From contig JAUIII010000009.1 in the NCBI GenBank assembly GCA_030431855.1, forward strand, positions 1-34,191: a stretch of DNA of 34,191 bases, given 5' to 3'. Source of the DNA: a bacterium. GTDB lineage: Bacteria > Patescibacteriota > Saccharimonadia > Saccharimonadales > Saccharimonadaceae. Made by a program: the position numbers and the translations under genes. The notes below the pieces were generated by a model. The model saw nothing but the letters and a program-made list of their open reading frames with translations, made no database searches and had not been told where the DNA came from. Positions 1 to 34,191 of this stretch are shown piece after piece; within the stretch, counting starts at the first letter, position 1, and each line of letters starts with the position of its first letter.

Positions 1-188
1 CCGCCGGGGTGATTCACGGTGATTTTGAAAAAGGCTTTATAGCCGCGCAAGTAGTCGCCTACCCAGACCTAATAGCCGCTGGCAGCGAAGCAGCCGCCAA
101 AAGTGCCGGCAAGCTCCGCACCGAAGGTAAAGACTACGTGATGCAGCCAGATGACGTGGTAGAATTTCGATTTAACGTAACAAAATAG
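1..188 (+). CDS. ychF: YchF/OBG-family GTPase/ATPase, C-terminal fragment (5' partial)
   Basis: Reading frame 3 is open from the left edge to the TAG at 186-188 and gives 61 residues. The protein holds the signature YchF C-terminal TGS-domain text: an [12 protein letters not shown] stretch, then [17 protein letters not shown], then [19 protein letters not shown]. YchF is a near-universal, ribosome-associated P-loop ATPase of the OBG family; the nucleotide-binding part lies outside the window. The fragment ends at the expected place for the family, so the gene looks intact at its 3' end. Its stop codon lies inside the left arm of a terminator hairpin. Identity is very likely from these conserved words; nothing can be said about the missing N-terminal part. 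Confidence 0.93.
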
Positions 189-216
189 CGCCCCAGAATG
201 TAGAGCGCTATTTTCT
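184..216. terminator. Bidirectional Rho-independent terminator between ychF and the GDPD gene
   Basis: AATAGCGC (184-191) pairs perfectly with GCGCTATT (205-212) around a 13-base loop. The plus-strand side runs into TTTTCTTT. The minus-strand side runs into TTTTGTT, so it can end both ychF and the convergent gene at 229-1119. The ychF stop codon is part of the stem. Confidence 0.85.
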
Positions 217-228
217 TTAGGCAAACGA

Positions 229-1119
229 TTAGTTCTGCTGGCTATTGCAGTAATTGTTTACTGTTCCACCGAAGTTTGTCTGGAATGCCCTAAAGCCGTA
301 TGAATATGCCAGTGCGACATCGTTTGTATTCCATACGTTTCGTGTCGCTACAGTCAGTCCTTGTATTTCTGACAGCTGAGTGTAATAGCTATACAGCTCT
401 TCTGGTAACTCTACCAGTTTGTAGCCTTCAGCCTCTACCAGTGCTTTTGTAGGAGTATCATCTGGGTCAGGTCGCCAGAACACCTTTTGTCCAGGATAGG
501 TTGCTTGTATATAGTTGGTCGCGCCAGGTGATCCACCCAGGAACACTCGTCCAGCCATACTGTAGTACGTAATCCAATCCTTTACTTCCTGTAGGCCACA
601 GCTCTGCCACCTGTCGCCAAACTCTTGCCAGTCCTTAATCTCTATCATCAACTTCGCGTTGTTTATATATTTCGTATAGTTTTTTGCTGCCTGAATAGCT
701 TCTCTAACGGTAGCTATTTTATAGCCTCCAGGTAGCCGTACCTGACGTAGTTCTGACAGTGTGTGCTCTTCTGGTCGCCAGTCGTTATAGGGGCTGGCTG
801 GGTCATCAATGATTCGCTTTAGTGTATTATCGTGGACCATTACTACCTTGCAGTCGCTGGTCATACGGGCGTCTAGCTCGGCTCCCCACTTCCATTTGGT
901 CGCTGCTTTGATGGCAGGCACGGTTTCTTCTGGGTAGTTATTGTTCTTTGCACGGTGAACAATACTGACGCACGTGTTGGCTGCTTGCGCGGTAGTACCT
1001 AGAAGCATCACGCCAAAGAGGCCGAGTGCTGTCAGGCTTCCCAATCTGAATGTGTTAGATTTACTAAGTTTTTGGATTCGATGTTTCTGTGTATCACGAC
1101 GACGGTTTGTTAGACGCAT
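229..1119 (-). CDS. Secreted glycerophosphodiester phosphodiesterase family protein
   Basis: The 296-residue protein has a very basic N-terminus, a hydrophobic core (about residues 27-45) and a signal-peptidase site after AQA near residue 46, so it is exported. The mature part matches the GDPD TIM-barrel family: His55-Arg56 at the start of the barrel, PEET (63-66), Glu81 and Asp83 in AELDAR, and catalytic His96-Asp97 in VMVHDNTLKR, then MIEIKDW. GDPDs hydrolyse glycerophosphodiesters to glycerol-3-phosphate and an alcohol. Here it could act on lipid head groups or teichoic-acid-type polymers outside the cell, possibly from a host (inference). The start is supported by a strong Shine-Dalgarno (AAGGAGGAG) and a nearby promoter. 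Its composition is like the bulk of the window, unlike the GC-rich genes just upstream. Confidence 0.85.
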   Translation of the reverse strand: MRLTNRRRDTQKHRIQKLSKSNTFRLGSLTALGLFGVMLLGTTAQAANTCVSIVHRAKNNNYPEETVPAIKAATKWKWGAELDARMTSDCKVVMVHDNTLKRIIDDPASPYNDWRPEEHTLSELRQVRLPGGYKIATVREAIQAAKNYTKYINNAKLMIEIKDWQEFGDRWQSCGLQEVKDWITYYSMAGRVFLGGSPGATNYIQATYPGQKVFWRPDPDDTPTKALVEAEGYKLVELPEELYSYYTQLSEIQGLTVATRNVWNTNDVALAYSYGFRAFQTNFGGTVNNYCNSQQN

Positions 1120-1149
1120 GATCTCCTCCTTACTTTGTAATGTGTCTAT

Positions 1150-1178
1150 ATTATACCCTAGTTAAGTTTTCGTCATAA
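1150..1178 (-). promoter_or_regulatory. Promoter of the GDPD gene
   Basis: On the minus strand a perfect TATAAT (1150-1155) sits 17 bases from a weak -35 (TTATGA, 1173-1178). The expected transcription start is near 1143, giving a leader of about 24 bases with an AAGGAGGAG ribosome site before the ATG at 1119. Confidence 0.7.
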
Positions 1179-1188
1179 AATGAAGTGA

Positions 1189-1216
1189 CCCCCACGCGCC
1201 AGTCGGCACGCGGGGG
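1189..1216 (-). terminator. GC-rich hairpin terminator of the island sortase gene
   Basis: On the minus strand a 12-bp stem closes on the tetraloop GACU; two positions are G-U pairs. On the plus strand the same two positions are A-C mismatches, so the structure is built for a minus-strand RNA. The following U-tract is poor (UCACUUCAUUUU), so termination may be less efficient than at 2084-2129. Confidence 0.7.
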
Positions 1217-1237
1217 TAGAGTTGGACTCCGATCACT

Positions 1238-1972
1238 TCACACCTTGGTCGCGAAGAAGATGGTGCGCTTGGTGTAGACCCCCGGGGCAAGGCGTAGCCC
1301 CGAACACACCACGATCGCAGCGTTGTCGTCGGGGCGAGCCCCGTTGAGACGCGCGATCGCCTTCTCCTTCTTGGCGGGTGCGCCGTGCTCCTTCACGTTC
1401 ATGACGGAGTTGACGCGGAAGCAGATCACCTCGCGCGGTTTGGCACCTCGGAGCACAATCAGGCTCTCGCGGTGCAGCGTACGCTTGGCAACGTTGCCCA
1501 GGGCGGTGTCGAGGTTGTTCCAGGTGTGCGCGGTCAGACGCACGATCGAGGTCTCGCCCACCTTGCCCCGAGACGTGTCCCAGCCAAAGATACTCGGGTT
1601 GCCACCTTCGGGAACGTAGAGCGTGTAGCCCATCACGTTGCCCTGTGCGTCGTAGATGGGCTGCAACGGCCCACCCTTCACGTCGTAGCGACCCACCCCG
1701 AACAGCTCGACGCTCTTCAGCGTGAACGGCTCGGTGCTCTGAGTCTGGCAGACTTCGGGCAGCGGTAGCTGCTTCTCGGTCAAGATCGTGCCGGGCACTA
1801 CCTTCGGTGGCACGATGACAGCACTCGATGAGGACTGCGACGGAGCATCCGCTCCATCGTGAGTCGGCGTCACCGGGTGCTGCCACGACCACCACGTCAG
1901 GACAGTGCCTGCAAGTAGCAAAGCCAAGGCCCCTGCGAGGAGCCCGACTTTGCGATTCGATATCGTTCGCAT
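1238..1972 (-). CDS. Divergent sortase-like transpeptidase (class E/F-like), GC-rich island
   Basis: The 244-residue protein has an N-terminal membrane anchor (about 10-30), a Ser/Pro-rich linker (about 35-65) and a C-terminal sortase-like domain. The likely catalytic triad is His149 in LTAHTW, Cys223 in VVCSG and Arg236 in YTKRTIFFA, in the order and spacing expected of sortases. Sortases cut LPXTG-type signals and join surface proteins to an envelope nucleophile. The usual TLxTC around the cysteine is replaced by IVVCSG, so it is diverged; similarity to actinobacterial class E/F enzymes is my impression, not a search result. A Shine-Dalgarno (GGAG, 8 bases away) supports the ATG at 1972. 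It lies just downstream of the LPDTG protein at 2204-4024, a natural substrate, but has its own promoter and terminator. Codon use is clearly more GC-rich than in flanking genes. Confidence 0.72.
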   Translation of the reverse strand: MRTISNRKVGLLAGALALLLAGTVLTWWSWQHPVTPTHDGADAPSQSSSSAVIVPPKVVPGTILTEKQLPLPEVCQTQSTEPFTLKSVELFGVGRYDVKGGPLQPIYDAQGNVMGYTLYVPEGGNPSIFGWDTSRGKVGETSIVRLTAHTWNNLDTALGNVAKRTLHRESLIVLRGAKPREVICFRVNSVMNVKEHGAPAKKEKAIARLNGARPDDNAAIVVCSGLRLAPGVYTKRTIFFATKV

Positions 1973-2047
1973 TGCGGGTGTCTCCTCATATTGGGGGGAA
2001 GTGTCGGATTGTGTCGAACTAACGGATCAGGTATCCGTCTGCATAGT

Positions 2048-2076
2048 ATTATAACATAAAATATAAATAATATCAA
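2048..2076 (-). promoter_or_regulatory. Strong sigma-70-type promoter of the island sortase gene
   Basis: On the minus strand TTGATA (2071-2076) is followed after exactly 17 bases by TATAAT (2048-2053). Transcription should start near 2041 and give a leader of about 69 bases. The promoter lies in a short AT-rich stretch between two GC-rich units. Confidence 0.85.
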
Positions 2077-2083
2077 TATAAAA

Positions 2084-2129
2084 GAGTCCCGGCCCTGCCC
2101 CACCATGCGGTGGGGCAGGAGCCGGGCTC
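2084..2129 (-). terminator. Long GC-rich terminator of the LPDTG surface-protein gene
   Basis: The arms 2084-2104 and 2109-2129 form a stem of about 21 bp with a single mismatch and a 4-base GCAT loop on the minus strand, followed by UUUUAU. It is one of the strongest hairpins in the window and ends the gene at 2204-4024 just before the next promoter. Confidence 0.9.
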
Positions 2130-2203
2130 CTTCACATCAGCTCACGCCCTTGGTAGAAGGGTGCAGCCTGTACTACAGGTACTGCTGGTACTGCTTCTCG
2201 GGG

Positions 2204-4024
2204 TCAGCCGCGGTGACGAGCTGCCCCGGGGGCAGCGACGAGCACCACGACCGCGACGGCACCTGCCGCCATCAGCACGATGCCGAGCAGCATGAACGGG
2301 TTCATGCCACCGGCCGGCGTCGACGGCAGGGCCGCCTCGGCCTTCGGGGCCGGTGCGGCCTTCACCACCACGCCCGTGTCCGGGAGCTCGGTGATGTCGG
2401 TCGGCGGCGCCGAGGGCGTCGGCGTGCTCGACGGCGGCTCAGGGGTCGGAGTCGGCGTCGGGGTGGGCGTCGGCGTGGGCGTGGGGGTCGGAGTGGGAGT
2501 CGGCGTGGGCGTCGTGCCGCACTCCTGCTCCACCTCGACCGGGTCCAGCCACGTGTCGATGTTGCCACCCTTCACGCGGATGTACGCCGGCGAGAAGTCC
2601 ACGTTCGTGAACGTGATCGTCTCACCCGGCGCCAGCGTGATGCTGTTCACCGGCTCCTCGTCCATCGCGGGGTAGAGGTAGGCCTCGAGGCTCACCTCCA
2701 CCAGCGACGTCACGCTGACCTCCTGGCAGCCGCCCTGCGCCGTTGCCGGCACCGGGCACTCCTCGACCGTGAAGGTGTCGGAGTCGACGGTCTCGCCGTC
2801 CACCGCCAGGTCGAGCGTGTGCTGACCCGCCGAGATGGGCATGGCGCCCACCTCGATGTCCTCGCCGTCCAGCGTGTACTGGTAGTCGGCGTCCTCCGGC
2901 TTCACGCCGGTGGGCGCCTCCACGGTGAGGGTGGTGCAGGTGTAGCTGAACGTCGACGTGCCCTCGTGCGGGACCTTGCACGCCTCCACGGTGAACTTCT
3001 CGAAGTCGACCTTCGTCTTGTTCACGTAGAGCTTCAGCGTGTGCTGCCCCACCGACAGCGGGTGCGTGCCGGGCTCGACGGTGGCGCCGTCGAGCTTGAT
3101 GACGACGGTGGCGTCCTCGGGCGCGATGCCCTCGGGCGCGTAGATCGTCACCGACTCGCAGCCGGGCTCGAACTTCAGGTCACCGGCCGGCGGAACCGGG
3201 CACTCCTCGGTGCCGGGGATCTTCGTCCACGGCACGTTGGGGTAGTCGCCACGGTCGGGCTCGGAAGCCGACCGCACCGGACCCTGGACGATCGGGTCGT
3301 CCTGGACCACGCGCTTGTCGATCTCGACCCACGGGTCGCCAGGGGTGTCCGTCGTCCAGTTGCCGTCGTTGTAGTAGACGGTCTGCTCGGGCGTCGGCTC
3401 CACCTTCCAGCGCTCGTCGATCTTGATCCACGGGTCGGTCAGGACGTCGGTCGTCCACTCGGAGTACTCCCAGTGGAAGCCGTCGCTGACCTCGCGCGAG
3501 TCGACCTGGTCGGTCTTGAAGTAGGTGTAGTACGTCGACTTCTTGAAGTACGTCTTGCCGTCGACGTCGTACGAGTTGCTGGTCGAGCTGTGAGGCCCGG
3601 CCTGCTCCGTCTCGTCGTCGTAGCCCCAGGCGCCCCAGTGGGTCAGCGGACCGCCGTTCCACGTGGGAGCCTCGAACCACTCGAAGTCGAACGTGCCGAC
3701 CTTCTCGGTCCACCCACCCTTCTTCTTGTAGACGTCGCCGCGCACCTTCTTCTTGTAGAGGTAGCGGTACTCGGTGTGCGAGTCCTCCACCTTCTGCTTG
3801 TACTTGTACTCCTTGACGCCCTCGGTGCCGGGGATCGTCTTGGAGTACTTGTACTCGGTGTGCTCCTGCGGGATGGACCGGGTCCACTCGTAGGTGCACT
3901 GCTCGGGCGGCGGCGGGTGGCCGCCTCCGGTCGCGTTGGCGGCGCTGAACGCCGTCATGATGAGTCCGACCAGCATGACGCCGATGGCGCCGAAGATGCT
4001 GAGCCGGTTGGGCTTGCGGGACAT
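2204..4024 (-). CDS. Large LPXTG-type cell-surface protein with Ig-like repeats and a Thr-Pro stalk
   Basis: The 606-residue protein starts with a signal peptide (about 1-31). Next comes an aromatic and Lys-rich region (about 42-245) with repeated TEYKY/TEYRY and WTTD...DPW words. Two similar domains of about 65 residues follow (roughly 285-352 and 358-425), each with a CESVTIYAPEG- or CTTLTVEAPTG-type opening and an SVGQHTL or SAGQHTL core; a more diverged third domain follows. A (Thr-Pro)n stalk (about 504-530) leads to LPDTG (about 549-553), then LPSTPAGG, a membrane helix and the tail AARHRG. This is the layout of sortase-anchored adhesins. LPDTG is about 20 residues from the helix, farther than usual. 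The gene has extremely high GC at third positions, typical of a high-GC donor, and the sortase lies directly downstream. Ligand unknown. Start supported by a GAGGGG ribosome site. Confidence 0.85.
   Translation of the reverse strand: MSRKPNRLSIFGAIGVMLVGLIMTAFSAANATGGGHPPPPEQCTYEWTRSIPQEHTEYKYSKTIPGTEGVKEYKYKQKVEDSHTEYRYLYKKKVRGDVYKKKGGWTEKVGTFDFEWFEAPTWNGGPLTHWGAWGYDDETEQAGPHSSTSNSYDVDGKTYFKKSTYYTYFKTDQVDSREVSDGFHWEYSEWTTDVLTDPWIKIDERWKVEPTPEQTVYYNDGNWTTDTPGDPWVEIDKRVVQDDPIVQGPVRSASEPDRGDYPNVPWTKIPGTEECPVPPAGDLKFEPGCESVTIYAPEGIAPEDATVVIKLDGATVEPGTHPLSVGQHTLKLYVNKTKVDFEKFTVEACKVPHEGTSTFSYTCTTLTVEAPTGVKPEDADYQYTLDGEDIEVGAMPISAGQHTLDLAVDGETVDSDTFTVEECPVPATAQGGCQEVSVTSLVEVSLEAYLYPAMDEEPVNSITLAPGETITFTNVDFSPAYIRVKGGNIDTWLDPVEVEQECGTTPTPTPTPTPTPTPTPTPTPTPTPEPPSSTPTPSAPPTDITELPDTGVVVKAAPAPKAEAALPSTPAGGMNPFMLLGIVLMAAGAVAVVVLVAAPGAARHRG
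2443..2513 (-). repeat. Hexanucleotide repeat coding for a (Thr-Pro)n stalk
   Basis: About twelve degenerate six-base units (plus-strand pattern GTCGGN/GTGGGN) code for alternating Thr and Pro. Changes of whole units would lengthen or shorten the stalk without breaking the frame. Confidence 0.85.
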
Positions 4025-4263
4025 GGTGTCCCCTCTCTACTCGGTGGAACTCGATGAAAACAGCGCTGCGTGACGTATGCGGGGGTTGATGCCCCGACAC
4101 CTGATGCTTGATCAAAGCTGTACTGTGATGTGAAAGAGCATACGGCTACACTACCGTACTCGTGCATACGAATCCGTACGCTCTTTCCTCGCAGTAAAGC
4201 CATGACCAAGCACCAAACATCAGTCGCCACATACATGACGCAGCGACCAGTTTGGACTGGCTG
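4025..4263 (-). promoter_or_regulatory. Long structured 5' leader of the LPDTG protein mRNA
   Basis: The transcript from the promoter at 4270-4298 should begin near 4263 and run about 239 bases before the ATG at 4024. A 13-bp long-range stem joins 4133-4145 with 4174-4186; its one non-Watson-Crick pair is G-U on the minus strand but A-C on the plus strand. A smaller CGTA/TACG hairpin lies inside the loop. A second element (about 4220-4265) can pair CAGT with ACTG, and a GGGG/CCCC hairpin lies at about 4081-4097. I do not recognise a known riboswitch class. No convincing coding region fits here. Confidence 0.5.
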
Positions 4264-4269
4264 CATGTC

Positions 4270-4298
4270 ATTATACCACAAAAAACTTAAAAAGTAAA
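4270..4298 (-). promoter_or_regulatory. Extended -10 promoter of the LPDTG surface-protein gene
   Basis: On the minus strand TGG-TATAAT (TATAAT at 4270-4275) lies 17 bases from TTTACT (4293-4298). The region is AT-rich, in contrast with the gene it drives. Confidence 0.8.
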
Positions 4299-4335
4299 TA
4301 GTTGTAGACCACAAAAGCACAAGCGAAAACGCGGC

Positions 4336-4384
4336 AGTGCGGGGGCTTCCCAGGGCAGTTGCCTGCCGAGAAGCCCCGCGCACT
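4336..4384 (-). terminator. GC-rich terminator of the small secreted-protein gene
   Basis: On the minus strand AGTGCG-GGGGCTT pairs with AAGCCCC-CGCACT with one bulge, closing an inner hairpin. It is followed by GCCGCGTTTTCGC. It ends the gene at 4425-4859. The stretch 4299-4335 between it and the next promoter shows nothing else. Confidence 0.75.
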
Positions 4385-4424
4385 CCGCGTCGTGGATCCG
4401 TCAGAGTGGATCAGGCTCGCGCTG

Positions 4425-4859
4425 TCAGGGCACCGGCGAGTTGCACAGCCGCTCTACGACCGCTCGCGGGTTGGAACCCGGCGAGAACTCGGCGTAGACG
4501 AAGCTGTTGACGAGGTTGCGCCCGACCTTGGCGTCGCGCTTCACCTCGAAGTAGAACTCGACGAAGCGCTTGTTCACCCGCGAACCACTGCCATAGCGGT
4601 CGCGACCGTCGACCCGAAGGCTGAACTCGCCCCAGGTCTTGATGCGCTCCCCCTTCTGAACCCTCAGGTTCACCCGGAACATCTTGTCCGGACGCACCTT
4701 GGGGCAGCGGGCGTTGGTGCCCTTCTTGATCTTGGTCAGGGTGACCAACTGGGGGTTGGTCTGGTCGCCACCCATGGCCGTAGCCGATGGAGCGAACGAA
4801 GTGCTCATCATCCCGGCGAGAATCGCCGAGACCACGAGAACAACGAGCCTGCGGATCAT
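4425..4859 (-). CDS. Small secreted protein of unknown function, GC-rich island
   Basis: The 144-residue protein has a classic signal peptide: MIRR, a hydrophobic core (about 5-20) and a cleavage site after ATA near residue 28. The mature part, about 115 residues, is basic and probably beta-rich, with two cysteines (Cys52 and a second near the C-terminus, in LCNSPVP) that could form a disulfide. I recognise no family. It has its own strong promoter, a leader with a hairpin around the ribosome site, and a GC-rich terminator, like the two other units in the island, so it may belong with the sortase and LPDTG protein as a third surface or secreted component (inference). It has no sorting signal of its own. 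Third positions are GC-rich, unlike tlyA next to it. Confidence 0.75.
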   Translation of the reverse strand: MIRRLVVLVVSAILAGMMSTSFAPSATAMGGDQTNPQLVTLTKIKKGTNARCPKVRPDKMFRVNLRVQKGERIKTWGEFSLRVDGRDRYGSGSRVNKRFVEFYFEVKRDAKVGRNLVNSFVYAEFSPGSNPRAVVERLCNSPVP

Positions 4860-4908
4860 GATATGCCCTCCTTGGGCGTTGGGGTTGGACTCACCGGACG
4901 GTGAGCCT
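4860..4908 (-). promoter_or_regulatory. Leader that can mask the ribosome site of the small secreted gene
   Basis: Reading the minus strand, CTCACC pairs with GGTGAG (4891-4906). Downstream GCCC-AAGGA-GGGC places the Shine-Dalgarno AAGGAGG within a small hairpin just before the ATG at 4859. The leader's first bases GATAT are complementary to ATATC directly before the start codon, which could close the whole leader into one domain. Confidence 0.5.
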
Positions 4909-4914
4909 CATATC

Positions 4915-4943
4915 ATTATATCACTTATGCTAATAAAAGTCAA
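4915..4943 (-). promoter_or_regulatory. Near-consensus promoter of the small secreted gene
   Basis: On the minus strand TTGACT (4938-4943) and TATAAT (4915-4920) are separated by exactly 17 bases. It starts 5 bases past the tlyA stop codon. Confidence 0.9.
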
Positions 4944-4947
4944 TATT

Positions 4948-5790
4948 CTACAGAGGTTGTAGCAAATAAAAGCGTTCTCTATTACCTTTAGAGCCTGCCA
5001 CTTCACTATCTGATTTATCTACCACCACAAAATACTGCTTTACCCAGGCCTCGAACTCCTTTAAAATCTGCCGGCGCACAGAGTCGTTTTTTATCACCCC
5101 TTTATTCACCTGATGTTTGCCAGCCTCAAACTGTGGCTTTAGCATTGCTACCACTTCTGTATTTTTGCCACTCAGCGAGGCAATATGCGGCAAGATGTCA
5201 CGCACACTAATAAAACTAACGTCTATCACGACAATATCGGGTATATCCTTCAAAACTACGCCAGCCGTGGAATCAGACAACAAACTATCCGGAACATCTG
5301 CAGCCCAAGCTTCTGCTTCTGCGAGCGAAACAGAAGCGTGGCGCGAAGCCGTTTTGGATAGTTTCGTTGGCTGATCACCACGGTATACGGTCCGTATATC
5401 CGTCTTTTCGTGAAGTTCTATCCGCTTGTCACCCCTAAGTGACGAATGCAGCTGCTCGGTGCCTACATCGACAGCAATCACCTTTTTCGCCCCGTGCTGC
5501 AACGCGTAATCTGTAAAACCACCTGTACTACTGCCTACATCTAACGCAATTTTACCGCTAAAATCGAGACCCAATGTGCGCGCGACACTAGCGAGTTTTA
5601 GGCCTGCCCGGCTGACATACTGTTCTTTGGCCGTCAGCTTCACGGTGTCTGTTTCCGCTACAAATTGCCCCGCTTTTTTAGCTGGTGTACCATTTACCAA
5701 CACTTTACCTAGCCCAATCCAGCTTTCCGCCTGCGAACGACTACGTACCAGCCCGCGTGCTACCATTACTTGGTCGAGTCGTTGCTTCAT
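4948..5790 (-). CDS. tlyA: TlyA-family rRNA (cytidine-2'-O)-methyltransferase / hemolysin A
   Basis: From the ATG at 5790 the protein has 280 residues, a normal TlyA length. An S4 RNA-binding domain (about 1-60, MKQRLDQVMVARGLVRSRSQ) is followed by a FtsJ/RrmJ-type methyltransferase domain with SAM motif ALDVGSSTGGFT (82-93). Family members 2'-O-methylate cytidines of 16S and 23S rRNA. The frame extends upstream to 5841, but that would overlap the previous gene by 55 bases; at 5790 the start forms a tight ATGA overlap with the TGA of the beta-lactamase-like gene, and the S4 domain begins at once. The two genes are therefore co-transcribed and translationally coupled from the leaderless promoter at 7500. 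Confidence 0.9.
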   Translation of the reverse strand: MKQRLDQVMVARGLVRSRSQAESWIGLGKVLVNGTPAKKAGQFVAETDTVKLTAKEQYVSRAGLKLASVARTLGLDFSGKIALDVGSSTGGFTDYALQHGAKKVIAVDVGTEQLHSSLRGDKRIELHEKTDIRTVYRGDQPTKLSKTASRHASVSLAEAEAWAADVPDSLLSDSTAGVVLKDIPDIVVIDVSFISVRDILPHIASLSGKNTEVVAMLKPQFEAGKHQVNKGVIKNDSVRRQILKEFEAWVKQYFVVVDKSDSEVAGSKGNRERFYLLQPL

Positions 5791-7493
5791 GAGTACATAA
5801 TCTTTTCTACCTGACGCGTAATGTCGGCAATGTGCCCCCACGAGCTGCCTTTGGTCATTATCACGAGGCTATAGGTACCTTTTGGATGCACTACTATGGC
5901 CGCGTCGTTCAAATAATCCCATAAAAAGCCGACTTTATCGTATACCTTACCGGCGCTACCCGCCGGGATGCCCTGGCGATACAGCTGTCGTCCCATATAG
6001 CCTGTTATTTTACTCTGCATAGAACCGCTAACCATACTCCCGTTCCAGATACCAAGGAGTACTTTCTGTAAATCGCTTGCCGAGGTGTGCGTTGCGTCGG
6101 GGTTAACGAAAGTGGTGGCGGCAGAAATACCCTTTCCGTACAAGAAGCTGTTGAGCTTGCTAGCGCCAGCTTTCTTTATCCAGGCCTCGGCGCAGGCATT
6201 GTCGCTAATCACAATCATGCGCTCTAAACAGCCATCCACTGTAGTATCGAGCATTTTATCGCTGAGTTTCATCTTGCCCGTTTTAATTTGATTGGCTACC
6301 CATACGGCTACGTACAGTTTGTAGGTGCTGGCGCTGACAACGCTGTCGTAGGCGCCGCCGTTGGCGTACCACCCCGAGCCCGACAACTGTAATACACTGA
6401 TGTTGATACCCTCTTCGCTCGCTAAATAGGCCACATAGGCCTGTAGTCCCTTTTGAGTAGAGGTATAGCTGCGCGTGTATGATTTGGGCGATGGAATCGG
6501 CTGCATAAGTACATCCATTTGCACCGATTCGGTACTGTTGATTGCATTTGTAATTTTGGTCGTCAGATCAGCAGCAGCAATAGCAGACCCTTTGGTACCA
6601 TTTTTTCTGGCCGTTTCTACGCCATCGACTAACGTAATGTAGGTGGTTTTACCGGTGGTAGCGACGGTTTTATTGATACCCGCTATGTAGCTCCCGATCG
6701 CCTTTTTATCTGGCGAAACCGTTACCGATCCGTCTTTTGAACTAATTTTAAGCCACATGGCGACGTCGTTTTTCTTTGGCGTAATACTTTTGCCACTGGC
6801 AAATTGCAACGTATATGAACGGTTGATGATTGCTTCGGCCTTTTTACGCACCGCTTCTATCGACGCGTCGGCAACCGCTGGGTCTGTAGAGCTTGATTCA
6901 ACCGATACCTTTTTTGTATCAGGCGTAAATGTAGTGTTTTGGACTGCTTTTTCCACTGCGGCGGCCGTCACGGCCTCACCATTTTTCGCGGTAGTTACCA
7001 CTAGCTTGCCTTTTTTAATCGCCAAGGCCGCATCGACAGGTTTTGACGACAATTTCTTGACTGCTTGCGCTGCTTCCTGGGAAAGCGCGCTGTCAGAAAA
7101 CGTTACGTTGAAATGGTCGACGCTCGGCTTGACCCATACAATCGATAATGGCAAGATGCGCTGCCAAACAGGATAAAATGCCAGCTGACTAGCAACATCT
7201 GCGGCATCGACGCTCGCCCCAAGGCTGGAAAGCGATGTAGTGTAGCTCGTCGATGGTGTGGTAAGAGTGATTTCTGATGCACGAAACGCCTCTGTTACCT
7301 CTTTGGTAAGCGCGTCACGACTCATGCCGCCCACGTTTTTTTCGTACAGCACTGCACCTGGCAATGCTTTGTCGCTGGGATATAAAAACTGCCACACTAC
7401 TTGTGCCAATATGAGTGCGGCTACACCTAAAAGAAGTGGTGTTTTATGGTTTTTGAGCCACTGAAAACGTCCCGAGGATTCACTCGTTTCCAT
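5787..7493 (-). CDS. Membrane-anchored class A beta-lactamase-like serine hydrolase with VanW/PG-binding-like N-terminal region
   Basis: The 568-residue protein has a short cytoplasmic tail, one membrane helix (about 19-37) and a long extracytoplasmic part. Residues about 45-330 hold repeats that resemble the peptidoglycan-binding domain found with VanW and L,D-transpeptidases (tentative). The C-terminal domain (about 350-568) has the serine beta-lactamase/PBP motifs: SxxK at Ser389-Lys392 (STYK), SDN at 430-432, and K520-V-G522 in the KTG position. No glutamate fits the class A Glu166 position; the omega-loop region reads NPDATHT. It may therefore form acyl-enzymes without efficient hydrolysis, as a D,D-peptidase or transpeptidase-like enzyme of the cell wall. 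It is the first gene of a pair with tlyA. A TGG-TACAAT box ends 6 bases before the ATG. Confidence 0.8.
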   Translation of the reverse strand: METSESSGRFQWLKNHKTPLLLGVAALILAQVVWQFLYPSDKALPGAVLYEKNVGGMSRDALTKEVTEAFRASEITLTTPSTSYTTSLSSLGASVDAADVASQLAFYPVWQRILPLSIVWVKPSVDHFNVTFSDSALSQEAAQAVKKLSSKPVDAALAIKKGKLVVTTAKNGEAVTAAAVEKAVQNTTFTPDTKKVSVESSSTDPAVADASIEAVRKKAEAIINRSYTLQFASGKSITPKKNDVAMWLKISSKDGSVTVSPDKKAIGSYIAGINKTVATTGKTTYITLVDGVETARKNGTKGSAIAAADLTTKITNAINSTESVQMDVLMQPIPSPKSYTRSYTSTQKGLQAYVAYLASEEGINISVLQLSGSGWYANGGAYDSVVSASTYKLYVAVWVANQIKTGKMKLSDKMLDTTVDGCLERMIVISDNACAEAWIKKAGASKLNSFLYGKGISAATTFVNPDATHTSASDLQKVLLGIWNGSMVSGSMQSKITGYMGRQLYRQGIPAGSAGKVYDKVGFLWDYLNDAAIVVHPKGTYSLVIMTKGSSWGHIADITRQVEKIMYS

Positions 7494-7499
7494 ATATCT

Positions 7500-7508
7500 A
7501 TTGTACCA
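7500..7508 (-). promoter_or_regulatory. Extended -10, leaderless-type promoter of the beta-lactamase-like gene
   Basis: TGG-TACAAT on the minus strand ends exactly 6 bases before the ATG at 7493, so transcription should start at the A of the start codon. No Shine-Dalgarno is present. Confidence 0.7.
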
Positions 7509-7520
7509 CTCAGCCCTGTT

Positions 7521-8000
7521 TTACTTGGCTAATTGATACGTGCGTAAAATACGTACGATACCCTTTGGATCACCCGTCACTAGCGAAAGCTGGTCGACAG
7601 TATATCGTGTAATCGCCGACCTCCCGAGGTCGTCGTGCGGCGTGATGTGTGGCCGATAGCCCTCACCCGCATGCGCAGGATACACATGCGTACCGCCCGC
7701 CTTTTCAACCATCCACCTATTCACAATGTCGTGGTTTCGTCGCAGCTCGGCTGGATCACCCAAGCTCACTGCATGGACTGGTCGTCCTACGCCTAGCGTA
7801 ATATCCTCGATTGGATAAATACCAAACTGTCGCAATATTGTCGTAGCACTAAGCGCGCCCATCCGCACGGCGACTTCAGAGGTTGCACGCTGCCATATGC
7901 CTACATGAAAGTGGGGTGGTAGCTCGCCGCTATAGCCCGCCGATTCACCATTTGGGAAAAAACTCAGGGCATACATTCGTGGTGGCTGACTGGCTGACAT
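7521..8000 (-). CDS. Possible 2H-phosphoesterase-like protein (uncertain)
   Basis: The 159-residue soluble protein has a histidine-rich N-terminal PPHFHVGIW (28-36) and YRPHITPHDD (about 113-122). Two such His-containing motifs, the second as H-x-T, resemble the twin HxT/S motifs of the 2H phosphoesterase (2'-5' RNA ligase/cyclic phosphodiesterase) superfamily. The first motif is not a clean HxT, so I hold this call loosely. The gene lies 6 bases behind efp with no promoter of its own and no clear Shine-Dalgarno, so it is probably the last gene of the rpsF operon. A role in RNA-end or nucleotide processing would fit that context (inference). Confidence 0.5.
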   Translation of the reverse strand: MSASQPPRMYALSFFPNGESAGYSGELPPHFHVGIWQRATSEVAVRMGALSATTILRQFGIYPIEDITLGVGRPVHAVSLGDPAELRRNHDIVNRWMVEKAGGTHVYPAHAGEGYRPHITPHDDLGRSAITRYTVDQLSLVTGDPKGIVRILRTYQLAK

Positions 8001-8006
8001 AGCATT

Positions 8007-8567
8007 CTATTTCTTGCGTTCGCGGTATTCGCCCGTGGTGGTATCGACACTAATAATATCGCCGGTCTTAATAAATGCCGGCACACGTACAGAAATGCCC
8101 GTTTCCAGTGTCGCATCTTTGGTCACAGCGCCTGAGGTATCGCCTTTTACCACTTCTTCGGTGTAGGTAACCTCTAGGAATAGGTTCTTTGGCAGCTCGA
8201 CATTGATAACTCGGTCGCCGAAGAATTGCAGTTGTAGGTTATCGCCTTCCTTTAGGTAGTTGGCAGCGCTGTCAACAACATCAGTTGGCAGCTCAAACTG
8301 CTCAAAGCTTTCAGGATCCATGAAAAAGAAATTGGTGCCGTCGCTATAGAGGTACTGCACGGTCTTTTGCGACACTTCAGCGCGCTCGATTTTATCAGCG
8401 CCTTTGAATGTCTTTGGAATCACACTGCCATCTAGCAGGTTCTTTAGGCGCACATTCACAATACTGCCGCCGCGACCCATCACCTTTTGACTGTAGTCAA
8501 TCACGCGATATGGTGTACCGTCAATTTGGCAAACAGTGCCTTTTTTGAGATCGGTTGGTTGATACAT
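8007..8567 (-). CDS. efp: Translation elongation factor P
   Basis: The 186-residue protein has the length and the three-beta-domain pattern of EF-P. The N-terminal KOW-like domain (about 1-65) carries the tip loop KVMGRGGSIVNVRLKNL, with Arg32 where the modified Lys or Arg usually sits. The C-terminal domain ends in SVDTTTGEYRER, the classic EF-P signature. EF-P binds next to the ribosomal P site and rescues ribosomes stalled at polyproline; this cell makes Pro-rich proteins (2204-4024, 27232-29124), so it should be needed. The usual PGKG before the tip is MGRG. The gene starts 3 bases after the rpsR stop; AAGGG 7 bases ahead is a weak ribosome site. Confidence 0.97.
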   Translation of the reverse strand: MYQPTDLKKGTVCQIDGTPYRVIDYSQKVMGRGGSIVNVRLKNLLDGSVIPKTFKGADKIERAEVSQKTVQYLYSDGTNFFFMDPESFEQFELPTDVVDSAANYLKEGDNLQLQFFGDRVINVELPKNLFLEVTYTEEVVKGDTSGAVTKDATLETGISVRVPAFIKTGDIISVDTTTGEYRERKK

Positions 8568-8570
8568 AAA

Positions 8571-8774
8571 CTACCCTTGGGTAACAAATGGTAGTAATGC
8601 CAAGTGGCGTGCACGCTTGATAGCAACAGCTAGTTGGCGCTGTTGTTTCAGGCTAAGGCCAGTCTTTGAAATTGGTTCAATCTGACCGTAGGCGTTGATA
8701 TAACGCTGCAAGGTTTTAACGTCTTTGTAGTCAAAATAGGTAGTAACCGATTTCTTAAATCGTTTTGGTGCCAT
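8571..8774 (-). CDS. rpsR: Ribosomal protein bS18
   Basis: The 67-residue protein matches S18: [19 protein letters not shown], then [29 protein letters not shown], the conserved core that binds S6 and the platform of 16S rRNA. It follows ssb in the standard order rpsF-ssb-rpsR. The start is at an ATG preceded by AAGGAG. A short N-terminus compared with some S18 proteins is normal in compact genomes. Confidence 0.97.
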
Positions 8775-8786
8775 ATAGTATTCTCC

Positions 8787-9227
8787 TTAAAATGGAATTT
8801 CTGATAGATCGATAGGCTTGTCGTCGATATCGTCAACAACCACATCGTTTGATTTTTTGTTGCTTGATGAGCCAGATGGAGCACTGTTGCCCCCGCCATT
8901 GTCGCCGGATGGACCATCGAGGAAGGTCACGTCGGTCGCGACTACCTCAACTTTTGAACGCTTTTTACCACTTTCTTTGTCGTCCCAACTGTCTTGGCGT
9001 AGGCGCCCCTGTACCAGGCAGCGGCGACCCTTGGAAAGGTATTGGTTCACTAGTTCACCGAGCTTTTCCCATGCGGTCACATCGAAAAAGTCTGCTTGGT
9101 CATCTTGGGTACCGCGGTCGACAGCCAATGAAAAACTAACGACAGTTTTACCACCTGAAGTAGTGCGCATTTCTGGGTCACGCGTCAGGCGTCCCATCAA
9201 GATTACTTGGTTTATACTGCGAGCCAT
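8787..9227 (-). CDS. ssb: Single-stranded DNA-binding protein
   Basis: The 146-residue protein begins MARSINQVILMGRLTRDPEMR and has a full OB fold (about 1-105) with DFFDVTAWEKLGE and RRCLVQGRLRQDSW. A low-complexity Gly/Ser linker follows, then an acidic C-terminal tip ending DLSEIPF, which recruits partner proteins of replication and repair. It is translated from GAGGAGG located in the last codons of rpsF, with only 3 bases between the rpsF stop and its ATG. Confidence 0.97.
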   Translation of the reverse strand: MARSINQVILMGRLTRDPEMRTTSGGKTVVSFSLAVDRGTQDDQADFFDVTAWEKLGELVNQYLSKGRRCLVQGRLRQDSWDDKESGKKRSKVEVVATDVTFLDGPSGDNGGGNSAPSGSSSNKKSNDVVVDDIDDKPIDLSEIPF

Positions 9228-9230
9228 ACC

Positions 9231-9572
9231 TTATTCCTCCTCGCTGTCTTCGCCAGCGTCTTTCTTTGCTGCTTCCAGCTTAGCACGTTCTTTTTCGTCT
9301 ACCTTGACCAGCAAGTAACGAATCACGTCTTCTGATATGTTCAACGCGTTGCTAATTTTCAGTGGCGCGTCTGCTGGTAGATCGAGTACCATCGCCACGT
9401 ATACAGCAAAATCTTGCTTCTTAATACGATACGCTAGGCGCTTTTTGCCCCAGTTATCCTCGCTTTTTACTGTACCGTCTGCGTTCTTTACGAGGTCGCG
9501 CACGACGGTAAGGCTTTTTTCTAGATCTGCCTCACGATCTGGGTGAATAAGAACGGTTAGTTCATACTCCAT
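9231..9572 (-). CDS. rpsF: Ribosomal protein bS6
   Basis: The 113-residue protein begins MEYELTVLIHPDREADLEK and contains WGKKRLAYRIKKQDFAVYVAMVLDL, the S6 ferredoxin-like fold that pairs with S18 on the 30S platform. An acidic tail (DAGEDSEEE) closes it. It is first in the operon, with a very strong Shine-Dalgarno (AAAGGAGGAG), a structured leader and a good promoter. Confidence 0.97.
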   Translation of the reverse strand: MEYELTVLIHPDREADLEKSLTVVRDLVKNADGTVKSEDNWGKKRLAYRIKKQDFAVYVAMVLDLPADAPLKISNALNISEDVIRYLLVKVDEKERAKLEAAKKDAGEDSEEE

Positions 9573-9650
9573 AAAGACTCCTCCTTTGGAATCCTGCCCG
9601 TTGAGCGGGCGGATGCTTGTTCTGTTTCAAACAAGCTTAGGTTGATAACA
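9573..9650 (-). ncRNA. Structured 5' leader of the rpsF operon (possible S6:S18 autoregulatory element)
   Basis: Two hairpins precede the ribosome site. The first pairs GCTTGTT with AACAAGC (9615-9621 with 9630-9636). The second joins ATCC-GCCCG and CGGGC-A-GGAT (9591-9614), a 9-bp stem with one bulged A and loop CTCAA, and ends just before the Shine-Dalgarno. A leader motif bound by the S6:S18 complex is known in many bacteria and features a CCG; CCG occurs in the 5' arm here, but I cannot confirm the match by eye. Confidence 0.5.
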
Positions 9651-9656
9651 GATGTA

Positions 9657-9685
9657 ATTATACTAAAAATTGCGCGCTTTGTCTA
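9657..9685 (-). promoter_or_regulatory. Promoter of the rpsF-ssb-rpsR-efp operon
   Basis: TAGACA (9680-9685) and TATAAT (9657-9662) on the minus strand are 17 bases apart. The -35 overlaps the stop codon of the upstream gene. Transcription should begin near 9650. Confidence 0.88.
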
Positions 9686-10309
9686 CTCTGTGGCCGCAAC
9701 GACCTTTGCACGACCGTAGCGTCGTTCGTGCAGTAACGAAAGTGCATGCGTATCAGCTTGTGCTCGTTCCTCTACCGTACGCTTGAGTTGCGTATCATAT
9801 GCCTGCGAACAGCGTATTTCAAACTCTAATACGATCTGTTTTTGTAACTCTTCATCGTATACGCGCTGCTTTTCTTTGCCGGTATACATATATACCTGTA
9901 CTTCTCCTAGAGCACTCACCTCAATGCGGGTGTGTTCATCAGTGTTGTACATATCTACCGCGTAGCTTCTGCCTTGATATTCTTTGTGCAAAGAAGAGTA
10001 CGTGTCGTGAATCAGACACATCACCTCAAGCGTCCTCACTTCATAATCAGGCACACCAAACTCGATAAACTCATGGGTGGTACCGTGCAGTTGATGCCTA
10101 TCGAAATCTTGGCGCTCATAATAAATAGCGGCCAGCGTTTCAAGCTGGCTGCGTATCGTTTCTGCGGGGTTTTCGGTCCATTCTTTGCTGGCCCGTTTCG
10201 TCACAATGTCGGCGCGGTCCTCCTCGCCCGCTACTACTGCCTCTGAGTACGCAGCGTGAAACCTAGAGGTAGTCGTAGATGCATCGCGTTCGAGTGTTGT
10301 TACTGTCAT
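9683..10309 (-). CDS. Hypothetical soluble protein
   Basis: The 208-residue protein has no signal peptide or membrane helix. It is charged and mostly helical, with an early Arg/Glu-rich part and a C-terminal helix rich in Arg, Glu and His (about 155-200). DFDRHQLHGTTHEFIEFG (about 73-91) and MCLIHDTYSSLHKEYQG are its most distinctive stretches, but the histidines do not make a metal motif I can name. It stands alone on the minus strand upstream of the rpsF promoter, divergent from pheA. I see a poor -10-like TATAGA about 9 bases before the ATG and no Shine-Dalgarno. Codon use is like its neighbours, so it looks like a resident gene. Confidence 0.75.
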   Translation of the reverse strand: MTVTTLERDASTTTSRFHAAYSEAVVAGEEDRADIVTKRASKEWTENPAETIRSQLETLAAIYYERQDFDRHQLHGTTHEFIEFGVPDYEVRTLEVMCLIHDTYSSLHKEYQGRSYAVDMYNTDEHTRIEVSALGEVQVYMYTGKEKQRVYDEELQKQIVLEFEIRCSQAYDTQLKRTVEERAQADTHALSLLHERRYGRAKVVAATE

Positions 10310-10376
10310 AGTGTTTGTTCTATAAAGGTTATGTACTTGGTATACTCCTTGTGCTTAGGCGTGTCAAGTTTTCTAG

Positions 10377-10382
10377 TACAAT
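10377..10382 (+). promoter_or_regulatory. -10 box of pheA, leaderless-type
   Basis: TACAAT ends 7 bases before the ATG at 10390. No Shine-Dalgarno lies between them, so the mRNA probably begins at or next to the start codon. Confidence 0.6.
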
Positions 10383-10389
10383 AATATGG

Positions 10390-11205
10390 ATGAGAATAGC
10401 AATCCAAGGGCAAAACGGCGCGTTTCATTCTATTGCCGCAAAACAATGGCTCGGTGAAACACCACAATTGGTTGAATGTGCCACGTTTAAAAAGGTATTC
10501 ATGGCGCTAGAAAACGACACTGCTGATGCCGGGGTGGTAGCCATCGAAAATTCACTCTATGGCAGTATTAATGAGGTGTACGATTTAATTGAATCTCACG
10601 GCTACCCGATAGTTGGCGAGGTACACCTGCGCATCAAACACCAGTTGATTGGGTTTGAAGGTGCCAAAATAAGCGATGTCAAGCAAGTCTTTTCTCAGCT
10701 ACCCGCCCTAGCGCAATGCGCTGGCTACCTTGATGCGACGCTGCCACATGCCGAGCACTTGGAATATCACGATACGGCAGAGAGTGTCGCGCACATAAAA
10801 ACGCTGGGCAACCATACCAACGCGGCCATCGCCAGTCGAGAAGCTGCCGAGCTACACGGTATGGCGATTCTTGGCAAAGACATCGAAGATCATAAAGAAA
10901 ATTACACGAGATTTTTAGTAATCCAGCCTAACGCGACCGTGCCAGAAGGTGCTAATCGTGCCTCACTGGTACTGACCACCTCACACCAACCTGGCACGCT
11001 CGCTAAGGTCCTAACACGCTTCGCCGCCGCTGATATAAACCTAGCAAAGCTACAGTCACGACCCATTATCGGTAGCCCGTGGAAATACAAGTTCTATTTG
11101 GTTGTAGAAGCCTCTGGCGAGCCACTGCACACAGTGCTATCTCAAATTACCAGCGATGGAAATACAGTCAAAGTTCTAGGCGAATATCCTACGACAGCGC
11201 TTTAA
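10390..11205 (+). CDS. pheA: Prephenate dehydratase with ACT domain
   Basis: From the ATG at 10390 the protein has 271 residues, normal for a stand-alone PheA. It begins MRIAIQGQNGAFHSIAAKQW, contains AIENSLYGSINEVYDL (51-66) and the catalytic TRF motif in NYTRFLVIQ (Thr173-Phe175). An ACT regulatory domain follows (about 190-268). The Phe-binding ESRP motif reads QSRP (222-225) and GALV reads PGTL, so feedback control may be altered. It converts prephenate to phenylpyruvate in phenylalanine synthesis. No other aromatic pathway gene is here. The frame extends upstream to 10315, but that part contains the -10 box, which argues for 10390. The stop overlaps the convergent ftsK stop. Confidence 0.93.
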   Translation: MRIAIQGQNGAFHSIAAKQWLGETPQLVECATFKKVFMALENDTADAGVVAIENSLYGSINEVYDLIESHGYPIVGEVHLRIKHQLIGFEGAKISDVKQVFSQLPALAQCAGYLDATLPHAEHLEYHDTAESVAHIKTLGNHTNAAIASREAAELHGMAILGKDIEDHKENYTRFLVIQPNATVPEGANRASLVLTTSHQPGTLAKVLTRFAAADINLAKLQSRPIIGSPWKYKFYLVVEASGEPLHTVLSQITSDGNTVKVLGEYPTTAL

Positions 11206-13445
11206 ACGTCTTCAGACTCTTCCCCACCGCCAAATACGTCGTCGAGGCTGGTTATTAGCACTTCTCGTGGCCGTGAGCCATCGGCGGCGCCAATCACACC
11301 CTGTTCTTCCATTTCCTCGATAATACGCGCTGCTCGTGCATAGCCGATGCGCAAGCGCCGTTGCAGCAGACTAGTACTCGCCTTGCCGCTTTCTACTACT
11401 ACTCGCAGGGCGTCTTTGTACATGTCATCGCCGCCTTCGTGGTCGAAGTCCATCACTACGCCGCCCTTGCCGTTCAGCTGTACTGGTTGCGATACTACTT
11501 CGTCATTGTACTGCGGCGCACTTTGCATGCGCAAGTGGTCGGTTATCTTGCCCACTTCTTCGTCCATCACCCACGCACCCTGAATACGCTTTGGCTTGGG
11601 CATTTCAGCTGTTTTCATCAACATGTCACCTTGCCCAAGCAATTTCTCGGCACCAATTTGGTCAAGGATAGTACGGCTGTCTACCTGGCTCGCTACTGTA
11701 AACGCGATACGTGCGGGGATGTTTGCTTTAATCAGACCAGTAATAACGTCGACGCTTGGGCGCTGCGTGGCTAGTACCAGATGGATACCCACGGCACGGG
11801 CTTTCTGCGCTAGACGAACGATCAACGCTTCCACGTCACGCGCAGCTACCATCATTAGGTCGGCTAGCTCGTCTATCACAATCACAATGTACGGCATTGC
11901 GCCATCTTCTACTTGCTGCTGCTCGTTGCCCTCTTCATCTTGCACGGCAATCTTTTTCGATGAACTTGCAACCTTTTGGTTGTAGCTCTTAATATCACGT
12001 AGTTTCTCGGCGGCGAGCAATTTGTAGCGGCGCTCCATCTCGTTTACCGCCCATTTTAATGCACTAATTGTCTTCTCTGGTTCGGTAATCACGGGAGTTA
12101 ATAGGTGCGGAATGTCCTCATACGGCGCCATTTCCACCTGTTTTGGATCCACCAATATCAGCTTCATTTCGCTTGGGCTATTGCGATACAGCAAGCTTGA
12201 AAGTAACGTGTTTATCATAACTGACTTACCGCTTCCCGTTTGTCCAGCAATCAGTACGTGTGGCATTTTATTGAGCTGTCCCACTACCGCGTCGCCAGAA
12301 ATATCACGCCCTACTGCAAAGCTGAGTGGCTCTCGCGAGCCTTCCCACTGTTTGGCTTCTAGAATGCCACGCAGTCGCACATCGGCTGCTTTACGGTTTG
12401 GCACCTCGATACCCACGGCGCGCTGGCCAGGAATTGGCGCTTCAATACGCAGGCTGTTGGCCGCAAGATTGAGTGCAAGGTTGGTTTCTAGCGCCGTAAT
12501 ACGTGTCAACTTCACACCGCTTGGCGGTTTCAAAGTGTATTGAGTCACCTTTGGGCCAATGTTGGCACCTTCCATTTCGACGTCGATACTAAATTCGCCT
12601 AAGGTTTCTTTAATAATTTCAGCATTGTGCTTCACATCGCCAGCATCGGCTGGGCTTTGTTTTTTCTCGAGTAAATCAAGGCTTGGCGCTTTCCAGTTTG
12701 GGTCACTCACCGCTACTAGTGCCGCGCGGTTTTCGGCGGCTTTGTCTTGCTGTACGCTGCTCTTCAAGCTCGATAGCTTGGCTGCTTTTTTACTTTCATC
12801 GGCGTCAAGCGTTGGCACGCCAGCATTGAGCTTGAACTCGGATGTTTTTTCACTTTCGGCGGCTTTGCGCATCACGCCGTCGTTGGCTTTTTGCTCGTCG
12901 TCTAGGCTATTACGTCGTATCATTCCCCATAGGTTCTTTAAGAGTTCGATTGGCGAGACGCGTAGTACAAACAGCGTCGTAAGCACAATGAACACCACGT
13001 ATACAAATGCCGCCACGCCACTTTCGACGAGCGCCAGCATGCCACTATTAAGTGTTTCTCCAATGAATCCGCCCATATACAGCTGATTACCATCTTCACC
13101 GGCAAGGCCAAACAAACCAGCCCACCACGCTACTAATAAAACAGCGGCGAATTTAGTTGCGAATGGCAGCTTATTTTCCTCTGCACGGAACGTTTCTACC
13201 GCCAAGTACACAAACACAAATGGCAAAGTGTACACCGCATAACCAACAGTCGACAGTGCGGCTTTTTGCAACCACTCCATCACTGGACCGCCGACACCAA
13301 ACCACGCCACAACTAGCAATATAGAGAGCACTATCAGTAGTACTGCTCCGACTTGCTTCCAAAATCCAGACGGAACTTCGTGCTGCGGCGCGTTTTTTGC
13401 TGCTGCTTTAGTCTTTTTTCGTGTCGATTTGCGTTTCTTAGCCAT
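11202..13445 (-). CDS. ftsK: DNA translocase FtsK/SpoIIIE
   Basis: The 747-residue protein has a basic N-terminus, about four membrane helices (about 31-165), a charged linker (about 175-270) and the FtsK motor. The motor shows Walker A GQTGSGKS (401-408), Walker B VIVIDELADLM (about residue 545) and LATQRPS. A winged-helix gamma domain (TSLLQRRLRIGYARAARIIEEMEEQGVIG) closes the protein and would read KOPS-type sequences. FtsK is a septal hexameric pump that moves chromosome ends during division. All motor motifs look intact. The gene is monocistronic, convergent with pheA, and begins only about five bases after its predicted transcription start. Confidence 0.97.
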   Translation of the reverse strand: MAKKRKSTRKKTKAAAKNAPQHEVPSGFWKQVGAVLLIVLSILLVVAWFGVGGPVMEWLQKAALSTVGYAVYTLPFVFVYLAVETFRAEENKLPFATKFAAVLLVAWWAGLFGLAGEDGNQLYMGGFIGETLNSGMLALVESGVAAFVYVVFIVLTTLFVLRVSPIELLKNLWGMIRRNSLDDEQKANDGVMRKAAESEKTSEFKLNAGVPTLDADESKKAAKLSSLKSSVQQDKAAENRAALVAVSDPNWKAPSLDLLEKKQSPADAGDVKHNAEIIKETLGEFSIDVEMEGANIGPKVTQYTLKPPSGVKLTRITALETNLALNLAANSLRIEAPIPGQRAVGIEVPNRKAADVRLRGILEAKQWEGSREPLSFAVGRDISGDAVVGQLNKMPHVLIAGQTGSGKSVMINTLLSSLLYRNSPSEMKLILVDPKQVEMAPYEDIPHLLTPVITEPEKTISALKWAVNEMERRYKLLAAEKLRDIKSYNQKVASSSKKIAVQDEEGNEQQQVEDGAMPYIVIVIDELADLMMVAARDVEALIVRLAQKARAVGIHLVLATQRPSVDVITGLIKANIPARIAFTVASQVDSRTILDQIGAEKLLGQGDMLMKTAEMPKPKRIQGAWVMDEEVGKITDHLRMQSAPQYNDEVVSQPVQLNGKGGVVMDFDHEGGDDMYKDALRVVVESGKASTSLLQRRLRIGYARAARIIEEMEEQGVIGAADGSRPREVLITSLDDVFGGGEESEDV

Positions 13446-13456
13446 AACTGTTTTGT

Positions 13457-13462
13457 ATTATA
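13457..13462 (-). promoter_or_regulatory. -10 box of ftsK
   Basis: A perfect TATAAT ends 11 bases before the ftsK ATG at 13445, which predicts a very short leader of about 4-5 bases without a ribosome site. Confidence 0.65.
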
Positions 13463-13541
13463 CGTTGCCACTCGAGAACTGTCGAGGTGCCTTTACGCTA
13501 TTATTGTAGCACAAATTACTACAAAATGCAAGTAGCTTATG

Positions 13542-15665
13542 TTAGTAGCCGCGGTTGTCGAATTGTGGCTTCGGTACCTGTGCTTCGCTATCAGGTACTT
13601 GCTTTGGCGGGAACTTACGAGGTGCAGGGCGCTTGAAATTCTGTGACTTTTCAGACGGCTGTGACTGTTGCGGCTGCTGCGGTTTATTACCGCCTCCACC
13701 ACCGATTTCATTAATGACAGGAATCACAATCGGCGTACGACGTGTTTGGTCGTACAGCACGTGTGTAATTTCGTCTTTAATTTCTTTTTTCATCTGATCG
13801 ACATCAACCTTCTTGCCTACAAACCCACGGGCCACTTTCTGCTTCAGGTACTGGCGGATTAATCCCATCAGCTCCTCACTGTCGCGCAAGTAAATAAATC
13901 CGCGCGAAATGATATCAGGACTGGTCAGCAGACGTCCGGTACCCTTTTGTACCGTCAGCACTACTACGAACATGCCTTCATTTGCCATATGGATACGATC
14001 CTTTAGTACTACCTCACTGACAATTGCGCCACTATCGTCGTACATGATACCACCCACTGGTACGCGACCAGCTTTCTTGGCACCCTGTTCGGTAATTTCA
14101 ATCACGTCGCCACTATCACATACAAAGATATTCTGGCGTGGAATGCCTGCTTCCTTTTCAGCCAAGCGCGCGTTGTGCACTAGCATGTGGAATTCACCGT
14201 GAATTGGCAAATAATACTTTGGGTTCAAAGCATTGATAAGCTTTACGTGGTCGTCGTAGTAGCCGTGGCCAGAAAGGTGCAGCGGACCAACACCGGTCAG
14301 GTGCGTTTTGCCATTTTGAATGACTTCACTACCCTCACGCATGAGGCCGTCGACTGTACGCACCACATATTTCTCATTACCCGGAATTGGGTTGGAGCTA
14401 AAGACTACGACATCAGAGTTTTTAATCTTGATGTGTTTGTGCGCACCAGATGCCATACGATTGAGCACCGCATTGAACTCACCCTGGCTACCCGTACAGA
14501 TGATAGTTACCTTGCTATCAGGCATCTTCACTAGGTCTTCCATTTTCACCACGGTGTCTTTTGGCACTTTGATTGCACCAGCACGCAAGGCAACTTCAAG
14601 GTTCTGGATCATGCTATAGCCAGCAAACGCGACCTTGCGGCCGTGCTTTTGTGCTTCTTCGAGCATTACCTGAATACGGTGTAGTTGACTTGAGAACGAG
14701 CTCATGATGAGTCGTGAGTTCGGGTATTTGTCCATAACTTCGCCAACGCTGTGTTGAATGTCGCGCTCACCATGGGTGTGCGTGCCATCGCTTTCACAGT
14801 TGGTGCTCTCGTTCATGAACATCAGAATACCTTCTTTGGTGGCGATTTCTGTCAGGCGCTCGAGATCAAACTTTACGCCGTCGACAGGATTTTCTTCAAA
14901 ACGCCAGTCACCACTATCAACCAATACACCCAGCGGGGTACGGATTACCACGGCTGTCGCATCTGGAATCGAGTGGTTTACTCGCACCAACTCTACACTA
15001 AAGCTATCGCCCAGCTGCACGCGTTCGTGCAGTTCAGGGTTGAGCTCGTAATATTCTGGCTCGTAGCCGCTTTGGCTTTCTTCCATGGTGCGTTTTAGCA
15101 TGCCCAGCGTAAATTTGCTGGCGTATACCGGCGCAGGAATTTGGTGAACCAGGTGACGGAATGCACCAATGTGATCCAGGTGCCCGTGAGTAAAGATGTG
15201 TCCGCGAATCTTGTGCTTGTTTTCTATCAAATAGCTAATGTCGGGTGTAATATAGTTGATGCCTGGGTAGTCAGCACCCGGGAACAAAAATCCCATGTCG
15301 ATAACAATAATATCGTTGTCGTATTCAATTGCCATACAGTTTTTACCAATACCCATTTCGCCTAAGCCCCCAATAGGGATGACACGAAGTTTTGGCCCGT
15401 TACTGCGGGGCATTTTCTTTTGTTCGGCCAGGCTAAATTGCCTGCCATCGTAGCCATTGTAGAGGCTTTTGTTCACAGGGATATTTATGACATGCTGGCT
15501 GGCACGTGCATTCACATCATCTGAGGTGCGTCGTTGCGCACGGAACACTTCACCACGACGGGTGTTTGTGTTGTTGATGACCGAATTATCGGATTTCTTT
15601 TTTTGTTGCTGAGGCCGCTTTGACATATCGTCAGATTGCGGCTTCGCGAGTCGTCGTTGACCCAT
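13542..15665 (-). CDS. rnj: Ribonuclease J with basic N-terminal extension
   Basis: The 707-residue protein has a polar, Lys/Arg/Gln-rich N-terminal extension (about 1-88) that typical RNase J proteins of about 555 residues lack. It is followed by the metallo-beta-lactamase/beta-CASP core: PIGGLGEMGIGKN, HGHLDHIGA (160-168, the zinc-binding HxHxDH), CTGSQGE and LHLSGHGYYDD. A C-terminal domain and a Gln/Pro-rich tail (about 660-707) complete it. RNase J is both a 5'-3' exonuclease and an endonuclease in mRNA decay and rRNA maturation. The extra basic ends could bind RNA or partners (inference). AAAGGAG precedes the ATG. A long leader of about 108 bases comes from the promoter at 15780. Confidence 0.95.
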   Translation of the reverse strand: MGQRRLAKPQSDDMSKRPQQQKKKSDNSVINNTNTRRGEVFRAQRRTSDDVNARASQHVINIPVNKSLYNGYDGRQFSLAEQKKMPRSNGPKLRVIPIGGLGEMGIGKNCMAIEYDNDIIVIDMGFLFPGADYPGINYITPDISYLIENKHKIRGHIFTHGHLDHIGAFRHLVHQIPAPVYASKFTLGMLKRTMEESQSGYEPEYYELNPELHERVQLGDSFSVELVRVNHSIPDATAVVIRTPLGVLVDSGDWRFEENPVDGVKFDLERLTEIATKEGILMFMNESTNCESDGTHTHGERDIQHSVGEVMDKYPNSRLIMSSFSSQLHRIQVMLEEAQKHGRKVAFAGYSMIQNLEVALRAGAIKVPKDTVVKMEDLVKMPDSKVTIICTGSQGEFNAVLNRMASGAHKHIKIKNSDVVVFSSNPIPGNEKYVVRTVDGLMREGSEVIQNGKTHLTGVGPLHLSGHGYYDDHVKLINALNPKYYLPIHGEFHMLVHNARLAEKEAGIPRQNIFVCDSGDVIEITEQGAKKAGRVPVGGIMYDDSGAIVSEVVLKDRIHMANEGMFVVVLTVQKGTGRLLTSPDIISRGFIYLRDSEELMGLIRQYLKQKVARGFVGKKVDVDQMKKEIKDEITHVLYDQTRRTPIVIPVINEIGGGGGNKPQQPQQSQPSEKSQNFKRPAPRKFPPKQVPDSEAQVPKPQFDNRGY

Positions 15666-15779
15666 AAATTGTTTTCTCCTTTTTATAAAAGTGTTTTTAG
15701 TTAATTACGAAATAAAATAACGAGACAAGGGTTGCTATAGCGAGTGTTTACAGAGATAGTTTCCCTTTCAAGTCCTTTG

Positions 15780-15808
15780 ATTATAGCAAAAAGTTACGGT
15801 TTTTGCAA
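15780..15808 (-). promoter_or_regulatory. Promoter of the RNase J gene
   Basis: TTGCAA (15803-15808), 17 bases, then TGC-TATAAT (TATAAT at 15780-15785) on the minus strand. The spacer contains a GCAAAAA/TTTTTGC hairpin (15786-15806) that could also end transcription from the gene at 15816 upstream. The leader, about 108 bases, ends in the AAAGGAG ribosome site. Confidence 0.8.
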
Positions 15809-15815
15809 GGTATGA

Positions 15816-16622
15816 CTAGTTTGTAATAAAAATATTCAACACATCTGGATAAAATGCATTGATGAGTGCGAGGTATAGTACAAGATCAATTGTTAGGTGG
15901 ATTGCGATGATATAGAGTAAATTCTCAGTCTTTTTGAATACGATACCCTGTAGCAACGCAAATGGGAAGATGGCGAATGGCGCCCAGCCACGAAAGCCTA
16001 GCTCATATAAAAATGACGTAAACAGCACCGCTTGTACGAGATTCGCTTGGTAGAACGGCAAGTGTTTTCGTAGCAGTGCCAGCACGGTGATGATAAAGAA
16101 TAGTTCATCCCAGATGCCCAATCCATTTGTCCCCAAAAACAGTACAAATAGCTGCAGCGGCTCTAGTACGACGGTCCAGTACTGATAGCCGCCTGTCGTT
16201 GACATCCAGAGCGGCAAAAGCACATAGCTTAGTACTGCGGCGAGGAGCAAATAGCCGATATGGCCCTTTGTCCACGTGTGTTTCCCTATAGGAAATCGTA
16301 TTACAGATTCTTTGTAGATGTATCGCGTAACGAATAATGGGATAAGCACGGCAAGGGACAGGTAGCCACCCATCGTCAAAAAGTGCGCGTCATCAATATC
16401 AGGGCTAATGGGTGTCGCGGCAAGCAACCCAATACTAATGAATACAAGAATTATATGCTGCGCAAACCGCACTGAAGTTGCAGCAAGACACCCTACTCCC
16501 AGTGCTAGCAGGCTAAATCCGAGCGGCTTATCTTCGAGAGGAATAGCGACAACAGTACCAGCCATAAGCAACAGCAAACTACTGTAACGAAACACTTGCT
16601 CGCGGGTTGATACCTGATTCAT
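15816..16622 (-). CDS. CPBP-like integral membrane protein (possible intramembrane protease/bacteriocin-immunity family)
   Basis: From the ATG at 16622 the protein has 268 residues and about eight membrane helices. WDELFFIITVLALLRKH (about 172-188) and the later IIAIHLTIDLVLYL resemble the CPBP/Abi motifs EExxxR and HxxxN/D, where glutamates and histidines bind metal. The first Glu of the motif is Asp, so catalytic activity is uncertain. The start is chosen because ATG at 16622-16620 overlaps the TGA of the UDG gene (TGATG), a translational-coupling arrangement; a GTG one codon earlier is also possible. It is thus the second gene of the UDG transcript. Function beyond family is unknown. Confidence 0.65.
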   Translation of the reverse strand: MNQVSTREQVFRYSSLLLLMAGTVVAIPLEDKPLGFSLLALGVGCLAATSVRFAQHIILVFISIGLLAATPISPDIDDAHFLTMGGYLSLAVLIPLFVTRYIYKESVIRFPIGKHTWTKGHIGYLLLAAVLSYVLLPLWMSTTGGYQYWTVVLEPLQLFVLFLGTNGLGIWDELFFIITVLALLRKHLPFYQANLVQAVLFTSFLYELGFRGWAPFAIFPFALLQGIVFKKTENLLYIIAIHLTIDLVLYLALINAFYPDVLNIFITN

Positions 16623-17194
16623 CACACCGTCCGAGCCACAATAGCAGCCATGAGAAAATCGTCGATGAGCGTTTGCCTCATGCCGCCATTATACAGTGCC
16701 GCCGCTGGGTGATACAGAGGTATAACGAGGAATTCTTTATCACCGTAGCGAACCTTTCGGGGTTTGCCATGGTCTGCGGAAATACGCAAGTCTGGTATAA
16801 AATACGCGCCGCTGTGTCGGCCGAGGGTAATCACTACTTTGGGGTTGATTATCTCTATTTGTTGCAGCAGATACGGCCAAAACGCTTTCTTCTCCTCTGG
16901 TAAAGGGTCACGATTGTTTGGTGGTCGGTATTTTACGATATTAGTAATATACACATCGTCACGCCGCATATCGGCAGCTGCTAGCATTTCGTTTAAGAAC
17001 TTCCCTGCTGCGCCGACGAATGGCAGCCCTTGCTCGTCCTCGTTTTTACCTGGCGCCTCGCCGATAAACACGATATCGGCGTTGGCATTGCCAGCTCCCA
17101 TAACGAGCTGCGTCGCTTGCTGGGCAAGTTCTGGACATGGGTTATCTGCAATAATCCGCGCATGTAAATCATCAAGAAGCGTCTGCTGAATCAT
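16622..17194 (-). CDS. Family-4 (type IV) uracil-DNA glycosylase lacking the Fe-S cluster ligands
   Basis: The 190-residue protein matches the family-4 UDG fold: IVFIGEAPGKNEDEQGLPFV (41-60) with the uracil-pocket GEAPG, GAAGKFLNEML, YITNIVKYRPPNNRDP, then the catalytic-loop HPAA (162-165). It removes uracil from deaminated DNA. Canonical members hold a [4Fe-4S] cluster with four cysteines, two near the N-terminus, one in K-C-R-P and one in A-C-x-P-Y-L. Here only Cys20 remains; the other positions read Tyr89 and Phe105, and the N-terminal pair is incomplete. The protein therefore probably folds without a cluster. It leads a two-gene transcript with the CPBP-like gene. The TATACT box ends 6 bases before the ATG. 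Confidence 0.9.
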   Translation of the reverse strand: MIQQTLLDDLHARIIADNPCPELAQQATQLVMGAGNANADIVFIGEAPGKNEDEQGLPFVGAAGKFLNEMLAAADMRRDDVYITNIVKYRPPNNRDPLPEEKKAFWPYLLQQIEIINPKVVITLGRHSGAYFIPDLRISADHGKPRKVRYGDKEFLVIPLYHPAAALYNGGMRQTLIDDFLMAAIVARTV

Positions 17195-17200
17195 GCCTTT

Positions 17201-17206
17201 AGTATA
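17201..17206 (-). promoter_or_regulatory. -10 box of the UDG gene, leaderless-type
   Basis: TATACT on the minus strand ends exactly 6 bases before the ATG at 17194. No Shine-Dalgarno is present. Confidence 0.6.
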
Positions 17207-17265
17207 TCCTGGTTTTTACCTTGTCGCTATTGATTTTTTTATAATTTTGTGATACTGTAAGCAAC

Positions 17266-18522
17266 ATGAAAAAACGACGGTATACTACCACGAAAAAAAC
17301 AAAAAAACTCATCAAATCGAAGCCACTACGCAGTATGCTTATTGCTGGCGTGGTGGGCACCGCGCTGGTATCAACAGCATCGTTGGCAGCTCCAACCAAA
17401 AGTTATGACCTAATCGCAATGCCCGACTTTCTGAATCAGGACGTTGGCGACGTAAGCGGCTCTCCCTACTACACAGAAGGTATGCCCAATTCTATCAACG
17501 ACTCCTACCGCGAAGCGCTTGATTTTGTATTAGACCACGTGCAGTCCGAAGGTATCCGAGACATCTCAATGGCCGGCGATTTTGTTGAGGGTCACTGGGG
17601 CGTTGATACCGCCAACACGGGCGTGTTTGGCCCCGTCGGGACGTACAATGAAAAAGTGAATGCGTTTAAACTAGCGGCAGCAACCTACTACCCGCAAATG
17701 ATGGAGCGCTTCTCAAGCCGTAATTTGCGTGTATTCCCCGCGGTTGGTGACCACGAAGTGTGGGATAACAACTGGTACCGCTCTAAACAAATTGGCTATC
17801 CGTTTAGCATAAAATCATGGTCTATGATGAAGAATCAATATGCGAAGTACATGATGAAAAATCCCGATGGCTCAACACCAGCTTATCTAAAAAACAGGCC
17901 CAAGGTAGGTGTTGGGCGCGACACGGCGTATGCCTACCGCCCCGCTTCAAATGTTCAGTTAGTTTCTCTTGATGAGTTTCAAAAGAAAAACGGTAAAATT
18001 ATCGGCAACATCGGACAAGCCCAGCTTGGCTGGCTAGAAGGCGTGTTAAAGAAAGCAAAACGAGACAAGGTAGATTGGGTTATCGTACAGGGTCACTTGC
18101 CGATTTTAGGCCCAGTTCGTTACCGCAGCTCTTCAAACATGTACTACGAAGGTAAGCACAACTCTGCATTATGGAAGCTAATGGTGAAATACAAGGTAGA
18201 TCTATACCTGAGTGGCGAGGTTCACGACACGACATTGCGACGCAAAAATGGTATCACACAGCTATCAAATGGCGGCCTTTTCCGGACAGGTAAAGCGAAC
18301 TATGCAACGTTGAAAATTCGTGGTAGTCAGATGAACATTACCGTCAAAGAGTTTAACGGTATACCAAATGGCTCTACCAAACTATGGCAAACTGATACTC
18401 AACGTCAAGGACCTGGCGTGATTACCTACACCGAGCCGCCTGAAGTTATTGGTACGGCAAAGCTCAACCAATGGAACAAGCTGCTTGACCGTAGCGGTAA
18501 ATTGAACCCCTACAACCCGTAG
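17266..18522 (+). CDS. Secreted calcineurin-like metallophosphoesterase
   Basis: The 418-residue protein has a highly basic N-terminus (MKKRRYTTTKKTKK), a hydrophobic segment (about 24-43) and a likely signal-peptidase site near SLAAPTK, so it is exported. The metallophosphoesterase motifs appear in order: AGDFVEGHW, VGDHEVWDNNW (GDHE in place of the usual GNHE), VQGHLPILG and LSGEVHDTTLRR (in place of GHxH). The first D-x-H motif is not obvious, so metal binding at one site may be altered. Substrate unknown; secreted members act on nucleotides, phospholipids or phosphoesters. Together with the secreted GDPD at 229-1119 it suggests extracellular phosphate scavenging (inference). The gene is monocistronic. 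The -10 is either GATACT (17251-17256) or TATAAT (17240-17245); neither leaves room for a ribosome site. Confidence 0.8.
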   Translation: MKKRRYTTTKKTKKLIKSKPLRSMLIAGVVGTALVSTASLAAPTKSYDLIAMPDFLNQDVGDVSGSPYYTEGMPNSINDSYREALDFVLDHVQSEGIRDISMAGDFVEGHWGVDTANTGVFGPVGTYNEKVNAFKLAAATYYPQMMERFSSRNLRVFPAVGDHEVWDNNWYRSKQIGYPFSIKSWSMMKNQYAKYMMKNPDGSTPAYLKNRPKVGVGRDTAYAYRPASNVQLVSLDEFQKKNGKIIGNIGQAQLGWLEGVLKKAKRDKVDWVIVQGHLPILGPVRYRSSSNMYYEGKHNSALWKLMVKYKVDLYLSGEVHDTTLRRKNGITQLSNGGLFRTGKANYATLKIRGSQMNITVKEFNGIPNGSTKLWQTDTQRQGPGVITYTEPPEVIGTAKLNQWNKLLDRSGKLNPYNP

Positions 18523-18523
18523 C

Positions 18524-19717
18524 CTACTGTTTGCTACGTCCACCGAGCACCATATGACCAAGTACAGTAAATGGCACAGTTATTGCTACGATAGCCAACG
18601 CTGTGTAGCCTGCACCTAACGACATACCGTACGCGGCAATCGCAGATGTCATCGCAATCGGCACCCACAGCCCTTGCACGTCTTCCATCATAAACAATGC
18701 TGATATGAGCGTTGATTTGAATCGCGTTGGATACTGCTCAAACGCATGGTGCTGATACACAACTTTTCTAAATCGCCAGAACGCCATAAATGCCACCACG
18801 CTAGCAACAGTCGCCCATAGATTTCCAGTATAAATGGCTATAAATGGCAACAGTACGACAACAACATCTATTAGCATATAAAGTTCGACTCGCAATCGTT
18901 TTAGGTAGTGTACCGTAAAACCAAACGCCGCGCCTACCAAACTCGCACCTGAGAATATCCAACCAAGCAATTCTGGCTGAAAACCAAATTGCTTCAAAGC
19001 AATGGTGAAAATATCGAACGAATAATATAGCGTACCCACGGTACCGAGTAGTAGCGCGAACAGTGCTATTTTGTAGTGTTTCAGCAGGAAACGCCACGAT
19101 TTCAAACTGAACTTCTCTGTCTTTTTCACTTCCCGCTTGGCAAGTGGCAATACTTCGTCCATTTTGAAACCTGTGATCAGCAGCGCCGTAAATGCGAGCG
19201 TACCAAATAAAAACGGTAAGCGCGGATTAATGGCATACGTCATGGGTATCAGCGCCACTAGTGCAGCGTTGATGATGAGAGCAAAGCTTTGCGATCGCGA
19301 CACAATTTTCGTGTACTGTTTTTCTTGTTTTGTTACCTCGAGTGAATCATGCACCAATGCCTCACCTGCTCCGATGTAAAATGCATAACCTAGCGCTTCT
19401 ATAGCGATGGCGATGTAGGCACCGCCTTTTGAATATGCGAAGAAATAACACAGCGTGGCGATAATCTGAATGACCGCCATCAGGCGAATGCTATTCGCTC
19501 GGCCGAACCTGTCTGCAAAATAGCCGGCTGGTACATTACTCACGATGCTAACTGCCGCGAATAGCACCGATACCAATCCGATTTCTTGAATGGTGAGCCC
19601 GAGTTGCGTCACAAAAAAGATTGGGACGATTGGAAAGAACACCCGCTTGGTAAAAATCTTCAGCACGAAAAAGAGCCGAATATTTTTGTGTGCCTGCTCA
19701 ATTGTGGCTTGATTCAC
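18524..19717 (-). CDS. Major facilitator superfamily transporter
   Basis: The 397-residue protein has about 12 hydrophobic helices and the MFS loop 2-3 signature in GYFADRFGRANSIR (about 70-83, G-x-x-x-D-R-x-G-R). It is a secondary transporter; the substrate cannot be read from sequence. A central basic cytoplasmic loop (about 185-205, KREVKKTEKFSLKSW) divides the two six-helix halves, as usual. The start is GTG, preceded by AGAGGAAA at good spacing, and lies within the last codons of the kinase gene at 19698-20270, so the two genes are co-transcribed. It converges on the metallophosphoesterase with only one base between the stop codons. Confidence 0.85.
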   Translation of the reverse strand: MNQATIEQAHKNIRLFFVLKIFTKRVFFPIVPIFFVTQLGLTIQEIGLVSVLFAAVSIVSNVPAGYFADRFGRANSIRLMAVIQIIATLCYFFAYSKGGAYIAIAIEALGYAFYIGAGEALVHDSLEVTKQEKQYTKIVSRSQSFALIINAALVALIPMTYAINPRLPFLFGTLAFTALLITGFKMDEVLPLAKREVKKTEKFSLKSWRFLLKHYKIALFALLLGTVGTLYYSFDIFTIALKQFGFQPELLGWIFSGASLVGAAFGFTVHYLKRLRVELYMLIDVVVVLLPFIAIYTGNLWATVASVVAFMAFWRFRKVVYQHHAFEQYPTRFKSTLISALFMMEDVQGLWVPIAMTSAIAAYGMSLGAGYTALAIVAITVPFTVLGHMVLGGRSKQ

Positions 19718-20270
19718 GAATTTCCTCTAATTTCTGTTGGAACGTTTCATATTGCTGTTCGAATGGTATTTCGCCGCTAAGTTCGATCACGTTTTCTCCT
19801 GGCTCTGGTGGTTCGGTTTGCTCGGCAAAACGATCTACCAGATAGTCCATTTTCTCTGCCGTATACACATGGCTATCTGCCCTGGCCTCTCGCTGCTGAC
19901 CCCGTTGTTTAGCAACGGCTGTGCTTGTTTGAATCCACACAAGCACTGGCTGTGCGCCATGTTCTTCTGCTATTTTCTCAATCTGCATTCGATTCGCCCT
20001 AGTTGCCTTTTGGGCGTCGTACACAACTGAAATACGTGCTTTGAGCGCTTGCCTTGTAGCATAATCCATAGCGCCAAATACATCTTCATACAAGCGCGGA
20101 TTGTCTGATTTACGAATCCCTTCAATTTTTTCATGGCTACCGAACATACTGAGCCGCATGGCGTCACTATTCAGTACCAAGGCATTCAACTTTTCACCCA
20201 GTTGCGTGGCAAAATACGTCTTTCCAGATCCTGGAAAGCCGATGAAGACTACGAGAAGTGGTTTGGACAT
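19698..20270 (-). CDS. Small P-loop kinase / AAA-type ATPase
   Basis: The 190-residue protein starts with a Walker A motif in VVFIGFPGSGKTYFA (11-18, GFPGSGKT), typical of small-molecule, polynucleotide or zeta-toxin-like kinases. SDAMRLSMFG follows, then SVVYDAQKATRANR, as in the lid and substrate regions of these enzymes. The substrate is unknown. It is the first gene of a transcript with the MFS transporter, its 3' end overlapping that gene by 20 bases. A TATACT box ends 6 bases before the ATG, giving a leaderless message. Upstream lies a second P-loop kinase in the same direction, 20 bases away. Confidence 0.75.
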   Translation of the reverse strand: MSKPLLVVFIGFPGSGKTYFATQLGEKLNALVLNSDAMRLSMFGSHEKIEGIRKSDNPRLYEDVFGAMDYATRQALKARISVVYDAQKATRANRMQIEKIAEEHGAQPVLVWIQTSTAVAKQRGQQREARADSHVYTAEKMDYLVDRFAEQTEPPEPGENVIELSGEIPFEQQYETFQQKLEEIRESSHN

Positions 20271-20276
20271 GTATTA

Positions 20277-20282
20277 AGTATA
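20277..20282 (-). promoter_or_regulatory. -10 box of the P-loop kinase gene, leaderless-type
   Basis: TATACT on the minus strand ends exactly 6 bases before the ATG at 20270. Confidence 0.6.
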
Positions 20283-20290
20283 CTACTGAA

Positions 20291-20824
20291 TTACTCTTTG
20301 TTTAGTGTTGAGACATCTATGTGATTTCTGATAATCCCGACAACATCTTCGATAGGCAAAGTACAATCAATCGCTATACCGCCAAGTTGTCGCATGACAG
20401 ACTGGTACGGTAGGTAGTCGCGTAGTATTCTTTGAATTTCGGGTTCGTTTTTGCCAAAACCTTCTTTGCGACCAGCTAACCTGTTTCGTATAGTCTGTTC
20501 ATCTGGGTATTCCAAAATGAAAATCTTTGAAAACAAATCAGCATGCTGATCTAGATCATTGGTCATACCAAAAACTAACACACGCTTTGCGGACTCACGT
20601 ATTTTTTCCTCAAGCAGCTCTCTACGTAGTGCCCAGGTCGAGCGGGCATTCCACGCAGAATCGTTTGGAACATACTCGACCGGACGGCCCGTTTGCTTGT
20701 CGCGCCACTCAGCATATCCATCGTCGATGTCGTAGGTAATGGAACTATCGTCTTGTCTGAATATTCTTTCGAGAGTAGACTTACCCGTTCCTCCAAGTCC
20801 GGTAATGAGAAATGCGGTAGACAT
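20291..20824 (-). CDS. P-loop nucleoside/small-molecule kinase-like protein
   Basis: The 177-residue protein begins MSTAFLITGLGGTGKSTLER, with Walker A GLGGTGKS (9-16). An acidic segment TYDIDDGYAEW (about 31-41) and RNRLAGRKEGFGKNEPEI (about 117-134) follow, the latter as an arginine-rich lid like those of adenylate- and shikimate-type kinases. Substrate unknown. It lies 13 bases after pnp with no promoter and no convincing ribosome site, so it is probably read through from pnp. With the neighbouring kinase it forms a pair of small P-loop proteins that do not look like duplicates. Confidence 0.7.
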   Translation of the reverse strand: MSTAFLITGLGGTGKSTLERIFRQDDSSITYDIDDGYAEWRDKQTGRPVEYVPNDSAWNARSTWALRRELLEEKIRESAKRVLVFGMTNDLDQHADLFSKIFILEYPDEQTIRNRLAGRKEGFGKNEPEIQRILRDYLPYQSVMRQLGGIAIDCTLPIEDVVGIIRNHIDVSTLNKE

Positions 20825-20837
20825 AGATGTTTGAAGC

Positions 20838-22949
20838 TTACTCTGCGTCTTTGATGCTAAGGCTCAGGCGGCCACGGTCGTCGATTTCCATCAGCTTCAC
20901 GCGGACCATTTGGCCTTCAGTTAGTATATCAGTTACCTTTTCGACTCGTTGGTCAGAAAGTTTGCTGATGTGTACCATGCCGTCTGTGCCTGGGAAGATA
21001 TTTACGAATGCACCGAAATCTTTGATGCTCACGACTTTACCTTCGTAGGTTTTGCCGACTTCTGGCTCTTCGGTCAGGCTCTTGATCCACTGCAGTGCTT
21101 TGGCAATGCTATCACCGTCTGGACTCGCCACGGTTATTAGACCGTCGTCTTTGATGTCGATTTCAGCACCAGTTTCAGAGGTAATCTTGTTGATGGTTTC
21201 GCCACCCTTACCTATTACAGCGCCAATCTTTTCTGGGTTGATCTTTATCTTTTCGATACGTGGTGCATATGGGCTGAGTGCGTCACGTGGAGCTGGCAAG
21301 ATGGTCAGCATGTGCTCGAGAATGTGCGCCCGGCCAGCTTTTGACTGTTCGATAGCCTGCGCCAATATTTCTACAGGCAGACCATGTACTTTCATATCCA
21401 TCTGGAGTGCAGTAATACCCTTTTCGGTACCGGTCACCTTGAAGTCCATGTCACCTGCAAAATCTTCTGCGTCGGCGATGTCAGACAGCACGTATGGCGT
21501 GTCCCCGTCCATCATCAGACCCATGGCAATACCAGACACTGGGCGCGCAATTGGCACACCGGCGTCCATGAGTGCCAAACAGCTTGAACAGGTCGCGGCC
21601 ATACTGGTAGAACCGTTTTGGCTCATGATTTCAGTGACGCTGCGTACAGCGTACGGGAAATCTTCTTCGCTTGGCATGACAGGCAGCAAGGCTCGTTCGG
21701 CTAGGTAGCCGTGGCCGATTTCGCGGCGTCCTGCACTACCGAGGCGCTTTACTTCACCGACTGTGTAGCCAGGGGCGTTGTAGTGGTGCATATAGCGGCG
21801 TTCGCCGTCGGAAACTTCCATGGTATCGACAATTTGCGCGTAGCTAAGCGGTGCCAGCGTGATAATGTTCATCGCCTGGGTAACGCCACGGGTAAAGATG
21901 CTGCTACCGTGCGTACGCGGCAGTACACCAACTTCGCTGGAAAGTGGGCGGATTTCGTCGAGACCACGACCGTCTGGACGTTTTTTGTCATCGACGATTC
22001 CCCGGCGTACGTCTTTGTGCAGTGCCATCGTAAAGGCTTCATCATATTCATCGCGCTGCACTGCGTAATCTTCGCCGACTTTTTCAGCCATTTTTTCGTG
22101 GAAATCCCAACGAATTTCATTGATCAGCTCGTTGCGTTCTGGGTAATCTTTGCGAAGAGCTGCGCCAAATTTGCCTTCTACCCATGCATCGACTTCTTTT
22201 TGAATGTCTTCGTTTGGCAGAACTAGCTCGTATGACTGCTCCGCAGGAGCTACTTTTTCTTTCAGCTCATTTTGTAGCTTGATCGCAGGCTGCATCATCT
22301 CGTGAGCCCATTTCATCGCATCCACAATCACTTGTTCGTCAACTTCATTTGCGCCGGCTTCTACCATAGTGATGCCGCTTTCGATACCGGCTACTACGAG
22401 GTCGAGGTCACTTGCTTCGCGCTCTTCGCCCGTTAGGAAGGCTTTGAATTCGCCGTTTACACGCCCTACACGGAGTCCGGCAACCGGGCCATCAAACGGC
22501 GTACCAGTGAGCATCAGTGCGCTACTGGCAGCAATCATCGCTACCATGTCCGGTCGGAAAGCTGGGTCCATAGAAAGCACGCTAGCAACCACCTGCACTT
22601 CTTGGCGGTAGCCTTTTGGAAACAGGGGTCGAATAGGTCGGTCGATAATACGGCCGATCAGCACTGCTTCGTCACTTGGGCGACCTTCACGCTTGATAAA
22701 GCGGCTGCCAGAGATTTTTCCGGCTGCATAAAATTTTTCTTCATAGTCGACACTCAGCGGGAAATAATCTAGTACAACTGGACGCGTGCCTACTTGGGCG
22801 CTACCAAGAACAACAGTGTCGCCGTATTTTACCAGTACGCTACCGGTGGTTCGGAAACCAACACGGTTTACTTCTAGAGTCAGTGGCGTACCGCAGAAAT
22901 CGGTGGTAACACTAAAAATTTCCTTGCCACTGGGATTGATAATACTCAT
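20838..22949 (-). CDS. pnp: Polyribonucleotide nucleotidyltransferase (PNPase)
   Basis: The 703-residue protein has normal PNPase length and layout: first RNase PH domain (about 1-140), a helical domain, second RNase PH domain (about 310-545) with DGRGLDEIRPL, a KH domain (about 555-615) with IGKGGETINKI, and an S1 domain (about 625-695). PNPase is a trimeric 3'-5' phosphorolytic exonuclease in mRNA decay. Together with RNase J at 13542-15665 it would make a Gram-positive-like decay machinery. AAAGGAG lies 9 bases before the ATG. The leader is about 92 bases long from the promoter at 23049. Confidence 0.98.
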   Translation of the reverse strand: MSIINPSGKEIFSVTTDFCGTPLTLEVNRVGFRTTGSVLVKYGDTVVLGSAQVGTRPVVLDYFPLSVDYEEKFYAAGKISGSRFIKREGRPSDEAVLIGRIIDRPIRPLFPKGYRQEVQVVASVLSMDPAFRPDMVAMIAASSALMLTGTPFDGPVAGLRVGRVNGEFKAFLTGEEREASDLDLVVAGIESGITMVEAGANEVDEQVIVDAMKWAHEMMQPAIKLQNELKEKVAPAEQSYELVLPNEDIQKEVDAWVEGKFGAALRKDYPERNELINEIRWDFHEKMAEKVGEDYAVQRDEYDEAFTMALHKDVRRGIVDDKKRPDGRGLDEIRPLSSEVGVLPRTHGSSIFTRGVTQAMNIITLAPLSYAQIVDTMEVSDGERRYMHHYNAPGYTVGEVKRLGSAGRREIGHGYLAERALLPVMPSEEDFPYAVRSVTEIMSQNGSTSMAATCSSCLALMDAGVPIARPVSGIAMGLMMDGDTPYVLSDIADAEDFAGDMDFKVTGTEKGITALQMDMKVHGLPVEILAQAIEQSKAGRAHILEHMLTILPAPRDALSPYAPRIEKIKINPEKIGAVIGKGGETINKITSETGAEIDIKDDGLITVASPDGDSIAKALQWIKSLTEEPEVGKTYEGKVVSIKDFGAFVNIFPGTDGMVHISKLSDQRVEKVTDILTEGQMVRVKLMEIDDRGRLSLSIKDAE

Positions 22950-23048
22950 TGCTATGAGTCTCCTTTCGTTTCACGCGGAGAGTAACAGGTATAAATCTTC
23001 ATTGCAGAAAATTTGTATCTATCACCTTCCGCGACTTATTACATCAGT

Positions 23049-23077
23049 ATTATACTGTAATCAAGCTCTTTTTGCTA
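23049..23077 (-). promoter_or_regulatory. pnp promoter, overlapping the divergent NUDIX promoter
   Basis: On the minus strand TAGCAA (23072-23077) and TATAAT (23049-23054) are 17 bases apart. The -35 shares bases 23076-23077 with the -10 of the plus-strand NUDIX gene, so polymerase cannot occupy both at once. Confidence 0.7.
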
Positions 23078-23081
23078 CCAT
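23073..23081 (+). promoter_or_regulatory. Extended -10, leaderless-type promoter of the NUDIX gene
   Basis: TGC-TACCAT (TACCAT 23076-23081) ends exactly 6 bases before the ATG at 23088. Confidence 0.6.
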
Positions 23082-23087
23082 AGAAAC

Positions 23088-23567
23088 ATGAGTAAGCAAC
23101 GCGTAAACGTCCGAGCAATCATCTGGTTAGATGGAAAACTACTGCTAGTGAAGCACAAACGAGCCGACAGAGAAGTAAGCCCCTACTACGCTACCCCTGG
23201 CGGCGGCCTAGACCCGTTTGAAACACTTCAAGATGGCGTGGTGCGCGAGCTACGCGAAGAAACAGGTATTGAAGCAAAGGTTGGTCGTCTATTGTTTATA
23301 CAGCAGTTTCGTTCAGAGCGAGCTGGTTATGACGAAGAATTAGAATTCTTCTTTCATATTGAAAACCCTGAAGATTTTGTAAACATCGACTTAGAAAGCA
23401 CGACACATGGCAAACACGAACTAGCGCTATGTGAGTTTGTTGATCTAGAAACAACAGACCTAGTACTACCCAAGTTTATCCAGACAGTCGACATTGGCAA
23501 GCATATTGAAACCAATGCCCCAGCTGCAATTTTCTCACTGTTTAACGAAGGTAGCGTGCTACAGTAA
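23088..23567 (+). CDS. NUDIX hydrolase
   Basis: The 159-residue protein carries a complete Nudix box: Gly39, five residues, Glu45, seven residues, then REL-R-EE-T-G-I (53-61), which binds Mg and cleaves nucleoside diphosphates linked to another group. YATPGGGLDP precedes it as usual. The substrate is not clear; candidates include oxidised or other nucleotides. It is co-directional with the phosphoribosyltransferase at 23572 after a 4-base gap, so the pair forms a small nucleotide-metabolism operon driven by a leaderless promoter. Confidence 0.92.
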   Translation: MSKQRVNVRAIIWLDGKLLLVKHKRADREVSPYYATPGGGLDPFETLQDGVVRELREETGIEAKVGRLLFIQQFRSERAGYDEELEFFFHIENPEDFVNIDLESTTHGKHELALCEFVDLETTDLVLPKFIQTVDIGKHIETNAPAAIFSLFNEGSVLQ

Positions 23568-23571
23568 ACCC

Positions 23572-24123
23572 ATGGAAGTTCCAAAAAAGTACACACAACC
23601 CGTAAGCGCGAGTGATGTGAACAAGAATATACGACGCATCGCTACAGAAATCTTACGCGATTTTGACCAACTTCCTTTGTTTGTTGCCCTCCTCCGTGGC
23701 GCGGCGCCGTTTGCTAGCAAACTTATGTTTGAAATTACCCGCCAGGCACCAGAAGGCCACCCAGAGCTTGACTATATGATGGTATCGACGTACGGCGATG
23801 ATAGAACTGCTGGCGAGCCTCGTATTGTGACTGACCTCGCTCCATCTACAGAAGTAAATGGACGCAGCGTGTTGGTAATAGATGACGTACTGGACAAAGG
23901 TATTACCGCTAATTTTGTATTTGAACACTTAAAAAACAGAGGTGCTAGCGACGTGCAGCTAGCGGTGCTCGCCCAAAAAGATGTACAGCGGGCACACGAT
24001 ATTTCCGCCAGCTACTGCGCATTTGACCTTGGCGAAAAGTGGCTTACAGGTATGGGTATGGACGACGCTCAGACAGGACCAGAAGGCTACCGCTGGCTGG
24101 AAGAAATTTGGGAAATTGTATAA
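23572..24123 (+). CDS. Purine (hypoxanthine-type) phosphoribosyltransferase family protein
   Basis: From the ATG at 23572 the protein has 183 residues. It carries the PRPP-binding motif VLVIDDVLDKG (100-110), the ALLRGAAPFASKL loop (39-51) and DYMMVSTYG (67-75), as in Hpt/HGPRT enzymes that salvage hypoxanthine or guanine with PRPP. The C-terminal FDLGEKWLTGMGMDD fits the ligand-binding hood of that family. The frame could start upstream at 23494, inside the NUDIX gene, but the ATG at 23572 just after the NUDIX stop gives the expected N-terminus. Salvage would suit an organism that cannot make purines (inference). Confidence 0.85.
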   Translation: MEVPKKYTQPVSASDVNKNIRRIATEILRDFDQLPLFVALLRGAAPFASKLMFEITRQAPEGHPELDYMMVSTYGDDRTAGEPRIVTDLAPSTEVNGRSVLVIDDVLDKGITANFVFEHLKNRGASDVQLAVLAQKDVQRAHDISASYCAFDLGEKWLTGMGMDDAQTGPEGYRWLEEIWEIV

Positions 24124-24125
24124 GC

Positions 24126-25187
24126 CTATAGCGCGCTGAACGATACCGCTGGCGAAAAGCCGCTGTGTGTAACTTGCGCGGTATTACTAAGGTTTCCGTA
24201 TGTGTCTTCGAATCGATACGTTAACAAAAGCGGATTTGCGTTAGGATAGCGCATGTCAGCACCGCCATAGTAGGTATCGTAGTCAATTTCTGATGGTGGA
24301 TAGCCGCCGGGAAGGCCAAGTGTTGCTTCATTGGTTATCGTCACCGTTAACACATCTGTACCAGGATTGTAAACAGCTGTATAGCCTGGCCCGGTGACCG
24401 ATTGTTGCACTCCCGATGTACTCACATTCAAATCAACTGTAGATGGATCTGGGCTAGTGGCAGAATCGTTCGCCAGTAGCTGAACTGTCCAAACCGTTTG
24501 GGCTGTTCCGTCGGTTCTATCGATGATAAATTCTGGGTCACCAGATGAGTAGCCAAAGCCATGGCAATACGTGAAGTCGCCATGTAAATGATAGTTCGCA
24601 TACCCAATGCCATCCACGCAAAAATCGGCCAATGCATCATTGTTTGCCACGGGTGTGGTGGTAACCACCGGCTTGTAGGTACTTGTGACCGTTTCGCCAG
24701 CAGTATCGTCTATACTGTACTGAACACCCCTAGCGGTTCCGACAAAGCTTGGGGTTGGTGTGTAGGTGATACGCCCATTTCCGCCAGCTACGTACACGCC
24801 TTCAGTTGGCGCAGTAACCGTTTTATTGTCGTTGCTCACTGTTGAACCCGTACGCGGATTGCTTACCAAGGCCAAACGTAGTGACGACAGAACGAAACTA
24901 GCCCCTTCGCTCGGCGTATCATTGCTGAGCACATTGTACACTTGTACTTCACCCTGCAAACCATTTGAAGTATCTGGTATGGCTGCAGCTACGCAATCAG
25001 TGGCTAAGCCGCTCGCAGCTTGTACTGGCGTACCGATAGACAGCGCAACAAACGCAATTGCCGCCGCAAATATACCTTTACGAAGCCCCGGCAGTAGAAA
25101 TGTACCGGCAGGCAACACAATCAATAGAAATGCAACTGCAACATATAGCCATATACTGGCGCCTGTTGGCGCTAAGCAATTCTCCAT
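24126..25187 (-). CDS. CshA-fibril-like surface protein with an N-terminal LAPTG sorting-type signal
   Basis: The 353-residue protein opens MENC-LAPTG (LAPTG 5-9), followed at once by a hydrophobic helix (about 12-33) and Arg36-Lys37. A second hydrophobic stretch (about 38-53) has a signal-peptidase-like site after VQA (57). The first 37 residues thus look like a complete cell-wall sorting signal placed at the wrong end, and the next 20 like a signal peptide. The exported part has a CshA-type fibril repeat (about 70-175: VYNVLSNDTPSEG, ITYTPTPSFVGTARGVQYSIDDTAGE) and a diverged second unit (about 180-345: LLANDSATSPDP, YRFEDTYGN). CshA repeats make adhesive fibrils in streptococci. A sortase is encoded divergently next door. 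Promoter TTGACT-17-TACAAT and a GAGG ribosome site fit the ATG at 25187. Confidence 0.75.
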   Translation of the reverse strand: MENCLAPTGASIWLYVAVAFLLIVLPAGTFLLPGLRKGIFAAAIAFVALSIGTPVQAASGLATDCVAAAIPDTSNGLQGEVQVYNVLSNDTPSEGASFVLSSLRLALVSNPRTGSTVSNDNKTVTAPTEGVYVAGGNGRITYTPTPSFVGTARGVQYSIDDTAGETVTSTYKPVVTTTPVANNDALADFCVDGIGYANYHLHGDFTYCHGFGYSSGDPEFIIDRTDGTAQTVWTVQLLANDSATSPDPSTVDLNVSTSGVQQSVTGPGYTAVYNPGTDVLTVTITNEATLGLPGGYPPSEIDYDTYYGGADMRYPNANPLLLTYRFEDTYGNLSNTAQVTHSGFSPAVSFSAL

Positions 25188-25235
25188 TTTTTCCTCGTTT
25201 TTGTCTTTCTACCAGATGTTATGGTGTTCATGCTT

Positions 25236-25264
25236 ATTGTAGTCTTACCTCTTTGGCAAGTCAA
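25236..25264 (-). promoter_or_regulatory. Promoter of the fibril-protein gene
   Basis: On the minus strand TTGACT (25259-25264), exactly 17 bases, TACAAT (25236-25241). The predicted leader of about 42 bases contains the GAGG ribosome site. Confidence 0.85.
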
Positions 25265-25268
25265 GTAC

Positions 25269-25277
25269 TGCTACAAT
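25269..25277 (+). promoter_or_regulatory. Extended -10, leaderless-type promoter of the second sortase
   Basis: TGC-TACAAT (TACAAT 25272-25277) ends exactly 6 bases before the ATG at 25284; the -35 is poor. It is back to back with the fibril-gene promoter, so the two genes can respond together. Confidence 0.65.
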
Positions 25278-25283
25278 TTATAT

Positions 25284-25913
25284 ATGCTTACGCTTCCTAC
25301 GAATCGCCGGCGCTCGCTGATGCTGTTTTTCATGCTTTGCGTTTCCATGCTCATCGGCGTGTACTTGCTATTCGTCATCTTGTCTCCAACATTACGAAGT
25401 AGCATGGTTCAGCCCAAGAATAACGCAACAACACAGCAACTCGACTCAACAGCAAATGCGCCAAAGCAAGCACGACTCTATATCCCCAAAATCGACGTCA
25501 ACGTTCCCTTTGCCGCTAATGAAGCGGCGCTGTACAAAGGTGCCTGGTGGCGTAAACCCGCCAATGGAAACCCGGCAGATGGCGGGAATTTTGTATTGGC
25601 TGCCCATCGCTTTGTCATGAGTTTTACCCCTGGCGAAACAGTCAAACGCTCGCCATTTTATGCCATAGATAAACTCCAGAAAAATGATGCAATCTATGTG
25701 GATTACAAAGGAAAACGCTATAGCTATATGGTAACGAAAAAAATGCGCGTACAGCCCAACGCCGTTTATATCGAACAACGTACCGAGCAGCCGCAGTTGA
25801 CGCTTTACTCGTGCACACTGGCCGGTCAGAATGACGGCCGAGAAGTGATAGTGGCACGTCAAACAAAACTCCCGCCTATTGAAGCGGGAGAGACAATTCA
25901 AGTGAATAAGTAA
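25284..25913 (+). CDS. Sortase
   Basis: From the ATG at 25284 the protein has 209 residues: a basic N-terminus (LPTNRRRS), one membrane helix (about 12-35), a linker and the sortase domain. It starts with ARLYIPKIDVNVPF and contains catalytic His in FVLAAHRF, the cysteine in LTLYSCTLAG (a TLxTC-like motif) and the arginine in REVIVARQ. All three catalytic residues are present. It would transfer proteins with an LPXTG-like signal to the cell surface. The neighbouring divergent gene (24126-25187) carries an LAPTG signal. A longer frame to 25221 exists, but it contains the predicted -10, so 25284 is the better start. The last codons contain the rpsO terminator on the other strand. Confidence 0.9.
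   Translation: MLTLPTNRRRSLMLFFMLCVSMLIGVYLLFVILSPTLRSSMVQPKNNATTQQLDSTANAPKQARLYIPKIDVNVPFAANEAALYKGAWWRKPANGNPADGGNFVLAAHRFVMSFTPGETVKRSPFYAIDKLQKNDAIYVDYKGKRYSYMVTKKMRVQPNAVYIEQRTEQPQLTLYSCTLAGQNDGREVIVARQTKLPPIEAGETIQVNK
25869..25890 (-). terminator. rpsO terminator embedded in the sortase coding end
   Basis: On the minus strand CTCCCGC and GCGGGAG (25884-25890 and 25869-25875) form a perfect 7-bp stem with an 8-base loop, followed by TTTTGTTTG. It lies 24 bases past the rpsO stop codon and wholly inside the convergent sortase gene. Confidence 0.88.
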
Positions 25914-25914
25914 A

Positions 25915-26181
25915 TTACTTGCGTAGTCCGAGTTTTGCAACAAGTGCTTTGTACGCATCAAAATCTTTGCGTTCCAGGTATTTTAGCAAGCGTTTGCGCC
26001 TACCTACCATCTGGATCAACCCGCGACGAGCCATGTGGTCGTGCTTGTTGGCTTTTAGGTGTTCTGTCACCTCTTTGATACGAGCCGTGAGAATCGATAC
26101 TTGCGCCTGTGGGCTGCCAACATCGTTTTTCGCGACCTGAGTCAAAGCAATTGCCTTGGCTTTGTTGTCCTTTGTTATCAT
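25915..26181 (-). CDS. rpsO: Ribosomal protein uS15
   Basis: The 88-residue protein matches S15 throughout: DVGSPQAQVSILTARIKEVTEHLKANKHDHMARRGLIQMVGRRKRLLKYL. It binds the 16S rRNA central domain early in 30S assembly. It is monocistronic. TGG-TAAAAT ends 7 bases before the ATG, so it is one of the few ribosomal protein genes here that look leaderless, with no Shine-Dalgarno. Confidence 0.98.
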   Translation of the reverse strand: MITKDNKAKAIALTQVAKNDVGSPQAQVSILTARIKEVTEHLKANKHDHMARRGLIQMVGRRKRLLKYLERKDFDAYKALVAKLGLRK

Positions 26182-26213
26182 CTAAGTGATTTTACCAGAG
26201 AAGAGCAAAAAAT

Positions 26214-26507
26214 TCAAGCGCTGCCACCTGGCTCTTGTCGTCGATCGGCCATGTCCTCTCCCAGCTTCCAACCCTTATGGGTCGCTAGGCGGCGGCGTGT
26301 GGCGCAGCTAAGCGCAGTTATCCCACTCTCATCTTCTACTAGCGCACGAAGTTTTGACTCGCCGAGACGGTTATCTATCTCCTCCTCGGGCACGTCATAA
26401 TCTCTCATCTCCATCTTGAATGCGTTTTCTGCCAGTTGTAGGCACAACGAACAGCGACTCGTCGGTTTTTTACCTTCTATCGGGCAGTTTACAATCTTTT
26501 CAGTCAT
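26214..26507 (-). CDS. Small hypothetical protein with clustered cysteines
   Basis: Starting from the ATG at 26507 the protein has 97 residues. The N-terminus reads MTEKIVNCPIEGKKPTSRCSLC, with Cys8, Cys19 and Cys22; a further cysteine lies near residue 74. The C-x-x-C and the upstream Cys suggest a zinc-binding or redox site. The middle is acidic, the C-terminus basic (ATRRRLATHKGWKLGEDM). I recognise no family. The start 6 bases after a TGC-TATAAT box (26514-26519) is preferred to the longer frame from 26525, which would place the start inside the -10. Confidence 0.65.
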   Translation of the reverse strand: MTEKIVNCPIEGKKPTSRCSLCLQLAENAFKMEMRDYDVPEEEIDNRLGESKLRALVEDESGITALSCATRRRLATHKGWKLGEDMADRRQEPGGSA

Positions 26508-26513
26508 TATATT

Positions 26514-26522
26514 ATTATAGCA
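26514..26522 (-). promoter_or_regulatory. Consensus extended -10, leaderless-type promoter of the small Cys protein
   Basis: TGC-TATAAT on the minus strand ends exactly 6 bases before the ATG at 26507. Confidence 0.7.
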
Positions 26523-26528
26523 CAAAAA

Positions 26529-27206
26529 CTATAATAAATCAATGTCTGCCACTGTTTTGGCATCCTCAACGGACCACCCTGCTATACTAGTGCGCCTTAG
26601 CGCACTGCAGTATGCTCCTGTTCCTAGTACCTCGCCAATATCCTGTGCCAGACTACGTATATAGGTGCCGCTGGAAACATGCGTGCGGATTTTCAGTTCT
26701 GGATAGCTATAGTCAAGCAGTCCGAGCGAATGAATGGTGATGGTTCGCAGCGGAATTTCAACTTCTTGACCCTTTCGGGCGAGCTTGTATGCACGTTGAC
26801 CATTTACTTTTATGGCGCTGTGCATCGGCGGACGCTGCTGAATTTCGCCAATAAACTGCTGTAGAGCGGCCTCCACGGTCTCTTGAGATGGTTTTTCAGT
26901 AGAAATTGGCATTATCTCGCCCTCAGGGTCGCCCGTGCTACTCGTGACGCCGAGCATGATGGTCGCCTCGTACTCCTTGTCGAGCTTTAGAAACTCATCT
27001 GAGCGTTTAGTCGCGTCTCCGAGGAGAACTATTAATAAACCAGTCGCGAACGGATCCAGTGTGCCGGCATGGCCTACCTTGAGCTGACGCCTTGTAGGTG
27101 TCACTCCTTTGTCTTGGTAGCTTTTTCGTAGCATGCCACGGACTTTCGCCACCACATCAAAGCTCGTCCAGCCGGCCTCTTTGTCGACGAGTACAATATC
27201 TTTCAT
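26529..27206 (-). CDS. truB: tRNA pseudouridine(55) synthase
   Basis: The 225-residue protein has the TruB signature KVGHAGTLDPFATGLL with catalytic Asp51, then DKEYEATIMLGVTSSTGDPEG and HVSSGTYIRSLAQDIGE. It isomerises U55 in the T-loop of tRNAs. It is shorter than E. coli TruB (about 314 residues) because the C-terminal PUA-type part is absent, which is common in small genomes. A TGC-TATAAT box ends 8 bases before the ATG, so the mRNA has at most a two-base leader. Confidence 0.96.
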   Translation of the reverse strand: MKDIVLVDKEAGWTSFDVVAKVRGMLRKSYQDKGVTPTRRQLKVGHAGTLDPFATGLLIVLLGDATKRSDEFLKLDKEYEATIMLGVTSSTGDPEGEIMPISTEKPSQETVEAALQQFIGEIQQRPPMHSAIKVNGQRAYKLARKGQEVEIPLRTITIHSLGLLDYSYPELKIRTHVSSGTYIRSLAQDIGEVLGTGAYCSALRRTSIAGWSVEDAKTVADIDLL

Positions 27207-27231
27207 TGGAAGCTATTATAGCAAGTTTGTA

Positions 27232-29124
27232 TTACTGTCCAGGGATCTTGAACTGATTCGGGTCGTTTGGTGCAGGTTCTGGCACAGCAGACGGTGCAGG
27301 TTCGTTCGATGCACCAAAGATTTGCCCAAGCTGCTCTGGTGGCAGTGGACCTTGGAATTGTCCTGGTGCAGCACTCGGAGGTACTGGTGGCGGTGGAAGT
27401 ACGTTGAAATCTGCTGGAGCAGGTGGCATAGGTGGTGCGGCCGGTGCTGGCGGCAGCGGCGGCAACTCTGGGGCAGCTGGTGCTTCCATTGGTGGAGCAA
27501 CAGGCGCTGGCGCAAGCGTATCATGTGACACATCGCCAAGCTGCTGAGCACCGCTAGCGACGGTTGGATTGTTGGCTGGGTCAAATGGCGCAGCGTCGAG
27601 GGCAGCTGCAACAGCGGCCTGTGCATCCTGATGCTCCTGTTCCCTATTTGGTTCTGACATAGGCGCTTCAGGCACTGGTGGCAAGGCAGGCTCAAGTGCA
27701 GGCATCGACACGGGTTCCTGAACAGGCGGTGGTGGTAACGGCGCTGATAAATCTGGTGGTGCAACTGGTGCAGAACCAGGTGTTGGCCCTGGAGGTGTTA
27801 AATCAACCGAAGGTGCAGCGTTCTTAAAAATATCAACACTACTTGGTTCTTCTTGCTTTTCGCTGCCATTAAATGGTGCTTGGAAGGTTGGTTGCTGATT
27901 GCCGACATAGTCTCCGTCTGTATGAGTCAGTATAGTGCGGTTTTGGTCGCTGTTTTCTTCGGCGACTTTATCGCGCTCTGCTTGCTCGGTTGTCGCGTTC
28001 AACACCCCACCCATAGTCGGTGTATCCGCCTCTGTTTCCGCACGGGCTACTGGTGGTAAAATTGCATCTTTCGCCGTTGGCGCTTTGTCGGCTTCGGCGT
28101 CGAGCTCGGCATTAGCCGATGCTAAATCTTTTTGTAAATCACTAACCGAAGGAGAGCTTCCGCCAACTGACTCAAGTTGCTTTGCTAATTCGTCATCTGC
28201 TACTTCTTCAGTAGTGTCATGCTCAATATCGAGTTCACCATCCGGCTTCTTGGTGGACTGATCTTTTTTCAGCTTTGTCTGTTCGCCCTCGTTCAGGCTT
28301 GTTGTACCATCACTATTTTCAGCGGGTGTATCTGCGCTAATCTCGTGTGATTCTTGTAGCTTTGAAGCAATCAGTTGCTGGTTGGCACCGGCGGCCATGA
28401 GCTGCGCAGCCATCGTCATCACTTTGCTGCTGGTTCGATTATTACTAAAGCGATCGGTCGCCGCTACGATACCTGTTAATAGTGCCGTGGCACTTTGCTC
28501 GTCTAGTAGTGGTTCGTCATTTTTAATGGATTCGCTGAGGGCAACCAGCATTTCAGAAAGGCTGCTTGCATTTGGTTCATTCCAATCAATCGAGCCAAGA
28601 TCACTAGTGTTTTCCCCGCAGCTTAGGGTTGCGACGGTAGCGTCGTGCAATATGCGCCCATGAGAAGAAAGTGCAGCGTCTAGATGATCTTTGTCGTTTA
28701 CCCCAAGTGCCATTACCAAATCAACGTTGTAGTCACCTTGTGAGAAGTCGAGGTCGTCCTGTGTAATAGTTGTCTTGTACGGTGTGATGAATATTTTTAC
28801 TACATCACCGTCGACTTTGTAGCGCAGGTGGTCGGCCTTTTCTTTGTCGAGCGCGATAATGAAGTCACGAAGACTATCAACAGTGTTTTCAAAGGTTTTC
28901 TCAGGGTCGAGGAATTGAATAGCCGGTGGAATATCACCACTAACCACTGCTGTTGCATGCTTATCAAGCTTGTTCAGCATAATCGTCAGACCAAGCGCAG
29001 CTGATAGTTCATCGACGTTCGGGCTTGTACTCACCGTTACCAAGACATTGTTTGCACTCTTAATACGCTCAAGCAGTTGCTGCTTGGCGCCCTGAGTGTC
29101 GTCTGTCGTGGCTTTTTTGTCCAT
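27232..29124 (-). CDS. Degenerate DHH-family protein with long Pro/Ala-rich C-terminal tail
   Basis: From the ATG at 29124 the protein has 630 residues. The N-terminal domain (about 10-260) resembles DHH/NrnA-like phosphoesterases: NVLVTVSTSPNVDELSAALGL in the place of the DHHxPDGDAxGSAL-type motif. Only part of the metal-binding set survives (Asp38), so it may not be active. A Glu/Asp-rich linker (about 260-420) leads to a Pro/Ala-rich tail (about 450-620) with many PAPPM, PPLPP and APAPV words, likely unstructured. Long Pro runs should depend on EF-P (efp is nearby). Function unknown. The frame reaches 29205 (GTG) and 29196 (ATG), but a good promoter with its -10 at 29164-29169 and -35 at 29188-29193 lies inside that extension. 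Confidence 0.75.
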   Translation of the reverse strand: MDKKATTDDTQGAKQQLLERIKSANNVLVTVSTSPNVDELSAALGLTIMLNKLDKHATAVVSGDIPPAIQFLDPEKTFENTVDSLRDFIIALDKEKADHLRYKVDGDVVKIFITPYKTTITQDDLDFSQGDYNVDLVMALGVNDKDHLDAALSSHGRILHDATVATLSCGENTSDLGSIDWNEPNASSLSEMLVALSESIKNDEPLLDEQSATALLTGIVAATDRFSNNRTSSKVMTMAAQLMAAGANQQLIASKLQESHEISADTPAENSDGTTSLNEGEQTKLKKDQSTKKPDGELDIEHDTTEEVADDELAKQLESVGGSSPSVSDLQKDLASANAELDAEADKAPTAKDAILPPVARAETEADTPTMGGVLNATTEQAERDKVAEENSDQNRTILTHTDGDYVGNQQPTFQAPFNGSEKQEEPSSVDIFKNAAPSVDLTPPGPTPGSAPVAPPDLSAPLPPPPVQEPVSMPALEPALPPVPEAPMSEPNREQEHQDAQAAVAAALDAAPFDPANNPTVASGAQQLGDVSHDTLAPAPVAPPMEAPAAPELPPLPPAPAAPPMPPAPADFNVLPPPPVPPSAAPGQFQGPLPPEQLGQIFGASNEPAPSAVPEPAPNDPNQFKIPGQ

Positions 29125-29163
29125 ATTTTGTTGTTTTTGTGTTTTAATAGACGTTTCCCCACT

Positions 29164-29193
29164 ACTGTACCATAAGCGTTTCAGATTCGTCAA
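29164..29193 (-). promoter_or_regulatory. Promoter of the DHH/Pro-rich protein gene
   Basis: TTGACG (29188-29193), 18 bases, then TGG-TACAGT (TACAGT 29164-29169) on the minus strand. The predicted leader of about 33 bases is A-rich and without a ribosome site, ending at the ATG at 29124. Confidence 0.65.
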
Positions 29194-29207
29194 CATTTTG
29201 CCCACCC

Positions 29208-29236
29208 TTTACAAAAGGTGTATTTTCCTCTATAAT
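29208..29236 (+). promoter_or_regulatory. rpsT promoter
   Basis: TTTACA (29208-29213) and TATAAT (29231-29236) are exactly 17 bases apart. The leader of about 50 bases carries GAGGA (29279-29283), 9 bases before the ATG. Confidence 0.85.
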
Positions 29237-29292
29237 TCATCCTTGATTAGCAATATAAATCTTTAATGTGAAAGATACGAGGAACTTTTTTT

Positions 29293-29673
29293 ATGCCAAT
29301 CATTAAATCTGCTATTAAACGCGTAAAGCAAGCCAATGTGCGCCGCGACCGCAACGTTGCTACGAAAAAAGCCATCAAGGCAGCTACTAAAGCATTTGAG
29401 GCAAAGCCATCTGCTGCTACCCTATCTGCTGCTCACAGTGAGCTAGATAAGGCTTTGAAGAAAAACCTTCTACACAAAAACACCGTAGCTCGGCGTAAAG
29501 CTGCCCTCGCCGCCAAAGCAAAAGCTGCTGGTGTAAAGCTATCTGTTACCAAAGCAAAGCCAACTGCCAAAAAAGCTCCAGTGAAAGCTGCTGCTAAACC
29601 TGCTGCAGCCAAGAAGCCAGCTGCGAAAAAGACTCCTGCCAAGAAGCCTGCAGCAAAAACCGCTAAAAAATAG
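29293..29673 (+). CDS. rpsT: Ribosomal protein bS20 with histone-H1-like C-terminal tail
   Basis: The first 85 residues fit S20: MPIIKSAIKRVKQANVRRDRN, then HSELDKALKKNLLHKNTVARRKA. The protein has 126 residues, against about 87 in most bacteria. The extra 40 residues are a Lys/Ala/Pro tail made of repeats such as PAAKK, KTPAKKPAAK and KKAPVKAAAK, like histone H1 or bacterial nucleoid proteins. The tail may bind rRNA or DNA (inference). The gene is monocistronic and has a strong promoter, a ribosome site and a good terminator. Confidence 0.93.
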   Translation: MPIIKSAIKRVKQANVRRDRNVATKKAIKAATKAFEAKPSAATLSAAHSELDKALKKNLLHKNTVARRKAALAAKAKAAGVKLSVTKAKPTAKKAPVKAAAKPAAAKKPAAKKTPAKKPAAKTAKK

Positions 29674-29690
29674 TTTCTCGAAGACTTTCA

Positions 29691-29719
29691 AACACCCTGG
29701 TCTAGCTGGGGTGTTTTGC
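29691..29719. terminator. Bidirectional terminator between rpsT and holA
   Basis: AACACCC (29691-29697) pairs with GGGTGTT (29709-29715), followed by TTTTGC on the plus side. The holA stop codon (29702-29704) is in the loop, so the two convergent genes share the hairpin. Confidence 0.8.
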
Positions 29720-30616
29720 TATTTGCACTAAAGCTGCTTCAAGCACTGTCCACGGCTCGGCATAGGTCGATTTTAGGCGCATATCGGCCGTCGCGAGAGC
29801 CTGTACTACCTGGCGAGCACCAGAGCGACCCAAGCGTTTAACGTATGGCGATAGCTTGCCCAGTACGTACGGATGTGCACCAAGGTCTTTAGCGACTTCA
29901 GCAGACGGTTTGTCTGTGCTGGCAAGAACCGCCAGTTGGAATCCTTGGCTAGCCAGTAACCCCATTGCCTTGTAGGCATCTTCTGTCAGCGACAGTGTTT
30001 CTATCTTTTCATGCAGCTTCTTCGTGTCGCCAGCCAGCGCAGTTTCAAACAATGAAAAAATGTTTTCGCTGGGGTTTTGTTCAACAATATGTTCTACATC
30101 TGCCTCTGTAATTTCATTCAGTAGCGTCAGCTTTTCTAGCGCATGGTGAATTCGCCATTGGTCCACACCGGTGCGTGCTACTAGCGCGCGAGCTACATTT
30201 TTATCCAGTGACTTTCCTAGATGTTCAGCATGGGAAATTGCCCACGCCTCAGCCTTTGCTTCATCACGCTCGCTCCAGGCGAGAAGTTCTTGCACGTCGG
30301 CATGCTTTTTCAACCATTTGAACGTGCTGGTACGTTTGTCGACGGCCGGTTGTATCATAATAAGCTCCAGCGAATCGTCTGTCTTTTCTAGCCATGAAGT
30401 GAGGTTGCTCCACAGATCTTTATTTTCTGCTGGCCGCTGTAGCACTACTGTGCGCTGGCTCGCAAATAATGTCTGTCCTAGTAATAGATCTGCCAGCTGG
30501 CTCGTGGAGATGTCTTCGGCGTCATACCGCTCGATACTACCCGAAACGCCAGCCAAGCGCTGCCGTAGCGCCTGATCAATTTCATACGTATTGTCTCCAG
30601 TTAGAAGTGTTATCAC
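29702..30616 (-). CDS. holA: DNA polymerase III delta subunit
   Basis: The 304-residue protein fits HolA: MITLLTGDNTYEIDQALRQRL at the N-terminus in place of Walker A, VVLQRPAENKDLW, then a C-terminal helical collar with ALAGDTKKLHEKIETL and LGAHPYVLGKLSPYVKRLG. Delta is the wrench of the clamp loader that opens the beta clamp. It starts at GTG. TACAAT (30624-30629) ends 7 bases before the start, again pointing to a leaderless mRNA. It lies just past the stop of the upstream gene at 30632, so some readthrough is likely. Confidence 0.92.
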   Translation of the reverse strand: MITLLTGDNTYEIDQALRQRLAGVSGSIERYDAEDISTSQLADLLLGQTLFASQRTVVLQRPAENKDLWSNLTSWLEKTDDSLELIMIQPAVDKRTSTFKWLKKHADVQELLAWSERDEAKAEAWAISHAEHLGKSLDKNVARALVARTGVDQWRIHHALEKLTLLNEITEADVEHIVEQNPSENIFSLFETALAGDTKKLHEKIETLSLTEDAYKAMGLLASQGFQLAVLASTDKPSAEVAKDLGAHPYVLGKLSPYVKRLGRSGARQVVQALATADMRLKSTYAEPWTVLEAALVQIAKHPS

Positions 30617-30631
30617 TAGTACTATTGTACC

Positions 30632-32011
30632 TTAGTCTGCGGTCTCCACGGTTGTCCACGATTCGCCAGCGTTTGTTGGCTGTGTACCTGCAGAGCCCGC
30701 TCGCATGCAAAACACCTCGTAATATTCGTTTGCAGCGGTTGTTTGAACTAATACACTTGAGGCGTTCGTACCTGAGGCGTCAGTCGAATTCCTTGTGTAG
30801 GCATAACTACCGCTAGGCGTGCTGAACGTCGTGCCATTCCAACGAACCCTGCAGTACGTCGTGTTTCGGTTACCTGAGCCGTTGGTTCCGTTAATCTGAT
30901 ACGAAATTTTATACCAGCCTGGGTTATCGATATAGACCCGCGATGGGTTAGTTACATTTGAGTGGGTATAGCCCGTATCCTTACGCGTTTCCGTCGCCCA
31001 CGGGATAGCCAGTCCAGTGGTATTGTTCATGTCGGTGCCACCGGCTGAATCATAGAACTGGGCATATGTGCCTTTAGTGATACAATCTCGCCATGCGCCG
31101 TTTTCGTAGCAACGAAAACTGTTCGAGGTGGTGTTGTAATACATTGCACCATTTGTGCCTGTAGGATCACTGGCTGCACTGGAATTGTCCACTACCAAAA
31201 ATACTGTGTTTGCATCTGGGGTTGGGTCGCCGATGTAGATGCGTGCGTTCGACGTATCTGCCACAAACAAGTTGCCACCCGAACCTGCGCGAGCAATGGT
31301 AAACGCCGCGGTAGAATCCGATGAATTCTGAAACAGACTCGAGGCTGCTGTATTTGTATAACTACTGCCTGCTAGGGTTACGGCCGTGCCATTGAGAGTA
31401 ATCGAGCTTGATCCCGTGTCAAGCGATAGCAACGGTGCATCAAAACCAATACTGGTAGACGAGGTAACGTCAAACGTACTACCACCGAAACTGTTTGTAC
31501 TCCCAGTAAACGCATTATCGCTTGATAGTTGTCCAAAGTCGGCGCTATCTAAGCCATCAAGCAAGTCAGAGTTGTAGGAAAATGCGCTAGCTGCCAGCTG
31601 ACCACGTGGTGATAGCGGGCCTTCTGTCCAGACAGGGCTACTAGAGGTGGCCGTAGCAGGCGTTGGTAACTCTACTTCAAAAAATAATTCGTTACTGCCA
31701 TCAAACAGTGTGCTATCAAGCGGCACCAGCCGACCAAGCTGGATAGAAAATAAGCCGTTGGTTACCTGCACGCCTTCGGCGGCTGAAACCAAGCGATCAC
31801 TGCTCCATAGTAGCGTACCTGCCGTATCCGCATCGTAAATACGGAGGCGCATGTTATACGTGCCATTGGGCAATACATTGCCACTTGAATCGGTAGCCTT
31901 ACCCTGAAAATTCATTTTCGTCGGCACAGTGGTGACAGCGTGAGCGTTTGTATTCATAAAAATCATTGCAAACAGGGCTACCGACACTGCGGCACCCACA
32001 TACATACTCAA
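30632..32011 (-). CDS. Secreted surface protein with tail-collar-like N-terminal and C1q/TNF-like C-terminal domains
   Basis: The 459-residue protein, as read from TTG at 32011, begins with a hydrophobic segment ending in NAHA (about residue 25). A first domain (about 28-125: VPTKMNFQGKATDSSGN, YNMRLRIYDADTAGTLLWSS, GLFSIQLG) is a module common in large bacterial surface and phage-tail-collar-like proteins. A Ser/Thr-rich stalk (about 150-300) follows with NGAMYYNTTSNSFRCYENG. The final 150 residues (RVYIDNPGWYKISYQI and later) look like a C1q/TNF-like jelly roll, a trimeric head. Likely trimeric fibre for attachment. The signal peptide lacks basic residues unless translation starts farther upstream: in-frame codons from 32035 encode VRQTLQRLS. 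No standard start codon exists there. Confidence 0.7.
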   Translation of the reverse strand: MSMYVGAAVSVALFAMIFMNTNAHAVTTVPTKMNFQGKATDSSGNVLPNGTYNMRLRIYDADTAGTLLWSSDRLVSAAEGVQVTNGLFSIQLGRLVPLDSTLFDGSNELFFEVELPTPATATSSSPVWTEGPLSPRGQLAASAFSYNSDLLDGLDSADFGQLSSDNAFTGSTNSFGGSTFDVTSSTSIGFDAPLLSLDTGSSSITLNGTAVTLAGSSYTNTAASSLFQNSSDSTAAFTIARAGSGGNLFVADTSNARIYIGDPTPDANTVFLVVDNSSAASDPTGTNGAMYYNTTSNSFRCYENGAWRDCITKGTYAQFYDSAGGTDMNNTTGLAIPWATETRKDTGYTHSNVTNPSRVYIDNPGWYKISYQINGTNGSGNRNTTYCRVRWNGTTFSTPSGSYAYTRNSTDASGTNASSVLVQTTAANEYYEVFCMRAGSAGTQPTNAGESWTTVETAD

Positions 32012-32038
32012 TCTCTGTAGTGTCTGTCTGACTATACT

Positions 32039-32044
32039 ACCTCC
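32039..32044 (-). promoter_or_regulatory. Shine-Dalgarno-like GGAGGT upstream of the C1q-like gene
   Basis: GGAGGT lies 33 bases upstream of the TTG at 32011 and 4-5 bases before an in-frame ATA (32035-32033). The first in-frame stop upstream is the TAA at 32053-32051. This site decides the start only if ATA is used. Confidence 0.4.
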
Positions 32045-32139
32045 ACTTAGTTAGTCATGCTTTGCTGCAACCCCGTATATGAACACACGAAATATATCTG
32101 TATTTTAACAGTTTTTCTTGAAAATGGCTATGCTTGGTA

Positions 32140-32568
32140 CTACTGTTTCGCCTCGATGGCTTGTTGTACTTTGCTATCGCTGCGTAGATTTTGCCAAAAG
32201 AGAATGTTTTCAGACCTTAGTGCAATACTATCGTCTGGTCCGTACACTTGGTCACGAACCTTCAGCAAAGTGGTCTGACCCTGCGCGTCTTTGCCGTTTT
32301 CAGCCTGTACTTCTTGCACAGTATACGGGCTCTCTAAAGTAACGTACTCACCCGAAGTACCCTTTAGCTTACCAAAGTATGCTTGGCCATTCGTAAGATA
32401 TACTGCTTGGTAGACACTGCTATCTATACGCTGACCTTGTGGCAATAGCCACAGCCATGCTGCCACAAAACCCGCCAACACCACAACCACCACTGGTAAA
32501 ACAACCAGCTTTGGTAACCTAGGTAGGCGCGCTTTCTTTGTCTCTTTTGCTTGCATTTGTGCTTTCAT
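32140..32568 (-). CDS. Single-pass membrane protein of unknown function
   Basis: The 142-residue protein has a basic N-terminal tail (KETKKARLPRLPK), one membrane helix (about 21-44) and an outer domain of about 95 residues with YLTNGQAYFGKLKGTSGEYVTLE, which looks beta-rich. It ends with a polar helix rich in Gln and Ser. I recognise no family. It follows the gene at 32578 after 9 bases and lies upstream of the C1q-like gene, so it appears to belong to a surface-protein transcript. TAATAT 6 bases before the ATG is a weak -10 candidate; no Shine-Dalgarno. Confidence 0.7.
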   Translation of the reverse strand: MKAQMQAKETKKARLPRLPKLVVLPVVVVVLAGFVAAWLWLLPQGQRIDSSVYQAVYLTNGQAYFGKLKGTSGEYVTLESPYTVQEVQAENGKDAQGQTTLLKVRDQVYGPDDSIALRSENILFWQNLRSDSKVQQAIEAKQ

Positions 32569-32577
32569 TGTACCATA

Positions 32578-32958
32578 TTACGGTTGGCTCGAGTCGACGC
32601 TATCGAGCTGTAGTACGCCTATATCCACGATTTTATCGACTGAAGGTCTATAAATAACTACCCGCCGTTGTTTCTTGTACAAGAGAACTTTGTCGCCTGT
32701 TTTAGCAAACTTTTTTAAATACGCACTGGTCAGTTTATTGCCATCTACTACAGTAATCAACGCCGGTGTCTCATCGCTTGGTACAACATAGTGCTTGCCC
32801 ACTTTATCCAGAACTTGATCAACTTCTGGAACACCAGAACTAGATTGTCGTAGTACCACTACAGCAACAACTGCAGCTATAATTATGAGAAGCACTGCTA
32901 TGCCGACAGTCCAAAGTACACGTCGTGAAACGCGACTCTTAGGTTTTTTATCTTCCAT
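32578..32958 (-). CDS. Small single-pass membrane protein of unknown function
   Basis: The 126-residue protein has a charged N-terminus (MEDKKPKSRVSRR), a membrane helix (about 14-37) and an outer part of about 90 residues with LLYKKQRRVVIYRPSVDKIVDIG. I recognise no family. Its ATG overlaps the stop of the large fibre gene (TAATG at 32960-32956), so it is translated right after that protein and likely works with it, perhaps in export or anchoring (inference). The next gene (32140-32568) has the same layout but no clear sequence similarity by eye. Confidence 0.75.
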   Translation of the reverse strand: MEDKKPKSRVSRRVLWTVGIAVLLIIIAAVVAVVVLRQSSSGVPEVDQVLDKVGKHYVVPSDETPALITVVDGNKLTSAYLKKFAKTGDKVLLYKKQRRVVIYRPSVDKIVDIGVLQLDSVDSSQP

Positions 32959-34191
32959 TAATAGTCACTCTCCACGTAGACGCGATTTACATCAAGGACG
33001 ACTGAGTCGGCAGTACCGCCATTGTTCATGTACTGGTGGTGTGTTAGGCGTGAAACAGCTGTCGGCAGGTTTGCCACCAGTGTACCGCTTGCTACATCGC
33101 CTGTGTCTAGTCGTGAGATACGATACCCAATAGACGAGCCGTTTGCTGGCGAGAAGAACATGGCTTCATAGACAGCTGTTGTATCGTTTGCGGGGAAATT
33201 AGCGCCGAGATCGATTTTGTTGGCTGTACCACTGCCAGAATTGCACATAACCTGTAGCGTTGTGTCCGCGCTATCCCAACCAACCCCCACCATGTTGACA
33301 ATACTCGACGGCGCGAGCGTCGCAGACGTTGCGCCAGTGGTAGCGGTTAAGCCACTAAATAATTGCTGGTTTGTAACCGTTGAGGCTGCACTAAAGCGTG
33401 AGGCATAGAAAAATCCTCCCAGCCCAGGCGCGTCACCGCGCCAGACCAACCGCTGAGATGAACGTAGCTCCGCAGATGCGTTTGCGGTTCCAGCGCTCGT
33501 CACCCGAGCTCGTCTCATAGATGTCGAAAGATCGCCTGCCACGATAGCAGGTGTCGAACCAGTTCCCGTTCGTGCGCTGTTCATACCCCAGACGTTGATA
33601 GTGGTGCCGGTACTTGGCATCATCATGACGATATTGTTCGAAAACAGTGCTGCTTGGATGGGCGTATCCAAACCAGTGGCGCCGCGCACTTTCATGAGCG
33701 CACGGCCGGCAATTTCTTTGGCATATATTTTCAGCGCGTCTGCCGCAGGTGCGTCGGGTTCGTTTGCTAGTTCACTCAGCTGTAGACCTCCGGACGCGAC
33801 ATCAACACCGATACCAAATCCGCCTGCTACTCGTACGCCTGTAATGCTGCTTGCGCCCGGTGTGACAGGCCCTTCTGCTTTCAAGCCATACGCCGTTACC
33901 CCGCTGGCTGGGCCAAGTGTGCTTGAGGCAATTCGCAGCCCACTCCATTCACTTGCACTCGTGCCACCTGGTGCGTAATCAATTCTCATACCGGCTCCTT
34001 CTACTGATGCGCTTCCGCCTTCGTATGCAACCTGTATGCCATTTACGTCATCTGTGCTCACTGGATTCGTAGTGTTATCGATTGTTACAATGTCCGCCGT
34101 CGGCGCTGCCCCTGCTGCTATACGCACACCTTTGGCAGCGGTGGTAGTAATGGTAGCTGGGCTGGTAGAGAGACTGTAGGCGCTTTGCAGG
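32958..34191 (-). CDS. Large secreted fibre-like protein, C-terminal part (5' end outside the window)
   Basis: The frame is open from the right edge to the stop at 32958-32960, giving 410 residues of the C-terminal end. GTG at 34127 is an internal codon, not a start, since the reading frame continues upstream (YSLSTSPATITTT, AAKGV) to the edge. The protein is rich in Gly, Ala, Ser and Thr, with short repetitive turns such as GVRVAGGFGIGVDVASGG, like beta-helical or phage-tail-fibre-like stalks, and a C-terminal beta domain (about the last 180 residues, with FFYASRFSAAS and DTTLQVMCNSG). No sorting signal or membrane helix lies at the C-terminus. It probably forms a long surface fibre with the genes downstream. 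Codon use matches the window average. Confidence 0.75.
   Translation of the reverse strand, partial: LQSAYSLSTSPATITTTAAKGVRIAAGAAPTADIVTIDNTTNPVSTDDVNGIQVAYEGGSASVEGAGMRIDYAPGGTSASEWSGLRIASSTLGPASGVTAYGLKAEGPVTPGASSITGVRVAGGFGIGVDVASGGLQLSELANEPDAPAADALKIYAKEIAGRALMKVRGATGLDTPIQAALFSNNIVMMMPSTGTTINVWGMNSARTGTGSTPAIVAGDLSTSMRRARVTSAGTANASAELRSSQRLVWRGDAPGLGGFFYASRFSAASTVTNQQLFSGLTATTGATSATLAPSSIVNMVGVGWDSADTTLQVMCNSGSGTANKIDLGANFPANDTTAVYEAMFFSPANGSSIGYRISRLDTGDVASGTLVANLPTAVSRLTHHQYMNNGGTADSVVLDVNRVYVESDY

Follow-up and report, generated by a model that had tools for sequence, protein, structure and literature searches.

Streptococci are already known to possess both dedicated adhesin-sortase loci and pilus islands that can be exchanged (PMC4974636, PMC7900414). 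In the FCT region of Streptococcus pyogenes, a pilus/adhesin island, a fixed slot shaped by recombination is occupied by variable genes for surface proteins and sortases (PMC7900414), and the abpA-srtB locus of oral streptococci is a dedicated adhesin-sortase locus of which the pairing was shown biochemically (PMC4974636). The locus described here, in a genome of the Saccharimonadaceae, resembles the FCT region in that variable surface-protein and sortase cargo, shaped by recombination, lies in a fixed slot between conserved genes. It differs in belonging to another phylum, in having a single adhesin and a single divergent sortase, each behind a promoter of its own, in its structured leader RNA and GC-saturated codons, and in showing no evidence of pilus assembly. 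As in abpA-srtB, the C-terminal sorting signal of the adhesin is non-standard and its own putative sortase is encoded alongside, although the pairing is in this case deduced from the joint exchange of tail and sortase. A third system for comparison is ompA of Escherichia coli, with its mRNA-stabilising 5' stem-loop. Here, too, a surface-protein mRNA has a stable hairpin close to its 5' end, but the hairpin is much longer, no sequence relation to ompA is claimed, and a stabilising role would be hypothetical.

Saccharibacteria are a host-dependent lineage, in which host recognition and attachment form a central open question. Titles and abstract openings in the literature on Saccharibacteria and sortases describe no such locus, and for the codon usage or structured RNAs of this lineage the literature yielded nothing relevant. 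We consider it quite likely that the tlyA-ychF slot houses a surface-display locus; the fuller reading, of an exchangeable display locus with mRNAs built for unusual stability or output, is one towards which we lean with some reservation. Such a locus would represent a defined, allele-swapping surface display with a matched anchoring enzyme, and it predicts which proteins deserve testing for a part in host attachment. The locus further contributes a leader RNA absent from Rfam 15, and warns that strong compositional deviation, which is usually read as recent transfer, can be upheld by silent-site selection.

Layout of the locus and exchange of its cargo

The window, which is the whole analysed stretch of 34,191 nucleotides, belongs to a genome of 830 kb in 28 contigs. 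The features of the slot are collected in Table 1; throughout the tlyA-to-ychF interval the genes (P0003, P0002, P0001 and the GDPD gene) lie on the minus strand. An earlier sequence-only reading had described a GC-rich island of three genes with far higher third-position GC than their neighbours, and this observation is confirmed. GC3 is 0.81 for P0001, 0.95 for P0002 and 0.88 for P0003 (z +4.9, +7.0 and +5.8, against -0.4 for tlyA), with a background mean of 0.482 (sd 0.068) for 255 open reading frames of at least 150 aa in a 313-kb sample of the genome. The sortase gene is indeed the least extreme of the three, as that reading had remarked, and in P0002 all two-fold codons (210 of 210) end in G or C. 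The proposal that each gene has its own promoter and its own GC-rich terminator also held: the promoters are exactly those given before (three found, where shuffled sequences lead one to expect 0.7 +/- 0.8), and a long GC-rich hairpin follows each gene.

Table 1 Features of the tlyA-ychF slot and its walls in the window
Feature	Position	Strand	Basis and remarks
ychF, 3' end; one wall of the slot, convergent with tlyA	1..188	+	Translation matches ychF of relatives
GDPD-family phosphodiesterase; flank, outside the cassettes	229..1119	-	PF03009, E 3e-12
Sortase gene, predicted intrinsic terminator	1188..1217	-	13-pair GC-rich stem with T tail; passed T-tail terminator scan
P0001, predicted divergent sortase, 244 aa, N-terminal membrane anchor	1238..1972	-	Fold, profile and homologue evidence
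Sortase gene, predicted promoter TTGATA-17-TATAAT	2048..2076	-	Motif scan
Adhesin gene, predicted terminator hairpin	2076..2137	-	Inverted repeat I1, fold
P0002, adhesin-like secreted surface protein, 606 aa	2204..4024	-	Sequence anatomy
Candidate sorting motif LPDTG, residues 547-551 of P0002	2372..2386	-	Sequence; equivalent tail swapped with the sortase in relatives
Adhesin leader RNA, type A, about 245 nt	4025..4269	-	Small 5' hairpin, then one long hairpin; core 4096-4224
Adhesin gene, predicted promoter TTTACT-17-TATAAT	4270..4298	-	Motif scan; similar promoter precedes the leader in relatives
P0003 gene, predicted terminator hairpin	4329..4390	-	Fold of the P0003-adhesin intergenic stretch
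P0003, small secreted protein, 144 aa, signal peptide	4425..4859	-	Sequence, relatives
P0003 gene, short structured leader	4860..4914	-	8-bp hairpin, then Shine-Dalgarno; z -3.3; homologous in G010
P0003 gene, predicted promoter TTGACT-17-TATAAT	4915..4943	-	Motif scan
tlyA; other wall of the slot	4948..5841	-	TIGR00478; normal composition, GC3 0.46

Whether the gene order is real and conserved had been left as a question by the sequence-only reading. It is conserved in relatives, in the same tlyA-ychF slot: the succession tlyA, P0003, leader, adhesin and sortase recurs in the metagenome-assembled genomes of the nearest named relatives with the locus, Candidatus Saccharibacteria UBA1050 (G010) and UBA6664 (G001). 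Since the tlyA-side order is thus reproduced, the island is not an assembly artefact, and a chimera is ruled out on that side by independent synteny. The GDPD side is an exception. Positions 1-1191, with the GDPD gene and the ychF end, are 100% identical to a contig end of another species (G012), even though its tlyA is just 85% identical, and both contigs break off at the same base, which bounds the 1191-bp identity. This may be due to real recombination or to a co-assembly effect, and because of the identity and the shared contig end the GDPD-side junction is without independent support.

Among 14 congeneric genomes the interval is either empty or filled with high-GC3 secreted-protein and sortase genes. 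It is filled in this genome (G000) and in G010, G001, G012, G006, G011, G003, G009 (with a truncated adhesin) and G008 (where the contig ends just after the leader); in G002, G004, G005, G007 and G013 tlyA and ychF are adjacent. Most intervals in 40 surveyed genomes outside the genus lack high-GC3 cargo. A member of another genus, G158, carries in the same slot a sortase gene (GC3 0.80) together with an adhesin gene (GC3 0.83), whose product shares 26% identity with P0002 over 274 aa (E 6e-15), G122 has high-GC3 surface-protein genes downstream of tlyA, and in G206, which was found via its leader RNA, the slot contains a gene of high GC3 for a secreted protein. A fixed slot with variable cargo, as belongs to an exchangeable sortase-adhesin island, is therefore what these genomes present.

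How the cargo is exchanged can be seen by comparing G010 and G001, which show 94.5% identity from P0003 through the leader to the adhesin body and 94.6% past the sortase, with one unrelated block of about 1.07 kb that comprises the last 47 or so adhesin codons, the terminator and the sortase. The sortase of G001 belongs to another class, which it shares with G012 (54% identity), and the sorting tails of these two are similar (SEQGNNPWL and PEQNNAPWL, with the shared motif EQ(G)NN(A)PWL), as compared to VPPATG in G010 and LPDTG in the genome studied here. The presence of an unrelated tail-sortase block amid such similar flanks, with tails that match the sortase class, means that tail and sortase travel together, implying that they form a putative dedicated enzyme-substrate pair. 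Between this genome and G012 the leader is 92% identical, and adhesin and sortase cannot be aligned as DNA. The suggestion in the earlier reading that the parts arrived at different times is in line with the block swap in G010 and G001, by which parts are exchanged independently.

The predicted surface proteins and their proposed anchoring

P0001 itself has no Pfam match at E<1 and no NCBIfam match. It is nevertheless, on structural prediction and homology, classified as a divergent sortase, because its fold is matched by sortases, a profile of island sortases finds SrtA, a homologue falls in the Pfam family and two catalytic-type residues are invariant. All top Foldseek matches are sortases (probability 1.00, E 2e-4, for a model with a pLDDT of just 56), and the island-sortase profile identifies Staphylococcus aureus SrtA in the PDB at E 0.0015. 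The island sortase of G010, to which P0001 is 33% identical over 126 aa, matches PF04203 at E 9e-8, above the Pfam cut-off. Neither His149 nor Cys223 varies among five island sortases, and an Arg occurs about 13 residues past the Cys in each of the five, not in one alignment column. P0001 would thus share fold, His/Cys pair and membrane anchor with the PF04203 superfamily, of which SrtA, SrtC and class E are the nearest folds, but unlike its members it remains below Pfam detection and cannot be assigned to a class. Two ordinary PF04203 sortases are encoded at other places in this genome, in one case at 25221-25913 of the window.

P0002 consists of a signal peptide, an N-terminal Tyr/Trp-rich domain, two repeat modules, a Pro-Thr linker, the LPDTG motif, a C-terminal transmembrane segment and a basic tail. 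The motif lies about 25 residues ahead of the transmembrane segment, which is unusually far; P0002 has no Gram_pos_anchor match, and LPXTG is wholly absent from other alleles, which have non-LPXTG tails. The repeat module also occurs in adhesin-sortase pairs of normal GC content in G006 and G011 (adhesin GC3 0.52 and 0.44), so that it is at home in these genomes. P0003 is predicted to be beta-rich and has two conserved cysteines (52 and 139). Among 393 genomes of the order it was found clearly only within the genus and, for another family, in the single genome G042; there too it directly follows tlyA, with GC3 values of 0.81-0.83. A similarity of its fold to Ig-like or collagen-binding domains was weak and of low confidence, and was not used.

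From this anatomy, P0002 would be exported and its C-terminal sorting tail cut by the adjacent sortase, by which the protein would become fixed to the cell surface; the two-cysteine protein P0003 would accompany the adhesin in some species. Sequence comparison shows that whole blocks, either the adhesin body or the combination of sorting tail and sortase, are exchanged through recombination between conserved flanks. This would keep tail and enzyme matched, and the exchange of alleles could change what the cell binds. The proposal of the sequence-only reading that the genes form a surface attachment or display system with local promoters is in this respect supported by the set of cassettes, their promoters and the conserved order; the part that found no support is a recent transfer of genes derived from the host.

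The adhesin leader RNA

The leader folds with a minimum free energy of -111.6 kcal/mol, versus -76.2 +/- 4.7 for 200 shuffled sequences (z -7.5; 0/200 as low), and in a sliding scan of 313 kb just three places, all tRNA genes, fold more strongly for their GC content. It is present in all nine cargo-bearing congeners and in none of the five empty ones, with z values of -3.0 to -8.4. Two types can be distinguished, type A in this genome and in G012, G010, G001 and, weakly, G009, and type B in G003, G006, G011 and G008. A type B model based on G003, G006 and G011 finds a leader directly upstream of the adhesin of G158, in another genus (E 5e-9; z -8.0). The comparison shows that in each cargo-bearing species of the genus the adhesin is preceded by a similar predicted promoter, from which it would be driven via a long hairpin leader.

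When these three type B leaders are aligned with that of G158, seven pairs have changed on both sides, which places compensatory changes in another genus. Of the cells of this alignment of four sequences, 90.1% are paired, versus 86.6 +/- 1.0 in shuffles (1/500 as high) and at most 46% when the partner is slid; the alignment was fitted to the structure, which favours the pairing score. Substitution tests on single pairs gave weak pair preservation (p 0.007 to 0.67). When 394 genomes of the family were searched with the leader model, two weak candidates emerged (G206 and G436), both directly upstream of secreted-protein genes; at their E-values one to a few chance matches are expected over 394 genomes, and it is the placement that carries the argument. 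Rfam 15 gave no gathering-level match for the leader, only chance-level miRNA matches, and a known riboswitch or other Rfam RNA was discarded as an identity. We rate the leader as a probable RNA family that is new relative to Rfam 15, and as the most novel element of the locus.

Alternative explanations for composition and leader

The earlier reading had explained the composition by recent transfer of genes from actinobacterial hosts. This was not borne out, since cargo with high GC3 is found in the same slot across the genus and in other genera, and its composition is not actinobacterial. Coding sequences in the slot are shown by the comparisons to be kept, apparently, at nearly all-G/C synonymous sites in a genome with a GC3 of 0.48, and this looks like the result of selection on silent sites rather than a remnant of recent transfer. 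At two-fold sites the sole silent change swaps G/C for A/T. The adhesins of G006 and G011 differ at 39.0% of four-fold sites, against 38.0% for housekeeping genes, and at only 8.5% of two-fold sites, against 24.1%; for G010 and G001 the values are 9.8% against 25.1% (four-fold) and 2.1% against 13.5% (two-fold). A relic of transfer predicts joint drift of silent sites, whereas here the two-fold sites were held and the four-fold sites diverged, which argues for selection. Divergence inside an unknown high-GC source, combined with separate transfers, would give a similar site pattern. Ordinary translational selection offers no explanation, since neighbouring housekeeping genes such as efp lack the codon preference of the island. 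About ten further small orphan genes of high GC3 occur outside the slot in the sampled 313 kb, and the composition therefore belongs to a class of genes and not to the island alone. Runs of at least four A/T are absent from nine adhesins, where 16.7 are expected, but their avoidance is weakened as a unique signature because high-GC actinobacterial genes follow the same trend (ratio about 0.55-0.6, against 0.29 for island adhesins), and taken alone it is no proof of selection at the RNA level.

The main rival to such selection is that coding sequences were repeatedly imported from an unsampled high-GC source, either actinobacterial hosts or high-GC relatives, behind a resident promoter and leader, and retain donor composition since the arrivals are recent. 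Confinement of extreme GC3 to the cargo would fit, as would the replacement of blocks by unrelated sequence, the fact that adhesins of different species can often not be aligned, and the orphan genes just mentioned. Yet a donor-like composition at all codon positions was not found when actinobacterial genes with GC3 >0.95 served as controls: these have GC1 values of 0.71-0.73 and K/(K+R) values of 0.13-0.20, against a GC1 of 0.58-0.64 (0.57-0.64 with P0003 included) and a K/(K+R) of 0.60-0.92 for the island adhesins, the sortases being less clear (0.27-0.57). The adhesin pattern is also not one of amelioration, which predicts the reverse, with third positions drifting first. In addition, orthologues with diverged four-fold sites retain G/C at two-fold sites, the same composition is found in other genera, and no outside homologues were detected in searches of limited sensitivity, namely a pattern scan of the adhesin N-terminal domain in GTDB contigs, which gave no close relative outside Saccharibacteria, and searches of viral contigs and plasmids, which gave no island homologue. 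Carriage by a virus or plasmid was dropped as a candidate for lack of any match, PHROGs giving only weak low-complexity or chance-level ones. Repeated import is, on this evidence, unlikely. It is highly improbable that GC-biased gene conversion at a recombination hotspot drives the silent sites to G/C. Block exchange and mosaicism at the slot could be taken in its favour, together with the frequency of C-G exchanges and the scarcity of G/C to A/T differences, but tlyA and ychF on the flanks are normal, high-GC3 genes also occur singly elsewhere, and the non-coding parts, hairpins and leader excepted, are not enriched in GC (0.30 for the adhesin promoter stretch, 0.44 between tlyA and P0003 and 0.40 for the sortase 5' region, versus 0.43 for intergenic DNA of the genome).

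With selection on silent sites as the preferred reading, we tentatively suggest that the hairpin of the leader, the scarcity of A/U in the coding sequence and the strong hairpin at the 3' end would combine to give an abundant surface protein a long-lived, highly productive 'armoured mRNA'. Rather doubtful is the wider notion that Saccharibacteria possess a distinct class of such mRNAs, from surface-protein genes and some small orphan genes, with silent sites actively held at G/C, strong closing hairpins and, for the adhesins, the new long-hairpin leader family; exchangeable attachment proteins would in this way have a dedicated channel of highly stable expression. The leader could instead be a cis-regulator that responds to a ligand or signal (riboswitch, thermosensor or protein-binding site) and switches surface-protein output. 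The recurrence, noted by eye, of about UUxACA[A/G]U on the 3' side of the hairpin in types A, B and C and in G158, G122 and G042 points in this direction, but with the Shine-Dalgarno sequence downstream of the long hairpin, and no visible alternative terminator or sequestered ribosome-binding site, we regard switching as rather unlikely. That the long inverted repeat acts as DNA, as a cruciform or as a recombination or integration site for cassette exchange, seems hardly probable at all: the repeat does border the exchanged region and stays conserved as the cargo varies, but its start coincides with the predicted transcription start, in 9 of 9 adhesin leaders the sense strand has the better fold of the two strands, and the exchange between G010 and G001 took place downstream and not at the leader. 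An argument from G-U pairs proved uninformative on a DNA-level palindrome, and the comparison of sense and antisense folds was used in its place. Finally, in G003 and G009 a related leader is found ahead of a second high-GC3 secreted-protein gene, located beyond ychF.

The GDPD-side contig end

The first 1191 bp of the window (1-1191), which carry the GDPD gene and the 3' end of ychF, are 100% identical to positions 28074-29264 of a contig (C6) of the congener G012, and both contigs terminate at the same base; the remainder of this region is only 75-92% identical between the two species. The shared stretch reflects either a co-assembly artefact or recent recombination.

Possible traces of mobile elements, and scattered high-GC3 genes

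In three congeners, a large serine-recombinase-like gene directly adjoins the 5' side of ychF, which suggests that ychF may serve as a site of mobile-element integration. Elsewhere, tRNA genes are followed by long inverted or repeated sequences that look like duplicated tRNA ends and are possible integration scars. Small orphan genes with a GC3 of 0.84-0.96 are dispersed over the window's own genome; those tested gave no credible Pfam or PHROG match.

Features outside the tlyA-ychF slot (L, sequence stretch with its own coordinates)
Feature	Stretch	Positions	Genome
Serine-recombinase-like gene, large, 5' of ychF	L021	13632-15308	
	L025	9927-11663	
	L058	3500-5110	
tRNA genes with long inverted/repeated sequence	L063	4050-4500	
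	L069	2150-2650	
	L074	3400-3800; 4480-4800	
Small high-GC3 orphan gene(s)	L066	292-690; 10731-11093	
	L068	8951-10434	
	L069	2781-3014	
	L071	3891-4436; 10161-10751	
	L077	10720-11585	
	L079	8761-9123	
Normal-GC adhesin + sortase pair	L024; L027	6864-8765; 6061-7938	G006, G011

Other sortases and adhesins

The window encodes a second sortase of ordinary composition (25221-25913; PF04203, E 2e-19). Two congeners carry an adhesin-sortase pair of normal GC, with LPYTG/LPNTG tails and a repeat module in common with P0002, the adhesin-like protein of the island; these pairs are its lower-GC counterpart, at another place in those genomes. In the congener G009 (L023 8269-9520), a shortened adhesin continues into a sortase lacking the N-terminal anchor, the result of either an assembly fault or a deletion that fused both genes.

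Follow-up and report, generated by a model that had tools for sequence, protein, structure and literature searches.

A LAPTG sorting-signal layout at the N-terminus of a fibril-like surface protein encoded beside a sortase

Introduction

Sorting signals normally sit at the C-termini of the proteins that carry them. There, an LPXTG or LAXTG pentapeptide is followed by a hydrophobic helix and by basic residues, in an outside-to-inside orientation. The protein described here has all of these elements in the same orientation and differs in their place, since they stand at the N-terminus, in front of a predicted signal peptide, with 4–8 residues on the acyl side. The nearest described N-terminal element belongs to the YSIRK/GxxS proteins, which keep their C-terminal signals and differ from the present layout in having neither a sorting pentapeptide nor an extra helix; the YSIRK signals target secretion. 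The YSIRK/GxxS signal peptides stand at the N-termini of sortase substrates and do more there than serve export (PMC12004944).

Two other systems bear comparison. Class E sortases are linked with LAXTG signals (PMC5148588), and our locus is alike in its LAxTG signal and in that class E ranks with the top NCBIfam models for its sortase. The difference is that this sortase reaches only 43.4 bits with the class E model (NF033747) against a cut-off of 160, with class C level at 42.7, and stays below the NCBIfam cut-offs for every sortase class. In the AgrB system (PMC4979651), a thioester is attacked by a Cys of AgrD to form a 16-membered ring; what AgrD and its autoinducing peptide (AIP) share with our protein is a Cys four residues before the acylated residue and the thioester chemistry of an acyl-enzyme. 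Among the titles and opening lines of abstracts that our search covered, with subscription journals largely outside it, no paper names a natural N-terminal sorting signal. Annotation seeks sorting signals at C-termini, and N-terminal ones would therefore be missed.

The Fibril-Like Protein and Its N-Terminus

The stretch of DNA analysed here (the window, 34,191 nucleotides) is contig C24 of a genome of 0.83 Mb in 28 contigs, labelled G000 below. On its minus strand, positions 24126..25187 encode a fibril-like surface protein of 353 residues with a CshA repeat domain at residues 69–175 (24663..24983, minus strand; Pfam PF19076, E 1.1e-13, 52.2 bits against a cut-off of 27). The repeat is a single one, and its NCBIfam repeat score of 54.7 is below the cut-off of 60. 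The N-terminus reads, in order, MENC-LAPTG-ASIWLYVAVAFLLIVLPAGTFLLPGL-RKG-IFAAAIAFVALSIGTPVQA|ASG, and the LAPTG-bearing peptide is MENCLAPTGASIW. All of its parts lie on the minus strand: MENC, residues 1–4, at 25176–25187; the LAPTG motif, residues 5–9, at 25161..25175; a first hydrophobic helix, residues 10–35, at 25083..25160, where the Kyte-Doolittle maximum after LAPTG is 2.61 over a 17-residue span; and a basic loop RKG, residues 36–38, at 25074..25082, with a charge of +2 over residues 31–42. The second hydrophobic segment, residues 39–57 (25017..25073), has a hydropathy of 1.97 over 15 residues and is signal-peptide-like by sequence, ending in PVQA/A with the putative site VQA/A; its counterpart in a homologue from genome G009 ends in PVSA/A, and PV-x-A-A is invariant in three homologues.

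The start of the protein matters for this layout. A ribosome-site-like GAGG (25193..25196, minus strand) lies 5 nt before the ATG, and a promoter-like TTGACT-17-TACAAT was picked out by eye further upstream (25236..25264, minus strand). The seven in-frame codons preceding the ATG (KDKNEEK) include no start codon, and GTG or TTG codons occur solely within helix 1. On the grounds of the ribosome site and of conservation, we judge that the first ATG is the true start, and a start downstream of residue 9, which would have removed the motif, is not borne out. No sorting signal was found at the C-terminus; the LAPTG-helix-RK series occupies residues 5–37 of the 353, and the protein is therefore classed as a permuted variant and not as an ordinary sortase substrate. 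The original prediction had read residues 1–37 as a full sorting signal with LAPTG, helix and Arg-Lys, followed by a separate signal peptide. Sequence, hydropathy and an HMM of C-terminal signals (see below) agree with the former, and the PVQA/A ending of the second segment agrees with the latter as a predicted site. Pfam and NCBIfam recognized neither this N-terminal signal nor the three related ones with longer tails that were scanned.

The Neighbouring Sortase and Its Usual Partners

Divergent from the fibril gene is that of a small accessory sortase of 209 residues (25284..25913, plus strand, best start at 25284; Pfam Sortase, E 2.4e-19). The claim that this neighbour has all three catalytic residues was upheld: H108 (25605–25607), C177 (25812–25814) and R186 (25839–25841, all on the plus strand) are invariant in 31 of 31 aligned relatives. 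Its structural model has a pLDDT of 91.5 and matches solved sortases in Foldseek with E values down to 6e-12. Behind the sortase is a context gene outside the system, 25915..26181 on the minus strand, which we take to be rpsO (S15) from its resemblance to the S15 sequence and to locus L117; it marks a locus common to this genome and to G148.

A profile of the three sortases paired with the fibril module detected a small-sortase subfamily. Members were counted in 49 of 295 family genomes at E<1e-28, and a search at the level of the class found them in 41 of 294. Sixty of the neighbourhoods, chosen by score from the larger set found, were examined for partners. Sixteen had a protein frame of at least 100 residues ending in a C-terminal LAxTG signal, and four further ones had an LPxTG protein instead. 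The peptide of a C-terminal relative is DGELADTGMNYW, and the example in G148 reads LADTGMNYWLFGALGLVSLTAGVVVLVSLRRN. This LADTG protein of G148 has the same place and orientation as the window fibril, divergent from the sortase and with rpsO behind. In the sortase tree, one group (support 96/89) unites the enzymes of the window and of G012 with their counterparts in G148, G123, G136, G116, G157 and G068, while that of G009 falls elsewhere on a long branch and is no near sister of the window enzyme; the fibril module is therefore paired with two rather different sortases.

The window's genome, G000, has a second, larger sortase on contig C4. Four proteins with C-terminal LPxTG signals (LPxTGP) are encoded on contigs C4, C6, C7 and C26, and these would apparently suit the larger enzyme. 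Elsewhere in the window, positions 1501–4500 are GC-rich (63–65% against about 48% in the rest) and include a protein with LPDTG followed by a hydrophobic C-terminus (2204–4024). The adjoining frame at 1238–1972 looks sortase-like by eye (TAHTW, VVCSG) and gave no match in Pfam or NCBIfam.

Conservation of the N-Terminus

Matches to the fibril protein were found in four of 61 related genomes, the window's included (G000, G012, G009 and G008), and the N-terminal module in only three of the 14 genomes of the genus. When a profile of fibril residues 1–180 was run over 394 family genomes, ten gave a match of any kind, and the N-terminal module was seen only in G000, G012 and G009. The G012 protein, which reads MENCLAATG, shares 90% identity with the window's and likewise stands divergent from the sortase. 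The G009 protein is 46% identical over residues 1–181 and reads MDSCLADTG; its sortase lies directly downstream on the same strand, and a possible in-frame GTG stands ten codons before its ATG, with a ribosome-site-like stretch between them. Alignment thus finds LAxTG kept in both homologues and CLAxTG invariant in all three. The two relatives in G008 match the window fibril only from residues 66 and 72 onward, and each has one ordinary N-terminal hydrophobic segment, not two, and no LAxTG. A homologue with both helices and without the motif was not met with, as all seven two-helix proteins (G000, G012, G009, G028, two in G123, and G144) carry LAxTG; four of these were found by searching for that motif, and therefore only G012 and G009 count as independent tests.

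The pattern of change between G000 and G009 is uneven. Six of the first nine residues are kept (M, C, L, A, T and G, with E/D, N/S and the x position differing), as compared with 7/26 in residues 10–35 and 8/22 in residues 36–57. The codons for the L, A, T and G of CLAxTG differ between the two genomes, and the conservation is therefore of the protein. The loop after helix 1 has a charge of +2 in G000 and +5 in G009, and the N-terminal tail –1 and –2; by the positive-inside rule, the N-terminus is therefore predicted to lie outside. The fibril gene has stayed next to a sortase in spite of differences in gene order and in the branch to which the sortase belongs.

The comparison with G012 is of another kind. 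In the first 35 codons, 3 of 32 eligible codons are synonymously changed, as compared with 131 of 280 further on (Fisher p 2e-5). The leader is identical all the way from the –10-like TACAAT to the ATG, so that the DNA at 25083–25241 (leader and first 35 codons) is nearly the same in the two genomes. This near-identity could have a cause other than protein function, and recent exchange of the piece or a regulatory overlap could account for it; RNA structure was rejected as the cause (z 0.19).

Comparison with C-Terminal Signals

An HMM was built from 28 C-terminal LAxTG signals, with the LPxTG ones and one near-duplicate left out. It gave the N-terminal modules 27.0 bits in G000, 22.3 in G012 and 34.4 in G009, and the long-tail modules discussed below 30.8 in G028, 28.8 and 21.0 in G123 and 31.9 in G144; scrambling the motif gave 7.5–16.7 bits, and the best of 1400 shuffles 10.9. 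With an eight-row C-terminal profile, G009 gave a single match, which was the fibril N-terminus (E 0.06), and the fibril N-terminus also came first in G012 (E 0.12); in G000 it was absent at E<=10, where two other places matched weakly and in part. The same profile detected strong C-terminal signals in G003, G004, G123, G136 and G148 and no C-terminal LAxTG protein in G000, G012, G009 (77% complete) or G008. The profile of the N-terminal module, in return, matches the C-terminal signals of G154, G148 and G585.

How often such a layout appears was counted in 514 ATG-started proteins of at least 150 residues from 62 loci around sortases of this type. LAxTG occurs 20 times, 14 of them within 27–40 residues of the C-terminus; three of the remaining occurrences are N-terminal with the full layout, and three are elsewhere. 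No full N-terminal layout was obtained when L, A, T and G were put in any of the 23 other orders. At the level of DNA, the CLAxTG pattern has a single match in the 0.83-Mb window genome, namely the fibril. Without regard to position, the pattern turned up in 104 of 151 genomes, about as many as a backward-pattern control, and was uninformative; with an ATG three codons before it, it was found in six of 392 genomes, the window's included. The five outside the window were rejected: in L037, L038 and L041 the frame is short or interrupted by a stop, L042 is a lipoprotein-like leader, and L039 reads CF in place of CL. The N-terminal LAPTG layout of the window fibril is confirmed as a real observation.

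N-Terminal Signals in Other Proteins

The N-terminal module profile found 12 places in 382 class genomes, six of them in G600, G280, G503, G374, G611 and G111. The six that were assigned include, besides the window's and the C-terminal signals just named, another N-terminal signal in G028 (E 0.007). A scan of the loci for LAxTG, helix, basic residues and second helix followed by at least 90 residues returned the three fibrils, the G028 protein, two proteins in G123 and one false match (L009). A further case, in G144, came from a search of 16 genomes, which also gave 16 C-terminal LxxTG frames. These proteins have longer tails before the motif: MNQSITQTITVTTAPANSGGT-LANTG in G028, MQSQTLTQTITLLVGDTTAGGGT-LASTG and MQEQTIEQIITIDYALN-LAETG in the two of G123 (G123a and G123b), and MEQTFEQTITVVVPTINGSGGGT-LASTG in G144. 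The second helices of the seven proteins end in VQA, VQA, VSA, THA, VSA, VQA and VLA, each followed by A, endings that resemble signal-peptidase sites. In G123 and G144, the N-terminal-signal protein was not found beside a sortase. Apart from these, the BNR part of the G009 protein with the N-terminal signal (L065 12357–14270) resembles a G123 protein with a C-terminal LAATG (L116 4882–7266; 25% identity, E 5e-15), and the pair has a similar type of ectodomain with the signal at either end.

Several of these proteins lie near reverse transcriptases (RT). Repeat mismatches biased to A are the mark of a diversity-generating retroelement. The G028 protein adjoins an RT (RVT_1, E 3e-16) and a gene that is bAvd-like at 38.2 bits, slightly under the cut-off of 40. 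The last ~189 nt of the protein's coding sequence are repeated nearby at 87%, with 24 of the 30 mismatches in the last 150 nt on A in the template. The element spans L232 5706–10254, with the template repeat at about 6883–7080 and the variable repeat at 8251–8448, at the end of the protein. These sequence features mark the G028 protein as a diversity-generating retroelement's variable protein. G123b is probably another, having an RT downstream (L265 9019–12150) and a repeat of 45/60 nt in which A is the site of 9 of 15 mismatches, a pattern that weakens when longer stretches are compared. The G144 protein is directly followed by an Avd-like gene (L263 7998–8504), with which the contig ends, and no repeat was seen in the 8.5 kb of that contig; for G123a, an RT lies some 6 kb upstream, and a repeat belonging to the protein was not found. 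In G009, an RT and a bAvd-like gene (L065 15653–17588) lie 1–3 kb from the fibril at a contig end, and the fibril end is not repeated at that locus. The likeness to retroelement variable proteins is thus found in the relative from G028; the window fibril differs, as no RT, Avd or repeat was found for it. We would expect a variable 3′ end to conflict with a sorting signal at the C-terminus, a consideration that does not apply to the window fibril.

Possible Processing and Alternative Explanations

The identity of the signal is seen in its sequence, conservation and layout, in the adjacency to a sortase, and in its recurrence in other genera. The topology, the two cuts, the acceptor, the fate of the N-peptide and the retention of the ectodomain at the surface are what we infer in the following scheme. 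The most economical account would be that a real sorting signal has moved to the N-terminus and is followed by two predicted cuts. The order signal peptide, ectodomain and LAxTG-helix-RK would have been permuted into LAxTG-helix-RK, signal peptide and ectodomain. The chain would insert with its N-terminus outside, and the sortase would therefore meet LAxTG in the usual geometry. A cut between T8 and G9 would leave the enzyme carrying MENCLAPT, which could then pass to an amine, be it that of lipid II or of another acceptor, and signal peptidase would cut after A57 to free the CshA ectodomain. Three products would thereby come from one gene: a short N-peptide processed by the sortase, a hairpin in the membrane, and the ectodomain. 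We hold this reading, a genuine LAxTG signal permuted to the N-terminus with a sortase cut at T8/G9 and an ectodomain freed by signal peptidase, to be somewhat more probable than not. Several observations given above count against it: the module occurs in only three of the 14 genomes of the genus, the eight-row C-terminal profile responded to it weakly or, in G000, not at all, the G009 sortase stands apart from the window's in the tree, and the likeness of the first 35 codons to those of G012 may have arisen for reasons other than protein function.

The other explanations fare less well on the evidence above. It is unlikely, if worth weighing, that the module is a relic of fusion, the sorting signal of a lost upstream protein having been joined to a signal peptide and left uncut as part of a two-helix membrane anchor. 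The permuted order does look as if the tail of one sortase substrate had been fused to the head of a second one, and the transferred octapeptide has no obvious use, a point that counts against the favoured reading and, no use for such a peptide being known, speaks for the relic. Against it, G000 and G009 share CLAxTG despite their different codons, whereas helix 1 retains only 7 of its 26 residues, and the layout recurs with other ectodomains. We give still less credence to the possibility that the outside LAxTG only docks, holding or inhibiting the sortase as a pseudosubstrate or targeting secretion to sortase sites in the manner of YSIRK signals, without productive cutting. The fibril adjoins a sortase in G000, G012 and G009, and the motif is complete with Gly at P1′; but it departs in nothing from a cleavable one, and the G123 and G144 proteins were not found beside a sortase.

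The Cys of CLAxTG invites a comparison with AgrD, in which Cys4 would attack the sortase acyl-enzyme on Thr8 and make a signal peptide with a five-residue thiolactone ring like that of the staphylococcal AIP. The Cys is four residues before the Thr in all three short-tail homologues, C-L-A-x-T would by our count give the ring size of the AIP, and none of the 28 C-terminal signals has a Cys before LAxTG. The short-tail proteins represent at most two independent lineages, however, the long-tail relatives have no Cys at that place, and no AgrB, AgrC or leader peptide came to notice. A thiolactone is thereby ruled out as the general product, and as an explanation for the window protein it is very improbable. 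Mere chance, with an LAPTG beside a sortase that means nothing, is scarcely credible. The bare motif is not rare, as shuffling predicts it 0.8 times in the first 40 residues of 514 proteins; yet its conservation with changed codons, its recurrence, the absence of the layout for other letter orders and the HMM controls all go against chance.

Returning to the permuted signal with two cuts, one part of the original prediction has to be given up. It had proposed an unusual topology beside the sortase, perhaps anchoring or regulating by the N-terminal signal, and the unusual layout stands. The T/G cut leaves only the eight residues MENCLAPT on the acyl side, and the reaction by itself therefore cannot give the fibril an anchor. 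For that, a further step such as a disulphide or a donor strand would be required, or else an uncut second helix. In G000 and G012, a bond between Cys4 and Cys65 is conceivable; as a general anchor this disulphide was rejected, G009 having no such Cys. A donor strand was likewise rejected for the window fibril, where the four residues before LAPTG are too short for a strand.

A broader reading, which we find rather doubtful, is that a lineage of bacteria with small genomes employs the N-terminal signals as a separate display route, with the sortase fixing the N-peptide to the wall, signal peptidase releasing the remainder, and the ectodomain held by that peptide. The long-tail proteins would hold it by a donor β-strand (tail QTxTQTIT before a pilin-like domain) and the CLAxTG proteins by a disulphide or other link, and the C-terminus would stay free, as needed by proteins that a retroelement diversifies at the 3′ end. 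An AlphaFold model of G123a from a four-row alignment has a mean pLDDT of only 42. Its tail is a strand at residues 3–14 (pLDDT 79 for residues 1–10 and 62 for 11–20), and residues 94–208 form a β domain with ten-residue means of 52–82. The top matches of this weak model in VIA-align are donor-strand pilins: EcpA (Z 9.3, 121 residues, rmsd 2.9, model 1..210), BPSL1626 (Z 8.2, model 2..208) and FimG with donor peptide (Z 7.9, model 90..209). Foldseek gave no match at E<=0.001 and mixed pilins with viral jelly rolls, and Z values near 8 are common for such models; the pilin likeness is therefore a lead only. A PDB sequence search with the long-tail proteins returned nothing useful.

Significance

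The back-to-front layout of a sorting signal is conserved and recurring, and the observation is stronger than the original prediction, made from the sequence alone, could know. If these N-terminal signals are processed, they would represent a new topology for sortase chemistry, and perhaps a display route for proteins whose C-terminus must stay variable.
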